The notes under the pieces: model-generated
Databases searched by the model: none
What the model was told of the DNA's origin: nothing
The model's input: only the letters and a program-made list of their open reading frames with translations
Shown here: positions 1 through 64,000 of the stretch, in pieces
Layout: every line of letters starts with the position of its first letter
Position numbering within the stretch: position 1 is the stretch's first letter
Translations under genes and position numbers: made by a program
Source of the DNA: Terriglobia bacterium
GTDB lineage: Bacteria; Acidobacteriota; Terriglobia; Bryobacterales; Bryobacteraceae
DNA length: 64,000 nucleotides
Assembly: GCA_020073345.1 (NCBI GenBank)
Contig: JAIQFI010000032.1
Coordinates: forward strand, 1-64,000
Direction of reading: 5' to 3'

Positions 1-114
1 AACGTTCAGGAAGCCCTGGACACGTATTACATCCGCAACTGGTCGCCGTGGCTGGATTTGTACATTCTGGCTCGCACGGTGACGGCAGTCCTGCTGGCGC
101 GCGGCGCGTACTAG
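1..114 (+). CDS. Exopolysaccharide polyprenyl sugar transferase, C-terminal end (partial)
   Basis: Only the last 37 codons lie in the window; the gene enters from the left edge and stops with TAG at 112-114. The residues [15 protein letters not shown] followed by a terminal RGAY match the conserved C-terminus of the WcaJ/EpsL-type bacterial sugar transferase family. These membrane enzymes move a hexose-1-phosphate onto undecaprenyl phosphate to start exopolysaccharide repeat-unit synthesis. The catalytic core and membrane part are outside the window, so substrate cannot be judged. The next gene starts 80 bases downstream on the same strand. Confidence 0.7.
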
Positions 115-152
115 AAGCCGGCGGCGTGATTTGTTCCGCGGGTGGTAGAATC

Positions 153-178
153 TCGGGGTAATTGCGTTTGTACCCCGA
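153..178. repeat. Inverted repeat in the leader of the AI-2E permease gene
   Basis: TCGGGGTA at 153-160 and TACCCCGA at 171-178 are perfect reverse complements (8 bp) around a 10-base spacer. They lie just upstream of the ATG at 194 and just after a possible -10 hexamer TAGAAT at 146-151. This could be an operator or an RNA hairpin in the leader. There is no T-run, so it is not a terminator. Confidence 0.35.
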
Positions 179-193
179 AAGTCACTCGCGGCC

Positions 194-1951
194 ATGATCA
201 AACCTCAGCCCTCCGGTTCCTCCGGCGTCTGGACCGCTGCGATCCTGCTCGCAGTGATTTCGATGCTGTACCTGGCTCGCGAGATTCTGATTCCTCTCGC
301 GTTCGCCATCATGCTGGCGCTGATATTGTCGCCCGCCGTGGCCCGGCTGCAGATGATGCGTGTGCGCCGTGTTCTGGCGGTAGCGCTGGTGATGATCGTT
401 ACCATCGCGGCTGCCAGTGGCGTCGCCTGGGTCATCTTCAATCAATTGATCGGCGTCGCGAACGAACTGCCCAGGTACTCGCAGAATATCCAGAACAAAC
501 TGAAAGCCATGCGTGCGCCTGGCGAGGGAGCGCTGGGGCAAGCTGCTGCGAGCATCAACGAACTCGCCACGGAGCTCTTGAGCATCGAGGCGCCAGCTCC
601 CGGCGACCGCGCCGGCCGTCCTCTTCCCGTGCAAGTTATCGACGAACCCACGAACGAGTTGGCGTATCTGCGTAATCTGCTCGGCCCCTTTCTGAGGCCG
701 CTGGGAGAATTGGGCATGGTCCTGATTTTCAGCGTATTCCTGCTGATCAATCAGAAAGACTTGCGCAATCGGCTGTTCCGCCTGGCGGGGCTGGACCGGC
801 TGAACGTCCTGACCAAGGCGCTGGATGACGCGACGCAGCGGGTTAGCCGGTTCCTTCTGATGCAGCTGCTGGTGAACGTGTGCTTTGCCATCCTGTGTGG
901 AGCCGGCTTGCACTTGATCGGCATCCCTTATGCCCCTTTGTGGGGAAGTGTGGCGGGAATTCTGCGGATCGTGCCCTACGTCGGAGCGGTGGTATCGGCG
1001 TTGCTGCCGTTCACGCTCTCACTCGCGGTATTCGATAATTGGACACATCCGCTACTGGTTCTTCTGTTGTTCGCCGCTCTCGAACTCATCACCAGTAACT
1101 TCGTGGAACCATGGCTGTATGGAATCCACACGGGCATCTCCAGCCTGGCGCTGCTTCTAACCGCCGTGTTTTGGACGGTTCTGTGGGGACCCGCGGGCCT
1201 CATTCTGTCGACTCCGCTCACGGTTTGCGTGGTCGTCCTGGGGCGCTATGTGCCCCAGTTTTCGTTCCTGGATGTCCTTCTGGGCGACGAAGCCGTCCTC
1301 GCGGTGGAAGCGCGCTTCTATCAACGCTTGCTCGCAATGGACGACCAAGAGGCGAAAGCCGTGGCCGATCTCTACCTTCGCGAGCACTCCCTGTCGCAAT
1401 TGTACGATGCGGTGATCATTCCGGCACTGACGGTGGCTGAACAGGATCGGCATAAAGGTGCGCTCGAACCGACGCGGGAACAGTTCCTCTTCCTGAGCAT
1501 CCGGGAAATGCTGGTCGAGTTCTCCGAAAGAACACCGAGTGAAAAGAATCCTGAAGTGTCGGCCGGCCGGGCATTCTGCGTTCCCGCCAACGATGAGGCG
1601 GATGAGATTACTGCGGCGATGCTAGCCCAACTGTTGGACCAAGCCGGCTATGCCGCGATTTCATTCTCTTTGGATGACTCCCTGGAACATGCGGTGGGGC
1701 TCATGAATCCCGGAGAGAACGACACGTTCTGCATCTCCGCCTTGCCCCCATTCGCGTTTGCCCGTGCCAGAACTCTTAGCCGCGAACTCCAACTGCGATT
1801 TCCCCGTGCGAAGGTGATGATCGGTGTGTGGGGATTTTCCGGTGACGCCGAGCGTGCCTTGCGGCGGTTTCAACCTTCGCCTCCCGCGAAGCTGGTAACC
1901 AGTCTGGCCGATGCCGTCAAGTTCGTCGTAAACGCGGGCTGCCCGGTATAA
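194..1951 (+). CDS. AI-2E family transporter with degenerate B12-binding-like C-terminal domain
   Basis: The 585-residue protein starts at ATG 194. Residues 1-350 have the hydrophobic helices and layout of the AI-2E/PerM permease family, which exports small molecules or ions across the inner membrane; the substrate is unknown. From about residue 352 the protein is soluble. A helical region (about 370-445, containing LYLREHSLSQLYDAVIIPAL) resembles the cap of B12-binding methyltransferases, and a Rossmann-like region (about 459-585, with CISALPPFAFARAR) follows. Where a cobalamin domain would have DxHxxG, this one reads NDEADE near residue 466, so the cobalt-binding histidine is absent. The SpoIIE phosphatase gene starts 4 bases after the stop, so the two are probably cotranscribed. 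The permease call is firm; the domain call for the tail is by recognition. Confidence 0.85.
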   Translation: MIKPQPSGSSGVWTAAILLAVISMLYLAREILIPLAFAIMLALILSPAVARLQMMRVRRVLAVALVMIVTIAAASGVAWVIFNQLIGVANELPRYSQNIQNKLKAMRAPGEGALGQAAASINELATELLSIEAPAPGDRAGRPLPVQVIDEPTNELAYLRNLLGPFLRPLGELGMVLIFSVFLLINQKDLRNRLFRLAGLDRLNVLTKALDDATQRVSRFLLMQLLVNVCFAILCGAGLHLIGIPYAPLWGSVAGILRIVPYVGAVVSALLPFTLSLAVFDNWTHPLLVLLLFAALELITSNFVEPWLYGIHTGISSLALLLTAVFWTVLWGPAGLILSTPLTVCVVVLGRYVPQFSFLDVLLGDEAVLAVEARFYQRLLAMDDQEAKAVADLYLREHSLSQLYDAVIIPALTVAEQDRHKGALEPTREQFLFLSIREMLVEFSERTPSEKNPEVSAGRAFCVPANDEADEITAAMLAQLLDQAGYAAISFSLDDSLEHAVGLMNPGENDTFCISALPPFAFARARTLSRELQLRFPRAKVMIGVWGFSGDAERALRRFQPSPPAKLVTSLADAVKFVVNAGCPV

Positions 1952-1955
1952 TGCC

Positions 1956-2927
1956 TTGGTGAACAGCCCGCCGGCCACCCAACACATGCAGTGTATGGAG
2001 GTCTGGGGTGGAAGCCAGCTCACGTCCGCCGGTGTTGAATTCGGCGGACTCGACGCATGGGTTTACAGCAAGCCCTACGGACAGGCACGGTCCGGCGGAG
2101 ACGTATACTACGCATCCAGCTGCGCCACCGGGCGGATCAGCCGCCTGTTGCTGGCCGATGTTTCGGGACATGGAAGCGCGGTCGCCGCGACTGCCGCCGA
2201 TTTACGAACCCTCATGCGGCGGTTTGTCAATCGTCTGGATCAGACGGAGTTCGTGCGGCTGCTCAATCAGCAGTTCATGGAGCTGTCGGAGGGCGGGACG
2301 TTCGCAACGGCGATTGTCAGCACATTTTTCGCGCCCAGCCGTCGTTTGACCGTCTGCAACGCGGGGCATCCGCGCCCACTGATGTATCATGCGGCGCAGC
2401 GGCGCTGGGATTTCCTGGGCCAACACTCTCTGAGTGATTCCGTCAAATCCACGCCGAGCAATATCCCGCTGGGGATGCTGGACGTCTCAGAGTATGAGCA
2501 ATTCGATGTGGAACTGGAGCCCGGCGATTGCGTGGTCAGCTACACGGATGCATTGATTGAGGCCCGCGATGCCGATGGCAAGGATCTGGGGGAGGCCGGC
2601 GTTTTGCGGATCCTGCGCCACTTGGGGGATGTGGAGCCACACAGGCTGATCGACAAGCTGCTGAAAGAGATCGCGGATCGCGATCCCCAGAATCTGTCCG
2701 ACGACGATGTGACGGTGCTGGTGGTACGGGCCAATGGGCGCCCGCCGCATCCCACTTTTGGCCAGAAGCTTGGCGCGGCGTTTCGGCTCCTCGGCTCATT
2801 GGTTAGATCGATTAATCCGCGTGCAGAGCGTCCACCGCTGCCGGACGCGAATCTCGCGAATATCGGAGGCGCCATCATCCCTGCACTCGGCCGGCGGTGG
2901 CGCGCTAGCACTGCGAGACGAGCCTAG
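1956..2927 (+). CDS. SpoIIE/PP2C-type serine phosphatase
   Basis: 323 residues from a TTG at 1956; a GTG one codon later is equally possible. The stretch ARSGGDVYY, the metal-binding DVSGHG and the late DDDVTVLVV are the hallmarks of RsbU/SpoIIE phosphatases, which dephosphorylate STAS anti-sigma antagonists or similar phosphoproteins. No transmembrane or sensory domain is visible before the catalytic part, so the protein is a free-standing cytosolic phosphatase. About 70 residues after the catalytic domain are basic and of no recognised family. It sits directly behind the permease gene, which suggests that the permease or its soluble tail feeds it a signal. Its STAS partner is not adjacent; three STAS genes occur later in the window. 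Confidence 0.85.
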   Translation: MVNSPPATQHMQCMEVWGGSQLTSAGVEFGGLDAWVYSKPYGQARSGGDVYYASSCATGRISRLLLADVSGHGSAVAATAADLRTLMRRFVNRLDQTEFVRLLNQQFMELSEGGTFATAIVSTFFAPSRRLTVCNAGHPRPLMYHAAQRRWDFLGQHSLSDSVKSTPSNIPLGMLDVSEYEQFDVELEPGDCVVSYTDALIEARDADGKDLGEAGVLRILRHLGDVEPHRLIDKLLKEIADRDPQNLSDDDVTVLVVRANGRPPHPTFGQKLGAAFRLLGSLVRSINPRAERPPLPDANLANIGGAIIPALGRRWRASTARRA

Positions 2928-2961
2928 CAATCTAGGACGCCGCGGCTGCCGACCGAAGGTC

Positions 2962-4338
2962 CTACAGAGCCCGCCGCTGGACTTTTCCCGTAGCGCCCTT
3001 CGGCAGCATCGGGAGAAACAGGATCTGTTCCGGACACTTGTATTCGGCCAGATGCTGGCGCGCGAAGGCGATCAGTTCCTCGGCGGAGACGCTGTGACCG
3101 TCACGTAAGGCGACGTATGCAAGCACCACTTCTCCCCAGTATTCGTTCGGCTCGCCGATGACGCCCGCTTCGCCCACGGCGGGGTGCTTATAGAGGGTTT
3201 CTTCCACTTCCTGCGGCGCGATGTTGGACCCGCCCCGCACAATGATCTCCTTCTTGCGTCCGCGGAACCAGACGAAACCGTCGGGGTCGATCTCGACCAG
3301 ATCACCCGTCTTGAGCCAGCCATCTTCAAACGGCGGATGGCCCCAATAGCCGGTGGCGATGCCGGCCCCTCGCATCCGCAGCTCGCCCTCGACGGCGCGA
3401 ATCTCCACATCGCCGACGAGCCGGCCCATGCTCCCGGGGCGGTTGTTATCGGGATGGTTGGCGAGCGTCGGCAAGCCTTCGGTCATACCGAAGCCTTCCA
3501 CCATGGGGTGGCCGAAGGTTGCGGCATATTCCTGCTGCAGAGGAACCGGCACAACGTCGCCGCCGCAGATGGCCAGGCGGCCCGTGGTTATGTTGCGAGG
3601 ACGTGCGCGCTGCTCGGCCAAAAGTGCGCGTACCAAAGTGGGCAGCGACATGTAGAATGTCGCCCCGCTGCTTTCCCAAGTATCGAGTACCTTGGCCGCA
3701 TCGAAAACCGGGACGATGGTCACCGTCGCGCCCATCCACAGCGACGACATCAGGAGCATAATGGCTCCCGAGGCGTGCACCATGGCGGTGAAAAGTAAGG
3801 TGTGATCTTCAGGCCTCAGGCCCCAGGCGTCCATGTAAGATGCGTTTCCCGCCAGCGTGCGCTGCGAGTGGCTGACGCCTTTGGGGCGCGCCGTGGTGCC
3901 GCTGGTGTAGAGCAGCAGGGCAGGATCGTCAGGCTTCGGGACAGGCAGGGCGAGTTTCACGCCATGGTCGCTCGCCGTATCGAATTCGGGCGAGGGAAGG
4001 GACGTAGGAATTCGAAGATCCGCCGGCGCCAGATAGGCTTTCGATCCGCTGTGTTCGAGAACATAGGCGATCTCCTCCGGTGTCAGGCGCGTGTTCACCG
4101 GCACGGCAACTAGGCCCGCCGCGAAGCAGGCGTAATAGCATGTGGCCAGCTCGATGCCATTTCTCATGTGAAGCGCGATGCGATCTCCCGGCTGTAAGCC
4201 TTGCCGGAGCCATGCCTGGGCGACAATCTCCACCTGCGCTGCGAACTGAGCGTAGGTGAGCGTGGTATCTCCGCAAATGAGGGCCCGCTTTTCCGGTTGC
4301 GCGGCGGCCTGAGCTTTCAGCTGGTTCCAGATCAACAT
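2962..4338 (-). CDS. AMP-dependent acyl-CoA synthetase/ligase
   Basis: The open frame reaches further upstream, but ATG at 4338 is preceded by GGGAG and begins the normal family N-terminus (MLIWNQLKAQ), giving 458 residues. The P-loop-like LLYTSGTTARPKGVSHS, the motif GFGMTEG, and the hinge region GWLKTGDLVEIDPDGF then RGRKKEIIVRGG are the ANL-superfamily core motifs. The C-terminal PKGATGKVQRR holds the catalytic lysine. The enzyme activates a carboxylic acid to the acyl-adenylate and then to the CoA thioester; chain-length preference cannot be read. Neighbours on the same strand are a two-component system and a desaturase, so a role in fatty acid activation is plausible. Confidence 0.88.
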   Translation of the reverse strand: MLIWNQLKAQAAAQPEKRALICGDTTLTYAQFAAQVEIVAQAWLRQGLQPGDRIALHMRNGIELATCYYACFAAGLVAVPVNTRLTPEEIAYVLEHSGSKAYLAPADLRIPTSLPSPEFDTASDHGVKLALPVPKPDDPALLLYTSGTTARPKGVSHSQRTLAGNASYMDAWGLRPEDHTLLFTAMVHASGAIMLLMSSLWMGATVTIVPVFDAAKVLDTWESSGATFYMSLPTLVRALLAEQRARPRNITTGRLAICGGDVVPVPLQQEYAATFGHPMVEGFGMTEGLPTLANHPDNNRPGSMGRLVGDVEIRAVEGELRMRGAGIATGYWGHPPFEDGWLKTGDLVEIDPDGFVWFRGRKKEIIVRGGSNIAPQEVEETLYKHPAVGEAGVIGEPNEYWGEVVLAYVALRDGHSVSAEELIAFARQHLAEYKCPEQILFLPMLPKGATGKVQRRAL

Positions 4339-4444
4339 GATGGCTCCCAAATCATTGTACGTAGACGCGCCCGAATCGGATTGGGCCCGTGCACAAAAAG
4401 CCGGGAATCGTTTTGAGGCCCATGCGGGCACTCGCTTGGAGCGG

Positions 4445-5188
4445 CTAGTCTTTCTTGTCCGGTACGGCTACGAAGCGATAGCCCACGCCCCGAACGGTGA
4501 GCACGTGACGGGGTTTCGCGGGATCGTCTTCGATGTAGCGCCGCAGGCGAACAATGAAGTTATCAATCGCGCGGGTGTCGGTGTCCTCGTGCAGGTTCCA
4601 GACCTCCTCGAGCATTTTCTTCCTGGACACGGGCTTGCCCTCGTGCCGGATCAGGTAGCGAAGAACATTCGCCTCCATCAGTGTCAGCGGAAAAATCTGC
4701 TCACGGACACGGAGTTCCAGGCGATCGAAGTCCACCGACTTATCGCCGAATGTGAAGACGTCCTGAAGCGGCGTCGTCGCGCCCGAGGTGGACGAGGCGT
4801 TTAACGACGACGTGAGCCACTCGCGCCGGCGCAGCAGTCCCCGGATTCTGGCAATCAGAATGGCCAGATCGAAAGGTTTCGTAAGGTAGTCGTCCGCCCC
4901 AGCGGCGAAACCCTTCAGAATGTCGTTCGGATGGCCACGGGCCGTGAGCATGAGTGTTGGGACGAACTGACCGCCGCCCCGCATCTCCGACATCACGCTA
5001 AAGCCGTCCTTGCCGGGCAGCATCACGTCCAGCACGACTACGTCGAACGCTGAAGGATCGGACTTCAAGGCTTCCAGGGCGGACTCTCCGGTGTCCGTCA
5101 CATGAACCTGATATCCTTCCGCCTCTAGGTTGAAGCGCAGCCCGTCGGCGAGGTGCTGCTCATCTTCCACGACCAGAACTTTGCTCAT
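4445..5188 (-). CDS. OmpR/PhoB-family response regulator
   Basis: The start at 5188 (MSKVLVVEDEQ) is preceded by ACGGAG; longer upstream extensions do not resemble the family. The product has 247 residues. A receiver domain (1-120) has the phospho-acceptor Asp54 in VVVLDVMLPGKDG and the conserved lysine in YLTKPFDL. A winged-helix DNA-binding domain (about 145-245) ends with HVLTVRGVGYRFV. It lies 25 bases downstream of the histidine kinase stop and is certainly its partner. The target genes may include the downstream acyl-CoA ligase, but no binding site was identified. Confidence 0.92.
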   Translation of the reverse strand: MSKVLVVEDEQHLADGLRFNLEAEGYQVHVTDTGESALEALKSDPSAFDVVVLDVMLPGKDGFSVMSEMRGGGQFVPTLMLTARGHPNDILKGFAAGADDYLTKPFDLAILIARIRGLLRRREWLTSSLNASSTSGATTPLQDVFTFGDKSVDFDRLELRVREQIFPLTLMEANVLRYLIRHEGKPVSRKKMLEEVWNLHEDTDTRAIDNFIVRLRRYIEDDPAKPRHVLTVRGVGYRFVAVPDKKD

Positions 5189-5213
5189 CGGACTCCGTTC
5201 ATCGATCCTTTTG

Positions 5214-6107
5214 TCATCGGGCGATGGGAAGTTGCAGTACAAACGTGCTGCCTCGTCCCGGCCCCTCGCTTTCCGCCCAAGCCCGCCCACCATGCCGCTT
5301 GGCCACGGAGCGGACGATGTAGAGGCCAAGACCGGTTCCATGCACGCGCGGAGAAGCCGGTCCGCGCGCCCTGTAGAAGCGCTTGAAAATCGGCTTCAAT
5401 TCGGTCTTAGCAATACCCGCGCCCTGGTCGCGCACCCGCACGCACACGTGTTTCTCATCGGTTTCGGCGATCTCTACCGACACTTTTACCTCGCTTCCGG
5501 AATACTTCACGGCGTTATCGACGAGATTGGAAACCGCCGCTCGAACCTCGTCCAGGTCAGCAAGAATTGTCAGCGGAGCACCCGGCTGATAGCTGAGAGA
5601 CTCAGGCGAGAGATTGTGCAGTGTGCGGGCACGGGAGACGCACTCCTCCACCAGTCCGCCGAGGTCGATACGCGAAAGATTGGGCTTGCGGCTGGCGAGG
5701 CCGATGCGCCCGGTCCGGAGGATCTGCTCGATCGTTTCCAGCAACCGGTTGCTGTCCTCCAGCATGATGCCGTAGAACTCTTTGCGCTTCGCTTCATCCA
5801 CGGCACGGGTCTGGAGGGTCTCCAGGTATAGCCGGATGGATGCGACGGGAGTCTTCAACTCATGAGTGACCGCGTTGATGAACGCATCCTGTTGTTCGTT
5901 ACGCCGGATTTCCCGGACCAGGAAGAACGTATTCAGCACGATGCCGCTGATCAACATCGCCCCCAACAAGACGCCCAGGAAGAGCAGAATCCCAGTACGC
6001 CAACTGAGGAAAATCCAGCCGACGTAAATGAGGACGATGACGGAAATCAGGCCCGCGCCGAGGGCGATGAAGAACCCGATCGACGTGCGCCGTCCAGCAA
6101 CTACCAT
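5214..6107 (-). CDS. Membrane sensor histidine kinase
   Basis: 297 residues. Two hydrophobic helices (about 10-32 and 38-60) are separated by only a few residues, so there is almost no periplasmic sensor and the signal is probably sensed within or at the membrane. The H-box THELKTPVASIRLYLETL holds the phospho-accepting histidine. The N-box NLVDNAVKYS, G1-box VRDQGAGIAK and G2-box GTGLGLYIV complete the HATPase domain. It is the first gene of the pair, with the OmpR-type regulator 25 bases downstream. The short double-helix sensor resembles intramembrane-sensing kinases, but the ligand cannot be told. Confidence 0.9.
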   Translation of the reverse strand: MVVAGRRTSIGFFIALGAGLISVIVLIYVGWIFLSWRTGILLFLGVLLGAMLISGIVLNTFFLVREIRRNEQQDAFINAVTHELKTPVASIRLYLETLQTRAVDEAKRKEFYGIMLEDSNRLLETIEQILRTGRIGLASRKPNLSRIDLGGLVEECVSRARTLHNLSPESLSYQPGAPLTILADLDEVRAAVSNLVDNAVKYSGSEVKVSVEIAETDEKHVCVRVRDQGAGIAKTELKPIFKRFYRARGPASPRVHGTGLGLYIVRSVAKRHGGRAWAESEGPGRGSTFVLQLPIAR

Positions 6108-6157
6108 GACTCCAGCTTACGCGAGCGGCGCAGCCTGCGCGTGTACCGAGGAGAGGA

Positions 6158-7009
<852 letters not shown>

Positions 7010-7392
7010 TGAGTCTCCTGCATCTCCAAGGTACCAGTGTTTTCCCCTGCCTTTTGTAAGACTTATGTAATTTTCCTCAAGTACTAGTCCCAGCCCTCGA
7101 TCCGCGCCCCGAAGTTATAGAAGGCCGGGATGTTAGTGATTCGTTGCGGGGACCGCCAGCTCGCCAGGCCGACCCCCCGAAACCCGCGATCCCACAAAAC
7201 TTGGAGACGGGGAACCGGATCGGCTATCTAGCCGTCGATCGTGTGAGACGTTTGCAAGGGTACGAGCAGGACCTACGCCACTTCCTCAGACACAAAGAAC
7301 ATCTTGAAAAGTACCGAAATTTCCGGGGGAAAATATTAAAATTCAGGGCCGTTGTTCAGGTCTCTTCGAATTGGTATTGTTTCAGAGACGAT
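7010..7392. other. 383-base divergent intergenic region
   Basis: This gap separates the minus-strand desaturase from the plus-strand ECF sigma gene and should hold both promoters. An open frame continues upstream of the sigma gene to 7144, but its translation has no family resemblance and I treat it as non-coding. Apart from the desaturase promoter candidate I see no clear operator, hairpin or RNA gene. Confidence 0.5.
7053..7080 (-). promoter_or_regulatory. Candidate promoter for the desaturase gene
   Basis: Read on the minus strand, TTGAGG (7080-7075) and TACAAA (7058-7053) are separated by 16 bases in an AT-rich island. This is a passable sigma-70 type -35/-10 pair about 45 bases upstream of the GTG start at 7009. 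It is a by-eye match only. Confidence 0.35.
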
Positions 7393-7956
7393 ATGGTAAC
7401 GACTCCAGGAGAAGTATCGAAGCTCCTGGAGCGAATTCAGGAAGGCGACCGATCCGCCGAGAGCCGTCTCTTCGATTTGTTGTATGCCGACCTTCGCCGC
7501 ATGGCTGCTTACCATTTGCGCCGGGAACGCTCCGATCACACCCTGGAGCCCACGGCCCTGGTCCACGAGGTCTACGTTAAGGTTTTCGCACAAAGTCCGC
7601 CGGAAACCCGTACCCGGGCTCACTTCATGGCGCTGGCGGCTCAGGTCATGCGGCGCTTCCTGGTCGATCACGCGCGAACCAGAAACGCAGAGAAACGCGG
7701 TGGGCAGCAGGAAGTCCTTCCCCTGGATCAAGCTTTTGTCTACGACACGCGCCGTTCCGACGAATTTCTGGAAATTCACGCGGCGCTCGAGCGCCTTCGG
7801 GAGTGGGCTCCGCGACAAAGCCAGATCGTGGAAATGCGGTACTTTGGCGGCATGTCGGAAGGGGAGATCGCCGAGTATCTGAACGTCAGCTCGCGCACCA
7901 TCAAACGCGACTGGGCGATGGCGAGGGCGTGGCTACACGCAGAACTATCAACATGA
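7393..7956 (+). CDS. ECF-type RNA polymerase sigma factor (Planctomycetes/Solibacter class)
   Basis: Start chosen at ATG 7393 (MVTTPGEVSKLLERIQEGD), where family similarity begins; product 187 residues. Region 2 contains LHRR-like helix YHLRRERSDHTLEPTALVHE and region 4 ends with the helix-turn-helix EIAEYLNVSSRTIKRDW. The sequence matches the ECF subgroup often called TIGR02999, seen in Planctomycetes and Solibacter and usually next to Ser/Thr kinase genes. The stop codon overlaps the start of the kinase gene (ATGA at 7953-7956), so the two are cotranscribed and translationally coupled. No anti-sigma factor is adjacent; in related groups activity is thought to depend on phosphorylation by the linked kinase. 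Confidence 0.88.
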   Translation: MVTTPGEVSKLLERIQEGDRSAESRLFDLLYADLRRMAAYHLRRERSDHTLEPTALVHEVYVKVFAQSPPETRTRAHFMALAAQVMRRFLVDHARTRNAEKRGGQQEVLPLDQAFVYDTRRSDEFLEIHAALERLREWAPRQSQIVEMRYFGGMSEGEIAEYLNVSSRTIKRDWAMARAWLHAELST

Positions 7957-10808
7957 CGCCGGAGCAGTGGCAGAGACTGCAGGAGCTGTTCGATGAGGTA
8001 ACGCAAAAACCTCTGGCCGACCGGCCGACTGCTCTGCGGCGCGTCGAGGAGACCGTAAAAGACCCCTCCCTTCTGGAAGAATTGCGCCGATTGGTGGAAC
8101 ATGCCGAACCCGACGCGGAATTCCTCCGTCCGATCCAAGCGAAGGTCGCGGGCTGCGCGATTCAGGTAGGGGAGGTGGTCGCCGGGCGCTTCGAGATCCT
8201 TCGGCTCATCGGCCGGGGCGGAATGGGCCAGGTCTTTGAAGCCAGAGATCGGAAGTTGGACGAGCAAGTGGCCATTAAGGTCATCGCTCCCGAATTCGTG
8301 CGCGATGCCGCGCTGCTGGAGCGCTTTCTGGGGGAAGTGCAAATTGCCCGGCGCATCAGCCATCCCAACATCTGCCGTATCCACGACCTGGGAGAGCACG
8401 GCGGCGTGCCCTACTTGAGCATGGAACTGCTCGAAGGAGAAACCCTGGCCAAACATCTGGAGCAAGGGCCTTTGGCCCTCCCAGAGTGGGAGCATATCGC
8501 CCGGCAGCTGTTCGACGGACTCCGCGCTGCTCACATGGCGGGCATCATTCATCGCGATCTCAAGCCATCCAATCTGATGCTGGTGGGCTCCCGGCTGGTG
8601 ATCCTCGATTTTGGGCTGGCTCGGCCCATTCTGACGCGCGGAGACAGCAGCCTCACTCGCACAGGGACGCTGATCGGCACGCTGGACTGGATGGCACCGG
8701 AACAACTACTCGGCGAATACGATGAGCGCAGCGACCTATATTCGGCGGCACTCATCCTGTTGCAAGCGCTGAAAGGCAAGCCTTCGGAGAATGAGAGCAG
8801 TGGGTTAGCGGGCGCGTTGCGCCGTGCGACCGGCGATACCGACTTTAGAAAGTTACTGCCGCCAAGCATGACGGCGGCGTGGCGCTACGTGCTTCTGCGC
8901 TGTCTCGAGCGCGATCCGGATGGTCGGCCGGCGCGGGCGCAGGAAGTGCAGGATCTGCTCACCCAGAGACGCAGGTTGCTCTTCGCGGGTCTGGGCAATT
9001 TGGCCCGGAACCGTTGGATCAGGATTTCCACGGTGACAGCAATTTTGTTGGCCCTAATTATCCCCGGTTTCCGCTATCTAAATCGAGAAGGCCTAAAAGC
9101 AGGCTCTGTGATCATGGTGGCGTCCACATTAAACTCGACTGGGGAGACCAAGCTCGACGGAATCACATCCGTCCTGCGCGCCGATCTCGAACAATCCAGC
9201 CGGTTCAACGTTTGGGATGACCAGCGCCTAGGGGACGTATTGCGTTCGATGCGCCGCGAGGCGCTCTCCAAGCCGGAGCCCAAGGAATGGCGCGAGATTG
9301 CCGTCCGTGAGAAAGCGCCCTTGCTGGTTTTCTCCACGCTAATCCGGCTGGGCGATGGTTACATGCTGGCGATTCGTAGCGAGGAAATTGGCTCGGCTCC
9401 GGAGCCTCCCGTCAAGGCTTGGGAGCGCAGCTTCACGGCCACCGGGCCGGCCGGGTTGTTCGAGGCGTTGCATGATGCGGCCAACTGGATCCGATCGAAC
9501 GCCGGTGAGAACGCTGCCGATCTTTCCGCGAATAGCCGCCTGCCTCAGGATATTACGACCAACAACTGGGAAGCGTTGCAGCTATACGACCAGGCTCGAT
9601 CACTGAACGCGGCCCGGCATGCGACCGAAGCGATTCCCGTGTTCCAGCGAGCGATCCAGCTCGATCCGCAGTTTGCCATGGCCCTGATGTGGTTGGGCGA
9701 CCTTTTAAATGCACAGAATAAGAGTGAAGAGGGTTTCGCATACTGGCGGCAGGCCATCGAGCTTGCCCATGCCCAGCATCTGTCCGATCACGAGACGCTG
9801 AACATCGAAAGCCGGTATTACATTGAGATCAAGGACTTCAAGGCTGCGGAACCGGTCTTGCTCGACTGGACGCGAAGATTTCCGAACGATTCGCTGGCGC
9901 CTCGGCTCCTCGCGTCCGCTCTTTTTGGTCTGGGGCGCTACGAAGATGCGATTAGCGCGGCCAGAGGCGCACAGCAGCGGTTTGGACCGACTGTGTTCGG
10001 TACGTCTATTTTGATCCGGGGACTCGCCGCGAGGAATCAGCTGGCGGATGTCGAGGCGCAAATCCAAGTCCTGGAGTCGCTTTCGGCCCACGCGGTGGCA
10101 CTGCGGTTCGGCGGAATGACCGCGGCGATGCGCGGCGATTACGATGAGGCTGCACGCCTGTTCCGCGAACTTGCCTCCACCGCTCAGGGCGAGGCGGCCT
10201 CCCGCGCGATCGGCCTGCTGGCCATTCTGGAAGCTGATCGTGGACGTATGGATGAGGCGTACAACATACTTAGCGCCGCGATCTCCCGGGATCGCGACGA
10301 GGGCGAGTATGGATTGGCTTCCCAAAAGACTGCCGCTCTCGCCTTTCTTGAGGGCATAAGAGGAAATCGAGAGTTAGCGCGCACGCGGGTCCAGGAGGCC
10401 GTCTCCGTAGCGGGTCCGTCTCCGCAGGTCATCCTTGAGTCCGTAACCATCCTCGCCCGCAACGGTTACGTAGATGACGCTGTGCGCCTTTTGAAACGGT
10501 TCCCAAGCGGGGAAGGTCCCGGATTCGACGCAGCTCGAGACAGGATGCAGGGAGAGATTGCCGCCGCCAGGGGAGAGCTCCAGAATGCGGTTGAGCTTTT
10601 GGATCGGGCGGCGAGCACCGACCGGCCTCGCGATCCCAAGGAGTATCTGGCGAGGGTGCTGGATCTAGCCGGCTACCGGGAACGCGCAAAGTCGATTTAT
10701 CAGAATATCGCGGATACTCCATGGGTGATCTGGGCGTCTCCTGAAGACGTCTGGCCTGGTACCCGTTTCATTGCCAGACAATACTTGCTAAAAGCGAAGG
10801 GAGAGTAG
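7953..10808 (+). CDS. Membrane Ser/Thr protein kinase with TPR-rich C-terminus
   Basis: 951 residues from ATG 7953, which overlaps the sigma factor stop. A helical N-terminus (1-75) precedes a PknB-type kinase domain (about 79-340): glycine loop IGRGGMGQVFEA, ATP-binding lysine in VAIKV, catalytic loop HRDLKPSN (200-207), DFG at 219-221 and WMAPE at 246-250. A single transmembrane helix follows (about 356-374). The outer part (about 380-950) has an ASTLNSTGETKLD-type domain and then many TPR-like helix pairs such as EAIPVFQRAIQLDPQFAMAL. The kinase faces the cytosol and probably phosphorylates the coupled sigma factor, while the TPR part senses or scaffolds on the outer face. This architecture is common in Acidobacteriota. 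Confidence 0.92.
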   Translation: MTPEQWQRLQELFDEVTQKPLADRPTALRRVEETVKDPSLLEELRRLVEHAEPDAEFLRPIQAKVAGCAIQVGEVVAGRFEILRLIGRGGMGQVFEARDRKLDEQVAIKVIAPEFVRDAALLERFLGEVQIARRISHPNICRIHDLGEHGGVPYLSMELLEGETLAKHLEQGPLALPEWEHIARQLFDGLRAAHMAGIIHRDLKPSNLMLVGSRLVILDFGLARPILTRGDSSLTRTGTLIGTLDWMAPEQLLGEYDERSDLYSAALILLQALKGKPSENESSGLAGALRRATGDTDFRKLLPPSMTAAWRYVLLRCLERDPDGRPARAQEVQDLLTQRRRLLFAGLGNLARNRWIRISTVTAILLALIIPGFRYLNREGLKAGSVIMVASTLNSTGETKLDGITSVLRADLEQSSRFNVWDDQRLGDVLRSMRREALSKPEPKEWREIAVREKAPLLVFSTLIRLGDGYMLAIRSEEIGSAPEPPVKAWERSFTATGPAGLFEALHDAANWIRSNAGENAADLSANSRLPQDITTNNWEALQLYDQARSLNAARHATEAIPVFQRAIQLDPQFAMALMWLGDLLNAQNKSEEGFAYWRQAIELAHAQHLSDHETLNIESRYYIEIKDFKAAEPVLLDWTRRFPNDSLAPRLLASALFGLGRYEDAISAARGAQQRFGPTVFGTSILIRGLAARNQLADVEAQIQVLESLSAHAVALRFGGMTAAMRGDYDEAARLFRELASTAQGEAASRAIGLLAILEADRGRMDEAYNILSAAISRDRDEGEYGLASQKTAALAFLEGIRGNRELARTRVQEAVSVAGPSPQVILESVTILARNGYVDDAVRLLKRFPSGEGPGFDAARDRMQGEIAAARGELQNAVELLDRAASTDRPRDPKEYLARVLDLAGYRERAKSIYQNIADTPWVIWASPEDVWPGTRFIARQYLLKAKGE

Positions 10809-10809
10809 C

Positions 10810-11241
10810 ATGAATCAGAACTACGGAACCACGGGAATCAAGCATGGAATCGCAATGCTGCTCATGATGGCGCTGGAGGATGAGAATCACCAGCACCTCA
10901 ACATTGATTACATTTCGTCCCTGGGGACGCCTCCGGAAGTGAGCGTGGGTGCGGAGGCCAAGTGGCTCCGCGATCTGATTCTGGTGGTTGATCCGAAAAT
11001 CTATGGACAGATTCGGCAACTGGTGAATGGCGGCTTAGCCGTACCTGGGGGTGTCGTGGACCGGCAGCTTTTCGAGGACACCGCGAAAAACATTAGTTTA
11101 ATCCTTCGTGGCTTGTCAGAAAGCTATCACGCCCAGTATGCCATCACCGCCGGTGACGGCTTGACGCTGTGGGACCCGAATTGTTATCCGCATCCTTCCT
11201 GCTGGAGGATGCGCGAAGCTGTCGGCGCATTGCTGGCCTAG
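10810..11241 (+). CDS. Unknown 143-residue protein in the sigma-kinase operon
   Basis: ATG 10810 is one base after the kinase stop, with AGGGAGAG just before it, so it belongs to the same operon. I do not recognise a family. The protein is soluble, mixed alpha/beta in character and acidic at the start (ALEDENHQHLNIDYISSLG). Three features stand out: no signal peptide, one central patch VNGGLAVPGGVVDRQLFEDT, and two cysteines near the C-terminus. It could be a substrate or regulator of the kinase. Confidence 0.65.
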   Translation: MNQNYGTTGIKHGIAMLLMMALEDENHQHLNIDYISSLGTPPEVSVGAEAKWLRDLILVVDPKIYGQIRQLVNGGLAVPGGVVDRQLFEDTAKNISLILRGLSESYHAQYAITAGDGLTLWDPNCYPHPSCWRMREAVGALLA

Positions 11242-11256
11242 CTCAAAGGATCCTGT

Positions 11257-12267
11257 ATGATGCGCCGCCGCTTGCTGGGCGGAGTCGCGGCGTCCTTGAT
11301 CGGCCTGAGCGTCGTGATACGGATGTTCTCCCAGACGCCTGGTCCGAAAGCACCCCGTCAAGCCTCCTGGGAACTAGCGCGCGACGCCATCAAGGACGGT
11401 GGACCACGGCCGGGGATTCCAGATTTCGTGAACTGGCTCACCGCGCGCGAAATCTATCCGTGTGAGGACACGCTGCGCAAGTCCCCAGCCGTCCGGGACC
11501 TCTTCGACGAAAGCTTTCACTACAACCCGAAGGCTGCCGCGCGACTCTGTGGTCCGCTGACGCTGGCTCCCGGCGCGCCTCCCATGGACCGCGCGCTCGG
11601 CTTCTGGGAGCGCTCAAACCCGAGGCTGTCCGCGATTGACCCGCCATTTCCCTCCGGCGCGCAACTGAGCGCGGCATTCTGGAACCCGGTACGGCTGCCC
11701 GTGGATCCCAACCAGGGCAAGGTCGTCGAGCTGCCGGTTCGTTCCGGGGATCGCACGATCACCCGCAGAATCCGGATCACAATACCGGAACAGGCTCGTG
11801 CCGGTTCCGCACCGTGTGGACCGCCCAAGGGGCAAGGCGAGCCCGCCACGGCAGGCGTGCAGGATGTCTCTTTGGACGATTTTTTCTGGGTCCGGCTCAA
11901 TCGTGGTGAGCGTTATAACGGTGCATCGTGCGGCGATTTCGCGGTCCTGGTGGCCTTTCATCTGGTGCACAAGGATCAGGGCCGGTGGTTATGGACCACG
12001 TTCTGGTGGGATCCCGAGTCCCAGGAGTTCGGGGCCGGCCGCCCCCGCGACTTTCAAGGCGCCGGAGACCGTCCTCGTGTTTGGGCCAAGTACGCAATGG
12101 ACGCGTCGTTCGACTCGACCGGGACCATCTTTAATCCTTGGCGGGTCGAGGAGCGGGGAAGCAACTGCGCCCAATGCCATGCCGAGGTTACCGTTTATCC
12201 GGACCGGGCAGCGGCCCAAACAATCTCTTTTGACTCCGTCACGGCGGCACGAGCCCATTTCAAGTAG
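11257..12267 (+). CDS. Secreted protein with a single CXXCH haem-binding motif
   Basis: 336 residues starting 15 bases after the preceding stop. The N-terminus MMRRRLLGGVAASLIGLSVV is a signal peptide or anchor, with an arginine run that is only partly Tat-like (no strict RRxFLK). Near the C-terminus CAQCH (Cys304, Cys307, His308) is a covalent haem c attachment motif. The middle is tryptophan-rich (TTFWWDPES) and carries several more cysteines (YPCED, RLCGP, APCGP, ASCGD) that may form disulfides. The protein is not a recognisable cytochrome c fold, so the haem call rests on the motif. It is the last gene of the ECF sigma-kinase run and may be the periplasmic function that the system controls. 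Confidence 0.7.
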   Translation: MMRRRLLGGVAASLIGLSVVIRMFSQTPGPKAPRQASWELARDAIKDGGPRPGIPDFVNWLTAREIYPCEDTLRKSPAVRDLFDESFHYNPKAAARLCGPLTLAPGAPPMDRALGFWERSNPRLSAIDPPFPSGAQLSAAFWNPVRLPVDPNQGKVVELPVRSGDRTITRRIRITIPEQARAGSAPCGPPKGQGEPATAGVQDVSLDDFFWVRLNRGERYNGASCGDFAVLVAFHLVHKDQGRWLWTTFWWDPESQEFGAGRPRDFQGAGDRPRVWAKYAMDASFDSTGTIFNPWRVEERGSNCAQCHAEVTVYPDRAAAQTISFDSVTAARAHFK

Positions 12268-12496
12268 CTCCTTCCAGCGTCCACGCCCGCCGCAGCGTGT
12301 TGATGTAACTGGACTTCAAGGCGTCGGCGAAAGCCCGGCAGGCTGCTCCCCTCTTTTGGTCAGGATTGCTGTCAGATCCATGGCCCCTTTGTGACGCCGT
12401 TTTCGCTTTCTATACCTAGGGCCAAGGAACATCGAAAGAAACCATTTGGACTGCTTTAAGACTCATGGGCAATTTGATCGCAGGGGTGGCGTTCTC

Positions 12497-12784
12497 GTGC
12501 CTGAACTGAGAGACCGCTGCTCCAGCGGGAAACCTCGGGGGAAGGTTGTTGTATTTCCCAGCCGCCCGAAACGAGGAAAACGGCCCAGGCTGGCAGATGA
12601 TACCAGCCGCAGTGCGTCCGCGCCCGGGGAGACGATCGACAAGCTCAAGGAACTTCGTTTCGAATTACGACGTGTTGAGGAAGCGATCGAGTCCCTTGAG
12701 CGCCTGGCCCTCAATCGTCTCTCTAACCGCCCAGAGCAGCCGCCGAATATGCGACTTGTGAGGGCGGAACAGAGTTTGCGTTAA
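12497..12784 (+). CDS. Small basic coiled-coil protein, unknown
   Basis: Start taken at GTG 12497 because AGGGGTGG lies about 8 bases upstream; the frame is open back to a TTG at 12446. The 95 residues begin with a basic, disordered part (GKVVVFPSRPKRGKRPR) and end with a charged amphipathic helix (IDKLKELRFELRRVEEAIES) likely to form a coiled coil. I recall similar short proteins in Acidobacteriota but know of no function. The coding call is moderate: codon use and the helix look real, but the gene is isolated. Confidence 0.5.
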   Translation: MPELRDRCSSGKPRGKVVVFPSRPKRGKRPRLADDTSRSASAPGETIDKLKELRFELRRVEEAIESLERLALNRLSNRPEQPPNMRLVRAEQSLR

Positions 12785-12823
12785 ATCGCGGCGCACGAAA
12801 GTCCCGGCCCGGCGCGGGCGCGT

Positions 12824-13789
12824 CTACCTGGCGGGCGTGGACTGCCCTTGCAACGTTTCGCGCAGCTGCAACGTCGAAAGCCCCAGGGCCACCGCGTTGC
12901 CGAAGGTGGCGAGCGCCGCCCGCCGTTCGTCATCCAGCCGTTCGGTCTCCGGGAACCGGATGCTCAACAGTCCCGATACCTCGCCGCGAACCGCCAGGGG
13001 CACACATGCGTAGGGCCCGTCAGATTCTGCCCTGAAGTGGTGGCATACCGTCCCGGCGCCGGGTTCGTGCATGCCGCCGCGGCGAAGCGCCCAGCAGTCT
13101 TCGATGGCGAAATCCGCCTTCATCCATTCGCCTTCATTCAGGCTATTTCCGCCCCATTCGGTGGTCGTCTCCAGCAGTTCTCGGGCGCCCGCGGCGGGGA
13201 CGGCGAGTGCGCCACTGGTGCCCGGAAATAGTTCGGTGGCGGCCAGGGCGATGAAGGGGTAAGCTTCCTCGCGGGAATTGCAGGCCTGCAGCGTATCGCC
13301 CAGATTCTTGAGGACCTGCACTTCGCGCCGCTGCCGCTCCAGTTGGGACACGGCCGCGCCCGCTTCGGCGTGTAGCCGTATCCGTTCTTCATCGCGCTGC
13401 TTGTGGTCCGTGATATCGATGTTGCACCCGATCCATTCGCGGATGGCGCCGTTGCCGGCGGGCACCGGTGCGGCACGAATCGAAAACCATCGGTATTCCC
13501 CATCCCGCCGGCGCAGCCGCCATTCGGTTTCGTAAGGCGCATTTCGCGACGCCGCGCGCGTCCAGGCTGAGACAGCTTCTTGGCGGGAATCCGGATCGAC
13601 GGCGGCGAGCCAACCGCTGCCCTCGATTTCCTCGCTATTCTGTCCGGTAAAGGCTCGCCAGCCAGGCTGGTCTTCGATCACCTGGCCGCTGGCGTCGGTG
13701 GTCCACACGATTTGGGCGATAGCCGCCAGCAGCGTGCGGTAGCGTTGCTCGCTGAGCCACAAGCCCTCCACCGTGCCCGGATTGGTCAT
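12824..13789 (-). CDS. PAS-GAF sensor protein without output domain
   Basis: 321 residues. A PAS/PAC domain (about 15-135; WLAAVDPDSR then IREWIGCNIDITDHKQ) is followed by a short coiled coil and a GAF domain (about 165-310). The GAF carries CWALRRGGMHE and, about 14 residues on, CHHF, a cysteine/histidine pattern also present in the neighbouring diguanylate cyclase. There is no kinase, GGDEF, EAL or DNA-binding domain, so the signal must pass through protein contacts. Its ATG overlaps the stop of the upstream diguanylate cyclase (ATGA at 13786-13789), so the two are made together and probably work as partners. Confidence 0.8.
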   Translation of the reverse strand: MTNPGTVEGLWLSEQRYRTLLAAIAQIVWTTDASGQVIEDQPGWRAFTGQNSEEIEGSGWLAAVDPDSRQEAVSAWTRAASRNAPYETEWRLRRRDGEYRWFSIRAAPVPAGNGAIREWIGCNIDITDHKQRDEERIRLHAEAGAAVSQLERQRREVQVLKNLGDTLQACNSREEAYPFIALAATELFPGTSGALAVPAAGARELLETTTEWGGNSLNEGEWMKADFAIEDCWALRRGGMHEPGAGTVCHHFRAESDGPYACVPLAVRGEVSGLLSIRFPETERLDDERRAALATFGNAVALGLSTLQLRETLQGQSTPAR

Positions 13790-15300
13790 CCCGGCGGCGC
13801 TCCGGCGGCGAATACGCTCACTTGATCCCGGCCACTGTGTTTGGCCGAGTAAAGCGCGCTGTCGGCAGCCCTGATGAGATCTTCAGAGGTGATGAGATCC
13901 TCGGACGTCGCGCCGTGATCGGGCCACTGCGCCACGCCGATCGACACCGAAGCCGCGGGCAGGATCCGGCCTTCAAAGCGGCACTCCATCGTCTTGACCT
14001 CGGCGCGCATGCGGTCGAGTCGTTCCGACACCTGGCGTAAGCCGGTATCGGGCAGGACCAGCACGAATTCATCGCCGCCGTAGCGGCAAACGATATCGCT
14101 GGCGCGCAGCCTTTTCATGAAGAATTCCGCCAGAGCTTTCAGCAGAACATCGCCGGCGTGGTGGCTATAAGTATCGTTGAACGACTTGAAACCGTCGATA
14201 TCCAGCATGGCCACGCACAGGGGCGTCTGATGGCGGGCGGATCGCGACAACTCCCGCCGCAGTGTTTCATCCAGATAGTTACGGTTGAACAGACCCGTCA
14301 GCGGGTCCCGGATGGCCTGTGCACGCAGCGCATCGCGAAGTTTCAAGCTGGACAGCGAGAGCTTGATCACCTCGCCGAACATGGTGAGCAACTGGCGTTG
14401 TTGCGGTTCCAGGGATTCTCCCGGCGCGCTGCGGAGATTCAGCAGGCCCAGCAAATCGCCGCGCACCGAGAGTGGCAGGCAGATATAGGGGCCAGGGGGC
14501 GCGGATTCGAAATGGCGGCAGCTTTGCAGCGCACCCGGCTCGGCGACCTCCTGCATCTGCCCGCGGCGCAGCGCCCAGCAATCGTCCAGCAGGAAGCTCG
14601 CAGCCATGCGCGGTTCGGTCCCCCATTCCACGGCGGCTTCCATCTGATGGGCCCGGCTGACCGATACTGCCAGCGCACCGCTGGCTCGGGGCAACAGTTG
14701 CGCCGCGACGGAGCCGATGATGGGATAGGCTTCCTGCTGAGAGTTGCAGGCCTGCAGGACTTCGTATAGATCGTTGATCTGCTGGATCTCCGCTTCGCGC
14801 TGCTTCAACTCCTCGGCGTGGATCTTCGTGTCGGCGTGGAGCCGGGCCAGCTCGTCTTCGCGCAGCTTCTGCTGGGTCACGTCGTGGGCGATCACAACCA
14901 CGCCTGCAGCCTCGTTTTGCCGGTTGCGGTAAGGGGCGGCATTGCACAGGAGATGGGTGAGCTGGCCGGACGCGTGGCGTATCGCCAGCAGATACCCGGT
15001 AATCAACCCCCGGGAGAAGACCTCGCGCTGGCCCGCACGCGCCAGCTCCGGATCGGTGAAATGGCCTGCGAACTCGCTTCCAATGATCTGCTCGAGGGAG
15101 AAGCCGGTGACGCTGAGGAACGCCCGGTTGACATCCGTGATCCGGCCGTTGATAGCCACCGCAATCAGCGGGTCGGGGCAGGCTTCGATCAGGCTGCGGT
15201 TGTACTGCGCCAGGTCTTGGGCCGTTTCAGACGGCGCGATAGCTTCAGACGGCGCGATAGCTTCAGACCGCACGATGGCCTCAGGCGGCACCCCTCCCAT
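13786..15300 (-). CDS. PAS-GAF-GGDEF diguanylate cyclase
   Basis: 504 residues. After a short repetitive N-terminus come a PAS domain (about 35-160), a GAF domain (about 180-325) and a GGDEF domain (about 335-500). The active site YGGDEFVLVL is intact, and RASD five residues before it is a complete product-inhibition I-site, so the protein should make cyclic di-GMP under feedback control. The GAF has CWALRRGQMQE and CRHF, close to the paralogous GAF in the next gene. The N-terminal repeat (SEAIAP units) is encoded by 18-bp tandem repeats. It starts 6 bases after the Hsp20-like gene stop and overlaps the PAS-GAF gene downstream, making a three-gene operon. Confidence 0.92.
   Translation of the reverse strand: MGGVPPEAIVRSEAIAPSEAIAPSETAQDLAQYNRSLIEACPDPLIAVAINGRITDVNRAFLSVTGFSLEQIIGSEFAGHFTDPELARAGQREVFSRGLITGYLLAIRHASGQLTHLLCNAAPYRNRQNEAAGVVVIAHDVTQQKLREDELARLHADTKIHAEELKQREAEIQQINDLYEVLQACNSQQEAYPIIGSVAAQLLPRASGALAVSVSRAHQMEAAVEWGTEPRMAASFLLDDCWALRRGQMQEVAEPGALQSCRHFESAPPGPYICLPLSVRGDLLGLLNLRSAPGESLEPQQRQLLTMFGEVIKLSLSSLKLRDALRAQAIRDPLTGLFNRNYLDETLRRELSRSARHQTPLCVAMLDIDGFKSFNDTYSHHAGDVLLKALAEFFMKRLRASDIVCRYGGDEFVLVLPDTGLRQVSERLDRMRAEVKTMECRFEGRILPAASVSIGVAQWPDHGATSEDLITSEDLIRAADSALYSAKHSGRDQVSVFAAGAPPG
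15226..15279 (-). repeat. Three 18-bp tandem repeats inside the diguanylate cyclase gene
   Basis: On the plus strand the unit TTCAGACGGCGCGATAGC occurs exactly at 15226-15243 and 15244-15261, with a third copy at 15262-15279 that has three changes and a further decayed copy after it. They encode the hexapeptide SEAIAP near the N-terminus of the GGDEF protein. Copy number is likely to vary between strains. Confidence 0.85.
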
Positions 15301-15306
15301 CCGGAT

Positions 15307-15744
15307 TCACACGGCGGCCGGCTCTCGCTCCCGGCTTCGTCGGACAGCGGTTACGAACAAGGTCCCATTGTCCAGCCTGGCGGTGGTCCGGTCCACGTCG
15401 ATCGGCTCTGGTAACTCGATGGTCCGCAGCAGGGTCTTCTGGCCCCTCTTGTTTTCCGATGCGGCTTTCACCACCAGTGAGGCGGGCAAGGCAGTGACGT
15501 GAATGTCGCGGGCGTCGTACCCTTGGGCCGGCACGCGGATCTCGAACTTGCCGTCCCGCGCCACTAACACCGATTCGGGCGTCAGGATGAGCTCCCGCTC
15601 GGCATCCAGCCAGTCGTCGACGTCACGTCCATCACCCCCTCCCCGGCTTTCGAAGAGGTAATAGGCCAGTTGGCGGATCTGTTCTGTAAGGTTCTCATTA
15701 TCGGCTGAGATGGCAGCCGCCTTCTCCACCGGAATGCGGGTCAC
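15307..15744 (-). CDS. DUF2934 plus Hsp20/alpha-crystallin fusion protein
   Basis: 145 residues. Residues about 20-56 match DUF2934 (IRQLAYYLFESRGGGDGRD then DWLDAEREL), a short helical element common in Acidobacteriota. Residues about 57-140 are a compact alpha-crystallin domain (FEIRVPAQGYDARDIHVTAL, LPEPIDVDRTTARLDNGTL) that keeps the small heat-shock protein strands, but the usual long N-terminal arm and C-terminal IXI tail are missing. A chaperone role under stress is likely, perhaps targeted by the DUF2934 part. It heads the operon with the diguanylate cyclase and PAS-GAF genes and is divergent from the sensor kinase at 15950. Confidence 0.82.
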   Translation of the reverse strand: MTRIPVEKAAAISADNENLTEQIRQLAYYLFESRGGGDGRDVDDWLDAERELILTPESVLVARDGKFEIRVPAQGYDARDIHVTALPASLVVKAASENKRGQKTLLRTIELPEPIDVDRTTARLDNGTLFVTAVRRSREREPAAV

Positions 15745-15949
15745 GATGTTTCTCCTTCGCGATTTCCACTAGCAGGTCCGTGCCCTTTTGCAGAACCAGT
15801 GGCAGAACCACCAGATCGCCGCCGGCGATGTCGCTGGCTGTCTACACCGGGGTCCGCGCCGGTGTACAGTTCCGGCGGCGCGCACGCTAAGTATCTGCCC
15901 CTCAGCGTCTCAGCGTGGGCACACAGTTGCCTGGAGAAGCGGTATCGCG

Positions 15950-18181
15950 ATGGGAACCGTGTCGGCATCGGGTGTCAAAGCTGCCGCGAGGCCGCCCGCA
16001 CGCCCGCCGTGTCCTCCCACCAGCCAATGGAGCGCGTTCGTCTCCTTCGGCGCGGCGTTTTCGGCCATCATCGGACTCCTGGGCCTGACCGGCTGGATGT
16101 TGGACGTGCCGGTCCTGAAAAGCGGGCTGCCGGGCATGGTTCAGATCAAGGCGAATACGGCCATTTGCCTGATCCTGCTGGGCGCCTCGCTGTGGCTGCG
16201 GCGGAAGGCCAATGAGCAGACCCGAGGGCAAAATTTCGCCGGCCAGTTGATGGCGGGCATGGCCGCAGCTATCGGCCTGGTCAGTTTTGGAGAATACCTC
16301 TTCGGTTGGGACCTGGGCATCGATCAGTTGCTGTTTGCGGACAGCCCGCGAGAAGCGATCCGCAGCGTTGCCCAGGGGTTGATGGCGCCGGTGAACGCCC
16401 TTAATTTTTACTTCCTCGGACTGGCGCTGATTCTTCTCAGTTGGACCACGCTCCACGGGGTCTGGCCGAGCCAGATGCTTTCCTTTACGGCCGGGCTGAT
16501 CTCTCTGTTCAATTTGCTGGATTTCATCCTGGTGCCCCATGATCTCCACACCTACACTTCCTTGCCGGCCGCGGTTGCGCTCGCGGTCTTGTCTCTAGCC
16601 GTAATGTGCGCCCGCCCGCAGTTTGGTTACGGCGCGTTGCCTCGCGGTTCGGAGCAGCAGAACTCCATCATCCGCAGGTGGTTCTTCCAGGGTTTCGCGG
16701 AGCAGCACACTCAGCCCCTGCGCTACGGCGGGGCAGTGGTCATGGTCGTGGTTGCGGCGATGGTACGTCGCGCGCTCGAACGGTCGCTCGGCGAAGTGTC
16801 GGCCTTCCTTCTTTTCTACCCCGCGACCTTGCTGGCGGCCGTGCTGGGCGGCCTGGGGCCAGGCATTCTCGCCACGGTACTTTCGGCGGCCATCGCTGGT
16901 TACTTCATCTTCGACCCACCTGGAATCGGGGTAGGCAGGCTCAGCGACGTGGCCAGCCTCACGGTCTTCTCGGCCACCGGAATCGCTATCGCCGCGCTCG
17001 CCGAGAACCTGGGCCGGACTCGCAGGCACGCAGCGGACAAGGTACGGAAGGCATCTCTGTACGCTCGCAGCCTGATCGAAGCCAGCCTGGACCCGTTGGT
17101 CACGATCAGCCCGGAAGGCAAGATCACCGACGTCAACCAAGCCACTGAGGAAGCGACCGGAGTCGCCCGTGCCGGCCTCGTCGGGACCGATTTCGCCGGC
17201 TACTTCACCGAACCCGAAAAGGCCCGCGCGGGATATCGGCAAGTGTTCAACCAGGGGCAGGTCCACGATTACCCCCTGGCGGTCCGCCACGTCTCCGGCA
17301 AGGTAATGGATGTGCTTTACCATGCCCGCCTCTATCGCGATGAGGGCGGAGCCGTGGAAGGAGTCTTCGCCGCCGCGCGCGACGTTACCGAACGCAAGCA
17401 GGCCGAACAGGAACTCTCTGTTTACCGCCAGCATCTGGAAGATCTGGTGGCCGAGCGCACGGCCGAAATCCAGACGGCGAACCAGCGTCTGGAGACCGCG
17501 AATCAGGAGCTCGAAACCTTCGCGTACTCGGTTTCCCACGATCTCCGCACGCCCCTGCGGGCGGTGGACGGGTTTTCGCGCATCCTGCTCGAAGACTACG
17601 CTCCCAAGCTTGACACGGAGGGCCAGCGCATCGTCACCGTGGTTCGCGAGGGGACCAAGAAGATGGCGCAGATGATCGACGACATCCTGGCCTTCTCCCG
17701 CGCGGGCCGGCTGGAACTCTCTATTCGCGCCATCGACATGGAAGAACTGGTCCGGGCGGCTCTGAAGGACCTGGAACCGGCTTTGGACGGCGCCAACATA
17801 AAGGTCGAAATCAAACCTCTGCCGGCCTCGCACGGTGACGCGTCCATGATCCAGCGGCTATGGACCAATCTGCTGGACAACGCCATCAAGTTTACGCGGC
17901 CCAAGCCTCAGGGCGTCATCGAAGTCGGCGCACAAAATGGCGAAAACGAAACCATCTACCACGTCAAGGACAACGGGGTCGGCTTTGATATGCAGTATGC
18001 CCACAAACTGTTCGGCGTGTTCCAGCGTTTGCATGCCCAGGATGAGTTCCCGGGCACGGGCATCGGGCTGGCCATCGTCAAACGCATTGTCGCGCGGCAC
18101 AGCGGGCGTGTGTGGGCCGAAGGCAAAGTCAACCAGGGCGCCAGCATCTATTTCGCTTTGCCGAACGGGGGCAAATCATGA
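15950..18181 (+). CDS. Membrane sensor histidine kinase with PAS domain
   Basis: ATG 15950 follows GGAGAAG at 15932-15938; the longer upstream frame has no family character. The 743-residue protein starts with a multi-helix membrane region (about 30-340). Its second half ([19 protein letters not shown]) resembles the DUF4118 membrane module of KdpD-type kinases. A PAS domain follows (about 365-480), then a coiled coil, HisKA with His530 in [10 protein letters not shown], and HATPase with [17 protein letters not shown] and GTGIGLAIV. The C-terminal half is of the phytochrome-like type that pairs with single-domain regulators. The stop overlaps the next gene (ATGA at 18178-18181). Confidence 0.93.
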
Positions 18182-18636
18182 TCGGAACGGAAAAAAACAA
18201 CATTAAAGCGCTGGATATCCTGCTGGTGGAGGACAACGCGACCGACGCCGAGCTGTGCATGCGCGCGCTCAAGAAGCACGGCCTGGCCAACAACATTCTC
18301 TGGGTGAAGGACGGGGCCGAGGCGCTCGACTTCGTGTTCCGGACCGGTGAGTACGCCGGGATCCCGAATGGGCTGAGGCCCAAAGTGATCCTGCTCGATC
18401 TGCGCCTGCCGAAAGTAAGCGGGATCGAGGTCCTGCGCAAGTTGAAGGCGGACGAACACGCCCGCCTGATTCCCATCGCCGTCCTGACATCCTCCAAGGA
18501 GGACAACGATCTGGAGGAGTGCTACCGGCTGGGCGTAAACAGCTATATCGCCAAGCCCGTGGAGTTCGACCAATTCATGGACACCATCGCGAATCTTGGC
18601 ATGTACTGGATGGTGATCAACAAGCTGCCTTCGTGA
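18178..18636 (+). CDS. Single-domain response regulator (Rcp1-like)
   Basis: 152 residues that contain only a receiver domain: [12 protein letters not shown] at the start, phospho-acceptor Asp74 in [12 protein letters not shown], and [13 protein letters not shown] with [11 protein letters not shown] at the end. This is the Rcp1-like group usually linked to bacteriophytochrome-type kinases. With no output domain it acts as a phosphorelay or allosteric partner. It overlaps the kinase upstream by 4 bases and the receiver/phosphatase protein downstream by 4 bases (GTGA at 18633-18636), so a relay kinase to regulator to phosphatase is the natural reading. Confidence 0.93.
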
Positions 18637-20399
18637 GCCTGACACAAAAAAATCTTCGAATTCTGCACCTGGAGGACATACCGGCTGACGTGGAGCTGGT
18701 AGAGAGGCAGTTGCGCGCCGCCGGATTGCCGTTGACCGTGCAACCCGTTGCGACCCGCGACGCGTTCGAACGGGCGCTCGATGAATTCCAACCCGATGTC
18801 GTGCTGGCCGACTATTCCCTGCCGGATTTCGATGGTCTCTCCGCCGTCCGCTTAGCCCGGCAAAAGGACCCCGATCTGCCGGTGATCCTGGTGACCGGGG
18901 CCCTGGGGGACGAAGCGGCGGTGACCGCCATCAAGGCCGGCGCGAATGATTTTGTCCTCAAAGACCGTTTGGCGCGGCTGCCTACGGCCGTGGAACGGGC
19001 TGTCGAAGAAGCCGAGCAATCCCGGGCCTGCAGACGGGCGGAAGAGGAAATCCGGACACTCAATGCCGAACTGGAGCGGCGGGTCGTCGCGCGGACCGCT
19101 GAACTACAGGCCGCCAACCGGCTCAAAGACGAGCTCATCCTAAGCGAGCGCGCCATCAGTGTGGAACTGGAGCGGGTGCGTTCGCGTGAAGTGGAGGTGG
19201 GGCTGCGCATCCAGCAGTCGCTTCTGCTGAGCCAGCCGCCGGATGTCCCGGGCCTCGAGATTGCGGCGGTCACCGTCCCCTCGCAGGGGATTGACGGCGA
19301 CTTCTACATTTTTCTCACCCATCCGAACCAGTCGCTGGACGTGATCGTGGGAGACGTCATGGGGAAAGGAATTTCCGCCGCCCTGCTGGGAGCAGCCACC
19401 AAGATCCAGTTCTTCAAAGCGCTCAACTATCTCCTGGCGGTCTCACGCGGCCAGCTTCCCCAACCCAAGGACATCGTCATGCTCGCGCACGCCGAGATCG
19501 TGCGCGACCTGATTGATCTCGAAAGCTTCGTGACTGTGTGCTACGCCCGGCTGGATCTGGATCGGCGCGTCCTGAGCATAGTGGACTGCGGCCACACCGG
19601 AATCGCTCATTGGCATGCTGTTACCGGGCGGTGCGAGGTCCTGCACGGCGACAGCCTGCCGCTGGGAATCCGCGAAGGCGAGATCTTCAACCAGATTTCG
19701 GCGCCGTTCGAACCCGGCGACGTGTTGCTTTTCTTCTCGGACGGAATCACGGAAGCGCGCAATGCTGTTGGAGAGTTGTTCGGGGTAGAGCGGCTCACCG
19801 CGCATGTTGAGGCGAACTCCCGGCTGGAGCCCGCCCTGCTCGCGGATTCCATTCGCCAGGCCGTCTCTGCGTTTGTGGGGCCCACGCGGCTGAGCGACGA
19901 CTTGACCAGCGTCGCGGTGCGGGTCAGGACCCAGCAAGCGCCCGAGGCGCACGCGGGCATGCAGATTCGCAGTAATTTGCGGGAACTGCGCCAAGCGCGC
20001 CATTTCGTGCGCCAGTTTTGCGGCGCACTACGCCATCCAGTTCCTGGCGAGGAGCTGGTCGACGCGCTCGAGCTGGCGGTGAGTGAGGCGGCCAGCAACA
20101 TCATGCGGCACGCCTACCATGGCCGTCCGGACCAGTGGATCCGCCTGGAAGCAGAAGCTCTTCCCGAGGTCATCACCGTGAGGCTCCTGCATCTCGGGGC
20201 CGGATTCGATCCGGCGACGCTGGCGCCCCCGGTGCTGGACGGCACGCGGGAGTCTGGGTTCGGAACCTACATCATCGACCGGAGCGTGGACCTTGTGCGG
20301 TACCACCGGGACGAGCATGGCCGGAGCTGCGTGTCGCTTATAAAACATCGCAATTCCGGAAAGGAAGGAGTGCACTCTGATGGAAATGGCAATCGATAG
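18633..20399 (+). CDS. Receiver-SpoIIE phosphatase-HATPase fusion (partner-switching regulator)
   Basis: Start is GTG 18633, overlapping the previous stop; 588 residues. Domains in order: receiver (1-125, Asp60 in [13 protein letters not shown]), coiled coil (about 130-190), SpoIIE/PP2C phosphatase (about 195-435, with [23 protein letters not shown] and [10 protein letters not shown]), and an RsbW-type HATPase (about 455-585, with [16 protein letters not shown]). It therefore joins in one chain a phosphatase that activates a STAS protein and a kinase-like domain that may bind or rephosphorylate it, all under receiver control. The STAS gene follows with a 20-base overlap. Confidence 0.92.
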
Positions 20400-20736
20400 A
20401 ATTGGCGACGTCGCGGCCGTGGCCGTGCCAGTGGACGAACTGGACGCGGGCAACGCCTCCGAGCTCAAGCGCGATATCGCGCCGGTGCTCCAGGCCAATA
20501 CCAAGGTGGTCCTCGATCTGAGCCGCGTGCGGTTTATGGACAGCTCGGGACTCGGGGCCATGCTCTCTTGCCTGCGGCAGCTCACCGCTAAGAAGGGCGA
20601 CCTGAAATTGTGCGGGATGTCCAAGCAGGTCCGCGGAGCCTTCGAGCTGGTGCGCCTGCACCGGATCTTCGACATTTATCCCGGTAAGGCGGAGGCCGTG
20701 CTCGCGTTTCAGTCCAAGCCCACGGGCGTCCTGTGA
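20380..20736 (+). CDS. STAS-domain anti-sigma factor antagonist
   Basis: 118 residues. The STAS fold is clear, with the phosphorylation loop FMDSSGLGAML (Ser55/Ser56) of SpoIIAA/RsbV proteins. When unphosphorylated, such proteins bind a partner kinase and release its target. The start overlaps the phosphatase gene by 20 bases and the stop overlaps the glycogen phosphorylase gene (GTGA at 20733-20736). It is the obvious substrate of the upstream phosphatase/HATPase protein. No sigma factor gene is in this operon, so the final output may not be transcriptional. Confidence 0.93.
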   Translation: MEMAIDRIGDVAAVAVPVDELDAGNASELKRDIAPVLQANTKVVLDLSRVRFMDSSGLGAMLSCLRQLTAKKGDLKLCGMSKQVRGAFELVRLHRIFDIYPGKAEAVLAFQSKPTGVL

Positions 20737-23219
20737 TCGCAGCGAACACGATAGACGCCAGGCCGGTCCCCGCCTGCTCGGTCGCGAGCCTTCAGGAGGC
20801 CATTGAGCGGCACGTCAGATACTCGCTAGGCAAGCTGTGGCGGGATCTGTCTCCGCGCGAGCTGTTTGTGGCCGTCGCGCTGGCCTGCCGGGATCGGATG
20901 GTCGAGCGCATGCTCGAAACCGAGGAGCGCTACCGGCGCGGCGATCTGAAGCGCCTGTACTATCTTTCGATCGAGTTCCTGCCGGGGCAATACCTGGGAA
21001 ACAATCTTCTGAATCTGGGCATTCGCGAGCAGTGCGGCGAAGCGCTGCGCAACCTGGGAGCAGACCTGGACGAGATTGAATCGAGCGAGCCGGATCTGGC
21101 GCTCGGAAACGGCGGTCTAGGGCGCTTGGCTGCGTGCCTGCTGGACTCGCTGGCGACGCTCGGATTGCCCGGCTACGGCTACGGCATCAACTACGAGTAC
21201 GGTCTCTTCAAGCAGGAGATCGATCGCGGATACCAGCGCGAAAAACCGGAAAATTGGCTGGGCCAGGGCACTCCCTGGCAGATCGCCCGCCCCGATAAGG
21301 CCTGCGTAGTGCCGATTCGGGGCCGCATCGAGCACAGCGTCGACCGCCGTGGCGGTTACAACCCCATGTGGATGGACTGGAAGGTCTTAATGGGTATCCC
21401 CTACGACGTGCCCATCGTGGGGTTCGGCGGGCAGACGGTAAATTTCCTGCGGCTGTACTCGGCGCGGTCCTCCCACGGCTTCGATATGCGCATCTTCAAT
21501 GCCGGTGACTATTTCAAGGCCGTGGAACAGAAGATCGCGTCCGAAACCGTTTCTAAAGTGCTGTATCCTCCGGATGCCCCGGGAGCCGGCTACGAGCTGC
21601 GCCTGGCTCAGGAATACTTCCTGGCAGCCTGCGCCCTGCGCGATATCGTTCGTAGATTTGAGCAAGGCCACAAAGATTGCCGCGATCTCGGAGCGCACGT
21701 CGCGATTCAATTGAATGACACGCATCCGGCACTGGCCGTTGCGGAGCTGATGCGCATTTTGATCGACGAGAAGAATCTGGAATGGGACGAAGCGTGGGCG
21801 GTCACGCAAGCCACCGTCGCGTATACCAATCACACGCTCGCACCCGAAGCGCTCGAGAAATGGCCGGTGGCGTTGCTGGAGGCGGTGGTCCCGCGCCACC
21901 TGCAGATCATCCTGGAGATCAACCGCCGTCTTCTGGACCGCGTCTCCGGGGTGTGGCCGGGACATACCGGGCTCTTGAGACGGATGTCGATCATCGAGGA
22001 ATCCGAGCCCAAGCAGGTACGAATGGCCCACCTGGCGATGGCGGGAAGCCATGCTATCAACGGCGTGTCACGGATTCACACCGAAGCCATCAAGACTTCG
22101 CTGGCGCCGGACTACTTTGAACTTTGGCCGGATCGGTTCCATAACGTGACCAATGGCATCAGCCCGCGGCGGTGGCTGCTTCGCGCGAATCCCGCGCTGG
22201 CGGCCTTGATCACCGCTGCCATCGGCGACGCCTGGATCACGGATCTGCCGCGGCTGAAGGCGCTGGAGCGCTATGCGGAGGACTCCGCGTTCCGGACCGA
22301 ATTCCGAGCCGTCAAGCGCGCCAATAAGGAGAAGCTGGCCAGGATCATCCAGGAACTCCACATCCGGGTGGATCCGGATTCGCTGTTCGACGTTCACGTG
22401 AAGCGAATCCATGCGTACAAACGCCAGCTGCTCAATGTGTTTCACATCGTCGACGAGTATCTTGCGTTGATCGAAGACGGCCGCCAGCCCGCGGCTCCTC
22501 GGGTCTACATCTTCGCCGGAAAGGCCGCGCCCGGCTACTGGTTCGCGCAGCAGGTCATCAAGTTGATCCACAATGTGGGGCGGGTGATCAATACCGATCC
22601 GCGGGCCCATTCCTGGATCAAGGTCGTGTTCCTGCCCGATTATCGCGTCTCTCTGGCGGAGCAGATCGTCCCCGCGGCCGATCTGAGCGAGCAGATTTCG
22701 ACAGCCGGAACGGAAGCCTCGGGAACCGGCAATATGAAGATGGCGCTCAACGGCGCCGTCACCATCGGCACGCTGGACGGCGCCACCATCGAAATCCGCG
22801 AAGCCGTGGGCGCGGAGAACATGTTCGTGTTCGGCCTCACTGCCGCCCAGGTGCGGGCCGCACGCGAGCCGTGCACTTATCGGCCTTGGGAGCATTACGA
22901 GCGCGACCCGCGCGTGAAGCGCGTGGTGGATGTCCTTTCCTCCAATCTGTTCTGTTCGGAGGAGCCTGCCCTGTTCGAATGGGTTAGGAAGTGTGTGCTC
23001 AATGGAAACGACGAGCACTTTCACCTGGCCGACTTCCGGTCTTACGCCGATGCCCAGGGGAAAGTAGGGCAGTCGTTCGGCGAGGCAGATCGCTGGACCC
23101 GCATGTCGATCCTGAATGTGGCGCGGACCGGGCCGTTCTCGAGTGATCGCACGGTGCTCGAGTATGCGCGCGATATCTGGGGAGTGCAGGCGCCCAGCCA
23201 GTCCATCGCCTGTAAATGA
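20733..23219 (+). CDS. glgP: Glycogen/maltodextrin phosphorylase
   Basis: 828 residues from GTG 20733, close to the 797-815 of the E. coli enzymes. The pyridoxal phosphate site EASGTGNMKMALNGA is intact with the Schiff-base lysine at residue 669. Other family signatures are YLSIEFLPGQYLGNNLLNLG, NGGLGRLAACLLDS, YGYGINYEYGLFKQ and VHVKRIHAYKRQLLN. It releases glucose-1-phosphate from the ends of alpha-1,4-glucans using phosphate. It is the last gene of a five-gene overlapping operon behind a sensor kinase and a partner-switching module, an unusual setting; no other glycogen gene (glgA, glgB, glgC, glgX) is nearby. Confidence 0.96.
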   Translation: MIAANTIDARPVPACSVASLQEAIERHVRYSLGKLWRDLSPRELFVAVALACRDRMVERMLETEERYRRGDLKRLYYLSIEFLPGQYLGNNLLNLGIREQCGEALRNLGADLDEIESSEPDLALGNGGLGRLAACLLDSLATLGLPGYGYGINYEYGLFKQEIDRGYQREKPENWLGQGTPWQIARPDKACVVPIRGRIEHSVDRRGGYNPMWMDWKVLMGIPYDVPIVGFGGQTVNFLRLYSARSSHGFDMRIFNAGDYFKAVEQKIASETVSKVLYPPDAPGAGYELRLAQEYFLAACALRDIVRRFEQGHKDCRDLGAHVAIQLNDTHPALAVAELMRILIDEKNLEWDEAWAVTQATVAYTNHTLAPEALEKWPVALLEAVVPRHLQIILEINRRLLDRVSGVWPGHTGLLRRMSIIEESEPKQVRMAHLAMAGSHAINGVSRIHTEAIKTSLAPDYFELWPDRFHNVTNGISPRRWLLRANPALAALITAAIGDAWITDLPRLKALERYAEDSAFRTEFRAVKRANKEKLARIIQELHIRVDPDSLFDVHVKRIHAYKRQLLNVFHIVDEYLALIEDGRQPAAPRVYIFAGKAAPGYWFAQQVIKLIHNVGRVINTDPRAHSWIKVVFLPDYRVSLAEQIVPAADLSEQISTAGTEASGTGNMKMALNGAVTIGTLDGATIEIREAVGAENMFVFGLTAAQVRAAREPCTYRPWEHYERDPRVKRVVDVLSSNLFCSEEPALFEWVRKCVLNGNDEHFHLADFRSYADAQGKVGQSFGEADRWTRMSILNVARTGPFSSDRTVLEYARDIWGVQAPSQSIACK

Positions 23220-23342
23220 GCTATTTGTGGCCGGCCGGACTGAAGACCCGGTGAAAGAGACGCACTGGGCCGCCTCATAATTCAGCCGTCGTGGACGAAG
23301 AGGTTTCCGTAAGGGAATGACCCTGTTTTGGAGGAACTCTCT

Positions 23343-26300
23343 ATGAGACTTCCGCGGCCGTTAAGGCTTCTGGTACTGGCCACGCTGTGTGTCCATTTCG
23401 CGCACGCGGTGACCTTAGACGCGGTCTCTACCGCAAGAGCGCCCTCCGACGACGCTTGCAACCCCGCGCCCCTCACTTCCACATTTCTTACGACAGACGA
23501 AACCGTATGGTTGTACGTCCGGGTTTCCAATGCAGCCACGGGCGACCGCTTGCGCGTGGACTGGCTCCGGCCGGACGGCGCGACCTACGACACGTCTAAC
23601 TTCACGCCGCTCTCGGCCGGCGGCAGTTGGTGCTTCGACGACCCCATCAGTCTGGCGGGACAAAGTGCGGCCCAATTCCCCGGCGTCTGGACTATTCGAG
23701 GATCCTGGAACGGGTCGGCTTTCTTCACCATCAATTTCACGGTGACTGCTCCCGGCGGGAGTGGTTCGAACCTCATCCAGAACTCCGGCGCGGAGCTAGG
23801 CGCGGGCAGCGCCGATTGCCTGGTGGCCATCAGCGTCCCCGGCTGGACCATCGCCGGCAGTGTTTCCATCTGTAGATACGGACCCGCCGAAATCGAGACC
23901 ACGGCTCCCGGCCCACCGGATCGCGGGGCGAATTTCTTTTCCGGAGGGCCCGATAACGCCAGTTCCAGTCTGGCCCAGCGCATCGATATCAGCGGCAACG
24001 CTGCGGCCATTGATGCCGGCACGCTGGCGTACACGCTTTCCGGATGGCTGGGAGGCTGGGACGTGCAAGACGACAGCGCCACGCTGACCATCACCTTCCG
24101 CAACGGAGCCAACGGCTCGCTTGGCACGGCCAGGATCGGGCCTGTCAATAGTAACGAGCGCCCCTTCGGGAGTGGGTTCGTGCAGAAGACCGCCACCGGC
24201 ACGATCCCGGCGGGCACCCGCAATCTGGATCTGGTGCTGCTGTTCAATCGCTCCAGCGGCGTATATAACGATGGAGCGGCGGACAATCTGTCGCTGGTGT
24301 TGGCGACCGGCGGCGGCGGAACCTGCTTGTATACCATCAGCCCGCTGGCCAACTCCGTGGCCGCGAGCGCCAGCACGAAGGTGGTGCAGGTGACTGCAGG
24401 AACGGGCTGCAGTTGGACCGCGGTCAGCAACTCTTCCTGGATCTCGATCACCGCGGGAAGTTCCGGAAATGGAAACGGCTCGGTGAGCTATACGGTGGCG
24501 GCCAACACGTCCACCTCTGCGCGCACCGGGACACTTACCATCGCCGGCAAGACGCATAGCGTCACGCAGGCGGCTCCGTGCAGCTACGCGCTCGGCTCTG
24601 CGACCAGCAGCGTAAGCGCCACGGGCGGCGCCAGAGCGGTCTTAGTGACCGTAACCGCCGGGTGCGCCTGGACCGCGGCCAGAAATGTCGCTTGGATCAC
24701 CATCACGGCCGGAGCCAGCGGATCCGGGAACGGAACCGTCAACTACTCGGTGGCCGCCAATGCGGCTGCCAGCGCGCGCACCGGGATACTGACCATCGCT
24801 GGACTAACGCATACGGTCACACAATCAGGTGCGGTGTCCTCCACGGCGCCCGCCATCACCAGCATCGTAAACGCGGCCAGCAACATGCCGGCCACCCTGC
24901 CATCGGGCGCCATCGCGGTGGGGTCCCACTTTATGATCCTCGGGGAAAATATCGGCCCGAGCTGGTATTGGTCTCAGACCGCATATCCGCTTCCAGATAC
25001 TCTGGCCGGTGTGACCGTGACCATCCGCAAGGGAAACACGGCGGTCAACGCATTCCTGATGTTTGTCTCTTCCACGCAGATCAACGCCATCATGCCTTCG
25101 AACGCCCCCACCGGCGACGTCACGGTGACGGTAGCGTTTGATGCCCTGGCCAGCGCGCCGGCCCCGGCCAAAGTCGCCAGCGTCAATTTCGGCATCTTCA
25201 CCGCAGCGAGCGGACGGGGTCCCGGAATCATCCAGAACGATGTGACCTTGCAATCGCTGAACTCGCGATCCGTCCCCGCCAGGCCCGGTCAAGTGGCCGG
25301 GCTGCTCGGTACCGGACTGGGAGCGATTCACGGCGCCGATAATCAGGCGCCGCCGGTGGGCGATCTGCCGGTCTCGGTCGAGGTCACTGTGGGCGGCCGA
25401 CCCGCCGCAGTGCGCTACCACGGCCGCATGTACGTCGCCGGCGTGGACATGATCCAGTTCGAAGTTCCGGCCGACGCGCCGTCGGGCTGCTCGGTTCCGG
25501 TACAGGTCAAGGCCGGCGGCACCTATAGCAACGTCGTCACCATGGCCATCCAGCCGCAAGGCCAGCCCTGTTCCGACCCGCAGAATCCATTCGCGCCTTT
25601 GACAGATGTGGGCGGCAAGGCGGGTATTATCTTCCTATTGCGGCTGAGCCTGCTGGCCCAGCTGGAAAGCGGCCAGCCGCCGCTCGATCTGACGCTGGAT
25701 TTGGGCCTGGCGGCCTTTGAAGAGATAGCCGCGAACGGCGACTCGAGTTTCAGTCCGCTGCTCTCGCTGCCGCCCGTGGGAACCTGCACGGAGTACTCCG
25801 GCAATCTCGACCTGAGCGGCCTGTTAGAAGGTGTGACAGGAGGCGGCCTCGCAGGAGCCTCCAGTTTCTTCAGCCGCCCGCTCGACGCCGGACCATCCAT
25901 CGCCGTGACCGGGCCCCAGGGAACCACGATTCCTCTCTTGCCCTTGGATCCAAGCATGGATCCGAGCACGAACACCGGTCTTTATCTCGGCCTGTTGGGA
26001 GGCAGCTCGCCGCTGGCAGAAACGAGTCTGCCGCCGTTCCTGGAAAGCGGCATCGTCCGAATCGCCGGAGCCGGAGGCACTGACGTCGGGGCTTTTCAAA
26101 CTTCGATTACCCTCGGAACTCCAGTGGTCTGGACGAATCGCGACCAGATCAACACCGTGAATCGCGCCTCGGACCTGCTTCTGACGTGGTCCGGAGGCGA
26201 CGCTTCCAAGATGGTCCTGATCGCCGGCGGGGGTGCGGACTCGAACACCTCGGCGGCCGCGGGATTCTTCTGCTTCGTCCCCGCCGCGCCCGGGCAATTC

Positions 26301-26483
26301 TCGGTTCCCGCATCCATGCTGGGGAACCTGCCCGGCTCTGCCTCCAGTCCGGGCAGCGCGATCGGCGCGCTGCTGGTGGGTAGCGTGCCCAGCGGCAGCT
26401 ATCCCACGTTCACGGCCGGCGGCCTGAATTTCGGGATGATCATCAACGCCACGCTGGCCGCGAAAACGGTCGCATTGCAGTAG
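23343..26483 (+). CDS. Secreted protein with two BACON domains and Solibacter-type C-terminal domain
   Basis: Start at ATG 23343 because GGAGGAA lies 7 bases upstream; 1046 residues. A signal peptide (1-23, ending HFAHA) precedes a jelly-roll-like region (about 25-320). Two BACON domains follow (about 326-410 and 412-495), each with a tryptophan and the strand pattern SWISITAGSSGNGNGSVSYT or its equivalent. Residues about 502-737 (ITSIVNAASNMPATLPSGA; RPGQVAGLLGTGLGAIHG) match the TIGR03437 domain that is abundant in Solibacter. The last 300 residues are of unknown family. The protein is extracellular and probably binds a carbohydrate or surface. There is no enzyme domain that I can name. Confidence 0.85.
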   Translation: MRLPRPLRLLVLATLCVHFAHAVTLDAVSTARAPSDDACNPAPLTSTFLTTDETVWLYVRVSNAATGDRLRVDWLRPDGATYDTSNFTPLSAGGSWCFDDPISLAGQSAAQFPGVWTIRGSWNGSAFFTINFTVTAPGGSGSNLIQNSGAELGAGSADCLVAISVPGWTIAGSVSICRYGPAEIETTAPGPPDRGANFFSGGPDNASSSLAQRIDISGNAAAIDAGTLAYTLSGWLGGWDVQDDSATLTITFRNGANGSLGTARIGPVNSNERPFGSGFVQKTATGTIPAGTRNLDLVLLFNRSSGVYNDGAADNLSLVLATGGGGTCLYTISPLANSVAASASTKVVQVTAGTGCSWTAVSNSSWISITAGSSGNGNGSVSYTVAANTSTSARTGTLTIAGKTHSVTQAAPCSYALGSATSSVSATGGARAVLVTVTAGCAWTAARNVAWITITAGASGSGNGTVNYSVAANAAASARTGILTIAGLTHTVTQSGAVSSTAPAITSIVNAASNMPATLPSGAIAVGSHFMILGENIGPSWYWSQTAYPLPDTLAGVTVTIRKGNTAVNAFLMFVSSTQINAIMPSNAPTGDVTVTVAFDALASAPAPAKVASVNFGIFTAASGRGPGIIQNDVTLQSLNSRSVPARPGQVAGLLGTGLGAIHGADNQAPPVGDLPVSVEVTVGGRPAAVRYHGRMYVAGVDMIQFEVPADAPSGCSVPVQVKAGGTYSNVVTMAIQPQGQPCSDPQNPFAPLTDVGGKAGIIFLLRLSLLAQLESGQPPLDLTLDLGLAAFEEIAANGDSSFSPLLSLPPVGTCTEYSGNLDLSGLLEGVTGGGLAGASSFFSRPLDAGPSIAVTGPQGTTIPLLPLDPSMDPSTNTGLYLGLLGGSSPLAETSLPPFLESGIVRIAGAGGTDVGAFQTSITLGTPVVWTNRDQINTVNRASDLLLTWSGGDASKMVLIAGGGADSNTSAAAGFFCFVPAAPGQFSVPASMLGNLPGSASSPGSAIGALLVGSVPSGSYPTFTAGGLNFGMIINATLAAKTVALQ

Positions 26484-26525
26484 CCGCAAGGATCGGCATC
26501 CGGCTGCGACGTTCACGTCCAGAAC

Positions 26526-28610
26526 TTACTGCTTGCGCCGACCCTCCGCGGGTTTAGCGGATTCGCGAGCGCGCGCAACAATGTAGGCCTGAATTGTCCG
26601 TACCTGTTCCGCATTCAGGATCTTGCTGAACGAAGGCATGCCGGCCGAAGCGCGGCTCCCGCCCAGCACGATGTTCTCGAGATCCTGGTGGATCTCCTTG
26701 CTCGCGTAACGGAGATCGGGCGTGGGGCCCGCCACTGCGTTTATGCCATGACAGGGCGCGCAGTTCGAGTTGAAAAGCAAGTTTCCTTCATGCACGGTTT
26801 TCGGAGAGGCATTGGTGGTGATCGCAGGCACGGGCGGATCCTTGTGTCCATAAGGCGGGGCTTTTAGCGTCGCGGTGCCGTTCAGGTTGAACGTCAGAAT
26901 CCGTCCATAGCCATACTTGACTGGGCCCGATCCAGGGGCGTTGAACAATCCCGGAGCGCCGCCCAAGCCCACCATCACCGAAATGTACTGCGTGCCATCG
27001 ACCGTGTAGGTCACCGGAGGCGCCATGATGCCGGTGCCCGCATCGAACATCCACAATTGCTTGCCGTCGGTGGCGCGATAGGCGGCCAGTACGCCATCAC
27101 CGCGTCCCTGAAACACCAGGTTGCCGCCGGTCGCCAGAACGCCGCCGTTTTCGACTGTGGGACTGCTTACCCGCCAGGCCGCTTTCTGCGCTATCGGGTC
27201 CCACGCCACCAGTTCTCCGGTCGACGGCGGCATGGAAATCAACTTGGCGTTGAGCGGGCCATCGTACATCCCATCGAGAGCCAGATTGCTGCGCTCGGGA
27301 TCGTACTTCCATTTCGGATCGGGTACATGCAGGAACTGCGTGCCGACTTTCGCCGGCAGATAGACCAGCCCCGTCGTGGGATTGAACGCCATGGGATTCC
27401 AGTTGTGCGCGCCGTTCGGACTGGGGGAAACGATCACAGGCTTGAGCTCCGCCGCGCCCGGCGCTTCGATCGGACGTCCGGTCTTGGGGTCGAGCCCCGT
27501 GGCCCAGCTGACGCCGTTCACAAATGGCGCGCCCGAGATGAACTCTCCTGTCTCGCGATCGAGCACATAGAAGAATCCGTTCTTGTTCGCCTGCATGATT
27601 ACTTTTCGCGCGCGGCCGTTGATGGTCAGGTCGGCCTGCATCAGCGGCTGCGTGGCGTCGTAGTCCCAATTTTCCCCAGGGGTGGTCTGGAAATACCACG
27701 CCAGTTCACCGTTGCTCGCGTGCACCGCCAGGATCGACGCCGCGTACAAACTGTCGCCCCCGCCGCGGATCGCGCGGTACCATGCCGTGGCGTTGCCCGT
27801 TCCGAAATACAGCAGGTCCAGCGCGGGGTCGTAGACGATGCCTTCCCAGGGGGGCCCGCCCGCGCCGGTTTTCCAATACTCTCCCGTCCAGGTCTTCGCC
27901 GCGGTCTCCATAGCCTTCGATTCGAACCCTTTCGAAGGGTCTCCGGGCACAGTGTACGTGCGCCAAGCCATCTTGCCGGTTTCGACGTCATACGCTGAGA
28001 TGTACCCGCGCACGCCATTCTCCGCACCCGCGTTGCCGATGATCACCAGTCCCTTGGCGATGCGGGGAGCGCCAGTGATCGAGTATTGCTTGCTATCGGT
28101 GGTGGCTGCAGTCCACACCGGAGCGCCGGAATGCTCATCCAGCGCGATCAGGCGGCCATCCAGCGTTCCCACGTACACTTTGCCGCGGTACAGCGCGACG
28201 CCCCGATTGACCACGTCGCAGCAGACGAAATAAGCGTTTTCACGCGGGACTTTGGGATCGTAGGTCCAGCGCATCTCTCCGGTCTTCGCGTCGACGGCGT
28301 ACACGACGCTCCAGTTGCCGGTGGTGTAGATGACGCCGTCCTCCACCAGCGGCGTCGCTTCCAGGCCGCGCGTGCTGCCCAGCTCCCGGCTCCAAGCCAG
28401 CCCGAGCTTGCCGACTGTTTCCTCGTTGATCTGTTTCAGCGGGCTGAACCGATGGTCGTCGTAAGTCCGCCCGTACATGAGCCAATTGCTGGTCTCTTGA
28501 TCCGTGCTTCTGAGTCTCGCGTCGTCGAGCGGCTTGGGCCCGCTGCTGCAGGAGGCAAGGACGATGAGGATGGGCAAAAATGCCGAAACAGCTACACGGT
28601 GCTTCAACAT
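26526..28610 (-). CDS. PQQ-dependent dehydrogenase with C-terminal cytochrome c (lipoprotein)
   Basis: ATG 28610 follows TTTGGAGA and gives 694 residues beginning with a lipoprotein signal peptide (LIVLASCSS). The eight-bladed quinoprotein propeller shows the repeated tryptophan docking motifs (GELAWYFQTTPGENWDYD, KLGLAWSRELG) and the vicinal cysteine pair in FVCCDVVNRG that sits over PQQ in alcohol dehydrogenases. A C-terminal cytochrome c domain (about 610-685) has NCAPCHGINAVAG and a later methionine in AGMPSFSKILN as axial ligand. The enzyme probably oxidises an alcohol or sugar in the periplasm and passes electrons to the respiratory chain. No PQQ biosynthesis gene is nearby. Confidence 0.9.
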   Translation of the reverse strand: MLKHRVAVSAFLPILIVLASCSSGPKPLDDARLRSTDQETSNWLMYGRTYDDHRFSPLKQINEETVGKLGLAWSRELGSTRGLEATPLVEDGVIYTTGNWSVVYAVDAKTGEMRWTYDPKVPRENAYFVCCDVVNRGVALYRGKVYVGTLDGRLIALDEHSGAPVWTAATTDSKQYSITGAPRIAKGLVIIGNAGAENGVRGYISAYDVETGKMAWRTYTVPGDPSKGFESKAMETAAKTWTGEYWKTGAGGPPWEGIVYDPALDLLYFGTGNATAWYRAIRGGGDSLYAASILAVHASNGELAWYFQTTPGENWDYDATQPLMQADLTINGRARKVIMQANKNGFFYVLDRETGEFISGAPFVNGVSWATGLDPKTGRPIEAPGAAELKPVIVSPSPNGAHNWNPMAFNPTTGLVYLPAKVGTQFLHVPDPKWKYDPERSNLALDGMYDGPLNAKLISMPPSTGELVAWDPIAQKAAWRVSSPTVENGGVLATGGNLVFQGRGDGVLAAYRATDGKQLWMFDAGTGIMAPPVTYTVDGTQYISVMVGLGGAPGLFNAPGSGPVKYGYGRILTFNLNGTATLKAPPYGHKDPPVPAITTNASPKTVHEGNLLFNSNCAPCHGINAVAGPTPDLRYASKEIHQDLENIVLGGSRASAGMPSFSKILNAEQVRTIQAYIVARARESAKPAEGRRKQ

Positions 28611-28667
28611 GAAATGAATCTCCAAAGAGCAGGTTTTAAGGTCAACGCGCTTCATTTGTTCGAGGAG

Positions 28668-28745
28668 TGGTACGCCCGAGAGGATTCGAACCTCTGACCT
28701 TTTGCTCCGGAGGCAAACGCTCTATCCAGGCTGAGCTACGGGCGC
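28668..28745 (-). tRNA. tRNA-Arg (anticodon CCG)
   Basis: Read on the minus strand, the sequence folds as a cloverleaf: acceptor stem GCGCCCG with CGGGCGT (first pair G-U), D arm starting GTAGCTCAG, anticodon stem TTTGC/GCAAA around loop CTCCGGA, and T arm with GGTTCGAATCC. The anticodon is CCG, reading CGG arginine codons. CCA is encoded at 28670-28668. It lies between the PQQ dehydrogenase and the ABC permease genes. No integrase or phage-like gene is next to it. Confidence 0.95.
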
Positions 28746-28778
28746 GCGATCAACTGCGGTCATGGAACAGTTTACCAC

Positions 28779-29588
28779 CTACAGTACATCCGCGAAGCCG
28801 CGCTTCAGATGGCGGAAAAACAGCCCGCCCAGCACGAACACGCTGATCGAATAGGCCGCGATCACCGCCAGCTCGCGCCAAGTCGGCCACTGGGGGGATA
28901 GCAGACGATGGCGGTAGGCGTCGACGACCGAGGACATCGGATTCCAGGTCACCAGCGGCTGAAATCGCACCGGAATCCTTTCCTTGGGGATCATGATGGG
29001 CGTGATCCAAAACCATAGGTTGATGATCACACCCAGCGCCTGGGCGGTATCTCTCAGGTAAACGTGAAGGCTCGAAACCACCCAGCCCACGCCCACGGCC
29101 AGCAAGCCTACAAAAAACATGTAAACGGGCAGCAGCAGGATCATCGGGCTGAAGGTCTTGAGCCACAGACCCACCGTCAGAATCGCCAGTCCCACGGCGA
29201 TCAGATGGTGAATCATCGAGGAAAGAAAGATCGATACCGGCACCACCTCGGAGGGAAACACAGTACGGGTGATCAGATTGGACTGTTCCACCAGGGATCC
29301 CGCGGAGCGCGTCACTGTCTCCTGAAACAGCCACCAGGGCAGGATGCCGCAAAATATGAACAAGGGATAATTGGTGGTCACTTCGCCGGGCTCCAGCGGA
29401 ACCTTGAGCCAGTACTTGAACACCATGATCCAGATCAGCACTTGCACGACGGGGTGAACCACGCCCCACACCCACCCGGCGGACGAACCCACGTAGCGCG
29501 TCCGAAAGTCGCGGCTCACCAGTTGCGCCACCAGCGCGCGGCGCTCCACCAGGTTTCGCAGGAAATGCCGTCCGGGAATGCGGGCCAC
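28779..29588 (-). CDS. ABC-2 type polysaccharide/polyol phosphate export permease
   Basis: I place the start at GTG 29588 because TACACT lies 7 bases upstream and family similarity begins just after it; an in-frame TTG at 29648 is possible. The 269 residues contain six hydrophobic helices and the family pattern LVSRDFRTRYVGSSAGWVWG near the N-terminus and WNPMSSVVDAYRHRLL near the C-terminus. Such permeases (Wzm/TagG/KpsM type) export lipid-linked polysaccharides together with an ATPase. No ATP-binding subunit gene lies beside it in the window, which is unusual. The DUF3108 gene is divergent and its start is only 38 bases away. Confidence 0.88.
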   Translation of the reverse strand: MARIPGRHFLRNLVERRALVAQLVSRDFRTRYVGSSAGWVWGVVHPVVQVLIWIMVFKYWLKVPLEPGEVTTNYPLFIFCGILPWWLFQETVTRSAGSLVEQSNLITRTVFPSEVVPVSIFLSSMIHHLIAVGLAILTVGLWLKTFSPMILLLPVYMFFVGLLAVGVGWVVSSLHVYLRDTAQALGVIINLWFWITPIMIPKERIPVRFQPLVTWNPMSSVVDAYRHRLLSPQWPTWRELAVIAAYSISVFVLGGLFFRHLKRGFADVL

Positions 29589-29626
29589 GAATCCGAGTGT
29601 AGCAGTGTGGTGTAGACTCGAAAATT

Positions 29627-30337
29627 GTGCGCTTAGCGATCTTGGCAACCCTGTCGTTCGCCCTGCCGCTGATCGCGGCCGATTCCATCGAGCGGCTCAG
29701 CTACACCATCGAGTGGCGCTTGATCCACGCCGGCAACATGGTGGTGGAATCCGGGCCCACCTCTGAAGTGCTCAAGCTGGAGTCGGCGGGCATGGTCTCG
29801 GCGCTCTATAAGATCGACGATACCTATCGGGTGCAATTCGACTCGTCGTTCTGCGCCGCTTCCAGCCTGATGAATTCGAAGGAAGGATCGCGCCACCGCG
29901 AAACCAGCATCAACTTCGACCGGAACCGGAACCGGGCGTTTCTGACCGAGAAGGACCTGATCAAGAACACCATCGTGAGCCGGACCGACGTGCAGATCCC
30001 CACTTGCGCGCACGAGGTGATCACCGCCCTGAAGCAATTGCGCCGGACGAAGGTCGAGATTGGCCAGTCCGTGCAGATTCCCGTCAGCGACGGCCGCAAG
30101 TCGGCTGCGGTCAGGGTGGAAGCGCAGGAACGCGAGCGCGTGACGACCCCCGCGGGCACCTTTAACGCCATTCGCTATGAGGTCAACCTCCTGAACGGCG
30201 TGGTGTATTCGCGCGCGGGGCGAGTTTTCGTCTGGCTCACGGATGACGAGCGCCGGCTGCCGGTGCAGTTCCGCCTCCGGATGAATTTTCCGCTGGGTAC
30301 GGTCACGCTGGGGCTGGAAAAAGAAGAACATCCGTAG
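29627..30337 (+). CDS. DUF3108 periplasmic protein
   Basis: 236 residues from GTG 29627, with a cleavable signal peptide (LAILATLSFALPLIAA). The body matches DUF3108 (about 25-225), a beta-rich periplasmic family of unknown function: IEWRLIHAGNMVVES, FDRNRNRAFLTEKD, and TTPAGTFNAIRYEV. Members are often found near outer-membrane or lipid-export genes, in keeping with the divergent ABC exporter. The hexamer TAGACT is 8 bases before the start. Confidence 0.8.
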   Translation: MRLAILATLSFALPLIAADSIERLSYTIEWRLIHAGNMVVESGPTSEVLKLESAGMVSALYKIDDTYRVQFDSSFCAASSLMNSKEGSRHRETSINFDRNRNRAFLTEKDLIKNTIVSRTDVQIPTCAHEVITALKQLRRTKVEIGQSVQIPVSDGRKSAAVRVEAQERERVTTPAGTFNAIRYEVNLLNGVVYSRAGRVFVWLTDDERRLPVQFRLRMNFPLGTVTLGLEKEEHP

Positions 30338-30371
30338 TCCGTCTGAGAAAGAGCCTGTTAAAATGGGACCT

Positions 30372-31448
30372 ATGGGCCGATTTCGCCGGGCCTGCCTGTT
30401 TCTTGGAATGACGCTGGCCGCCTATGGCCAGCGCCCGATGTCCGTTCCCGATCTGGTCACCTTTATCCGGTCTTCCATCCAACTGCACAACGACGATCGC
30501 GCTGTGGCTGCTACGGTGCGGCGTCTCAAGCTGACCAGCCGGCTGGATGCGGGAACGGTAGAGGATCTGCAAGGCCTGGGAGCGGGTCCGCAGACTCTCG
30601 CCGCGCTGCGCGAGCTGATCGGCGCCAGCGCTAGTCTTCCCATCGCCGCGCCGGTTGTGCCTCCTCCGCAAGTCGTGATTCCTCCGCCCAGTCCGGCGGA
30701 ACTGAAAAAGATCCTGGCCGAAATCACCGAACGGGCGCTGGATTACACCAAGAGCCTGCCCAACTTTATTTGCGCGCAAGTCACCACGCGCAGTTTCGAT
30801 CCCTCCGGGACGGAATCCTGGCGCCAGGAAGACAAAGTCCAGGAGCAGCTCAGTTACGTGGACGGCAAGGAAGATTATAAGGTGGTGCTGGTGAACAATC
30901 TGCCGGTGACGAACATGAAACACGAGCAGTTGGGCGGGATCACTTCGTCGGGCGAGTTCGGAAGCATGCTGTACCAGATTTTTGCTCCGCAAACTCAGAC
31001 GCAATTCGACTGGGAACGCTGGGCGACGCTGCGCGGGCGGCGGATGTATGTGTTCAGCTTCCGGGTCCCGCAGTCCAATTCCGACTACAGCATTTACCAC
31101 CAACCTTCGGGCCGCACCATCGTCGCCGGATATCACGGGCTGGTTTACGCCGACGCGGAAAGCAAACAGGTCATGCGGATCAAGATGGACTGCGACGGCC
31201 TGGAGGCCTTCCCGATCAACCAGGTGTCCTTGACTCTGGATTACGCACCTACCAAGATCTCGGAACAGGATTTCGTGCTGCCGATGGCGGCCGAAATACG
31301 TTCACGCGAAGGCCGGAGGCTGGGTAAGAACGTAATCCAGTTCAGTCTGTACCGGAAGTTCAGCTCCGATGCGACCATCACGTTCGACACGCCGGATCCT
31401 ATTCCAGAGGATCAGCTCAAAGAGCAGCCCGCTCCCGGGAAGAGATAA
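30372..31448 (+). CDS. Secreted protein of unknown function (Acidobacteriota type)
   Basis: I choose ATG 30372 over 30363 because a TAAAAT hexamer at 30359-30364 overlaps the earlier ATG. The 358-residue product has a signal peptide (FLGMTLAAYGQ), a helical N-terminal part with a TVRRLKLTSRLD segment, a proline-rich linker (APVVPPPQVVIPPP) and a beta-rich domain starting LPNFICAQVTTRSFDPSG. The LPNFxC opening recurs, as I recall, in many uncharacterised Acidobacteriota secreted proteins. No catalytic motif is visible. It may share a role with the preceding DUF3108 gene, 34 bases upstream, and the STAS gene 16 bases downstream. Confidence 0.75.
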   Translation: MGRFRRACLFLGMTLAAYGQRPMSVPDLVTFIRSSIQLHNDDRAVAATVRRLKLTSRLDAGTVEDLQGLGAGPQTLAALRELIGASASLPIAAPVVPPPQVVIPPPSPAELKKILAEITERALDYTKSLPNFICAQVTTRSFDPSGTESWRQEDKVQEQLSYVDGKEDYKVVLVNNLPVTNMKHEQLGGITSSGEFGSMLYQIFAPQTQTQFDWERWATLRGRRMYVFSFRVPQSNSDYSIYHQPSGRTIVAGYHGLVYADAESKQVMRIKMDCDGLEAFPINQVSLTLDYAPTKISEQDFVLPMAAEIRSREGRRLGKNVIQFSLYRKFSSDATITFDTPDPIPEDQLKEQPAPGKR

Positions 31449-31464
31449 TAGTCCCATCGTCCCG

Positions 31465-31809
31465 ATGAGCCTGTCGATCGAACACAAAGAGATCGCGCCC
31501 GCCACACGCGTCATCACTCTAAGCGGGAATCTCTTACTGGGGCCGGGATGCACGGAACTGGAATTACTAGTGCCGCAGCTGGTGGAAGCGGGCGTGAGGA
31601 ACCTGGTGTTCGACCTGAGCGGAGTGACGCGGATCGATTCGACCGGTATCGGAAGGTTCATTGATACCTATGGCCGGCTCAAGAAATCGGGCGGCCAGAT
31701 GCGCCTGGCGGGAGCCGCCGGCGCGGTCCGGGATTCCTTCCGCCTGACGCGGCTGGATAGTGTCTTTTCCTTTTATCCAACCGTGGAAGCAGCCTGCCAG
31801 GGGATCTGA
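31465..31809 (+). CDS. STAS-domain anti-sigma factor antagonist
   Basis: 114 residues from ATG 31465. Key elements are VITLSGNLLLGPGCTELE and the phosphorylation loop RIDSTGIGRFIDTY with Ser59/Thr60, followed by LDSVFSFYPTVEAA at the C-terminus as in RsbV/SpoIIAA. It has no adjacent kinase or phosphatase gene. It is likely the partner of a remote RsbW-type kinase and of a SpoIIE phosphatase such as the one at 1956. Confidence 0.9.
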   Translation: MSLSIEHKEIAPATRVITLSGNLLLGPGCTELELLVPQLVEAGVRNLVFDLSGVTRIDSTGIGRFIDTYGRLKKSGGQMRLAGAAGAVRDSFRLTRLDSVFSFYPTVEAACQGI

Positions 31810-31896
31810 GCGGGGCAAGGTCGCGAGACCTGCCGCGGATTTCAGCCAAGGAAGAGCGCGGGTTGAATGTAACTACAAATAGAGCTACAGTGGTAG

Positions 31897-32175
31897 ATGA
31901 GATACGAGTGGGATGAAGCTAAGAGCCGCATCAACTTCACCAAGCACGGCTTGAGCTTCGAGGATGCCGGGCTGGTGTTTTCCGGACCGTGCGTCACGTT
32001 CGTAGATGATCGCTTCGACTACGGAGAAGAACGGCTCATCACGTTGGGGCAACTCGCCGGGCGGCTGGTGGTCATCGCCCACGCTCCGCGAGACGAAGGA
32101 ACGCGCATCATCTCCATGAGGAAAGGGAACCGGCGTGAGCAAGAAATCTATAAAAAGCGACTTAGCGCGAATTAA
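31897..32175 (+). CDS. brnT: BrnT-family toxin of a type II toxin-antitoxin pair
   Basis: 92 residues with the BrnT signature: YEWDEAKSRINFTKHGLSFEDA, a central VDDRFDYGEERLITLG, and C-terminal RIISMRKGNRREQEIY. BrnT toxins are RelE-fold ribonucleases that block translation and are held by BrnA. The brnA gene begins 41 bases before the brnT stop. TACAGT at 31886-31891 is 5 bases before the start codon. Confidence 0.92.
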   Translation: MRYEWDEAKSRINFTKHGLSFEDAGLVFSGPCVTFVDDRFDYGEERLITLGQLAGRLVVIAHAPRDEGTRIISMRKGNRREQEIYKKRLSAN

Positions 32176-32401
32176 GCGGATGAAGGATGCCGAGATCGAT
32201 TATTCGGACATTCCGTCTCTCGACAAATCGTTCCTGAAAAAGGCGACGATCGCGTGGCCTCCGGTCAAACAGCAGTTGACGATCCGGCTCGACGCGGACG
32301 TGCTGGCCTGGCTCAAGGGTCATGGCAGAGGTTACCAGACGCGTATCAATCGGATCCTGCGGGTTGTGATGGAAAGCCACCCTCCACGCGCGACTCGGTG
32401 A
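32135..32401 (+). CDS. brnA: BrnA-family antitoxin
   Basis: 88 residues from GTG 32135. The N-terminal part (DYSDIPSLDKSFLKKATI) and the ribbon-helix-helix part (KQQLTIRLDADVLAWLKG then YQTRINRILRVVM) are typical of BrnA, which neutralises BrnT and represses the shared promoter. The coding region overlaps brnT by 41 bases, which fixes the stoichiometry by coupled translation. Confidence 0.9.
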   Translation: MSKKSIKSDLARIKRMKDAEIDYSDIPSLDKSFLKKATIAWPPVKQQLTIRLDADVLAWLKGHGRGYQTRINRILRVVMESHPPRATR

Positions 32402-32452
32402 GAGAGTTTCGCTCTGGGAAAGGCGGCGTGATTGGGCAGGCGAGTTCGCCCG

Positions 32453-32893
32453 CTACTTCCCCCGTAGAGCCCGCGAAAGCTCCAGGATGTGCTCGGCGAC
32501 CTCTCTGGGCCGGTCGATAGAGGGCATCACAATGCGGCTGGTTTCTCCGGCGGTTTCCACAGATAAGTCGCCCGTGCCGATGATTCTCTGGCCGAAAGTC
32601 TGATCGAACCGAACGTCCTGCACCTTAGACAGTTCCATAATGCGCGAAGTCTTCGAAAACAGGCCGGCTTCGTAACGGAGACGGTCTCCCTGTACATCTA
32701 AGCAAGTGGTGCGGCGCCGCAAGTGCCGGATCGCGGTCAACAGAAGCAAGGCGGCAGGAGCGAGCATGGGAGCCCACAAAGGCACCTGGGGAGGATCGGA
32801 TGCACCCAGCCAATAGGCCGCAATGGCGGCGGCCAATATGGCCACCAGCGCGTAGGCAATCTTGACGCCTTTGAGCGACTGGCGCACTTTCAT
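32453..32893 (-). CDS. Membrane protein with bacterial PH domain
   Basis: 146 residues from ATG 32893. Two hydrophobic helices (about 8-30 and 38-56) are followed by a bacterial PH-like domain (about 57-140: YEAGLFSKTSRIMELSKVQD, FGQRIIGTGDLSVETAG). This layout is like YdbS/YdbT-type proteins. Function is unknown; membrane or stress roles have been proposed for the family. It is divergent from the NtrC-type regulator with only 15 bases between the two start codons, so both promoters lie inside or across the starts. Confidence 0.8.
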   Translation of the reverse strand: MKVRQSLKGVKIAYALVAILAAAIAAYWLGASDPPQVPLWAPMLAPAALLLLTAIRHLRRRTTCLDVQGDRLRYEAGLFSKTSRIMELSKVQDVRFDQTFGQRIIGTGDLSVETAGETSRIVMPSIDRPREVAEHILELSRALRGK

Positions 32894-32908
32894 GCGGTGA
32901 ATGATAAC

Positions 32909-34372
32909 ATGACCCAACCTACTACCCAACCCATAAAGCAACCGGCGGCTGGCACAATGAATAACAGGATGACAACGGAACGGGCGCAAACCCGGGTTCT
33001 AGTGGTGGACGACGAGGAGAGCCAGCGCACTGCCCTGGCCGGAATGATCGCCCTGTGGGGATATGCGGTGGAAACCGCCGCCGATGGGCAGGAGGCGCTC
33101 GACAAGCTGGCGGATGGCAGGTTCCACGTCGTGGTCACCGATATGATGATGCCGCGGGTGGATGGAACCGAGTTACTAAAGCGGTTGAAAGCCCAGGGAG
33201 GCGGGCCGCCCGTGATCGTCCAGACCGCGTTTGGAAACCTGGAAACGGCGGTTGCCACGGTCCAGGATTTGGGCGCCTACTGGTTCCTGGAAAAGCCGGT
33301 GCAGGCGCAGGCTTTGAAGCTCCTGGTAGAGCGCGCCGCGTCGCAAGGCCGCCTGGCGGAACATGCCGAGCGCCTGGAACGCCAGCTTACCTATCAGGGC
33401 GTGCTGGGCGAGATGGTGGGCGCTTCGCCCAAGATGCAGGAAGCGTTTGCCCTGATCCATCAAGTGGCGCCCAGCCGGGCCGCGGTGCTGATCACCGGCG
33501 AAAGCGGCACGGGAAAAGAACTGGCGGCGCGCGCGATTCACATGCTCAGCCCGCGCAAGGCCGGACCCTTCGTCGCCATTAATTGCGCCGCCTTACCGGA
33601 CTCGCTGATGGAGAGCGAACTGTTCGGGCATGAGAAGGGGGCCTTCACGGGCGCTGTGGAGCGCCGCGCGGGCTGTTTCGAGTTGGCGCAGAACGGCACG
33701 GTTTTACTCGATGAGATTGGCGACATGCCGATAGCGACCCAGGCCAAGCTCCTGCGCGTGCTGGAAGACGGCCGCGTGCGCCGCCTGGGAGGGAAGAGCG
33801 AGATCCAGCTGGACGTGCGCGTGATCGCATCCACCAACACGCCCCTGGACAACTCCATCAAGGAGGGTAAATTCCGGGAAGACCTGTTCTACCGGCTGAA
33901 CGTGTTTCCGATCCCTCTACCGTCCCTGCGCGAGCGCAAGGACGATCTGCCCATACTGGCGCAGGCGTTGCTCGAGGACCTGAATCGCAAGCATGGGACC
34001 AAGGTAACCGAGCTTTCCGGGGAAGTGCTGGCGCGCTTCCAGACCTACGATTGGCCGGGAAACGTTCGCGAGCTGCGCAACGTGCTGGAGCGCGCGGTGA
34101 TCCTGGCAGGAGAGGGAACCATCCAAATCGCCCATCTGCCGCCGGGATTTTCCGGCGCGCCGGCGCCTTCCGGCGGTGTTTCCTCCGGGCCAGACGCGCT
34201 TCGCGTCCAGGTTGGCCAGACCATCGAGCAGGCCGAGCGCGCGCTGATCGAGCTGACGCTCGAGCACACCAAGAACAACAAGACCCGGGCTGCGGAAATC
34301 CTGGGTATCAGCCAGAAAACCCTGTTCAACAAACTGAAGGAGTATGGCACGCAAGGGGCGGGCGCCGCATGA
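32909..34372 (+). CDS. NtrC-family sigma-54-dependent response regulator
   Basis: 487 residues from ATG 32909; in-frame ATGs at 32957 and 32969 are credible shorter starts since the receiver begins only at residue 29. Receiver (about 28-145, Asp78 in VVVTDMMMPRVDG), AAA+ domain (about 165-400, Walker A GESGTGKE, the sigma-54 contact motif GAFTGA, Walker B VLLDEIGDM) and a Fis-type helix-turn-helix at the end (TRAAEILGISQKTLFNKLKE). It activates sigma-54 promoters when phosphorylated by the kinase encoded 28 bases downstream. I found no sigma-54 promoter in the window. Confidence 0.95.
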   Translation: MTQPTTQPIKQPAAGTMNNRMTTERAQTRVLVVDDEESQRTALAGMIALWGYAVETAADGQEALDKLADGRFHVVVTDMMMPRVDGTELLKRLKAQGGGPPVIVQTAFGNLETAVATVQDLGAYWFLEKPVQAQALKLLVERAASQGRLAEHAERLERQLTYQGVLGEMVGASPKMQEAFALIHQVAPSRAAVLITGESGTGKELAARAIHMLSPRKAGPFVAINCAALPDSLMESELFGHEKGAFTGAVERRAGCFELAQNGTVLLDEIGDMPIATQAKLLRVLEDGRVRRLGGKSEIQLDVRVIASTNTPLDNSIKEGKFREDLFYRLNVFPIPLPSLRERKDDLPILAQALLEDLNRKHGTKVTELSGEVLARFQTYDWPGNVRELRNVLERAVILAGEGTIQIAHLPPGFSGAPAPSGGVSSGPDALRVQVGQTIEQAERALIELTLEHTKNNKTRAAEILGISQKTLFNKLKEYGTQGAGAA

Positions 34373-34400
34373 CGCCCCGCTCGCGGACCTCGCAATCCTA

Positions 34401-35969
34401 ATGTCGCTGCGCGTCCGCCTGGTCCTGCTGATTCTGGTGGTAGTGGCATTGGCGGCGGTGGCGCTGTCGGCTGTGGAACTGGAGACTCTGGTGGACCTGC
34501 TCACCACAGATGCGATCGAGCGCAGCAGCCTGACCGGCCAGCAAGTCGGCGCGCTGTTACGGGATCACATCGAGCGCTATTCGGAGAACTATCCGACCCC
34601 GCAGAGCCTGGAGGAGATCAAGTCGCTGTGGAACGATATCGTCTATGACGACGCGGAGTTCAACCGGTTGCTGTTGCAACTGATGGCTTCTTCCCGCTCC
34701 ATTCTCGAGATCAATGTGGCCGGAGAATCCGGTATCATTCTGGCTTCGTCCAACCCTCAGGCGGTCCGGACCGCGATGCAGCGGCGCCAAAACTTCCAAG
34801 CCTGGGGAAAAGGTCCGTGGTACCGCCGCACGCTGGATCTGTTGACGCGTCGGCCGGACTGGGAGATCACGGTGGGCCTGGGCATCGGCGAGCAGGACAA
34901 ACCCACGTTCACCATCCAGGTGGTTACGTCGAGTGTGTTCTTGCGCGATGCACTGCGCCCCCAGATTGTCTGGCTTGGCTGGGTTTCGGGCGGCGCGATC
35001 GGTCTATCCCTTCTGCTCACTATGCTGGCGACCACGCGGGCGCTACGGCCCGTAAAACGGATCGAGGACACCATCGACCGGATCGCACAGGGAAGTGTCG
35101 CCGGCGAGGACCCGGCCGGTGGGCCGGTTCCGGATGAGGGACTGGCCAAAGAATTCCGCGTAGTCGAAAGCAAGCTTAACCTCCTGGGCCAGCAGTACCG
35201 CGGAGCGCGCGCAGATGCCAGCGAGCTACGACATAATGTGGACCAGTTGCTGGAGCGGATGGCATCTCAGCTGGACGTAGCCACGCGCCTGGCCGCCATC
35301 AGCCGCCTCACGGGAGGCGTGGCGCACGAGATCAAGAATCCCTTGAACGCCATCGCTCTGCGGCTGGAGTTGCTGCGGGCGCGGCTGGGCCAGCCGGACC
35401 AGGAACTTTTCGGTGAGATCGACATTCTGTCCAAGGAAGTCCTGCGCCTGGACCGCGTGGTGAAGACGTTTTTGGATTTCTCGCGGCCGCTGGACGTGCA
35501 TCTGCAGAATATCGACCTGGGAGTGCTGGCGCGCGAGGTCACCGAGTTCGTCACCCCGCAAGCGCGGGAGAAAAAGATCGACGTGGACTTCTCCGCACCC
35601 TCCGAGCCCGCCGCATCCAATTCCACAATGATGCGCGGCGATTCGGATCTGCTAAAACAAGCGGTTCTCAATCTGGTGACCAACGCGATCGATTCCATGG
35701 GTAGCGGAGGCAGGCTGCAGGTCCGGGTAAGCAGAAGCGGCGACAAACTGACTCTTGAAGTCGGCGATACCGGGTCGGGAATCCCACCCGAGTTGCGCGA
35801 CAAGGTGTTCCAGCTATACTTCACCACCAAGCCGGGAGGGTCCGGGATCGGGCTCGCCATGACCTACCGAGCGGTCCAGTTGCATAATGGTACTATCAGT
35901 TTCAAAAGCGAAGCTGGTTCCGGGACAACATTCCGGCTAGAGTTCCCGGCGGATGTCCGTCATGCCTGA
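34401..35969 (+). CDS. NtrB-like membrane sensor histidine kinase
   Basis: 522 residues from ATG 34401. A first transmembrane helix (about 5-27), a periplasmic sensor of about 155 residues, a second helix (about 195-217) and a HAMP-like linker lead to HisKA with the H-box GGVAHEIKNPLNAI. The HATPase part has NLVTNAIDSMGSGG, DTGSGIPPELRD and GSGIGLAMTYRAV. The H-box type is that of NtrB/AtoS kinases that feed NtrC-class regulators, in line with the gene upstream. The sensor domain has no family that I recognise. Confidence 0.92.
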   Translation: MSLRVRLVLLILVVVALAAVALSAVELETLVDLLTTDAIERSSLTGQQVGALLRDHIERYSENYPTPQSLEEIKSLWNDIVYDDAEFNRLLLQLMASSRSILEINVAGESGIILASSNPQAVRTAMQRRQNFQAWGKGPWYRRTLDLLTRRPDWEITVGLGIGEQDKPTFTIQVVTSSVFLRDALRPQIVWLGWVSGGAIGLSLLLTMLATTRALRPVKRIEDTIDRIAQGSVAGEDPAGGPVPDEGLAKEFRVVESKLNLLGQQYRGARADASELRHNVDQLLERMASQLDVATRLAAISRLTGGVAHEIKNPLNAIALRLELLRARLGQPDQELFGEIDILSKEVLRLDRVVKTFLDFSRPLDVHLQNIDLGVLAREVTEFVTPQAREKKIDVDFSAPSEPAASNSTMMRGDSDLLKQAVLNLVTNAIDSMGSGGRLQVRVSRSGDKLTLEVGDTGSGIPPELRDKVFQLYFTTKPGGSGIGLAMTYRAVQLHNGTISFKSEAGSGTTFRLEFPADVRHA

Positions 35970-36564
35970 TTTATTCCACCCACGCGCAGGTTTGCGTTTC
36001 CCGAAAAGGATGGCGGCGACGCTGTGCTTAACCGGCGCAGTGGGCATGTCGTCTTGTGGGTTTCACAAGGCTCCGCGGGCGTTCAACCCGCCACCCGTGA
36101 CGGCCAAAGCGCGCCAGCCGATCCCTCCCGCTCCCAAGATCGCGCTGCCCCCTGATGTCGCGTTCGAGCCGGTAGTATACGACTTTCCGCGCCAGACGGA
36201 TCCCAGGCTTCCAGTGCTTCCGCCCCCTCCACCCCCGCGCGCACCCGTGGCAAATGCCCCCAAGCCCCAGCCCCCGCCCAGTGAAAATCCACCGGCTCAG
36301 GCTCCAAAACTTGCCCAGATTCTCACGCCTGAGGAGTCCCGTCGGAACACTCAGGAGCTGGAGCAGTACATGGAGCGTGTGAAAAGAGCGCTAGCGATGG
36401 TGGCGGCGAAGAATTTAAGTGCGGAGCAGAAGGATACTGCGAAGCTGATACAGACGTTCCTGGCACAAGCAGAGCAGGCGCGCGAGCAAGATCTGGTGAC
36501 GGCAGTCAACCTGGCGAGGCGTGCAGATCTCCTCGCCAAGGATCTTCTAGAGCGCCTGCCCTGA
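35953..36564 (+). CDS. Proline-rich lipoprotein, unknown function
   Basis: 203 residues; ATG 35953 overlaps the kinase stop by 17 bases, and in-frame ATGs at 35962 and 36010 are alternatives. A lipobox-like end to the hydrophobic stretch (LTGAVGMSSC) suggests a lipoprotein. A proline-rich segment (about 45-115) probably spans the periplasm, followed by an amphipathic helical domain (about 125-203, TPEESRRNTQELEQYMERVK). The C-terminal part recalls short helical domains found in Acidobacteriota lipoproteins. Translational overlap with the two-component genes suggests it works with that sensor. Confidence 0.72.
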   Translation: MSVMPDLFHPRAGLRFPKRMAATLCLTGAVGMSSCGFHKAPRAFNPPPVTAKARQPIPPAPKIALPPDVAFEPVVYDFPRQTDPRLPVLPPPPPPRAPVANAPKPQPPPSENPPAQAPKLAQILTPEESRRNTQELEQYMERVKRALAMVAAKNLSAEQKDTAKLIQTFLAQAEQAREQDLVTAVNLARRADLLAKDLLERLP

Positions 36565-36649
36565 TGGCCGCTGCGTCGGAGGGAGCCAGCGGCCAACTGA
36601 ATGCCCATGCCCCACGGGTGTCAGGTGAGGCACGGACAAACCTCTATTC

Positions 36650-37438
36650 CTACTGGGCTGAGGCGACGGTGTTGCTCGGCTGGATCGCTTCCGGCACGAA
36701 CAACCGGACTTCCACGCGGCGATTCTGCTTGCGGCCGTCGCGAGTCTTGTCGTCGGCAACCGGCGTGGCGTAACCGGACCCCAGCGTGGTAATGCTGCGA
36801 ACCGGGATCTTGTGCTCATTGACCAGGTACCGGGCAACGGCGTCCGCGCGCGCCTGGCTCAACTGCTCATTGGTCAGCGCCGAACCGGTCTTGTCGGTGA
36901 AGCCCTGGACCTCAATAATGTAGCGGTCCTTGCCGTCGGTCATTTTGGCGATCTCGTCTAGCTCGGCCTTGGCATCGTCGTTCAGCTTGGCTTGGTTAAC
37001 CGCGAACAGCACGGTGGTCGTCTTGGCCATCTGGAACTTGTTCATCGCTTGCATGTTCTTCTCGATCACGTCGTCGCGCTGCAAGCCACGGTCGGCCGCG
37101 CGCTGAGCGCCTTCCGCGGAACGCTGAGCGCCGTCGGCGGAACGCTGGGCGTTATCGGCGCGCTCGCCGGCCCTCTGGGCGGACTGTCCGGCGGCGACGG
37201 CTTTCGCGTCGGCATCGGTCACGCGCTCCTTGGTACGGGACAGATCGGTGGTCAGGCTGTCGATGTCTTTGGAATGATCCGCCAGCTGCTTGTCCTGGTC
37301 CGTGTTCTTTTGCTCAGTCGCAGTGACGCGGCCTTCCACCGGTGAAATGGTTTTCGCCACGTACTTATGGGTTGCGACGCAACCCGCTCCCGTGAGACTC
37401 AGGAGCAGTGCACCTGCCATGATCAAATTCGTTTTCAT
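36650..37438 (-). CDS. OmpA-family peptidoglycan-associated lipoprotein
   Basis: 262 residues from ATG 37438, preceded by AAAGGGGA. The signal peptide ends in a lipobox (LTGAGC). Residues about 30-125 form a long coiled coil with heptad-like SADGAQRSAEGAQRAAD repeats that resembles Lpp/OmpA stalks. Residues about 140-255 are an OmpA-like peptidoglycan-binding domain (TTVLFAVNQAKLNDDAKAEL, VQGFTDKTGS, QARADAVARYL, NRRVEVRL). It anchors the outer membrane to the cell wall. Confidence 0.92.
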   Translation of the reverse strand: MKTNLIMAGALLLSLTGAGCVATHKYVAKTISPVEGRVTATEQKNTDQDKQLADHSKDIDSLTTDLSRTKERVTDADAKAVAAGQSAQRAGERADNAQRSADGAQRSAEGAQRAADRGLQRDDVIEKNMQAMNKFQMAKTTTVLFAVNQAKLNDDAKAELDEIAKMTDGKDRYIIEVQGFTDKTGSALTNEQLSQARADAVARYLVNEHKIPVRSITTLGSGYATPVADDKTRDGRKQNRRVEVRLFVPEAIQPSNTVASAQ

Positions 37439-37620
37439 TGTCAGATTCCCCTTTCGAGACTTTCGTTCTTAGCTGGACCCGTATGGTCGATCCCCGGGCT
37501 GGCTACGCCCGGTAAAGGGCGCTGGGTGGAGCCAGCCCGAAGACCGATGCCCGCGGGAGCAACCACGGGATCCTGTATAGAATTCACAGCGCCAGTACAG
37601 GTCGGTAGGATCTTCCTCAT

Positions 37621-37648
37621 GGAAACAGGGAAGTATTTACCTGTTTCC
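37621..37648. repeat. Inverted repeat between OmpA-like and PQQ dehydrogenase genes
   Basis: GGAAACAGG (37621-37629) and CCTGTTTCC (37640-37648) are perfect reverse complements with a 10-base spacer. It lies 71-98 bases downstream of the PQQ dehydrogenase stop on the minus strand and about 180-210 bases upstream of the ompA-like gene. No T-run follows on either strand, so it may be an RNA processing or operator site and only weakly a terminator. Confidence 0.5.
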
Positions 37649-37718
37649 GATGTAACCGATTGATTCTGCAACCCTCCGCGCTTCACGGTATACCTTAGAA
37701 GCACGTCGGGGTCCAACG

Positions 37719-39719
37719 TTACTGAGCCGGGGGGGCTGGTAGAGCCGCCTTACCATCCAGTACGAACACCAACAGCTTGGGGGTCACCTGGGGACCGCCG
37801 AATCCGGGGAATCCGGCTGGAGGCGCTGCGCCGGCTGCGGGTGCCGGAGCGCCAGCGGCGGGTGGAGGCGGTGCTGGTGCACCAGGAGCTGCCGGACCTC
37901 GGCCGCCGGCGGGAGGCGCGGCTGCTCCGGGCGGAGGACCGAACGTGGGCAGCGCTCCGGAACCGCCTGCCAGCGCGACGTACTGCTTCCCGTCGAGCAT
38001 GTAGGTGATCGGGGGGCCCATGCCACCGCGAAGTCCGGTCTGAACGTCGAGGAGTTTCTCTCCCTTGTCGGCGCTGTACGCCACCAGCCGCCCGTCGGGG
38101 ATGACCTGGAACACCAGGTTTCCGGCCGTGGTCACCGTGCCACCGCCGATTCCGCCCCCGCCCTGTGCGCGCCAGCGTTCCTTCTGGTTCACAATGTCCC
38201 AGGCGAGCAGAACGCCTCCGCGGCCGTTGCCCTCAGGCGGCTCGGGTCCGATCGCCGGAGGAGCGGGCAGGGGCTTGGGAGGAGCTGCGGGAGCAGCACC
38301 CGCTGCGTTGGCCGCATCACCCGCGGCAGCCGCCCCGCCGCGCCCGAATCCGCCGAAGGTGATGCCCATGTTCTGTTTGCCTTGCTGATATTTGAAATTG
38401 GGATCGGATGAGTAGTTGAAGCTGCCCCCGGGCGACGCGGGCAGATACACCAGACCGGTGGCCGGATTAAAGGACATCGGAGCCCAGTTGTGCGCTCCTC
38501 CCGGACCGGGCGCGATAGGAATACTTTGGGTGCCGTAATAGGATTCGTTATTGATGATCGGCCTGCCCGTTTCTTCGTTCAGCCCGCGAGCCCAGGTGAC
38601 CTGCGCGAACGGCTGGCCGGAGATGAACTTGCCGGTGACGCGGTCGATCACGTAATAGAATCCGTTCTTGTTCGCCTGCATGATGACTTTGCGCGGCTGG
38701 CCCTTGATGGTGACGTCAGCCAGCATCAACTGCTGAACGCTATCGAAGTCCCACTCATCGCCGGGGACCATCTGGAAGTACCACGCGAGCCGGCCCGTAT
38801 CGGCATTCACCGCCAGGATGGAAGCCGCGTACAGATTTTCCTTGTCCTTACCTTGTTTGCGGGCATCCTGCGTCCAGGGACCCGCATTCCCCGTGCCGAC
38901 ATAGAGTAAGTTCGTGTCCGGATCGTAGGACATGCCGTCCCAAACGGTTCCCCCGCCGCCCATCTTCATTCCTTCCGTCGACCAGGTTGCGGCCGCTCGG
39001 CGCATGTCTTCGTTCTCAGGCGGCTTCGAAGGATCGCCCGGTACGGTGTAGGTCCGCCAGACGAACTGGCCGGTCTTGGCGTCGTGCGCTTCAAAGTACC
39101 CGCGCACCGGGTATTCCGCGCCCGCGACACCGATGATCACCTTGCCCTTGGCGATGCGAGGCGCCATCGTGAGGGTGTAACTATCCTGGCTGTAGGCCAC
39201 TCGAGCTTCCCAGGCCGGTTTACCGGTCTCCACATTCAGCGCGATCAGCCGTCCGTCGATGACAGGAGCAATGATGTTGCCTTCGTAGATCGCGATGCCC
39301 CGGTTCACAACGCCGCAGCAGATCTTGGGCTGCACCGCGGCATGGTTCACTTCCGGATCCCAGCGCCATTTTTCCTTGCCGGTGCGCGCGTCGACGGCGT
39401 ACACGATGCTCCAGTTGGTGATGCCGTAGAGGGTGCCGTTCGCCATCAACAGAGTGCCTTCCTGGTTGCCGCCGCCCGGACCGATTTCGTACAGCCAGTT
39501 CAGTCCTAGGCGGCCGACGTTGGTCGTGTCGATCTGCTTGAGCGGGCTGTAGCGGGTTTCGCCCGGAGAGAGGCCGTAACTCAGCCATTCTTCTCCGGTC
39601 TTGCCGGCGTTTTTCAGCGCGATGTCGTCGATGCGGCGAGGCTGCTGGCCGGGGGCTACCCAGGCTAATAAGAGTAATCCTGCTGCCGAAGTACACAGAG
39701 CGAGCTTACGTAGCTTCAT
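37719..39719 (-). CDS. PQQ-binding beta-propeller dehydrogenase without cytochrome domain
   Basis: ATG 39719 follows GAGGTGGT; 666 residues with a cleavable signal peptide (LLLLAWVAPGQ). The propeller shows quinoprotein motifs (RLGLNWLYEIG, GRLAWYFQMVPGDEWDFD, KNGFYYVIDRVTGKFISG) and the vicinal cysteines in KICCGVVNRG. Unlike the enzyme at 26526 it lacks a cytochrome c domain. It has two low-complexity inserts rich in Ala, Gly and Pro, one in the second half (about 475-515) and one near the C-terminus (about 605-650). It presumably uses a separate electron acceptor. Substrate unknown. Confidence 0.88.
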   Translation of the reverse strand: MKLRKLALCTSAAGLLLLAWVAPGQQPRRIDDIALKNAGKTGEEWLSYGLSPGETRYSPLKQIDTTNVGRLGLNWLYEIGPGGGNQEGTLLMANGTLYGITNWSIVYAVDARTGKEKWRWDPEVNHAAVQPKICCGVVNRGIAIYEGNIIAPVIDGRLIALNVETGKPAWEARVAYSQDSYTLTMAPRIAKGKVIIGVAGAEYPVRGYFEAHDAKTGQFVWRTYTVPGDPSKPPENEDMRRAAATWSTEGMKMGGGGTVWDGMSYDPDTNLLYVGTGNAGPWTQDARKQGKDKENLYAASILAVNADTGRLAWYFQMVPGDEWDFDSVQQLMLADVTIKGQPRKVIMQANKNGFYYVIDRVTGKFISGQPFAQVTWARGLNEETGRPIINNESYYGTQSIPIAPGPGGAHNWAPMSFNPATGLVYLPASPGGSFNYSSDPNFKYQQGKQNMGITFGGFGRGGAAAAGDAANAAGAAPAAPPKPLPAPPAIGPEPPEGNGRGGVLLAWDIVNQKERWRAQGGGGIGGGTVTTAGNLVFQVIPDGRLVAYSADKGEKLLDVQTGLRGGMGPPITYMLDGKQYVALAGGSGALPTFGPPPGAAAPPAGGRGPAAPGAPAPPPPAAGAPAPAAGAAPPAGFPGFGGPQVTPKLLVFVLDGKAALPAPPAQ

Positions 39720-39823
39720 TTCCACCACCTCTTGTATGTGCGCGAACTCCCCACAGCCCGCGGAATTGTCTGGTTCAGAACATTCTATCGAAAATGCGGT
39801 GATAATGGATGGAGAGCGACCTT

Positions 39824-40051
39824 ATGCTTGACTGGACCACCTGCCCGGCAGTGGAACGGCACCCCGAGAAGGTCAGCGGCGCATGGGTGTTTCGGAAAAC
39901 GCGCGTGCCCGTTTCTGCCCTCTTTTCGAATCTCGAGGGCGGAGCCACAATCGACGAATTCCTGGAGTGGTTTCCCGGAGTATCTCGTGAGCAGGTGAAC
40001 ATGGTCCTGGAGCATGCATCCCGCAGCTTGGGCGATCCAGTACCAGCGTGA
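39824..40051 (+). CDS. DUF433-family antitoxin-like protein
   Basis: Start at ATG 39824 (MLDWTTCPAVERHPEK), with GGAGAG just upstream; an ATG at 39809 lies too close to a TGATAAT -10-like hexamer at 39800-39806. The 75 residues match DUF433 (VERHPEKVSGAWVFRKTRVP, then LFSNLEGGATIDEFLEWFPG and VSREQVNMVLEHA), a short helix-turn-helix-like family often acting as antitoxin to PIN-type proteins. Here the next gene, overlapping by 4 bases (GTGA at 40048), is a different kind of protein. Confidence 0.85.
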   Translation: MLDWTTCPAVERHPEKVSGAWVFRKTRVPVSALFSNLEGGATIDEFLEWFPGVSREQVNMVLEHASRSLGDPVPA

Positions 40052-40830
40052 TCGTGACCATGGCGATATTCGACAGACCCTCCCGTGATCCACTCCCTGA
40101 GCCCGACTTCGAAGACGTAAAATACGCGACCGGAAAAGGCATCGTTTCGCTCATTCCCGGCCTCGGTGAGGCATGGGGCCTTATCATCGCGACTCCTCTC
40201 GAACACCGCCGTAACGATTGGCTGCGCGATCTCGAATCCCGGCTGCGGGAACTGGAAGAGTATGTAAAAGGCTTTCGGTTTGACAATCTCGGCCAGAATC
40301 AGGAGTTCGTTTCCGCAACCTTGCAAGCCACACAGGCGGCTCTCCAAACTCATTTGAAGGACAAGCGGGAAGCACTGAGAAATGCCGTACTTAACGTGGC
40401 GCTCGGCAAAGAGCCAGATCCGAACCGACAGCAGCAGTTTCTTGTATTGCTGGATCGGTTTTCAGAGGACCATCTCAAAGTGTTGAGTTTTCTGGGTGAC
40501 CCAGCAGGCCATTTTCAAAAGCAGGGCGAGCAGGGCCCACACACTACTTATGTCGCGCCAAAGATGCTTGTGAATGATCTTGTCGCTAGAGGATTGCCGC
40601 ATCTAAGAAGAACCTCTCCCGGGGACCAGACGTCAACGTCGTTTCAGTACATCGAGATGATTTTGGGAGAACTCGTCTCTCTACGTCTTGTATCGCTGGA
40701 GCGGTTACAGGAAACGTGGGCGATACCTGCTTTCGCCATCAAGCCTGTTGGCGGACCAGTTGGCAAAATGACGACGCATTTGGGGGAGGAATTCCTCGCA
40801 TTCATAACCGAGCCTGATCTCGGAAAGTAG
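40048..40830 (+). CDS. Unknown helical protein paired with DUF433
   Basis: 260 residues from GTG 40048 (overlapping the DUF433 stop) or 256 from ATG 40060. I recognise no domain. An N-terminal segment [18 protein letters not shown] is hydrophobic and glycine-rich and could insert in a membrane. It is followed by a charged helix ([18 protein letters not shown]) and a conserved-looking stretch [18 protein letters not shown]...[13 protein letters not shown]. The C-terminal third contains [16 protein letters not shown] recall similar sequences of unknown function in many bacteria. Overlap with a DUF433 gene makes a toxin-antitoxin or defence role possible, but nothing catalytic is visible. Confidence 0.7.
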
Positions 40831-41119
40831 AAGGGTTGGTGACCGCCGGGCTTATTCCGTAGATCCGGGTGCCACAATCACCAATCTCCAAGAGGTCTTC
40901 CCCACTTATTTCGGCAAGTTGCATCCTTCGACGCCCCCGTGTCCGCCCCTACCCGCCGTACCCTCTCAACTGGAGCTCACGCCACAATCGCGCGGGCACA
41001 GAACGCGCGAAAGCAGGCACTCACGAAAAATGCACGACGCTTTACTTTCAACACCTTCCTGGGTTCGTTTTGTCGCTACGCGTTTCGAGCCAGGGCAACT
41101 TCGCTACAATCGAGAGCGA

Positions 41120-42091
41120 ATGGCCTTCCCCACCCATCGCAAGCGCCGGCTGCGCGTCTCGGAGTCCATGCGGCGGCTGGTGCGCGAAACCCAACTCGAG
41201 CCGGCCGATTTCGTCCTGCCCCTGTTCGCCTGCCCCGGCGAAGGCGTACGCAAGCCGATCAGCTCCATGCCCGGCAACTTCCAGCTCTCGGTCGACGAGT
41301 TGGTCAAGGAATGCGAGGGCGCCCACGCGCTAGGGATCGGCGGCGTGATCCTGTTTGGGATTCCCGACAAGAAAGATGACACAGCGTCGGAAAACTACGA
41401 CGAAAACGGTATCGTGCAGCGAGCCGTCCGCGGGGTGAAACGCGCTCTCCCCAACCTTCTCGTCATGACCGACGTTTGCAACTGCGAATACACCAGCCAC
41501 GGCCACTGCGGCAACGTGATCGATGGCGACGTCGATAACGATTCAACGCTCGAATGGCTGGCAGCGGCGGCTCTCACCCATGCGCGCGCCGGAGCCGATA
41601 TCGTGGCTCCTTCCGACATGATGGACGGCCGCGTGGGCGCGATCCGGCAAAAACTCGACGCGCACGGATTTCAAAAAGTCGCTATCCTCGCGTACGCCGC
41701 GAAGTTCGCTTCCGGATTCTACGGACCCTTCCGCGAAGCCGCCGAATCGACCCCGTCCTTCGGCGACCGCCGCACATACCAAATGGATCCCGCCAACGGC
41801 CGCGAAGCCATGCATGAGATGGACCTTGATCTGGAAGAAGGCGCGGACATGCTGATGGTCAAGCCCGCCATGCCGTATCTGGATCTGGTCCGCCAGGCTC
41901 GCGACCGTTTCCCGGTTCCTATTGGTGCGTACCAGGTTTCGGGCGAATTCAGCATGATCATGGCGGCAGTCGAGCGCGGCTGGCTCGATTACGAACGCAT
42001 CATGATGGAAACGCTTACCTCGATCCGCAGGGCCGGCGCGGATTTCATTTTGACTTATTTCGCCCGCGATGCCTCGCGTGTTCTGGGTTAA
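41120..42091 (+). CDS. hemB: Delta-aminolevulinic acid dehydratase (porphobilinogen synthase)
   Basis: 323 residues from ATG 41120; the frame is open further upstream but the family begins here. The two active-site lysines are Lys195 ([15 protein letters not shown]) and Lys248 ([12 protein letters not shown]), and the zinc-binding cysteines are in [13 protein letters not shown]. It condenses two 5-aminolevulinates to porphobilinogen in haem and corrin biosynthesis. TACAAT at 41105-41110 lies 9 bases before the start. The next gene overlaps by 23 bases. Confidence 0.97.
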
Positions 42092-42620
42092 TTCACTCGC
42101 CCAGCCAGGTGTACGTCTGGCCGTGCTGCTGGCGATGCTGACCATTGCTGCCTTCATCCTCCTGCTCGGGCGGCCTTCCTTTACCAATGCCTCGAAGCCG
42201 CCTCGCTTTGGCGATCCTACGCTGGCTCTCCAGTTCGCCCGCGACGTGCAGGATGTCGACTGGATCCTGGGCGATGCACCAAGCCCCGACCGCGAAGTCA
42301 TGCGCCTAAAGCAGTACGCCGACTTCGGTTTTATCGCGTGCTACACGGGACTATTCCTGGCACTCGCCGCGCTGGCGATTCGCAAAGGCGGATGGAAACA
42401 GGTGACTGGGATCGCCGCCGGAATCTGCGGGCTGGCGGCCGGTGTGTTCGATGTGCTGGAGAATCGCGCGATCCTGAATATACTGGATGTTCCGCTGCGT
42501 GCAACCACGCCTGCGATGATCCAGGCGATCCGCGGGCCGAGCACGGCCAAGTGGATCCTGGCGGGTGTTACGGTGGTGCTGTTAGCCACCTCCTTTATCA
42601 GAACTCCTAAAACCTCATGA
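42069..42620 (+). CDS. Small membrane protein, unknown
   Basis: 183 residues. Four hydrophobic helices are visible (about 15-35, 85-105, 115-135 and 158-178), with a soluble loop in between ([20 protein letters not shown]). No named family. It overlaps hemB by 23 bases and the M3 peptidase gene by 4 bases (ATGA at 42617-42620), so its synthesis is coupled to both. Confidence 0.75.
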
Positions 42621-44602
42621 ATCCCTTAACCGAGATCAAGTTCAAAGTTCCCTTTGACCAGGTGGAAGCCTCGCACGTCGAGCCGGCGGTCGACGAATTG
42701 CTGGCCGATGCGAACCGGCGCGTAGAGACCGCCGTCACGGATCCGAATCCGCTGAAGGCCATCGACATCATGACGGAAAGGCTCGATTTCGCCTTGAGCG
42801 TCGTGCGGCACATCGAGAGCGTTGCTACTACTCCGGCCTTCCGCGCGGCGTTCAACGCCGTGCAGCCGAAAGCCAGCGCGTTCTATTCGAGCATTCCCTT
42901 AAATGAGGGTTTGTGGCAGGCACTCAAGAAGTACGAGGCCACAGAAGAAGGGCGCTCACTCAAGGGGACCTATCACCGCTTTCTGAAAAAGACCATCGAC
43001 TCGTTCAAGCGGCACGGAGCGGATCTGGATGCGGCTGGCAAGGCGCGCTTAAAGGAAATCGACGTGGCGCTGGCCGAGGCCACCACGAAATTCTCGGAAA
43101 ACGTTCTCGATGCCACCAATGCCTGGGAGCTGGTGCTGACCGAGGAAGCGCAGATCAAAGGCCTGCCGCCGTCGGCGGTGGCGATGGCGCGCGCCGCAGC
43201 CGAGTCGAAGGGCGTCGCCGGATGGCGCTTCACGTTGCAGGGCCCGAGTTACGTCGCGGTGATGACGTATCTGGACGACACCCAGGTGCGCGAACGGGTC
43301 TGGCACGCATACAACACGCGCGCGGCTTCCGGGAAGCACGACAATCGCGCCCTGATGGCCAAGATCCTCGAGTTGCGGAACGAAAAAGCCAAGCTGCTTG
43401 GCTTCCGCGACTTCTCCGACCTGGTCCTGGACGATCGCATGGCCCACACCGGCGAGCGCGCGCAGAACTTCCTGCGGGATCTGCGCACCAAGACCGAGAT
43501 GCGCTTCCGCGAAGAGAATCAGGAGCTGGAGCAGTTCGCCGGGAAAAAGCTCGAGCCGTGGGATATCGGTTACTGGGCCGAGAAGCAGCGCGCGGCTTTG
43601 TACGATTTCGATGAAGAAGCCCTGCGGCCATACTTTCCCTTGGATCGCGTGGTCTCGGGGATGTTCGAGATCTTCGGTCGCATTCTCGGAATCCGGGTAA
43701 CCCAGGTGAGCGACATGCCGGCTTGGGATCCGGCGGTGAAGACTTTCGAGGTTCGCGACGCAGGGAACAACGCTCACCTCGGATCGTTCTACGCCGACTG
43801 GTACCCGCGCGAAAACAAGCGCGGCGGCGCGTGGATGGATTCGCTGATCACCGGCGACCCCGGCCAGAACCGTCCGCACCTGGGGCTGATCTGCGGAAAT
43901 CTGACGCCGCCCGTCGACGGGAAGCCCGCGCTGCTGACGCATCGTGAAGCCGAAACCATCTTTCACGAATTCGGCCACTTGCTGCATCATCTATTAACCC
44001 GCGTGGAGGTGCGCAGCTTGGCGGGCACTAGCGTGGCGTGGGACTTCGTCGAGCTGCCGTCGCAGATCATGGAGAACTGGTGCTGGGAGCGGGAAGCGCT
44101 GGATCTTCTCGCGCGTAATTGGGAAACCGGGGCGCCGATCCCTGAGGATTTGTTCCAGAAGATGAAGCGCGCCAAAACGTTCCGCGCGGCCAACGCGCAG
44201 ATGCGGCAGTTGGGTTTCGGCTTCGTGGACCTGGCGCTGCACCGCGAATGGGACGGAAAGGAAGACGTGGTGGCGTTCGCCCGCAGGATGCTGCAGCCGT
44301 TCGCGGCGTCTCCGCTGCCGGAAGACTACGCCATGATCACGGCTTTCACGCACCTGTTCGCGAGCCCGGTTGGGTACGGCGCGGGTTACTACTCCTACAA
44401 ATGGGCCGAGGTGCTGGATGCGGACGCGTTCACTCGGTTCCGCAAGGAAGGCGTGTTCAGCGAAGTGGTCGGGCGCGACTATCGCGACAAAATCCTGGCC
44501 CGCGGCGACAGCGAGGATCCGGCCGAGCTATATCGATCGTTCATGGGCCGGGATCCGGACCCGCAGGCGCTGCTGGAACGCGCCGGGCTGGTTTCTGGTT
44601 GA
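42617..44602 (+). CDS. M3-family metallopeptidase (oligopeptidase A/thimet-like)
   Basis: 661 residues. The zinc site is HEFGH at 450-454 with the third ligand in the following helix (FVELPSQIMENW). The helical N-terminal half and the GDPGQNRPHLGLICGNLTPP-like segment before the active site match PrlC/Dcp-type M3 peptidases of about 680 residues. It degrades short peptides in the cytosol; no signal peptide is present. It starts in an ATGA overlap with the membrane protein gene and ends 9 bases before a decayed sigma factor gene. Confidence 0.93.
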   Translation: MNPLTEIKFKVPFDQVEASHVEPAVDELLADANRRVETAVTDPNPLKAIDIMTERLDFALSVVRHIESVATTPAFRAAFNAVQPKASAFYSSIPLNEGLWQALKKYEATEEGRSLKGTYHRFLKKTIDSFKRHGADLDAAGKARLKEIDVALAEATTKFSENVLDATNAWELVLTEEAQIKGLPPSAVAMARAAAESKGVAGWRFTLQGPSYVAVMTYLDDTQVRERVWHAYNTRAASGKHDNRALMAKILELRNEKAKLLGFRDFSDLVLDDRMAHTGERAQNFLRDLRTKTEMRFREENQELEQFAGKKLEPWDIGYWAEKQRAALYDFDEEALRPYFPLDRVVSGMFEIFGRILGIRVTQVSDMPAWDPAVKTFEVRDAGNNAHLGSFYADWYPRENKRGGAWMDSLITGDPGQNRPHLGLICGNLTPPVDGKPALLTHREAETIFHEFGHLLHHLLTRVEVRSLAGTSVAWDFVELPSQIMENWCWEREALDLLARNWETGAPIPEDLFQKMKRAKTFRAANAQMRQLGFGFVDLALHREWDGKEDVVAFARRMLQPFAASPLPEDYAMITAFTHLFASPVGYGAGYYSYKWAEVLDADAFTRFRKEGVFSEVVGRDYRDKILARGDSEDPAELYRSFMGRDPDPQALLERAGLVSG

Positions 44603-44611
44603 GAGTCTCAC

Positions 44612-45070
44612 ATGTCCGAGAGCGTCGCCCAACTTGAAGCGCGTCGCACCGCGTTAACCGGGCATTGCTACCGCATGCTCGGCTCGAGTGTGGACGCTGA
44701 CGATGCCACGCAGGAGACGATCATCCGCGCGCGGAAAAGCCTGGATCGATTCGACGGCCGGGCATCGCTGCGGACTTGGCTGTATAAAATCGCGACCAAC
44801 GTCTGCCTGGATGAGCTCGCCGACCGGGGCCGCCGGGCACGTCCCATGGAAGAGGGTCCGCGGGCTCGGCGAACATCACGACCGAGGTCCTTATCCAGCG
44901 GCCAAGCACTCACTGGATTGAGCCGATCCCCGATGCCCGCGGGCGGACATAAGCCCTGGGCCGTGATTGTACTCGAACTGTCGGGCGACCGAATCGCCGG
45001 ATTGAACTCGTTCCTCGATACCGAAACACTCTTCCCCAAGTTCGATCTGCCGATGGAACTTCCCGCTTAA
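44612..45070 (+). pseudogene. ECF sigma factor with SnoaL-like tail, decayed (pseudogene)
   Basis: The 5' part encodes a normal ECF region 2 ([20 protein letters not shown], then [20 protein letters not shown]). The last 35 residues ([19 protein letters not shown]) match the end of the SnoaL-like C-terminal domain of sigma factors of the TIGR02960 type. Region 4 and most of the SnoaL domain are missing. Between 44866 and 44945 another frame encodes [19 protein letters not shown], the family's inter-domain segment. The gene therefore carries a frameshift near 44855-44870 and a large internal deletion. It still looks like one 152-codon ORF only because the final segment returns to frame. Confidence 0.8.
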
Positions 45071-45078
45071 TTTCTGGC

Positions 45079-45101
45079 AGTTCTAGGCGCGAACTTTTTT
45101 T
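45079..45101 (+). terminator. Candidate rho-independent terminator after the sigma pseudogene
   Basis: AGTTC (45079-45083) and GAACT (45091-45095) pair around a 7-base loop and are followed directly by a run of T residues through 45101. The stem is only 5 bp, so termination would be weak. Confidence 0.4.
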
Positions 45102-45266
45102 CGTGCACGGCGCCGATGATTTTCGCCGCTGGCAACAGTCTACACATCTGAAAGGAGAGATACTGATGCCGGTTGGACGACGGACAAGATCGACATCCAG
45201 CGCTCCAGCAAGCTTATGACTACATCATCAACATTTTCAAGCGAAAGAATTCCGGGAACAAAACTC

Positions 45267-45613
45267 ATGGCATCAACTATTTCGGGGAGCCGACTCTGGA
45301 CTGGACGCATCGCAAGCGGACTCGCTGCATTATTCCTGCTGTTCGATGGCGTTACAAAACTCTTCAAGCCGAGTTTCGTTGTGGAAGCAACGGTGCGATT
45401 GGGATTCCCCGAATCCGCGATCGTTTACCTGATTCCACGCACCTCCATTCTCGTCGCCGTGTTGGTGACGGGCTACCTGGGCGGCGCAGTCGCGATTCAA
45501 CTGCGTGCCGGCTCCAGCGCGTTCGAGACGGTGTTTCCCGTATTGATGGGATCCTCGTCTGGGGCGGCCTTTGGCTGCGGGATAAGCGGCTGAAAGAACT
45601 GTTGGCCCATTAA
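45267..45613 (+). pseudogene. DoxX-family membrane protein, frameshifted
   Basis: From ATG 45267 the frame encodes a DoxX-like four-helix protein (LWTGRIASGLAALFLLFDG, IPRTSILVAVLVTGYLGGAV) to about 45545 and then runs into SSSGAAFGCGISG and a stop at 45593. In the next frame the family C-terminus continues as ILVWGGLWLRDKRLKELLAH and stops at 45613. One missing base near 45545-45555 would join the two. It is either a true mutation or a sequencing error. Intact DoxX-like proteins are small membrane proteins of unclear redox or quinone-related function. Confidence 0.75.
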
Positions 45614-45623
45614 GGATAAGAAC

Positions 45624-45671
45624 ATGACTACCCTTGAACAGACTGGCACGGCCCTGGTGGAGACGCTATGA
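45624..45671 (+). CDS. 15-codon ORF coupled to the DUF1905 gene
   Basis: AAGGATAAG precedes ATG 45624. The 15 codons (MTTLEQTGTALVETL) end in a TGA that overlaps the ATG of the next gene (ATGA at 45668-45671). It may be the remnant start of a deleted gene (it resembles SnoaL-like N-termini) that now serves to couple translation, or a true leader peptide. Low confidence as an independent gene. Confidence 0.35.
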   Translation: MTTLEQTGTALVETL

Positions 45672-46111
45672 AGTTTCGCACCACGCTCCTGAAGGCAGGA
45701 AAGACAGCGACGGGCATTCAGATTCCGGCGGACGTAATGACCAAGCTCGGACCCAGCAAACGTCCGCCAGTGCGCGTCACGATCAACGGACACACGTACC
45801 GCAGCACCGTCGCCGTCATGGGCGGGAAGTTCCTGGTCGGGGTCAGCGCGGAGAACCGTGAAAAGGCCAAGGTCGCCGGGGGCGATTCGATCGTCGCCGA
45901 TATCGAGCTGGACACCCAACCTCGCGAAGTGACTGTGCCCATCGATCTCGCAAAGGCTCTGGCCAGAGACAAGACCCTCAAGCAAGCATTCGACGGACTG
46001 TCTTATACCCACAGGAAGGAGCATGTGCGGTCGATCGAGGAAGCTAAGACGGCCGAAACCCGGCAGCGGCGCATCGCCAAAACCATCAGCAAACTTAAGG
46101 GTAAACTCTGA
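45668..46111 (+). CDS. DUF1905/YdeI (OmdA)-family protein
   Basis: 147 residues. The N-terminal half is a DUF1905 barrel (KTATGIQIPADVMTKLG, VTINGHTYRSTVAVMGGKFL) and the C-terminal half is the bacteriocin-protection/OmpD-associated helix (DGLSYTHRKEHVRSIEEAKT, RRIAKTISKLKG). The biochemical role is unknown. Genes of this family often lie near TIGR02960-type sigma factors and DoxX genes, as here, so this looks like the surviving member of a broken operon. Confidence 0.85.
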   Translation: MKFRTTLLKAGKTATGIQIPADVMTKLGPSKRPPVRVTINGHTYRSTVAVMGGKFLVGVSAENREKAKVAGGDSIVADIELDTQPREVTVPIDLAKALARDKTLKQAFDGLSYTHRKEHVRSIEEAKTAETRQRRIAKTISKLKGKL

Positions 46112-46113
46112 AT

Positions 46114-46467
46114 ATGAAACTTCGCTCGCTTGTGCTCAGCTTATTGCTGCTGGCGGTCTCGGCCTTCGCGGCCGACGTCGATGGCAAATGGAGCGGAACC
46201 ATCTCCACGCCCAATGGAGACTTTCCACAGACCTTCACCTTCAAGGCCGTTGGCGACGCGCTGAGCGGGTCCCTGGAGTTCATGCCGGGAATGGAAATCC
46301 CGATCAGCGAAGGAAAGGTCGACGGCGACAACATCTCCTTCTCCGTCACCCTCGATTTCGGTATGCCGTTCAAGCTGACCTATACCGGTGTGGTGTCGGG
46401 GAATGAGCTGAAGGTCAAAGGCGACGCTGGCGGGATGCCCTTTGAGTTCGTGCTGAAGAAGGCTTGA
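46114..46467 (+). CDS. Small secreted beta-rich protein, unknown
   Basis: 117 residues, starting 2 bases after the preceding stop. The signal peptide ends AVSAFAADVDG. The mature part is a repeated-strand barrel-like sequence (GKWSGTISTPNGDFPQTFTF, FKLTYTGVVSGNELKVKGD). Similar proteins occur in Acidobacteriota and Bacteroidota, without known function. Confidence 0.78.
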   Translation: MKLRSLVLSLLLLAVSAFAADVDGKWSGTISTPNGDFPQTFTFKAVGDALSGSLEFMPGMEIPISEGKVDGDNISFSVTLDFGMPFKLTYTGVVSGNELKVKGDAGGMPFEFVLKKA

Positions 46468-46477
46468 ACCGACCTGC

Positions 46478-47461
46478 TTAGCGGGGCGGCCCGGGAATTA
46501 CGAACAGCGAGAAGTGGGCCAGCATGCGGCCCATGAAGCTGTCGTGTTCCGATACGCTGACCCAGGCGACCTTTTGCGGATCGTTGCGGTCCTCGAAGAA
46601 ACCCACTCCACCGCGCTTGAGCACCGTGTCGGTCCAGGAGCTGATGACCTGGCCGTTCAGGTAGGTGACGAAGTGGTCGTCCTGCACTGTCATGCGGACG
46701 CGATAATTGACGCCGCGCTCCAGGCTCAACGGCAAGGGCAACCGCACCGCGCTGGTTTCGTGCCCGTCGATCACGGCATAGCGCACCAGTCCGGCGTTGT
46801 TGGCCCCTCCTGGCCTGGCGATCACCAGCTTGGTGGCATAGTAGTTATTCCCGTTGGCCGCGCGGAACGCCCAGCTCAGACTGCGGCTCTCCATCTGGCC
46901 CTGAAACTCCATCTGGTAGTTCTGAAGGGAAGAAGAACGCTCCCACAAGCGCAGGGCGACGGGACGGGACAAAGCGGGGCGAGAAGCGCCCACCGAATCC
47001 CGCTCGTCATCGACATTCATCCCGATGCGCGAGCTGACTGTGACCCATTCGCTGAAGCCCGACGCGAACTCATGATGCAACGTGACGGGAGCCTGACTCC
47101 GCACCAGCTCTCCCACCGCGTCCCAGGCGCGAGCCGGCAGACCGCGTTTGATGGACGGATCGAGTGAAACTTGAGGAAACGCCGAGCCGGGTGCTGGTCC
47201 GGGAAGCAACAATGCGGCGACGAGGAGACCACCCACGGTCAAAAAAGCGAATATCGATGCGGTCTGGCCCGCAGTCGCGGCAGAGCCTCTCTTCTTAGTA
47301 CCCTTGGATCGCGCAACTGACCAGTGTTCTAGCTCATCTTCTTCGCGAAACGCCTGGGCGGAGGCGAGCCTGGCTTCTTTGCGGTGGAGCGTGGAACAAT
47401 ATTGCTGGTCCACCAGTCTCCGCAACAACCCGATCTTTTTACCGCACAAGAAGCAAAGCAT
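46478..47461 (-). CDS. Zinc-ribbon, single-pass membrane protein with LamG-like outer domain
   Basis: 327 residues. The N-terminus (MLCFLCGKKIGLLRRLVDQQ then YCSTLHR) has Cys-X2-Cys and Cys/His ligands as in a short zinc ribbon. A transmembrane helix (about 68-88) follows and then an outer domain (about 125-310) rich in beta strands (YRVRMTVQDDHFVTYLNGQV, GGVGFFED) like a concanavalin/LamG jelly roll. The layout places a zinc-binding head in the cytosol and a sugar- or ligand-binding fold outside. No enzymatic motif is seen. Confidence 0.75.
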   Translation of the reverse strand: MLCFLCGKKIGLLRRLVDQQYCSTLHRKEARLASAQAFREEDELEHWSVARSKGTKKRGSAATAGQTASIFAFLTVGGLLVAALLLPGPAPGSAFPQVSLDPSIKRGLPARAWDAVGELVRSQAPVTLHHEFASGFSEWVTVSSRIGMNVDDERDSVGASRPALSRPVALRLWERSSSLQNYQMEFQGQMESRSLSWAFRAANGNNYYATKLVIARPGGANNAGLVRYAVIDGHETSAVRLPLPLSLERGVNYRVRMTVQDDHFVTYLNGQVISSWTDTVLKRGGVGFFEDRNDPQKVAWVSVSEHDSFMGRMLAHFSLFVIPGPPR

Positions 47462-47610
47462 CCGATTCGCAACTCAATATTGCTAGCCCGATTCTAACAG
47501 CTGGCACTCGGTCTGAAGCAGTCCTAAGGGAAGAAAACCTAAGGGGCACCCGTACTACGGAGACTGGTTCTAAGGTGTACCATTGAGACCTGACACTTCC
47601 TAAATCGGCC

Positions 47611-47943
47611 ATGGCTGACGAGACCTTTAGCGAACCGTTCGGCACCCGACCCATACAACTCCCCGTCACGGATGTGTTTGATTTGCATAGTGTTCCCGCC
47701 AAAGACGTCAAGGAGGTGGTGGAGGAGTATCTGTCCGAAGCCCATCGCCTGGGGTACCCAGTGCTGCGGATCATCCATGGCAGGGGCATCGGAGTCCAGC
47801 GCGAAATGGTTCGCCAGATCCTGGCGCGCACACCCTTCGTCGAGTCCTATGGCGACGCTCCGGGGGAAGCCGGCGGATGGGGCGCCACCCTGGTCACGCT
47901 ACGCGCTTCAAACCGTCGAGATCAAATCGGAGTTGGCGGCTAA
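47611..47943 (+). CDS. Smr-domain protein
   Basis: 110 residues from ATG 47611. The small MutS-related domain is clear: DLHSVPAKDVKEVVEEYL and VLRIIHGRGIGV, the latter being the HGxG nuclease loop, followed by a glycine-rich end (PGEAGGWGATLVTL). Smr domains nick DNA or cleave RNA; free-standing bacterial ones include ribosome-rescue nucleases. It is isolated, with no partner gene on either side. Confidence 0.88.
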   Translation: MADETFSEPFGTRPIQLPVTDVFDLHSVPAKDVKEVVEEYLSEAHRLGYPVLRIIHGRGIGVQREMVRQILARTPFVESYGDAPGEAGGWGATLVTLRASNRRDQIGVGG

Positions 47944-48260
47944 AGGCCTTCCGCACAGCTCGGCCCTTCGGTGGTAGTGCGTCCCTCTCAATACGAATCA
48001 ACTTAGCCCGCTAACGACCACAGTTATGGAAACCGGGGACCTGCTCAGCTTCCTCCTGCGTCTCCTCTAAGTGGTTCGCAGGTGATAAGTGGTTCGCAGG
48101 TGATAAGTGGTTCGCAGGTGACATTTTGTCCCTGTCGCCATAGGGTTTCACTGGACATTTTGGCCGATCATCTTTCTACCTAGAGGGCCAAGTCGCTGCC
48201 CCGCAAGGCCCAAACATTTGGTGGGCCGAATGCTTCCATTAGCCCAGAGGCTTGAGAACC
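47944..48260. other. 317-base intergenic region with tandem repeats
   Basis: Nothing coding is supported here. The region holds three perfect 18-bp direct repeats and, after them, two similar hexamer-rich segments GACATTTTGTCC (48120-48131) and GGACATTTTGGCC (48152-48164). The lack of genes and the repeats suggest a mobile-element scar. The promoter of the HD-domain gene should also lie here. Confidence 0.5.
48068..48121. repeat. Three perfect 18-bp tandem repeats
   Basis: TAAGTGGTTCGCAGGTGA occurs at 48068-48085, 48086-48103 and 48104-48121 without a mismatch. It is intergenic and each unit contains TGGTTCGCAGG. The unit length of 18 is not from coding sequence, so slippage or an element end is likely. 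Confidence 0.95.
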
Positions 48261-49724
48261 GTGCTTACCACCGAATCCACAGCACCCTCCGCCGCCAGTA
48301 CGGGAACAGAAGCAGTACTGCGCGTCTCCCAGCTTATCTCGGCGCTTTCTTACGCGTTGGATCTCACCGAAGGCCAGCCTATGGGGCATTCGGTCCGCGC
48401 CTCCATCATGGGGATGCGAATTGCGCAGCACATCGGGATGCCGATGCAGGAGCAAGGAGATCTGTACTACTCCCTCCTGCTGAAAGACGCCGGATGCAGC
48501 AGCAATTCGTCCCGGCTGTTTCACATTCTGAGCGCCGATGAGATTCGGGCCAAAGGAGACGTGAAGACCACCGATTGGACGCGCGTGGGATGGGAAAGCC
48601 TCCAGTATGCGATTACCCACGTGGCCACCGGCGCACCGTTTCTGGAGCGAATACGAACGCTATTGCGCGTGGCCGCTACCCAACAGCGGGACTCCTGTGA
48701 GCTAGTGAAGATCCGGTGCGAGCGCGGGGCGTCGGTGGCGCGCGGCATGGGTTTCTCGGAGACTGTGGCCGCCGGCATCTTCAGTCTCGATGAGCACTGG
48801 AACGGCGGCGGCTATCCCGAGGGACTCCGCGGGAGAGAGCTTCCCTTGTTCTCCCGCATCATGAATCTGGCTCAGACCCTGGAAGTATTCCTGGTCAACC
48901 GGGGAGCTGAAGCTGCCGTTGGTGTGGCCCGGCATCGGAGTGGCCGTTGGTTCGATCCCGATCTGGTCAAAGCGGTGGTCTCGCTGCATCAGAAAGGCGT
49001 CCTGTTTGCGGATCTGGAGACGGAAAAGATTCTGCAGCAAGTAGTTGCCCTTGAACCGGAACAACGGCAGATCGTGGCTACCGAAGAGGTGCTCGAGAGC
49101 ATCTGCCTTGCCTTCGCCGAAGTGATCGACGCAAAATCACCATTCACCTATCGGCACTCCAACGGCGTAGCGGACGCCGCCACGGCGATCGGCCAACAGC
49201 TGGACCTGAGCGCCCCGGACATCACGTTCTTGCGCCGCGCCGCCCTTCTTCACGACATCGGAAAACTCTGCGTATCGAATGCGATTCTCGAGAAGCCGGA
49301 CAAACTCAACAACTACGAGTTCGAAGTCGTCAAGAAGCACCCCTACTACACCATGGAAGTCCTGAAGAGAATTCCGGGCTTCGGCAAACTCAGCGAAATC
49401 GCGGCATCGCACCACGAAAAGCTGGACGGCTCCGGATACTTCCGCGGATATAGTGCCGAGCAGCTATCCTTGCCCGCGCGAATTCTTGTGGTGGCGGATA
49501 TTTTTGACGCGCTGGCCGCCAAGCGGCCCTATCGAGACGCCGTACCGATCGAAAAGGTCTTCGCCATTATGCAGGGCGAGGCAACCAAGAAGATCGATGC
49601 CGAATGTCTTGAAGCGCTTACCGCCGCGCACCGCAACCGGGAATCTTCAGACTGCGGCTTGATGGAGTTGAAGCAAGCCGTGTGTAACCCAACCATCCCC
49701 AATTCAAAGGAGGCATTTGCATGA
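48261..49724 (+). CDS. HD-domain protein with C-terminal HD-GYP-type phosphodiesterase domain
   Basis: 487 residues from GTG 48261; a TTG at 48252 is also possible. Two HD-type regions are seen. The first (about 20-245) has ALDLTEGQPMGHSVRASIMG and LLKDAGCSSNSSRL, and a second half EHWNGGGYPEGLRGRELPLF. The second (about 275-450) is HD-GYP-like: LHDIGKLCVSNAILEKPDKL and HHEKLDGSGYFRGYSAEQL, where the last residue of GYP is replaced by Phe. HD-GYP domains hydrolyse cyclic di-GMP, but the GYP change makes activity uncertain. The stop overlaps the FadL-type porin gene (ATGA at 49721-49724). Confidence 0.85.
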   Translation: MLTTESTAPSAASTGTEAVLRVSQLISALSYALDLTEGQPMGHSVRASIMGMRIAQHIGMPMQEQGDLYYSLLLKDAGCSSNSSRLFHILSADEIRAKGDVKTTDWTRVGWESLQYAITHVATGAPFLERIRTLLRVAATQQRDSCELVKIRCERGASVARGMGFSETVAAGIFSLDEHWNGGGYPEGLRGRELPLFSRIMNLAQTLEVFLVNRGAEAAVGVARHRSGRWFDPDLVKAVVSLHQKGVLFADLETEKILQQVVALEPEQRQIVATEEVLESICLAFAEVIDAKSPFTYRHSNGVADAATAIGQQLDLSAPDITFLRRAALLHDIGKLCVSNAILEKPDKLNNYEFEVVKKHPYYTMEVLKRIPGFGKLSEIAASHHEKLDGSGYFRGYSAEQLSLPARILVVADIFDALAAKRPYRDAVPIEKVFAIMQGEATKKIDAECLEALTAAHRNRESSDCGLMELKQAVCNPTIPNSKEAFA

Positions 49725-51040
49725 AAGCAACAACCCACCGACTATTCCACGTTCTCGCGTTAGGCGCCATCGCCAGTGGTTTACACGCACAGGACTTTTA
49801 TTTGAACACCACCAGCGCCCGGTCTCAGGCTGTGGGCGGGGTCTATATTCCCTCGTCTTCGGGCGCTCTGGATGCATTGGCCACCAACCCGGCCGGCCTA
49901 TCGACACTGACTTCGCGCACCCTGGATCTCAGTGTGACCAGCGTGTTCGCGCGAGGAAGTTTCTCCAACTCGGTGAACCAGAATGTTCCCCTCCAGAACT
50001 CGCCGGGCGTGATGCCCTACGGTGCGTTTGGAACGCCGATCGGCCACTCGCGGTTTACGATCGGTGTGGGCCTGGTTCCGGAGTTGATGTCGGTGTCCGA
50101 TTGGAAGTATGTGGACGCTCCTGGCGTCGCGGGCGCGACCTATGGATTGCAGACGCAGAAGTCGGCCATTCTATCCGCCCGATCGGTCGCCGGCGTGAGT
50201 TACTCACTGAACCGCGCCGTATCCGTGGGAGCCTCCATTGGATTCGACTACAACAAGAACACGCTGGAGGCGCCTTACATTTTCCAAAGCCATCCGGCGT
50301 TGGCGGGCCTGAAGACGCTGCTCGATCTTCACACCACGGGCGTTGGCCGGAACTATAGTGTCGGAATCCTCGCCAGCCCCAGCAAGAAAGTCCAATTCGG
50401 AGCCGCCTGGAAGTCTCGCACTGTGATCGACAGTGACGGTACGGCGACCGGCAACATCGGCGCGCAGCTCGACGCGGCGGGCTTGGCCGCGCGGCCGGAT
50501 TTTGCCTATTCGGCAAGAGTGCGCAACGTGTTTCCGCAATCAGTGATCGGACACATCCTGTGGCAAGTCGATAACCGCTGGAATCTCGCGTTTCAGACCA
50601 ATTGGGTGAACTGGAAAGACGCGTTCGTCACTTTACCGGTGGCGCTGACCAACGGAACCAACGCGGACATCAATGGATTGCTGGGCACCAACACGCTTAA
50701 CGACGGAGTGCCTCTACATTGGAAAGACCAATTCTCCTTCCATGGCGGTGTCGAGCGGTTGGTGACCGAGAACGTCTCCGTGCGCGGCGGCTTCGCGCAC
50801 AGCAACAGCCCCGTGCCCAATTCGACCCTGTCCCCGCTCACTGCCGCTATCATGAAGGACCAACTGACGACCGGCTTGGGGATTCGCCGCGGGCGTGTTC
50901 GGTACGACCTGGGATACGGCTTCGGCTTCCAGGCGCACCAAAGCGTCGGCCAGAGCGGCTTGCTGTCGGGCGAGTACAGCAACAGCCGTGTAGGGATCGG
51001 CACGCAGGCGTTGACGTTCAATACGTCTTTCCAATTCTGA
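49721..51040 (+). CDS. FadL/TodX-family outer-membrane transport protein
   Basis: 439 residues with signal peptide (LFHVLALGAIASGLHAQ). The N-terminal plug motif is recognisable (ATNPAGLSTLTSRTLDLSVT) and the rest alternates like a 14-strand barrel with a C-terminal aromatic (FNTSFQF). FadL proteins take hydrophobic compounds such as fatty acids or aromatics through the outer membrane. It is translationally coupled to the HD-domain gene. Confidence 0.85.
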   Translation: MKATTHRLFHVLALGAIASGLHAQDFYLNTTSARSQAVGGVYIPSSSGALDALATNPAGLSTLTSRTLDLSVTSVFARGSFSNSVNQNVPLQNSPGVMPYGAFGTPIGHSRFTIGVGLVPELMSVSDWKYVDAPGVAGATYGLQTQKSAILSARSVAGVSYSLNRAVSVGASIGFDYNKNTLEAPYIFQSHPALAGLKTLLDLHTTGVGRNYSVGILASPSKKVQFGAAWKSRTVIDSDGTATGNIGAQLDAAGLAARPDFAYSARVRNVFPQSVIGHILWQVDNRWNLAFQTNWVNWKDAFVTLPVALTNGTNADINGLLGTNTLNDGVPLHWKDQFSFHGGVERLVTENVSVRGGFAHSNSPVPNSTLSPLTAAIMKDQLTTGLGIRRGRVRYDLGYGFGFQAHQSVGQSGLLSGEYSNSRVGIGTQALTFNTSFQF

Positions 51041-51089
51041 ACCGCGTTTAGAGCGTTCGCCCCGGTAGTGGGCTGCTAGAATCGACCTT

Positions 51090-52574
51090 GTGTTCCGCAA
51101 GGTCCTGGTAGCGAATCGCGGCGAGATCGCCGTGCGTGTGGTGCGGGCGCTCCGGGAGTTGGGGATCTCGAGCGTCGCCGCATATTCGGATGCGGACCGG
51201 GGATCGCTGCCGGTCCGCTTGGCGGATGAAGCCGCCTATGTCGGAGCATCCCCATCTTCCGAGAGCTACCTGCGGATGGACCGCATCCTGGACGCGGCTA
51301 AGCGCCATGGTGCGGAAGCGATTCATCCGGGGTACGGATTCCTGAGCGAGAATGCGGACTTCGCGGAGGCGTGCGCGGCCGCCGGAATCGTGTTCATCGG
51401 CCCGCCCGCGGAGGCGATCCGCAAACTGGGATCGAAAACCGCGGCGCGGCAACTCGCCATCGCGGCAGGCGCGCCGGTGGTTCCGGGAACCGACCGGGCT
51501 TTATCCGGATGGGAGGAAGCCCGGGCCGCGGCGAAGTCCCTCGGCTATCCAGTGCTGCTCAAAGCCTCGGCGGGCGGAGGCGGCAAGGGGGTGCGCCGCG
51601 TCGATGGCGAATCTCAACTGCAATCGGCCCTGCGCGATGCCGCGAGCGAAGCCGGGCGCGCCTTCGGCAACAGTGAAGTCTACCTCGAAAAGCTGGTGGA
51701 CGAGCCGCGGCACATCGAAATCCAGATCCTGGGCGATCAGCACGGCCACCTGATCCACCTGGGCGAACGCGAGTGTTCCATCCAGCGGCGCCATCAAAAG
51801 GTGATCGAGGAGTGCCCGTCTCCGCTGATGTCGTCTCACCCGGACTTGCGCGAACGAATGGGGCAAGCCGCCGTTAAGGTGGCGCGCGCGGCGGGATATG
51901 CCAACGCGGGGACCGTGGAGTTTCTGATCGACCGCGACGCGAATTTCTACTTCTTGGAGGTGAACACACGTCTGCAGGTGGAGCATCCGGTGACGGAACT
52001 GGTGACCGGGCTCGATCTGGTGGAGTGGCAGCTGAAGATCGCGGCGGGCGAGCGGCTGACACTGAAGCAAAGCGATGTTACCTGGCGTGGTTCGGCGATC
52101 GAGTGCCGGATTTACGCCGAGGATCCGGATCACGACTTCATGCCGGCCCCGGGAACAATCGTGCATTTGAGCGAGCCTTCGGGACCAGGCGTCCGGCTGG
52201 ACTCGGGAATCTTCGAGGGCTGGGACGTCCCGCTGGAATACGATCCGCTGCTGGCCAAGCTCGCCGCATGGGCGCCTACCAGGGATGCGGCGATCCGCAG
52301 GCTGGATCGGGCGCTTTCGGAGTATGTGCTGACCGGCGTTCGGAACAACATCGCGTTTTTCCGCGAAGTGCTGGCGGATGCTGAGTTTCGCGAAGGACGG
52401 TTATCGACGTCGTTCCTGGATCGATTCTTCAAGAGGCGGAAGAAAGCGGTCGATGACCCGGAAGCCGAGGCTGCGGCCGCGCTCGTTTTGGCGCTCACCG
52501 CCGCCTGCACGCACGCACAGCGCGTGGAACAGAGTCGATGGCGCACCTCGGGACTCGAGGACGTGCTCCGATGA
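51090..52574 (+). CDS. Biotin carboxylase subunit of an acyl-CoA carboxylase
   Basis: 494 residues from GTG 51090; TAGAAT at 51077-51082 is 7 bases upstream and a transcript starting near the GTG would be leaderless. The ATP-grasp fold is complete: FRKVLVANRGEIAVRVVRAL, the glycine-rich KASAGGGGKGVRRV, IEIQILGDQHGHLIHLGERE and EVNTRLQVEHPVTE. The length exceeds the 449 of E. coli AccC, as in acyl-CoA carboxylase alpha subunits. The biotin carrier gene overlaps by 4 bases, but no carboxyltransferase is adjacent. Confidence 0.92.
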   Translation: MFRKVLVANRGEIAVRVVRALRELGISSVAAYSDADRGSLPVRLADEAAYVGASPSSESYLRMDRILDAAKRHGAEAIHPGYGFLSENADFAEACAAAGIVFIGPPAEAIRKLGSKTAARQLAIAAGAPVVPGTDRALSGWEEARAAAKSLGYPVLLKASAGGGGKGVRRVDGESQLQSALRDAASEAGRAFGNSEVYLEKLVDEPRHIEIQILGDQHGHLIHLGERECSIQRRHQKVIEECPSPLMSSHPDLRERMGQAAVKVARAAGYANAGTVEFLIDRDANFYFLEVNTRLQVEHPVTELVTGLDLVEWQLKIAAGERLTLKQSDVTWRGSAIECRIYAEDPDHDFMPAPGTIVHLSEPSGPGVRLDSGIFEGWDVPLEYDPLLAKLAAWAPTRDAAIRRLDRALSEYVLTGVRNNIAFFREVLADAEFREGRLSTSFLDRFFKRRKKAVDDPEAEAAAALVLALTAACTHAQRVEQSRWRTSGLEDVLR

Positions 52575-53044
52575 CGCGCCAGGTGACGGTGAACAGCCGG
52601 TCCGGGAGGATCGAAATCAACGGCTCGCGGCTCAGGTATGTTCGCGAGGACGGAGTCGTGATTGAAAGCGAGTACTCGCTGGAGGGCGCTTCCGTGCTGC
52701 TCAACGGGCGCAGCTATCGGGTGAATAAGGGAGCCGGCAAAGAGATGTGGGTCAACGGGCGCCGGTTCTCCATAGAGGTCTTCGACCCGCGCGATCTGCG
52801 GCCCGGGCAAGGCGCGACCGTGAACCACGGACGGCAGGAAATCGCGGCGTCGATGCCGGGGAAAGTGATCCGCGTCTTGGTGTCGCCGGGTGAACTGGTG
52901 GAAGAAGGTCAGGGCCTCGTTGTCGTGGAGGCGATGAAGATGCAGAATGAAATGAAGTCGCCCAAGGCCGGACGCGTGGCGGAAATTCGGGCCAGGCCGG
53001 ATGCTACGGTGGGAGCGGGCGAGATTTTGGTAGTGGTGGAGTAA
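52571..53044 (+). CDS. Biotin carrier protein
   Basis: 157 residues from ATG 52571 in an ATGA overlap with the biotin carboxylase gene. The last 75 residues are a biotinyl domain with VEAMKMQNEMKSP, the biotin lysine being residue 123. The first 75 residues (SRSGRIEINGSRLRYVRED, SYRVNKGAGKEMWVNGRRF) resemble the BT linker of propionyl-CoA/methylcrotonyl-CoA carboxylase alpha subunits. Together the two genes look like one alpha subunit split in two. Confidence 0.9.
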   Translation: MTRQVTVNSRSGRIEINGSRLRYVREDGVVIESEYSLEGASVLLNGRSYRVNKGAGKEMWVNGRRFSIEVFDPRDLRPGQGATVNHGRQEIAASMPGKVIRVLVSPGELVEEGQGLVVVEAMKMQNEMKSPKAGRVAEIRARPDATVGAGEILVVVE

Positions 53045-53066
53045 CGTAGTCGAATAGGAGTTAGCA

Positions 53067-53825
53067 ATGGCAGCGACGGCAGTATGTCCCATTTGCGGAG
53101 GAACCGGCTGGAAGATCATCGAGCGCGCCGGTTTATCGGGCGCGGAGCCGTGCCGTTGCGCGGAAGAAGCGCGCGCGGGAGCGCTTCAAGAAGGCTCGGG
53201 TATCCCGCCGAATTACGTGCGGGCGACGCTCGATAATTTTCAAATCCCGCAGGACAATCCCATCGCACGAACTGGCCTGGGCACAGTGCTCATGCAGGTC
53301 CGCAGCTTCGTGCGCGAATTCCCCAATCCGGATCGTCCGGGGCTGCTGCTGGCGGGCGATACCGGTACCGGAAAAACCCACCTGGCGGTGGCCGCGCTGA
53401 AGGCCATCATCGATAAGGGCCACGAAGGAATCTTCTTCGACTACCAGAACCTGCTGGACCGGATCCGGTCCAGCTATGACAAGACGTCGGGCTCGAGCGA
53501 TAAAGAAACGTACCGTTCGGCCATGGATGCCGAGGTGTTGCTACTGGACGACTTGGGCTCGCACCGGGTTACGGAGTGGGTGGAAGATACGGTTACGTCG
53601 ATCGTGACCCATCGCTGCAATCACAAGAAGCCTCTGATCGCGACGACGAACCTGAGCCCGGACGACACGGGTTCGATTGCTTACACCACGCCAGGCGGGT
53701 CGGACGTCCATAAAAAATCGCTGAGGGAAGCGATCGGAGAACGGGCGCGATCCCGCCTGTTCGAAATGTGCCGGGTGGTGCGGATGCCTGCGGTGGAAGA
53801 TTATCGGGTCAAGCGGTCGCGATAA
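53067..53825 (+). CDS. DnaC/IstB-like AAA+ ATPase with N-terminal zinc ribbon
   Basis: 252 residues. A four-cysteine zinc ribbon (CPICGGTGWK then PCRC) starts the protein. The AAA+ core has Walker A GDTGTGKTHLAVAALKAI, Walker B EVLLLDDLG and an arginine finger region RARSRLFEM. This combination is typical of DnaC-type helicase loaders and IstB-type ATPases. There is no transposase or phage gene nearby, so it is likely a chromosomal helicase loader. Confidence 0.88.
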   Translation: MAATAVCPICGGTGWKIIERAGLSGAEPCRCAEEARAGALQEGSGIPPNYVRATLDNFQIPQDNPIARTGLGTVLMQVRSFVREFPNPDRPGLLLAGDTGTGKTHLAVAALKAIIDKGHEGIFFDYQNLLDRIRSSYDKTSGSSDKETYRSAMDAEVLLLDDLGSHRVTEWVEDTVTSIVTHRCNHKKPLIATTNLSPDDTGSIAYTTPGGSDVHKKSLREAIGERARSRLFEMCRVVRMPAVEDYRVKRSR

Positions 53826-53840
53826 GGGACGATCTTGGCG

Positions 53841-54671
53841 ATGAACCTGCGCGGACCGACCCGGCGAAATGTGGGCCGCGCAGTCTTCTGGTTGGCCCTC
53901 GCATTCTTGGTTCACGCCCAAGAACCGCCCAAAGAACCACCGCGCAGTCCAGCGCAGGAGAACAAGCAACCTACCTCGGTAAACGTTACGGCGTTACCAG
54001 CTCTCAACGTCGCCAAGGAATTGGCCGACTACGTTCTGATTTGCGCGACTGTGCTCTTGGTGGTTGTAGGTGGCTACCAATTGACCGTGATGAGAAAGAC
54101 GGTTAAGGTAGCCCAAGACAGCGCAGATGCCGCCAGGAAGAGTGCCGACGCTTCGGAACGAAGCTCCGGCATAGCCCAAGATACTTTCGTAAATACTCAT
54201 CGCCCGAAGCTTGTGGTGAGGTTCATGCAAGCTCAGGGAATAGGAACCACGTCCATCAATGGGCAGTTCCGCGTGTTTAACGCTGGCGCAACCAAAGCGT
54301 TTCTCAAACGCATCTATACGGAGATCGTCGTCGCCGAATATCTTCCGGCGCTAACGCCTTACGATGGAAAGATCGGAGCCGTGCTCACGGACGTTGAGGT
54401 TGTCCCCGGCGGGGAAGGCAAACCGATGGACTTTCCGACCACACCTCAAGAACTGACGGTGAGCCATCGCAATTCCATTGCGAACCGAATAGATTGGCTG
54501 AAGCGTGGGCTTCCCGATGAAAAACATGCTACAAATCTCTACGTTATCGGGTGGATCGAATATCTTGACGAAGCCAAGAAAGTGCGCAGGATGGGTTTTT
54601 GTCGGAAATACAATTTCCAGGCGGAGCGCTTCCAGCGCGATCCAGATGAAGATTACGAATATGATGACTAG
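53841..54671 (+). CDS. Membrane-anchored protein with signal peptide, unknown
   Basis: 276 residues from ATG 53841; a TTG at 53835 is possible. A signal peptide-like helix (15-30, FWLALAFLVHAQ), a proline-rich linker, a transmembrane helix (about 65-85, ADYVLICATVLLVVVGG), then a short coiled coil (AQDSADAARKSADASERSSG) and a soluble domain (about 125-270, THRPKLVVRFMQAQ, FRVFNAGATKAFLKRI). This layout is shared by many uncharacterised proteins. The stop overlaps the 54669-54685 inverted repeat. Confidence 0.72.
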   Translation: MNLRGPTRRNVGRAVFWLALAFLVHAQEPPKEPPRSPAQENKQPTSVNVTALPALNVAKELADYVLICATVLLVVVGGYQLTVMRKTVKVAQDSADAARKSADASERSSGIAQDTFVNTHRPKLVVRFMQAQGIGTTSINGQFRVFNAGATKAFLKRIYTEIVVAEYLPALTPYDGKIGAVLTDVEVVPGGEGKPMDFPTTPQELTVSHRNSIANRIDWLKRGLPDEKHATNLYVIGWIEYLDEAKKVRRMGFCRKYNFQAERFQRDPDEDYEYDD

Positions 54672-54685
54672 CGCTTAAAGCGCTA
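54669..54685. repeat. 17-bp inverted repeat at the gene end
   Basis: TAGCGCTTAAAGCGCTA is perfect apart from its central base. It overlaps the stop codon of the membrane protein gene. As RNA it could form a 6-bp stem around TTAAA but has no T-run. It may be a weak terminator or a regulator site for the brnT promoter 20-50 bases away. Confidence 0.4.
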
Positions 54686-54701
54686 CAACCCCCGATCCGA
54701 T

Positions 54702-54719
54702 TGTGTACAATTGTACACA
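54702..54719. promoter_or_regulatory. Perfect 18-bp palindrome at the brnTA promoter (candidate BrnA operator)
   Basis: TGTGTACAATTGTACACA is a perfect palindrome ending 5 bases before the brnT start at 54725. TACAAT at 54706-54711 within it could serve as the -10 hexamer. BrnA proteins repress their own promoter by binding palindromes, so this is a strong operator candidate for the second BrnT/BrnA pair. Confidence 0.7.
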
Positions 54720-54724
54720 GATGA

Positions 54725-54994
54725 ATGCTAGTCGAATGGGACGCCAAAAAGGCGGCTTCGAATTATCGTAAGCACCGCGTTCGGTTCGCTGACTCGTTGG
54801 CCGTACTGGAAGACGAGCGGGCGATCACTCTTCACGATTTCGAGGAAGAGGAGGATCGTTGGGTTTCTATCGGCTCGGACGCCGTCGGGCGAGTTCTTGT
54901 GGTGATCTACACTTTGCGCGCACAGCGAATTCGGATGATTTCAGCACGACGAGCGACCCGCCAGGAACGCACTCAGTATGAGGAGAAAGCATGA
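54725..54994 (+). CDS. brnT: BrnT-family toxin (second pair)
   Basis: 89 residues: VEWDAKKAASNYRKHRVRFA at the start, LHDFEEEEDRWVSIGSDAVG in the middle, and RIRMISARRATRQERTQYEE at the end are BrnT hallmarks. It overlaps brnA by 4 bases (ATGA at 54991-54994). Less than 35% of residues appear shared with the BrnT at 31897 by eye, so it is not a recent duplicate. Confidence 0.93.
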   Translation: MLVEWDAKKAASNYRKHRVRFADSLAVLEDERAITLHDFEEEEDRWVSIGSDAVGRVLVVIYTLRAQRIRMISARRATRQERTQYEEKA

Positions 54995-55245
54995 AGAAAG
55001 AATATGATTTCCGCCGCGGGAAGCGTGGTCCGGTCTTGAGCGTCGCCAAAGGGAAAACTCGCGTCACCATCCGGCTCGACGAGGACGTCGTCGAGTGGTT
55101 TCGTGAGCAAGTGGACGCCGCCGGCGGCGGGAACTATCAGAGCCTGATGAACCAGGCCCTGCGCGAGTTCATCAAACGTTCCAAGGAACCGCTGGAATCG
55201 ACTCTACGTCGAGTAATTCGGGAAGAGCTGCGGAAGGCCGGATAA
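54991..55245 (+). CDS. brnA: BrnA-family antitoxin (second pair)
   Basis: 84 residues. The ribbon-helix-helix part has TRVTIRLDEDVVEWFREQVD and YQSLMNQALREFIKRS. The basic N-terminus (MKKEYDFRRGKRGPVL) is typical. It neutralises BrnT and probably represses the promoter via the palindrome at 54702-54719. The Cus-type response regulator gene follows after 21 bases. Confidence 0.92.
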   Translation: MKKEYDFRRGKRGPVLSVAKGKTRVTIRLDEDVVEWFREQVDAAGGGNYQSLMNQALREFIKRSKEPLESTLRRVIREELRKAG

Positions 55246-55266
55246 ACCGTCTTACACTGGAGATAT

Positions 55267-55956
55267 ATGCGCATTCTGGTGGTGGAAGACGAAGGCCGGA
55301 TTGCCGACTTTCTCTCGCGCGGGCTGGTGAGCGCGGGATACGCGGTGGACGTGGCGGCCACGGGCGGGTCGGCCATCGACATGATCCATTCCACCGACTA
55401 CGACCTGGTGATCCTGGATCTGGGCCTGCCGGACGTGGACGGCCTCACGGTGCTGCAGAAGATCCGCAACCGCAAGGTCAGCCCGCCGGTGCTGATCCTG
55501 AGCGCCCGCGACGCCGTGGATGATCGCGTGAAGGGCCTGGAAGGCGGCGCCGACGATTATCTGGTTAAGCCGTTCGCCTTTGTGGAACTCCTGGCCCGCG
55601 TGCGAGTGCTGCTGCGCCGCGGCCAGCCTACACCGGAGAAATTACAAGTCGGCGATCTATCACTCGATTGCATCCGGCGCAAAGTTTCGCGCGACGGGGA
55701 AAACATCGAGCTGGCGCCCAAGGAATTCAGCATCCTCGAATACCTGATGCGCAACCGGGGGCGCCCGCTCAGCCGCACCATGATCGTGGAACACGTCTGG
55801 GACATGGACTACGACGGGCTGACCAATATCGTGGACGTGTACATTCGCCACCTGCGCAGCAAGATCGACGACAAGTGGCCACAGAAGATGATCCAGACGG
55901 TGCGCGGCATCGGATATATGCTGGATACTCCCGACCGCGCCGCGGAAAAGAGCTGA
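55267..55956 (+). CDS. OmpR-family response regulator (CusR/CopR-like)
   Basis: 229 residues from ATG 55267; TACACT at 55253-55258 is 8 bases upstream and GGAGATAT abuts the start. Receiver domain (Asp51 in LVILDLGLPDVDG, YLVKPFAFVELLARV) and winged helix (KEFSILEYLMRNRGRPLSR, IQTVRGIGYML) are of the heavy-metal CusR/CopR type. The TGA overlaps the kinase ATG. Confidence 0.93.
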   Translation: MRILVVEDEGRIADFLSRGLVSAGYAVDVAATGGSAIDMIHSTDYDLVILDLGLPDVDGLTVLQKIRNRKVSPPVLILSARDAVDDRVKGLEGGADDYLVKPFAFVELLARVRVLLRRGQPTPEKLQVGDLSLDCIRRKVSRDGENIELAPKEFSILEYLMRNRGRPLSRTMIVEHVWDMDYDGLTNIVDVYIRHLRSKIDDKWPQKMIQTVRGIGYMLDTPDRAAEKS

Positions 55957-57455
55957 TGCGCCCCCACGTCAATCTTATACGCGGGCTGCGGTTCCGGCTG
56001 ACCGTCAGCTACCTGCTGCTGTTCTCCGCGTTGCTGGTGGTGATCGGCTTGTATTTCCGCCATAACCTCCAGGTTCAGACCGAAGGCGATGTTCGAGCAG
56101 TTCTGGAAGAGGTCTGGGGCGAAGCCAAAGGCTATCTGAAAATCGAAAATTACCGGCCGAACTGGATTGCGGATCAGACTGATCCGGAAGACGCGCACAT
56201 CGTGGACCGTCTGCGTTATGTGATCCTGCTGACCGACGCGAACGGCAACATTCTGCTGGACTCGCCCGTATACGAGTCGATCGGGATCGATAGCCCGGCC
56301 GAGATCCGGCGAATCCTGGCGCTCAAGGAGCCCGAAGTTCACATCCGCACCGACGCTGCGGGCACTCCGTACATGATCAAGGCCGGGGTGATGCCCGACG
56401 ACCATGGCCAGCGGTATTTTTTTGCGATCGGACGCCCGTTGAGCGACAGCGAGCACACGGTCAAAACCTTTACGACCGACTATTTCCTGTCGCTGCTGGC
56501 GATTATTCCGTTGACGGGCTTGCTCGGCTGGGCGCTGGCGGGGCGGGCGATTCAGCCTGTGAACGAGGTTGCGCAGGCGGCCCAGAAAGTCACGGGCTCG
56601 AACCTTTCCTTGCAGATTCCCCTGCGCGGCTCCGGAGACGAACTCGATCATCTGATTGGGAGCTTCAACCGCATGACTACCCGCCTGGAGGACTCCTTCG
56701 AGCAGATTCGCCGCTTCTCGACGGACGTATCGCACGAGCTGCGCACGCCGTTGACCGCGATTCGCGGGCAACTGGAGGTGGCCCTATTCACTGCCCAAAC
56801 GGTGGAGCAGTACCGCGACGCAATGGTGAACGCGCTGGAGGACGTGGAGCAACTGTCCAGCATCGTGCGCGCACTACTGCTGCTGTCGCAAGCCGAATCG
56901 GGCCAGGTGGTGCTGCAAAAAACGATATTGGATTTGGGGGAAGTGGCCGAGGACGTGGTGGATCAGTTCCAGATTCCCGCCGAGGAGAAGCAAGTGCGGC
57001 TGACGGCCCGGATCGAACCGGGTGTTCTGATTTCGGCCGACCGCACTCAGATGGAACGGCTGTTCTCAAATCTCCTATCCAATGCCGTCAAGTACACTCC
57101 CGCTGGCGGTACCGTTCAGGTACGCGTCAAGCTTGAGGCAAGCCAGCGGGATGAAAAAAAGAATTGGGGACGAATCGAGATCGAAGATACCGGCGTGGGA
57201 ATCCCGGAGGAAAACCTGCCACACATCTTCGACCGCTTCTATCGCGTGCGCAACGCCGAAACCAACCTGATTCAGGGGCTGGGGCTGGGCCTCAGCTTCG
57301 TAGCCTGGATCGTGAAGGCGCACGGCGGACAAATCGACGTCACCAGCACCGCGGGCGCCGGGACGCGGTTCACGGTCCGTCTGCCGGCGGAAGCTACCGC
57401 AGTGGCTCCTATGAACGAGGAGCATCCCGCCGCGGTTGAGCCTCAACGGCTTTAA
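55956..57455 (+). CDS. CusS-like heavy-metal sensor histidine kinase
   Basis: 499 residues from ATG 55956, overlapping the regulator stop by one base. Two transmembrane helices (about 14-34 and 172-192) flank a periplasmic sensor of about 135 residues. HAMP (about 193-245), HisKA with SHELRTPLTAIRGQLEVAL and HATPase with NLLSNAVKYTPAGG, DTGVGIPEENL and GLGLSFVAWIV follow. The type pairs with CusR/CopR regulators. No metal-efflux genes are nearby, so the metal role is by family only. Confidence 0.92.
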   Translation: MRPHVNLIRGLRFRLTVSYLLLFSALLVVIGLYFRHNLQVQTEGDVRAVLEEVWGEAKGYLKIENYRPNWIADQTDPEDAHIVDRLRYVILLTDANGNILLDSPVYESIGIDSPAEIRRILALKEPEVHIRTDAAGTPYMIKAGVMPDDHGQRYFFAIGRPLSDSEHTVKTFTTDYFLSLLAIIPLTGLLGWALAGRAIQPVNEVAQAAQKVTGSNLSLQIPLRGSGDELDHLIGSFNRMTTRLEDSFEQIRRFSTDVSHELRTPLTAIRGQLEVALFTAQTVEQYRDAMVNALEDVEQLSSIVRALLLLSQAESGQVVLQKTILDLGEVAEDVVDQFQIPAEEKQVRLTARIEPGVLISADRTQMERLFSNLLSNAVKYTPAGGTVQVRVKLEASQRDEKKNWGRIEIEDTGVGIPEENLPHIFDRFYRVRNAETNLIQGLGLGLSFVAWIVKAHGGQIDVTSTAGAGTRFTVRLPAEATAVAPMNEEHPAAVEPQRL

Positions 57456-57485
57456 CGACGATCCACACTGCTACACTAGGTTTCC

Positions 57486-57887
57486 ATGGCTCTGGATATC
57501 GCTGAAAGCGTGCGCGAGGAAGTCGTCATTCTGACATTGAAGGGACGGCTGACGTTAGGCGAGTCCAACCTCGTGCGGGAACGGGTTACACAGCTGGCCG
57601 CGGCCGGGAAACACAACATCGTGGTGGATCTCGGCGCAGTGGACTACATCGATTCCACCGGGCTCGGCATCCTGGTGATCTGCTTTACATCGCTCAAGAA
57701 GCAGGGTGGCGCGCTCAAGCTGGTGAATCCGAACAAACGCAACGTTGAACTGCTGCTGCTGACCAAGCTGCACACGGTCTTCGAGGTGTTCAACGAGGTC
57801 CAGGATGCGGTGAACAGCTTCTTCCCCGATCGCCAGATCAAACACTTCGACATTCTGAGCTTCGTGCAACAACAGGATGAAAGTTAG
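57486..57887 (+). CDS. STAS-domain anti-sigma factor antagonist
   Basis: 133 residues from ATG 57486; TACACT at 57472-57477 is 8 bases upstream. The STAS motif is VDYIDSTGLGILVICF with Asp56-Ser57-Thr58. A C-terminal extension of about 20 residues after the fold (FFPDRQIKHFDILSFVQQQD) is unlike the two other STAS proteins here. Its regulators are not adjacent. Confidence 0.9.
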   Translation: MALDIAESVREEVVILTLKGRLTLGESNLVRERVTQLAAAGKHNIVVDLGAVDYIDSTGLGILVICFTSLKKQGGALKLVNPNKRNVELLLLTKLHTVFEVFNEVQDAVNSFFPDRQIKHFDILSFVQQQDES

Positions 57888-59327
57888 TTACCGGCAGAGC
57901 TGATAGACCGCAGTGCCGCCGGCGCGGCCCGCCAGGCAATAGCGTTTGAACCAAGCGGCGAGATCCTCATAGTTCCCGATGTCGAGCCGCGAGTTGTACG
58001 CGCTGAGACCGTCGACGATAATCGAAGGTGAACTGCGGAGCAACTCCGCCCGGTTCTGGCGCGCCCATTCAGGGTCGACGCTGATGGATTCCGTGAGGTG
58101 CCGGTCGGCGGGCACGCCGGTCAGAGGTTGCGATTCCCACATGCGCGACGCCACCGGCAGGCGCGTATAGACGACCAGATTCGGCCGATAGCCCCAGATA
58201 AAGATGGTGTCGCCGCCCTTGTCCAGGGTCCGGATTAAAGCAGCCGCCTGGCGGCTTTCCTGGTCCAGGGCCACGTCGCGCCAGGCGTGGGGCCGGCCGG
58301 CCAGGTCGTCGGCGGCCAGTAGAAAATAGCGGGGACCGAAACGGATCATCGCAACCAGAGCAGCCACTATCAGCGCCAGAGCTCCGATGCGACGCAGCGG
58401 GACGCGCGCTTCCGCGGACAGGAGGCAGATGCCGTGAGCACCCGCGATGCACAGGGGTGGCAGCAACTGATTGAAATAGCGCGGCGAGAATCGCCATCCC
58501 AAACTGGCGGTGGCCAGCGATACGGCTGCCCAAGCGAACATGCGCGCACGCACGCCGCGATCTCTCCCGCGAACCCAATACCAGGCGGCGGCGAGGACCA
58601 GCGTGGCGTGGAATCCGATCCAGTTCCGGACGCGCATCAGGGCGCTGTCAACCGCGGAGTCTCCCGTCGGCGCGCCCGCGTACAAGAGGCCCCAGCGCCA
58701 GACGCTTTCCACATAAGCCGAAAACGCGTGCTGCGAGATGAGCCACCCCAAAAGCAGCGCGTTGGGAATCAAGAAACCTGCCAACATCAGCGGCCACGCG
58801 GCGGGCGCAAAAAGCAGGCACACAAACAGGACCAGCAGACCCTTGATGTTCATCGCAAACGCGAGACCAGCAGCCACGCCCGCAGCCAGCGGTTTCTGGC
58901 GCCAGGCGAAATAGACGGCCGCCAGGTGCGGCAGGATCATCAAGGTATCGGGTTCGAGGGGAATCGTCGCCGGGGGCAGGTAAAAAATCAGGGAAAATGC
59001 CAGCAAGCCAGCCGCCCAATATCCTTCCAGCCGGCTCCAGAGGCCGGAGGCGAAGCGGAAGGCCACGGCACACGATGCGGCTGCGAAGAGAGTCTCCGCA
59101 ATTCGCAGAGGCCACCCCGGCCAAGCTCCGAATAGCACAGCCACCATTGCGGTCAACGGGGGCTTGTCGTACCACACGTCCCGATACAGCATCTTGCCGT
59201 GCAGCAGTTGGATCGCGGCGGCCAGATGGTAGTCCTCGTCCGCCCAAAGGATGTTCACATGGCACAGCCGGGAGAGCAGTAACACTCCCGTCAGGGACAC
59301 CCAAAACCACACGGAAGGACGTTGCAT
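57888..59327 (-). CDS. GT39-type membrane glycosyltransferase
   Basis: 479 residues with many hydrophobic helices. The N-terminal loop contains WADEDYHLAAAIQLLHGK and VWYDKPPLTAMVA, the DE and KPP motifs of dolichol/polyprenyl-phosphate mannosyltransferase-like GT39/ArnT enzymes. A soluble C-terminal portion (about 360-479) ends the protein. It transfers a sugar from a polyprenyl carrier to lipid or protein on the outer side. It ends directly next to the STAS gene on the opposite strand. Confidence 0.85.
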   Translation of the reverse strand: MQRPSVWFWVSLTGVLLLSRLCHVNILWADEDYHLAAAIQLLHGKMLYRDVWYDKPPLTAMVAVLFGAWPGWPLRIAETLFAAASCAVAFRFASGLWSRLEGYWAAGLLAFSLIFYLPPATIPLEPDTLMILPHLAAVYFAWRQKPLAAGVAAGLAFAMNIKGLLVLFVCLLFAPAAWPLMLAGFLIPNALLLGWLISQHAFSAYVESVWRWGLLYAGAPTGDSAVDSALMRVRNWIGFHATLVLAAAWYWVRGRDRGVRARMFAWAAVSLATASLGWRFSPRYFNQLLPPLCIAGAHGICLLSAEARVPLRRIGALALIVAALVAMIRFGPRYFLLAADDLAGRPHAWRDVALDQESRQAAALIRTLDKGGDTIFIWGYRPNLVVYTRLPVASRMWESQPLTGVPADRHLTESISVDPEWARQNRAELLRSSPSIIVDGLSAYNSRLDIGNYEDLAAWFKRYCLAGRAGGTAVYQLCR

Positions 59328-59402
59328 GGCGGACTATCCATTGGAGCACGATCATTGCTAATAATGCGGGATCCTGCGATACACTACTTAAGAAGGAAAT
59401 AC

Positions 59403-59906
59403 ATGGCGAAAATCTCTGAAGTGCTGGGTGGCGCCGCAGCGATCGCGAAGGGAATGTCGGTGACCTTCCGGGAAATGATGAATCCCACGCTCACCGAAGA
59501 CTATCCCGAAGCTCCGGCGAAATTTCAGGAACGGTATCGCGGCGTTCACGAGCTGCAGAGGGACGAAAACGGCCTGGAGAAGTGCGTGGCCTGTTTCCTG
59601 TGCGCGGCGGCATGCCCGGCCGATTGCATCTACATCGAGGCCGCCGAGAACACCGAGACGCTCCGCATCAGCGGCGGCGAGCGTTATGCCGAGGTGTATA
59701 ACATCGACTACAACCGCTGCATTTTTTGCGGATACTGCGTGGAGGCGTGTCCCACCGATGCGATTACCCACGGCCACGGGTTTGAGATCGCCAGCTACAA
59801 CACGTCCACGCTGATTTATCGCAAGGAGCAGATGCTGGTTCCGATACCCGCAGGGGCGCAATTTCCCCTGAAGGCCGAGCCATCCCCGGCGGCCGGCGGG
59901 CACTAG
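59403..59906 (+). CDS. nuoI: NADH-quinone oxidoreductase subunit I
   Basis: Start at ATG 59403, preceded by AAGAAGGAAAT; 167 residues. Two 4Fe-4S ferredoxin motifs are intact: CVACFLCAAACP and CIFCGYCVEACP, in the NuoI context (RYRGVHELQRDENGLEKC, YNIDYNRCIFCGYC). It carries electrons through the peripheral arm of complex I. No other nuo gene is within the window, so this is a lone copy, perhaps extra to a main operon. TACACT at 59380-59385 with TTGCTA 19 bases before it is a possible promoter. Confidence 0.92.
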   Translation: MAKISEVLGGAAAIAKGMSVTFREMMNPTLTEDYPEAPAKFQERYRGVHELQRDENGLEKCVACFLCAAACPADCIYIEAAENTETLRISGGERYAEVYNIDYNRCIFCGYCVEACPTDAITHGHGFEIASYNTSTLIYRKEQMLVPIPAGAQFPLKAEPSPAAGGH

Positions 59907-59922
59907 GGCTCTTCCATCCACC

Positions 59923-60981
59923 ATGATTCTTCCGACCACAGCATCCGCGGTGTGGATACTCGCGATTGTTTCCCTGCTGTGCCTGGGAAGCTGGGCGAAC
60001 ACCCTCAAGCTAGCCGGCAAATGGCGATTTGAGTACTTCTACTATGATTTCGTGTTGGGAGTCCTGCTGAGCGCGGGCGTGGCAGCCCTGGCATTGGGAT
60101 CGGCACGTTCCGAGGAACTCACGTTTCAGGACAATATGCTGCTGGCGGGCTATCGAAAAATGGCCTGGGCCCTGGGCAGCGGCGTGGTACTGAACCTGGG
60201 CACACTACTGCTGCTTGCCGCCATGACCATTGCCGGCATGAGCGTGGCGTTTGGACTGGCTCTGGGCGTGGCTGTGGCGATTGGCGCGGTATGGGATTTC
60301 ACGAACACCGCGCAGGCCAACACGCCGATGACGGTTCTGGGAGTCACTCTGCTGGTGGCCGGAGTGGTCGTCATCGCCCTGGCTAACGTCCAGCGCCTGC
60401 AGGCTCAACGGGACGCCGCGCAGCAGGCACTGGCGCCGGATCCGCGCGCGAAGTCGAAACGCGCCAAACCGACTGGGGCGGCACTGGCGATTATTTTAGC
60501 CGTGGTGGGCGGAATCGCGCTGAGCATCTTCCCGCGAATCTTGGCCGAGGGCACCAGCGGCGAGAACGGCCTGGCTCCCTACTCGGCGGTTCTGTTGCTC
60601 GCTGCCAGCGCGGTCCTTTCGTCACCCTTTTTCGTGCTGGTCTTCATTACCTTTCCGGTGGTCAGGACTGCCGGCAGCCCTGGTCGTTATTTGGCCGGCA
60701 ACAAGAAGCAGCACCTGCTGGGTGTATTGGGAGGAATCCTGTGGGGGGCCGGCATACTGACGGGTCTTCTGACGGGAGTTGCCCCGCGGGATGCGCAACC
60801 CAGCGCGCTGGTCCAATACGCGCTGAACAATGGGGCACTGGTGGTGGCCGCAGCCTGGGGCGTGCTCGCCTGGCGGGAGTTTCGCGGCGCCGGCGACCGT
60901 GCTCGGATGCTGGCGGCGGGGATGGTGGTCTTGTTTCTGGCAGGCCTGGGCCTGGTATCCTTCGCCTTGTCCTCAAAATGA
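59923..60981 (+). CDS. GRP/RhaT-like drug/metabolite-superfamily transporter
   Basis: 352 residues with ten hydrophobic helices. The opening ILAIVSLLCLGSWANTLKLA and WRFEYFYYDFVLGVLLSAGV recall the GRP/RhaT branch of the drug/metabolite superfamily, which takes up sugars. A charged cytosolic loop (about 155-190, QAQRDAAQQALAPDPRAKSK) lies between the two repeat halves. Substrate unknown. The stop overlaps the transglycosylase start (ATGA at 60978-60981). Confidence 0.75.
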   Translation: MILPTTASAVWILAIVSLLCLGSWANTLKLAGKWRFEYFYYDFVLGVLLSAGVAALALGSARSEELTFQDNMLLAGYRKMAWALGSGVVLNLGTLLLLAAMTIAGMSVAFGLALGVAVAIGAVWDFTNTAQANTPMTVLGVTLLVAGVVVIALANVQRLQAQRDAAQQALAPDPRAKSKRAKPTGAALAIILAVVGGIALSIFPRILAEGTSGENGLAPYSAVLLLAASAVLSSPFFVLVFITFPVVRTAGSPGRYLAGNKKQHLLGVLGGILWGAGILTGLLTGVAPRDAQPSALVQYALNNGALVVAAAWGVLAWREFRGAGDRARMLAAGMVVLFLAGLGLVSFALSSK

Positions 60982-61676
60982 CGCTGCACGGCCAGCGGCT
61001 CGCCCGCGTCATCCTTTACGAGATGAAGTGTGCGACCGGCTTCCTGGCGCTGATTGTGGCTGGCTCTTCGGCATTCGGCGGGGAGTACGTGGTTTTTTCC
61101 AGCGGTCTGAAGCTGCGGGCGGACCGTCATGAGCAATCCGGCAGCGTGATCCGCCTGTTCCACAACGGCGGCGTCATGGAGATCCCGGTGGCGCTCGTAT
61201 CCGGATTTGAAGAGGAAGAGGTCCTGGCGCCGGAACCTATCACGGCGGTAGTTGCACCTGTGATCAGAACTGAATCCGCCGCGCCAGCAGCCCTTGATCC
61301 AAAAGAGATGGTCCGCGACGCGGCACGCCGTTCCGGGCTTCCTCCTGAATTCGTCGAGAGCGTGGCTCTGGTTGAATCGGGATTCCGGCCCGGCGCAGTC
61401 TCCCCTAAAGGCGCCATGGGAGTGATGCAGCTGATGCCGGGCACTGCCAAGACGCTGGGCGCGGATCCGCATGATACGGCCCAGAACATCGATGCCGGCA
61501 CGCGGCTGTTGCGAGAGTTGCTGGTCAAATACGACGGCGACGTGGTGAAGGCGCTGGCCGCTTACAACGCCGGCGAAGGCGCGGTCGACAAGTATCAGGG
61601 AATGCCGCCCTACAACGAGACTCGCTGGTACGTGAAGAAGGTGATCGACGCGTATCAGAAAGCCGGCGGCCGGTAG
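60978..61676 (+). CDS. Lytic murein transglycosylase (SLT domain)
   Basis: 232 residues from ATG 60978; ATG 61023 (MKCATGFLALIVAGSSAFGG) gives a neater signal peptide and is equally possible. After a small beta-rich part, an SLT domain (about 110-230) has SGLPPEFVESVALVESGFRP with the catalytic glutamate, then KGAMGVMQLMPGTAKTLG and ALAAYNAGEGAVDKYQGMPP. It cuts the glycan strand of peptidoglycan to 1,6-anhydromuropeptides in the periplasm. Confidence 0.93.
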   Translation: MTLHGQRLARVILYEMKCATGFLALIVAGSSAFGGEYVVFSSGLKLRADRHEQSGSVIRLFHNGGVMEIPVALVSGFEEEEVLAPEPITAVVAPVIRTESAAPAALDPKEMVRDAARRSGLPPEFVESVALVESGFRPGAVSPKGAMGVMQLMPGTAKTLGADPHDTAQNIDAGTRLLRELLVKYDGDVVKALAAYNAGEGAVDKYQGMPPYNETRWYVKKVIDAYQKAGGR

Positions 61677-61682
61677 ACTACC

Positions 61683-63137
61683 TCAGCCGCGCCACTTCAG
61701 GATTGGTTTCCGCGCCGCCGCAACTTCGTCCACCTTGGTTGTGCGCGTCGAATGCGGCGCTGCTAATACCACCTCCGGATTCTCCTCGACTTCTTGCGCA
61801 ATGGAGATGAGCGCGTCCGCGAACAGATCCAGTTCCTGCTTGCTCTCGGTTTCCGTGGGCTCGATCATCATGGCGCCGTGTACGATCAACGGGAAGCTGA
61901 CCGTGTAGGGGTGGAATCCGTAGTCGATCAGGCGCTTGGCGATCGCGCCGGTGGAGGCGTGGCGGAACACGCACTCGTGCATGCTGGGCGCGTGGTAGGC
62001 GATCTCATAATGCGATTCGAGCAATTTGCGCAAATAGTTCGCGTTCAGCAGTGCATCAAGGGTAGCCCGCTTCAAGCCATCGCCGCCATGCGCCATGATG
62101 TAGGCCAGCGCCCGCACCAGGACGCCGAAATTTCCGTAGAAGGCGCGCACCCGGCCCATGGACTGCGGACGATCGTAGTTCCAGGACCACCCGGAAGGCG
62201 CATGCTGAAGGCGGGGAAGCGGCAGAAAGGGCTCGATCGGTTTCTTCACTGCCACCGGTCCTGAGCCTGGGCCGCCGCCACCATGCGGTGTTGAAAATGT
62301 CTTGTGCAGATTCAAGTGCATGAGATCGACACCGTAATCGCCCGGGCGCGAGATGCCCGCGAGCGCATTCATGTTGGCGCCATCCATGTACACCAGCGCG
62401 CCTTTGGAATGCAGAATCCGCGCGACCTCGGCGATGTGCTCCTCGAACACGCCCAGCGTGTTGGGATTGGTGATCATGATGGCGGCGATGTCTTCATCCA
62501 CCATTCGGGCCAGCGCGTCCACATCGAGCATCCCCCGATCGTTCGAGGCCACATTGACCACTTCATAGCCCGCCATTCGTACGGAAGCAGGATTAGTTCC
62601 GTGCGCCGAATCGGGAACAATGACTCTCTTGCGCGCATTTCCTTGCGCTTCGAGCGCAGCGCGGACCAGCAGAATCCCAGTAAGCTCGCCGTGTGCGCCG
62701 GCGGCCGGCTGCAGCGTCACCGCATCCATGCCGGTGATCTCGGCGAGCGCCTTTTCAAGGTCGGCGAGGATCGCGAACGCACCCTGGGAGAGAGCATCGG
62801 GCTGATAGGGATGGATCCACATCAGTCCCTCGGTTCGCGCCACGGCTTCATTCACGCGCGGGTTGTATTTCATGGTGCACGAGCCCAGGGGATACAGGCC
62901 CAGATCGATGGCGTAGTTCCAGGTGGAAAGGCGCGTGAAGTGGCGGATCACGTCCACTTCACTGACTTCAGGAAAGTCGGGGATTTCCTCGCGCACGTGC
63001 TCCGCGCCCAGGGCTTCCGCTGGATCGACGGCAGGCACGTCCAACTCGGGAAGTTGATATCCGGCCTTGCCGGGCGAACTCGTCTCGAATAACAGCGCTT
63101 CGTTTTGGGTAGGATGCGGGCGGACCTTCTTGATCAT
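61683..63137 (-). CDS. gcvPB: Glycine dehydrogenase (decarboxylating) subunit 2
   Basis: 484 residues. The pyridoxal phosphate lysine is Lys279 in LNLHKTFSTPHGGGGPGSG. Other family segments are VIRHFTRLSTWNYAIDLGLYP and LGSCTMKYNPRVNE. It is the B half of the two-subunit P-protein of the glycine cleavage system, which decarboxylates glycine and loads the aminomethyl group on the H-protein lipoyl arm. It overlaps gcvPA by 4 bases (ATGA at 63137-63134). Confidence 0.96.
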   Translation of the reverse strand: MIKKVRPHPTQNEALLFETSSPGKAGYQLPELDVPAVDPAEALGAEHVREEIPDFPEVSEVDVIRHFTRLSTWNYAIDLGLYPLGSCTMKYNPRVNEAVARTEGLMWIHPYQPDALSQGAFAILADLEKALAEITGMDAVTLQPAAGAHGELTGILLVRAALEAQGNARKRVIVPDSAHGTNPASVRMAGYEVVNVASNDRGMLDVDALARMVDEDIAAIMITNPNTLGVFEEHIAEVARILHSKGALVYMDGANMNALAGISRPGDYGVDLMHLNLHKTFSTPHGGGGPGSGPVAVKKPIEPFLPLPRLQHAPSGWSWNYDRPQSMGRVRAFYGNFGVLVRALAYIMAHGGDGLKRATLDALLNANYLRKLLESHYEIAYHAPSMHECVFRHASTGAIAKRLIDYGFHPYTVSFPLIVHGAMMIEPTETESKQELDLFADALISIAQEVEENPEVVLAAPHSTRTTKVDEVAAARKPILKWRG

Positions 63138-64000
63138 GCGCCGAAGGCCTCCGCGACAGCGTCCATATCAGCTCGGCTGGCCATCTCCGTGCAGCACAGG
63201 AGCACGCTGTTCCCGAGCTCTGGATAGAAACGATCGAGCGGCAGGCCTCCGACGATTTGAAAACCCAGCAGGCGGCGGTTGATCTCCTCTGCGGATTGCA
63301 CACCCGTGGCCGCCACAAATTCGTTGAAGTACGGCCCGTTGAACCGGCGCCACAACCTTTCTCCCAGGTAATGCGCCTTAGCGAGATTCTGTCCGGCCAG
63401 CTCGCGCAGGCCTTGTTTGCCGTAGAGCGCCATGAACACCGTGGCCATCAGCGCGATCAGCGCCTGATTGGTGCAGATATTCGACGTAGCTTTCTCTCTT
63501 CTAATGTGTTGCTCGCGGGTAGCGAGCGTTAGGCAAAAGGCTCGGTTGCCGTTGGCGTCCTTGGTTTCGCCCACCAGCCGGCCGGGCAACTGGCGCACGT
63601 ACTTTTCCTTGCAGGCCAGGATGCCGGCGAACGGTCCGCCGTAACTCGGCGCAATCGCAAAGCTCTGCAACTCGCCCGCGACGATATCGGCGTCGCGCGG
63701 CGGTTCCAGCAATCCCAGCGATACAGCTTCGGTAAATACGTACACCAGCAACGCGCCCTTGGCATGGGCCATCTCGGCGATCTGCTTCGAGTCTTCGACA
63801 ACACCGAAGAAGTTCGGCGATTGGATGATCACCGCGGCAGTAGTTTCGTCGAGGACCTGCGCCAGCGATTCGACGTCCACCTGGCCGGATTCAGGATCGT
63901 ATTCGAACTCCTTCACGGGAACGCCCTGATGTCGCGTGTAGGTTCCGAGCACTTCGCGATATTCCGGATGGACCGTACGGGCCACTGCGATGTTATTGCG
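63134..64000 (-). CDS. gcvPA: Glycine dehydrogenase (decarboxylating) subunit 1, partial
   Basis: The 5' end lies beyond the right edge; 288 residues to the stop at 63134 are seen. Segments AAVIIQSPNFFGVVED, GPFAGILACKEKYVRQLPGR and RREKATSNICTNQALIALMA are specific to the A half of the glycine cleavage P-protein. The gcvT and gcvH genes commonly come before it and may lie outside the window. Confidence 0.95.
   Translation of the reverse strand, partial: RNNIAVARTVHPEYREVLGTYTRHQGVPVKEFEYDPESGQVDVESLAQVLDETTAAVIIQSPNFFGVVEDSKQIAEMAHAKGALLVYVFTEAVSLGLLEPPRDADIVAGELQSFAIAPSYGGPFAGILACKEKYVRQLPGRLVGETKDANGNRAFCLTLATREQHIRREKATSNICTNQALIALMATVFMALYGKQGLRELAGQNLAKAHYLGERLWRRFNGPYFNEFVAATGVQSAEEINRRLLGFQIVGGLPLDRFYPELGNSVLLCCTEMASRADMDAVAEAFGA

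Follow-up and report, generated by a model that had tools for sequence, protein, structure and literature searches.

The domain plan nearest to the one described here is that of HsbR-HsbA, in the HptB pathway of Pseudomonas aeruginosa, and of CrsR-CrsA in Shewanella, where a REC-PP2C-HATPase protein is paired with a cognate STAS protein. Histidine-kinase signalling serves as input to these systems, and the partners of STAS include an enzyme, HsbD (PMC6482189, PMC5085249); the systems act on FlgM/FliA, on RpoS and on a diguanylate cyclase, and the available parts of these sources do not mention glycogen phosphorylase (GlgP). The icfG operon of Synechocystis PCC 6803, which is linked to glucose metabolism, clusters STAS proteins, a phosphatase and a kinase with the isoamylase slr1857, an alpha-glucan enzyme; the available portion of the source describes no link between the STAS proteins and this isoamylase (PMC12329169). 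In SiaABCD of P. aeruginosa the output is a co-encoded enzyme reached by direct binding, as SiaC binds and activates SiaD (PMC8457831). SiaABCD differs from the switch proposed below in that SiaC is a DUF1987 protein and SiaD a diguanylate cyclase. HPr, a PTS protein of a family unrelated to STAS, is like STAS a small protein subject to phosphorylation. It regulates Escherichia coli glycogen phosphorylase. In the accessible text of an extensive review on alpha-glucan enzymes in bacteria, no other protein is named as regulating a bacterial glycogen phosphorylase, and STAS goes unmentioned (PMC11046441). Direct control of an enzyme by STAS is a mechanism known elsewhere; such control has been described for other enzymes and not for GlgP.

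The window (the whole 64,000-nucleotide stretch of Terriglobia bacterium DNA analysed here) carries a plus-strand run of five genes, from a sensor kinase through a single receiver, a REC-SpoIIE-HATPase protein and a STAS protein to GlgP (Table 1). Successive genes overlap by 4 (ATGA), 4 (GTGA), 20 and 4 (GTGA) bases, which suggests translational coupling. The genes, their order, their place and overlaps of 4-20 bases had been reported in an earlier note and were confirmed, with Pfam and NCBIfam backing the names. The kinase frame is open from 15788, with an ATG start at 15950; the single-domain regulator appears Rcp1-like by eye; and GlgP matches TIGR02093 over its full length (residues 17-818, 1074.3 bits, cut-off 552.9). 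A SpoIIE/PP2C phosphatase, an RsbW/SpoIIAB-type HATPase and a STAS protein are thus encoded together, as in a partner-switching module, and no sigma factor was found among the five genes by Pfam or NCBIfam. This supports the earlier description of a complete partner-switch set without a sigma factor in the operon. Switches of this kind mostly act on transcription factors, typically a SigB/SigF-type sigma encoded alongside. An internal promoter or terminator was considered and rejected, as a pattern scan of the operon (0 promoter-like and 4 terminator-like sites) gave nothing above shuffles. A GlgA gene is present in the same genome.

Table 1. Genes of the window operon and the neighbouring cyclase gene.
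Feature	Position	Strand	Details
PAS-GAF-GGDEF diguanylate cyclase, neighbour	13786..15300	-	divergent, upstream of operon; possible alternative output
Membrane sensor histidine kinase	15950..18181	+	N-terminal membrane region, DUF4118, PAS, HisKA, HATPase_c (Pfam)
Single-domain response regulator	18178..18636	+	Response_reg 68.8 bits; ATGA overlap with kinase
REC-SpoIIE (PP2C)-HATPase_c_2 protein	18633..20399	+	Pfam Response_reg, SpoIIE, HATPase_c_2; GTG start; GTGA overlap
STAS protein, acceptor motif DSSGLG	20380..20736	+	STAS 71.1 bits; TIGR00377 over cut-off
Glycogen phosphorylase GlgP (GT35)	20733..23219	+	Phosphorylase 1007.9 bits; GTG start; GTGA overlap with STAS

The HsbR-HsbA plan of REC, PP2C and HATPase in one protein with an adjacent STAS gene is therefore found in the window, and so is icfG-type content, with GlgP as the alpha-glucan enzyme beside STAS, PP2C and kinase. 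The latter is a likeness of gene content. In icfG the enzyme is a debranching one, and the kinase, a protein of its own, is an anti-SigC factor. The earlier statement that no described system resembles this one was too strong, because icfG joins STAS to isoamylase and HsbR-HsbA shares the domain plan, as far as the available texts go (PMC12329169, PMC6482189). Sets of REC-SpoIIE, STAS and HATPase also occur on proteobacterial plasmids near cellulose or other polysaccharide genes, with STAS 34-40% identical and placed right behind the REC-SpoIIE phosphatase in all three annotated records consulted (the fourth record, Nostoc, is unannotated there). They differ in having HATPase as a separate gene and cellulose synthase or bcsS genes among the neighbours. 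Our literature search found no paper joining glycogen phosphorylase with partner switching; the two terms glycogen phosphorylase and anti-anti-sigma met only in a methanogen genome paper, in separate sections of the available text, and a broader search gave nothing on point among the matches listed.

The phosphoacceptor motif DSSGLG is present in 14/14 rows of the clade-A STAS subfamily and in 18/18 rows of its sister clade B. The window STAS aligns with SpoIIAA (1th8_B) at E 7.1e-10, and the residues FMDSSGLG are identical. Residue rows for the HATPase were obtained from all but 7 of the 40 loci searched; the N-box Glu/Asn is kept in 34/34 rows, including that of the window. The G1-box Asp is replaced by His or Tyr in 30 of 31 SpoIIE-fused HATPase rows (14/14 in clade A, 16/17 in clade B), and this replacement was unexpected. 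The Asp is retained in all three separate HATPase genes and in the two other strong matches of the same genome. With His in place of the G1 Asp, the fused HATPase of the window protein may lack normal kinase function. The likeness to HsbR is one of domain plan.

The same genome holds a second SpoIIE-HATPase/STAS/GlgP cluster with the same core, in which the sensor is fused onto the phosphatase. Identity to the window copy is 77% for STAS, 75% for GlgP and 60% for the SpoIIE-HATPase part. The window kinase matches the N-terminal sensor part of the one-piece phosphatase at 41% identity over residues 8-243 and at 37% over residues 253-479. We then surveyed 250 genomes of the order with a STAS model at a threshold of at least 190 bits, which gave 12 places, and GlgP lies directly downstream on the same strand in 11 of them. 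With loci G088 and L023 added there are 14 distinct loci of the STAS subfamily; GlgP is directly downstream in 12, upstream in one and not adjacent in one. Taken together, the second cluster and this retention in relatives indicate that the arrangement is more than chance, and a chance neighbourhood was rejected on these grounds.

Conservation covers less than the five-gene set, namely a core of SpoIIE-HATPase, STAS and GlgP, with GlgP the most constant neighbour. The conserved gene order expected from the earlier note thus holds for this core and not in general for all five genes, which occur as an exact set in the window only among the 14 loci; the contigs of L136 and L163 break off within the SpoIIE frame, which leaves their upstream genes beyond the available sequence. 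Locus L023 has a similar order (kinase, sigma-54-activator regulator, CHASE3-SpoIIE-HATPase, STAS, GlgP) with a kinase and a regulator unrelated to those of the window. G366:C8 (L124), whose block is closest to that of the window, shares the HK-RR-PPM-STAS arrangement and has no adjacent GlgP; no GlgP remnants were found beside STAS there, DNA similarity to the window stops where the STAS gene ends, and the GlgP of that contig lies 22 kb away and falls in a different clade (48% identical). Seen from GlgP, a same-strand STAS gene lies within 5 kb in 19 of 131 loci, against an expectation of roughly 1.3% for either strand (8 STAS matches in 6.23 Mb of one genome). STAS is absent within 5 kb at 111 of the 131, many of whose contigs end nearby, and none of 5 short GlgP fragments outside the 131 has a STAS match. 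The word 'fused' in the earlier note is apt for the overlap of the genes and not for the proteins, as no STAS-GlgP fusion protein was seen among the loci read. A long GlgP frame of 2044 aa in G054 (L118) was rejected as a fusion; Pfam gives the Phosphorylase domain only. An isoamylase-like gene also adjoins GlgP in clade-A loci L023, L137, L138, L139 and L163; since such genes occur beside other GlgPs too, the idea that they distinguish clade A was rejected.

In a tree of 122 of the 131 GlgP rows (9 rows below 600 aa were left out), the cassette-linked GlgPs form one clade with SH-aLRT 100, comprising 11 linked and 1 unlinked member. A second clade, also with SH-aLRT 100, has a nucleotidyltransferase and STAS in 4/4 rows and REC-SpoIIE and HATPase genes in 3/4, a different partner-switch layout. 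Sensors vary among these loci, and gene order varies in G088 and the second layout; GlgP and STAS remain together. Clade-A GlgP is set apart by just 8 diagnostic positions and an insertion of one residue, which form no pattern, so no docking site stands out and a docking signature was rejected. Extra constraint on clade-A STAS was likewise rejected, the log-identity ratio of STAS to its phosphatase being 0.60 in clade A vs 0.61 in clade B. Clade-B genes are found next to genes for exopolysaccharide or for acetyl-CoA synthetase. A match in copy number between STAS and GlgP of clade A was set aside as mostly linkage. Genome G366 has two of each; its unlinked GlgP at C21, 74% identical to that of the window, clusters with GlgPs of the C19/C41 type and is therefore not the orthologous partner of the STAS at C8. 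The counts in G536 may be 1 and 2, the uncertainty arising from L269, an additional GlgP fragment resembling clade A that sits at the end of a contig.

Retention of the core in relatives suggests that the switch controls GlgP. Our main reading, drawn from sequence, is that the cassette may be dedicated to glycogen breakdown and that STAS may control GlgP post-translationally, probably by binding it; we give this a probability of roughly 0.4. Points in favour are the second cluster, the linkage of partner-switch genes to two GlgP clades, the lack of any sigma over the SigB/F/G cut-off among those found, the presence of GlgA, and the SiaC-SiaD and HPr precedents. Points against are the block at G366:C8 with no GlgP beside STAS, the 111 GlgP loci with no STAS nearby, the missing docking signature and extra constraint, the other neighbours of clade-B genes, and the regulator pair ahead of the L023 cassette. 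The path we infer, including the signal, the direction of the effect, the phosphorylation and any contact with GlgP, would begin with the membrane kinase, which would perceive a signal and phosphorylate the receiver proteins. Receiver phosphorylation would set the balance between the SpoIIE phosphatase and a kinase, either its own HATPase or an RsbW-type protein in trans, and hence the phosphorylation of STAS at the DSSG serine. STAS in one state would act on GlgP, most likely via binding, and raise or lower the release of glucose-1-phosphate; STAS in the other state would be held by the HATPase domain. A more specific version is doubtful at present: STAS would bind GlgP with Ser phosphorylation setting activity, so that a two-component sensor would reach an enzyme of central metabolism without transcription, the HATPase lacking the G1 Asp would mainly hold STAS rather than act as a classical kinase, and the same module family would have exopolysaccharide and acetyl-CoA synthetase outputs in relatives.

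The switch could instead feed a remote transcription factor, either a FliA/WhiG-type sigma via FlgM or an RpoD-like sigma bound by the HATPase in an HsbR-HsbA-like manner, with GlgP merely co-transcribed. The available text of one source has HsbA binding FlgM and HsbR interacting with RpoS (PMC6482189), that of another has the icfG-operon kinase Slr1861 as an anti-SigC factor (PMC12329169), and the genome encodes FlgM (49.2 bits), four proteins that exceed the FliA/WhiG cut-off and another four that are RpoD-like; none of the eight region-3 sigmas found in it reaches the SigB/F/G cut-off. We nevertheless find this rather unlikely, as the five window genes include no sigma or FlgM gene, and co-transcription alone poorly explains GlgP right behind STAS in 12/14 loci, or the second layout. 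The genome has genes of both kinds that serve HsbA as partners, FlgM and diguanylate cyclase, and the output might be the adjoining cyclase, as in HsbA-HsbD and SiaC-SiaD, with GlgP incidental. Control of cyclases by STAS is described in what is accessible of the sources (PMC5085249, PMC8457831), and the PAS-GAF-GGDEF gene is 75.5% identical at G366:C8 (L124), where GlgP is not adjacent. However, the GGDEF part is unmatched in the 12 other cassette loci searched, several of them short, with the PAS region alone matched in 7, and GlgP adjoins the cassette in all 12; we consider the cyclase an improbable output.

It is also conceivable that the operon sets only the abundance of GlgP through a shared signal-responsive promoter, and that STAS and GlgP never meet. 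The gene overlaps and the lack of promoter-like or terminator-like sites above shuffles in the operon would fit, and L023, whose cassette sits behind a kinase/sigma-54-activator pair, could mean transcriptional control. This is unlikely in our view, given that GlgP and STAS stay together despite differing sensors and, for G088 and the second layout, a differing gene order.

If the partner switch controls GlgP, sensory kinases would have a direct route to reserve breakdown, and STAS control of enzymes, known for diguanylate cyclases, would reach into core carbon metabolism. Control of GlgP by STAS lends itself to direct tests with purified proteins, thanks to the clade-wide linkage and the natural variants of the sensor.

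The earlier note had read a row of five genes overlapping serially by 4-20 bases in the window, and both their coordinates and their families were confirmed; the successive overlaps are 4, 4, 20 and 4 bases. The genome holding the window comprises 6.23 Mb in 98 contigs (completeness 97.5%, contamination 0.35%). Two further STAS genes lie in the window (31369-31809 and 57486-57887), and among the genes listed around them no partner-switch neighbours were recognised by eye.

Genes of the overlapping row in the window
Gene	Coordinates	Strand	Basis
Histidine kinase	15950-18181	+	Pfam/NCBIfam
Receiver	18178-18636	+	Pfam/NCBIfam
REC-SpoIIE-HATPase	18633-20399	+	Pfam/NCBIfam
STAS	20380-20736	+	Pfam/NCBIfam
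GlgP	20733-23219	+	Pfam/NCBIfam

The genome was searched for Phosphorylase, STAS, HATPase_c_2 and SpoIIE. It encodes two full-length glycogen phosphorylases (GlgPs) of the window type, both above 1000 bits (remaining Phosphorylase matches scored below 80 bits), and each is immediately preceded by one of the eight STAS genes matched genome-wide (E 0.001). The second copy, on contig C41, is 77% identical to that of the window in STAS, 75% in GlgP and 60% in the SpoIIE-HATPase part. Its phosphatase is a 1592-aa protein: SpoIIE-HATPase makes up the C-terminal part, and N-terminally it shares homology with the window kinase's sensor region (41% and 37%). One kind of sensor is thus put to two uses, a two-component relay and a phosphatase fusion.

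A first scan of genome contigs, with a two-row STAS alignment and two N-terminal peptide patterns, confirmed four loci, all in the order SpoIIE-HATPase, STAS, GlgP. A six-row STAS model was then applied to 297 genomes from the phylum and to 250 from the order, and the counts that follow are among the matches listed. Strong scores fell into two groups, clade A (at least 190 bits), which includes the window STAS, and its sister clade B (about 108-162 bits). GlgP was next, on the same strand, at 11 of the 12 clade A places from the order set; the phylum set contributed genome G088, with the order GlgP, SpoIIE-HATPase, STAS, and locus L023 is a further record. With L022, L024 and L025 (loci of G426, G366:C19 and G536) each counted once, GlgP lies directly downstream of STAS at 12 of 14 distinct clade A places, upstream at one and not adjacent at one. 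At L136 and L163 the contig stops within the SpoIIE frame. L023 carries a HAMP kinase, a receiver-sigma-54-activator, CHASE3-SpoIIE-HATPase, STAS and GlgP, an order comparable to the window although the proteins differ. The cassette is real, it recurs, and its linkage is specific.

The five-gene order for which the earlier note proposed a neighbourhood search held up only in its last three members; because contig G366:C8 has no adjacent GlgP, the exact set was seen in the window alone. This contig comes from the same genus, and its genes are syntenic with those of the window (PAS-GAF 74%, cyclase 75.5%, HSP20-like 67%, kinase 68%, receiver 82%, SpoIIE-HATPase 75%, STAS 89%), and DNA similarity stops at the end of the STAS gene. 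Neither GlgP nor a remnant was found beside it (best tblastn E 0.18); a GlgP of another clade, 48% identical, lies 22 kb off. PAS-GAF, PAS-GAF-GGDEF and HSP20/DUF2934 genes on the minus strand of the window (12824-15744) are retained beside the cassette in G366:C8, and the PAS of the window cyclase resembles that of the kinase.

Around 131 GlgP loci, drawn from the order set, the phylum set and L023, the neighbouring genes were surveyed with profiles built from loci of the same analysis; many of the contigs end close by. STAS lay within 5 kb on the same strand at 19 of the 131, and on the opposite strand at one more. The 19 comprise the 12 clade A loci with STAS directly upstream, L114 and L117 (STAS immediately upstream, with no phosphatase found), L126, L127, L128 and L130, and L179, where the STAS match is weak. 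The GlgP of L117 (10019-12795, genome G176) is a distant one, with no HATPase found nearby either. In a quick-method tree of 122 sequences, with L191 left out as too short, the GlgPs linked to clade A formed one clade (11 linked plus the unlinked L159; SH-aLRT 100), which the L114 GlgP adjoins (SH-aLRT 86). A second layout (L126, L127, L128, L130) formed a separate clade (SH-aLRT 100): nucleotidyltransferase and STAS follow GlgP in all four, REC-SpoIIE intervenes and a separate HATPase comes later in three (L126, L127, L130), and L126 and L127 have an inorganic pyrophosphatase gene. Two GlgP lineages have thus come to be linked with partner-switch genes, each in its own way. The 2044-aa frame of L118 (1563-7697) has GlgP at its C-terminal end; some 1300 of its residues match nothing in Pfam.

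The motif DSSGLG, identical in SpoIIAA, stood in all 32 STAS rows compared, and the N-box Glu and Asn of the HATPase were conserved in 34/34. The G1-box Asp of a HATPase reads adenine. Its position was set via an RsbW alignment (a weak match, E 0.008; 7 of 40 loci searched gave no row), and among 14 clade A fused domains the site holds His 13 times and Tyr once, among 17 from clade B His 14 times, Tyr twice and Asp once. Over both clades, the window protein included, SpoIIE-fused HATPases thus keep the N-box but have His or Tyr for this Asp in 30 of 31 rows; Asp is retained in 3/3 separate HATPase genes and in two other strong matches in the window's genome. Judged by these residues, the fused HATPase may bind nucleotide unusually or chiefly hold STAS, and together such domains may form a family of pseudo-kinases or non-classical kinases. 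A STAS kinase acting in trans is possible.

We consider it most likely, at a probability of about 0.42, that the STAS switch controls GlgP. The earlier note had suggested that STAS or HATPase may bind and control GlgP; direct control is a candidate mechanism. Neither a docking signature in GlgP nor extra constraint on STAS was found, and these results do not favour direct STAS-GlgP binding; nor do the G366:C8 STAS without adjacent GlgP and the sigma-54 activator adjoining the L023 cassette.

All eight region-3 sigmas found in the genome were scanned: four scored above a FliA/WhiG cut-off, four are RpoD-like (two above an RpoD cut-off), and none reached a SigB/F/G cut-off. Since FlgM is present alongside the FliA/WhiG and RpoD-like sigmas, the cassette could target a remote sigma, a rival that we consider rather unlikely. 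Co-transcription of GlgP and nothing more seems somewhat less probable again, and a neighbouring cyclase as the output improbable. Precedents, in the parts of the sources available, are SiaC-SiaD (PMC8457831), HsbA-HsbD (PMC5085249), HsbR-RpoS (PMC6482189), icfG (PMC12329169) and HPr acting on E. coli GP (PMC11046441). The window system is an HsbR-HsbA-like partner switch, new in its co-encoded enzyme.

Among the matches listed, clade B STAS genes of the order set had a SpoIIE-HATPase protein within 1.5 kb at 12 of 15 places, and GlgP within that distance at none. Those of their neighbours that were read, judged by eye on the first 170 residues, resemble genes for sugar transferase, export, glycosyltransferase or acetyl-CoA synthetase (L132, L134). 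Sister STAS/SpoIIE-HATPase genes at L115, L119-L121, L123, L132-L134 and L143 were likewise seen by eye near exopolysaccharide-, nucleotidyltransferase- or acetyl-CoA-synthetase-like genes, and tblastn agrees with the name of the L143 nucleotidyltransferase. L120 (4676-7081) is a natural one-protein fusion, GAF-SpoIIE-HATPase-STAS. Three annotated plasmid records place a related STAS between REC-SpoIIE and HATPase, near genes for cellulose or other polysaccharides. The family thus has carbon-related neighbours of several kinds, GlgP among them.
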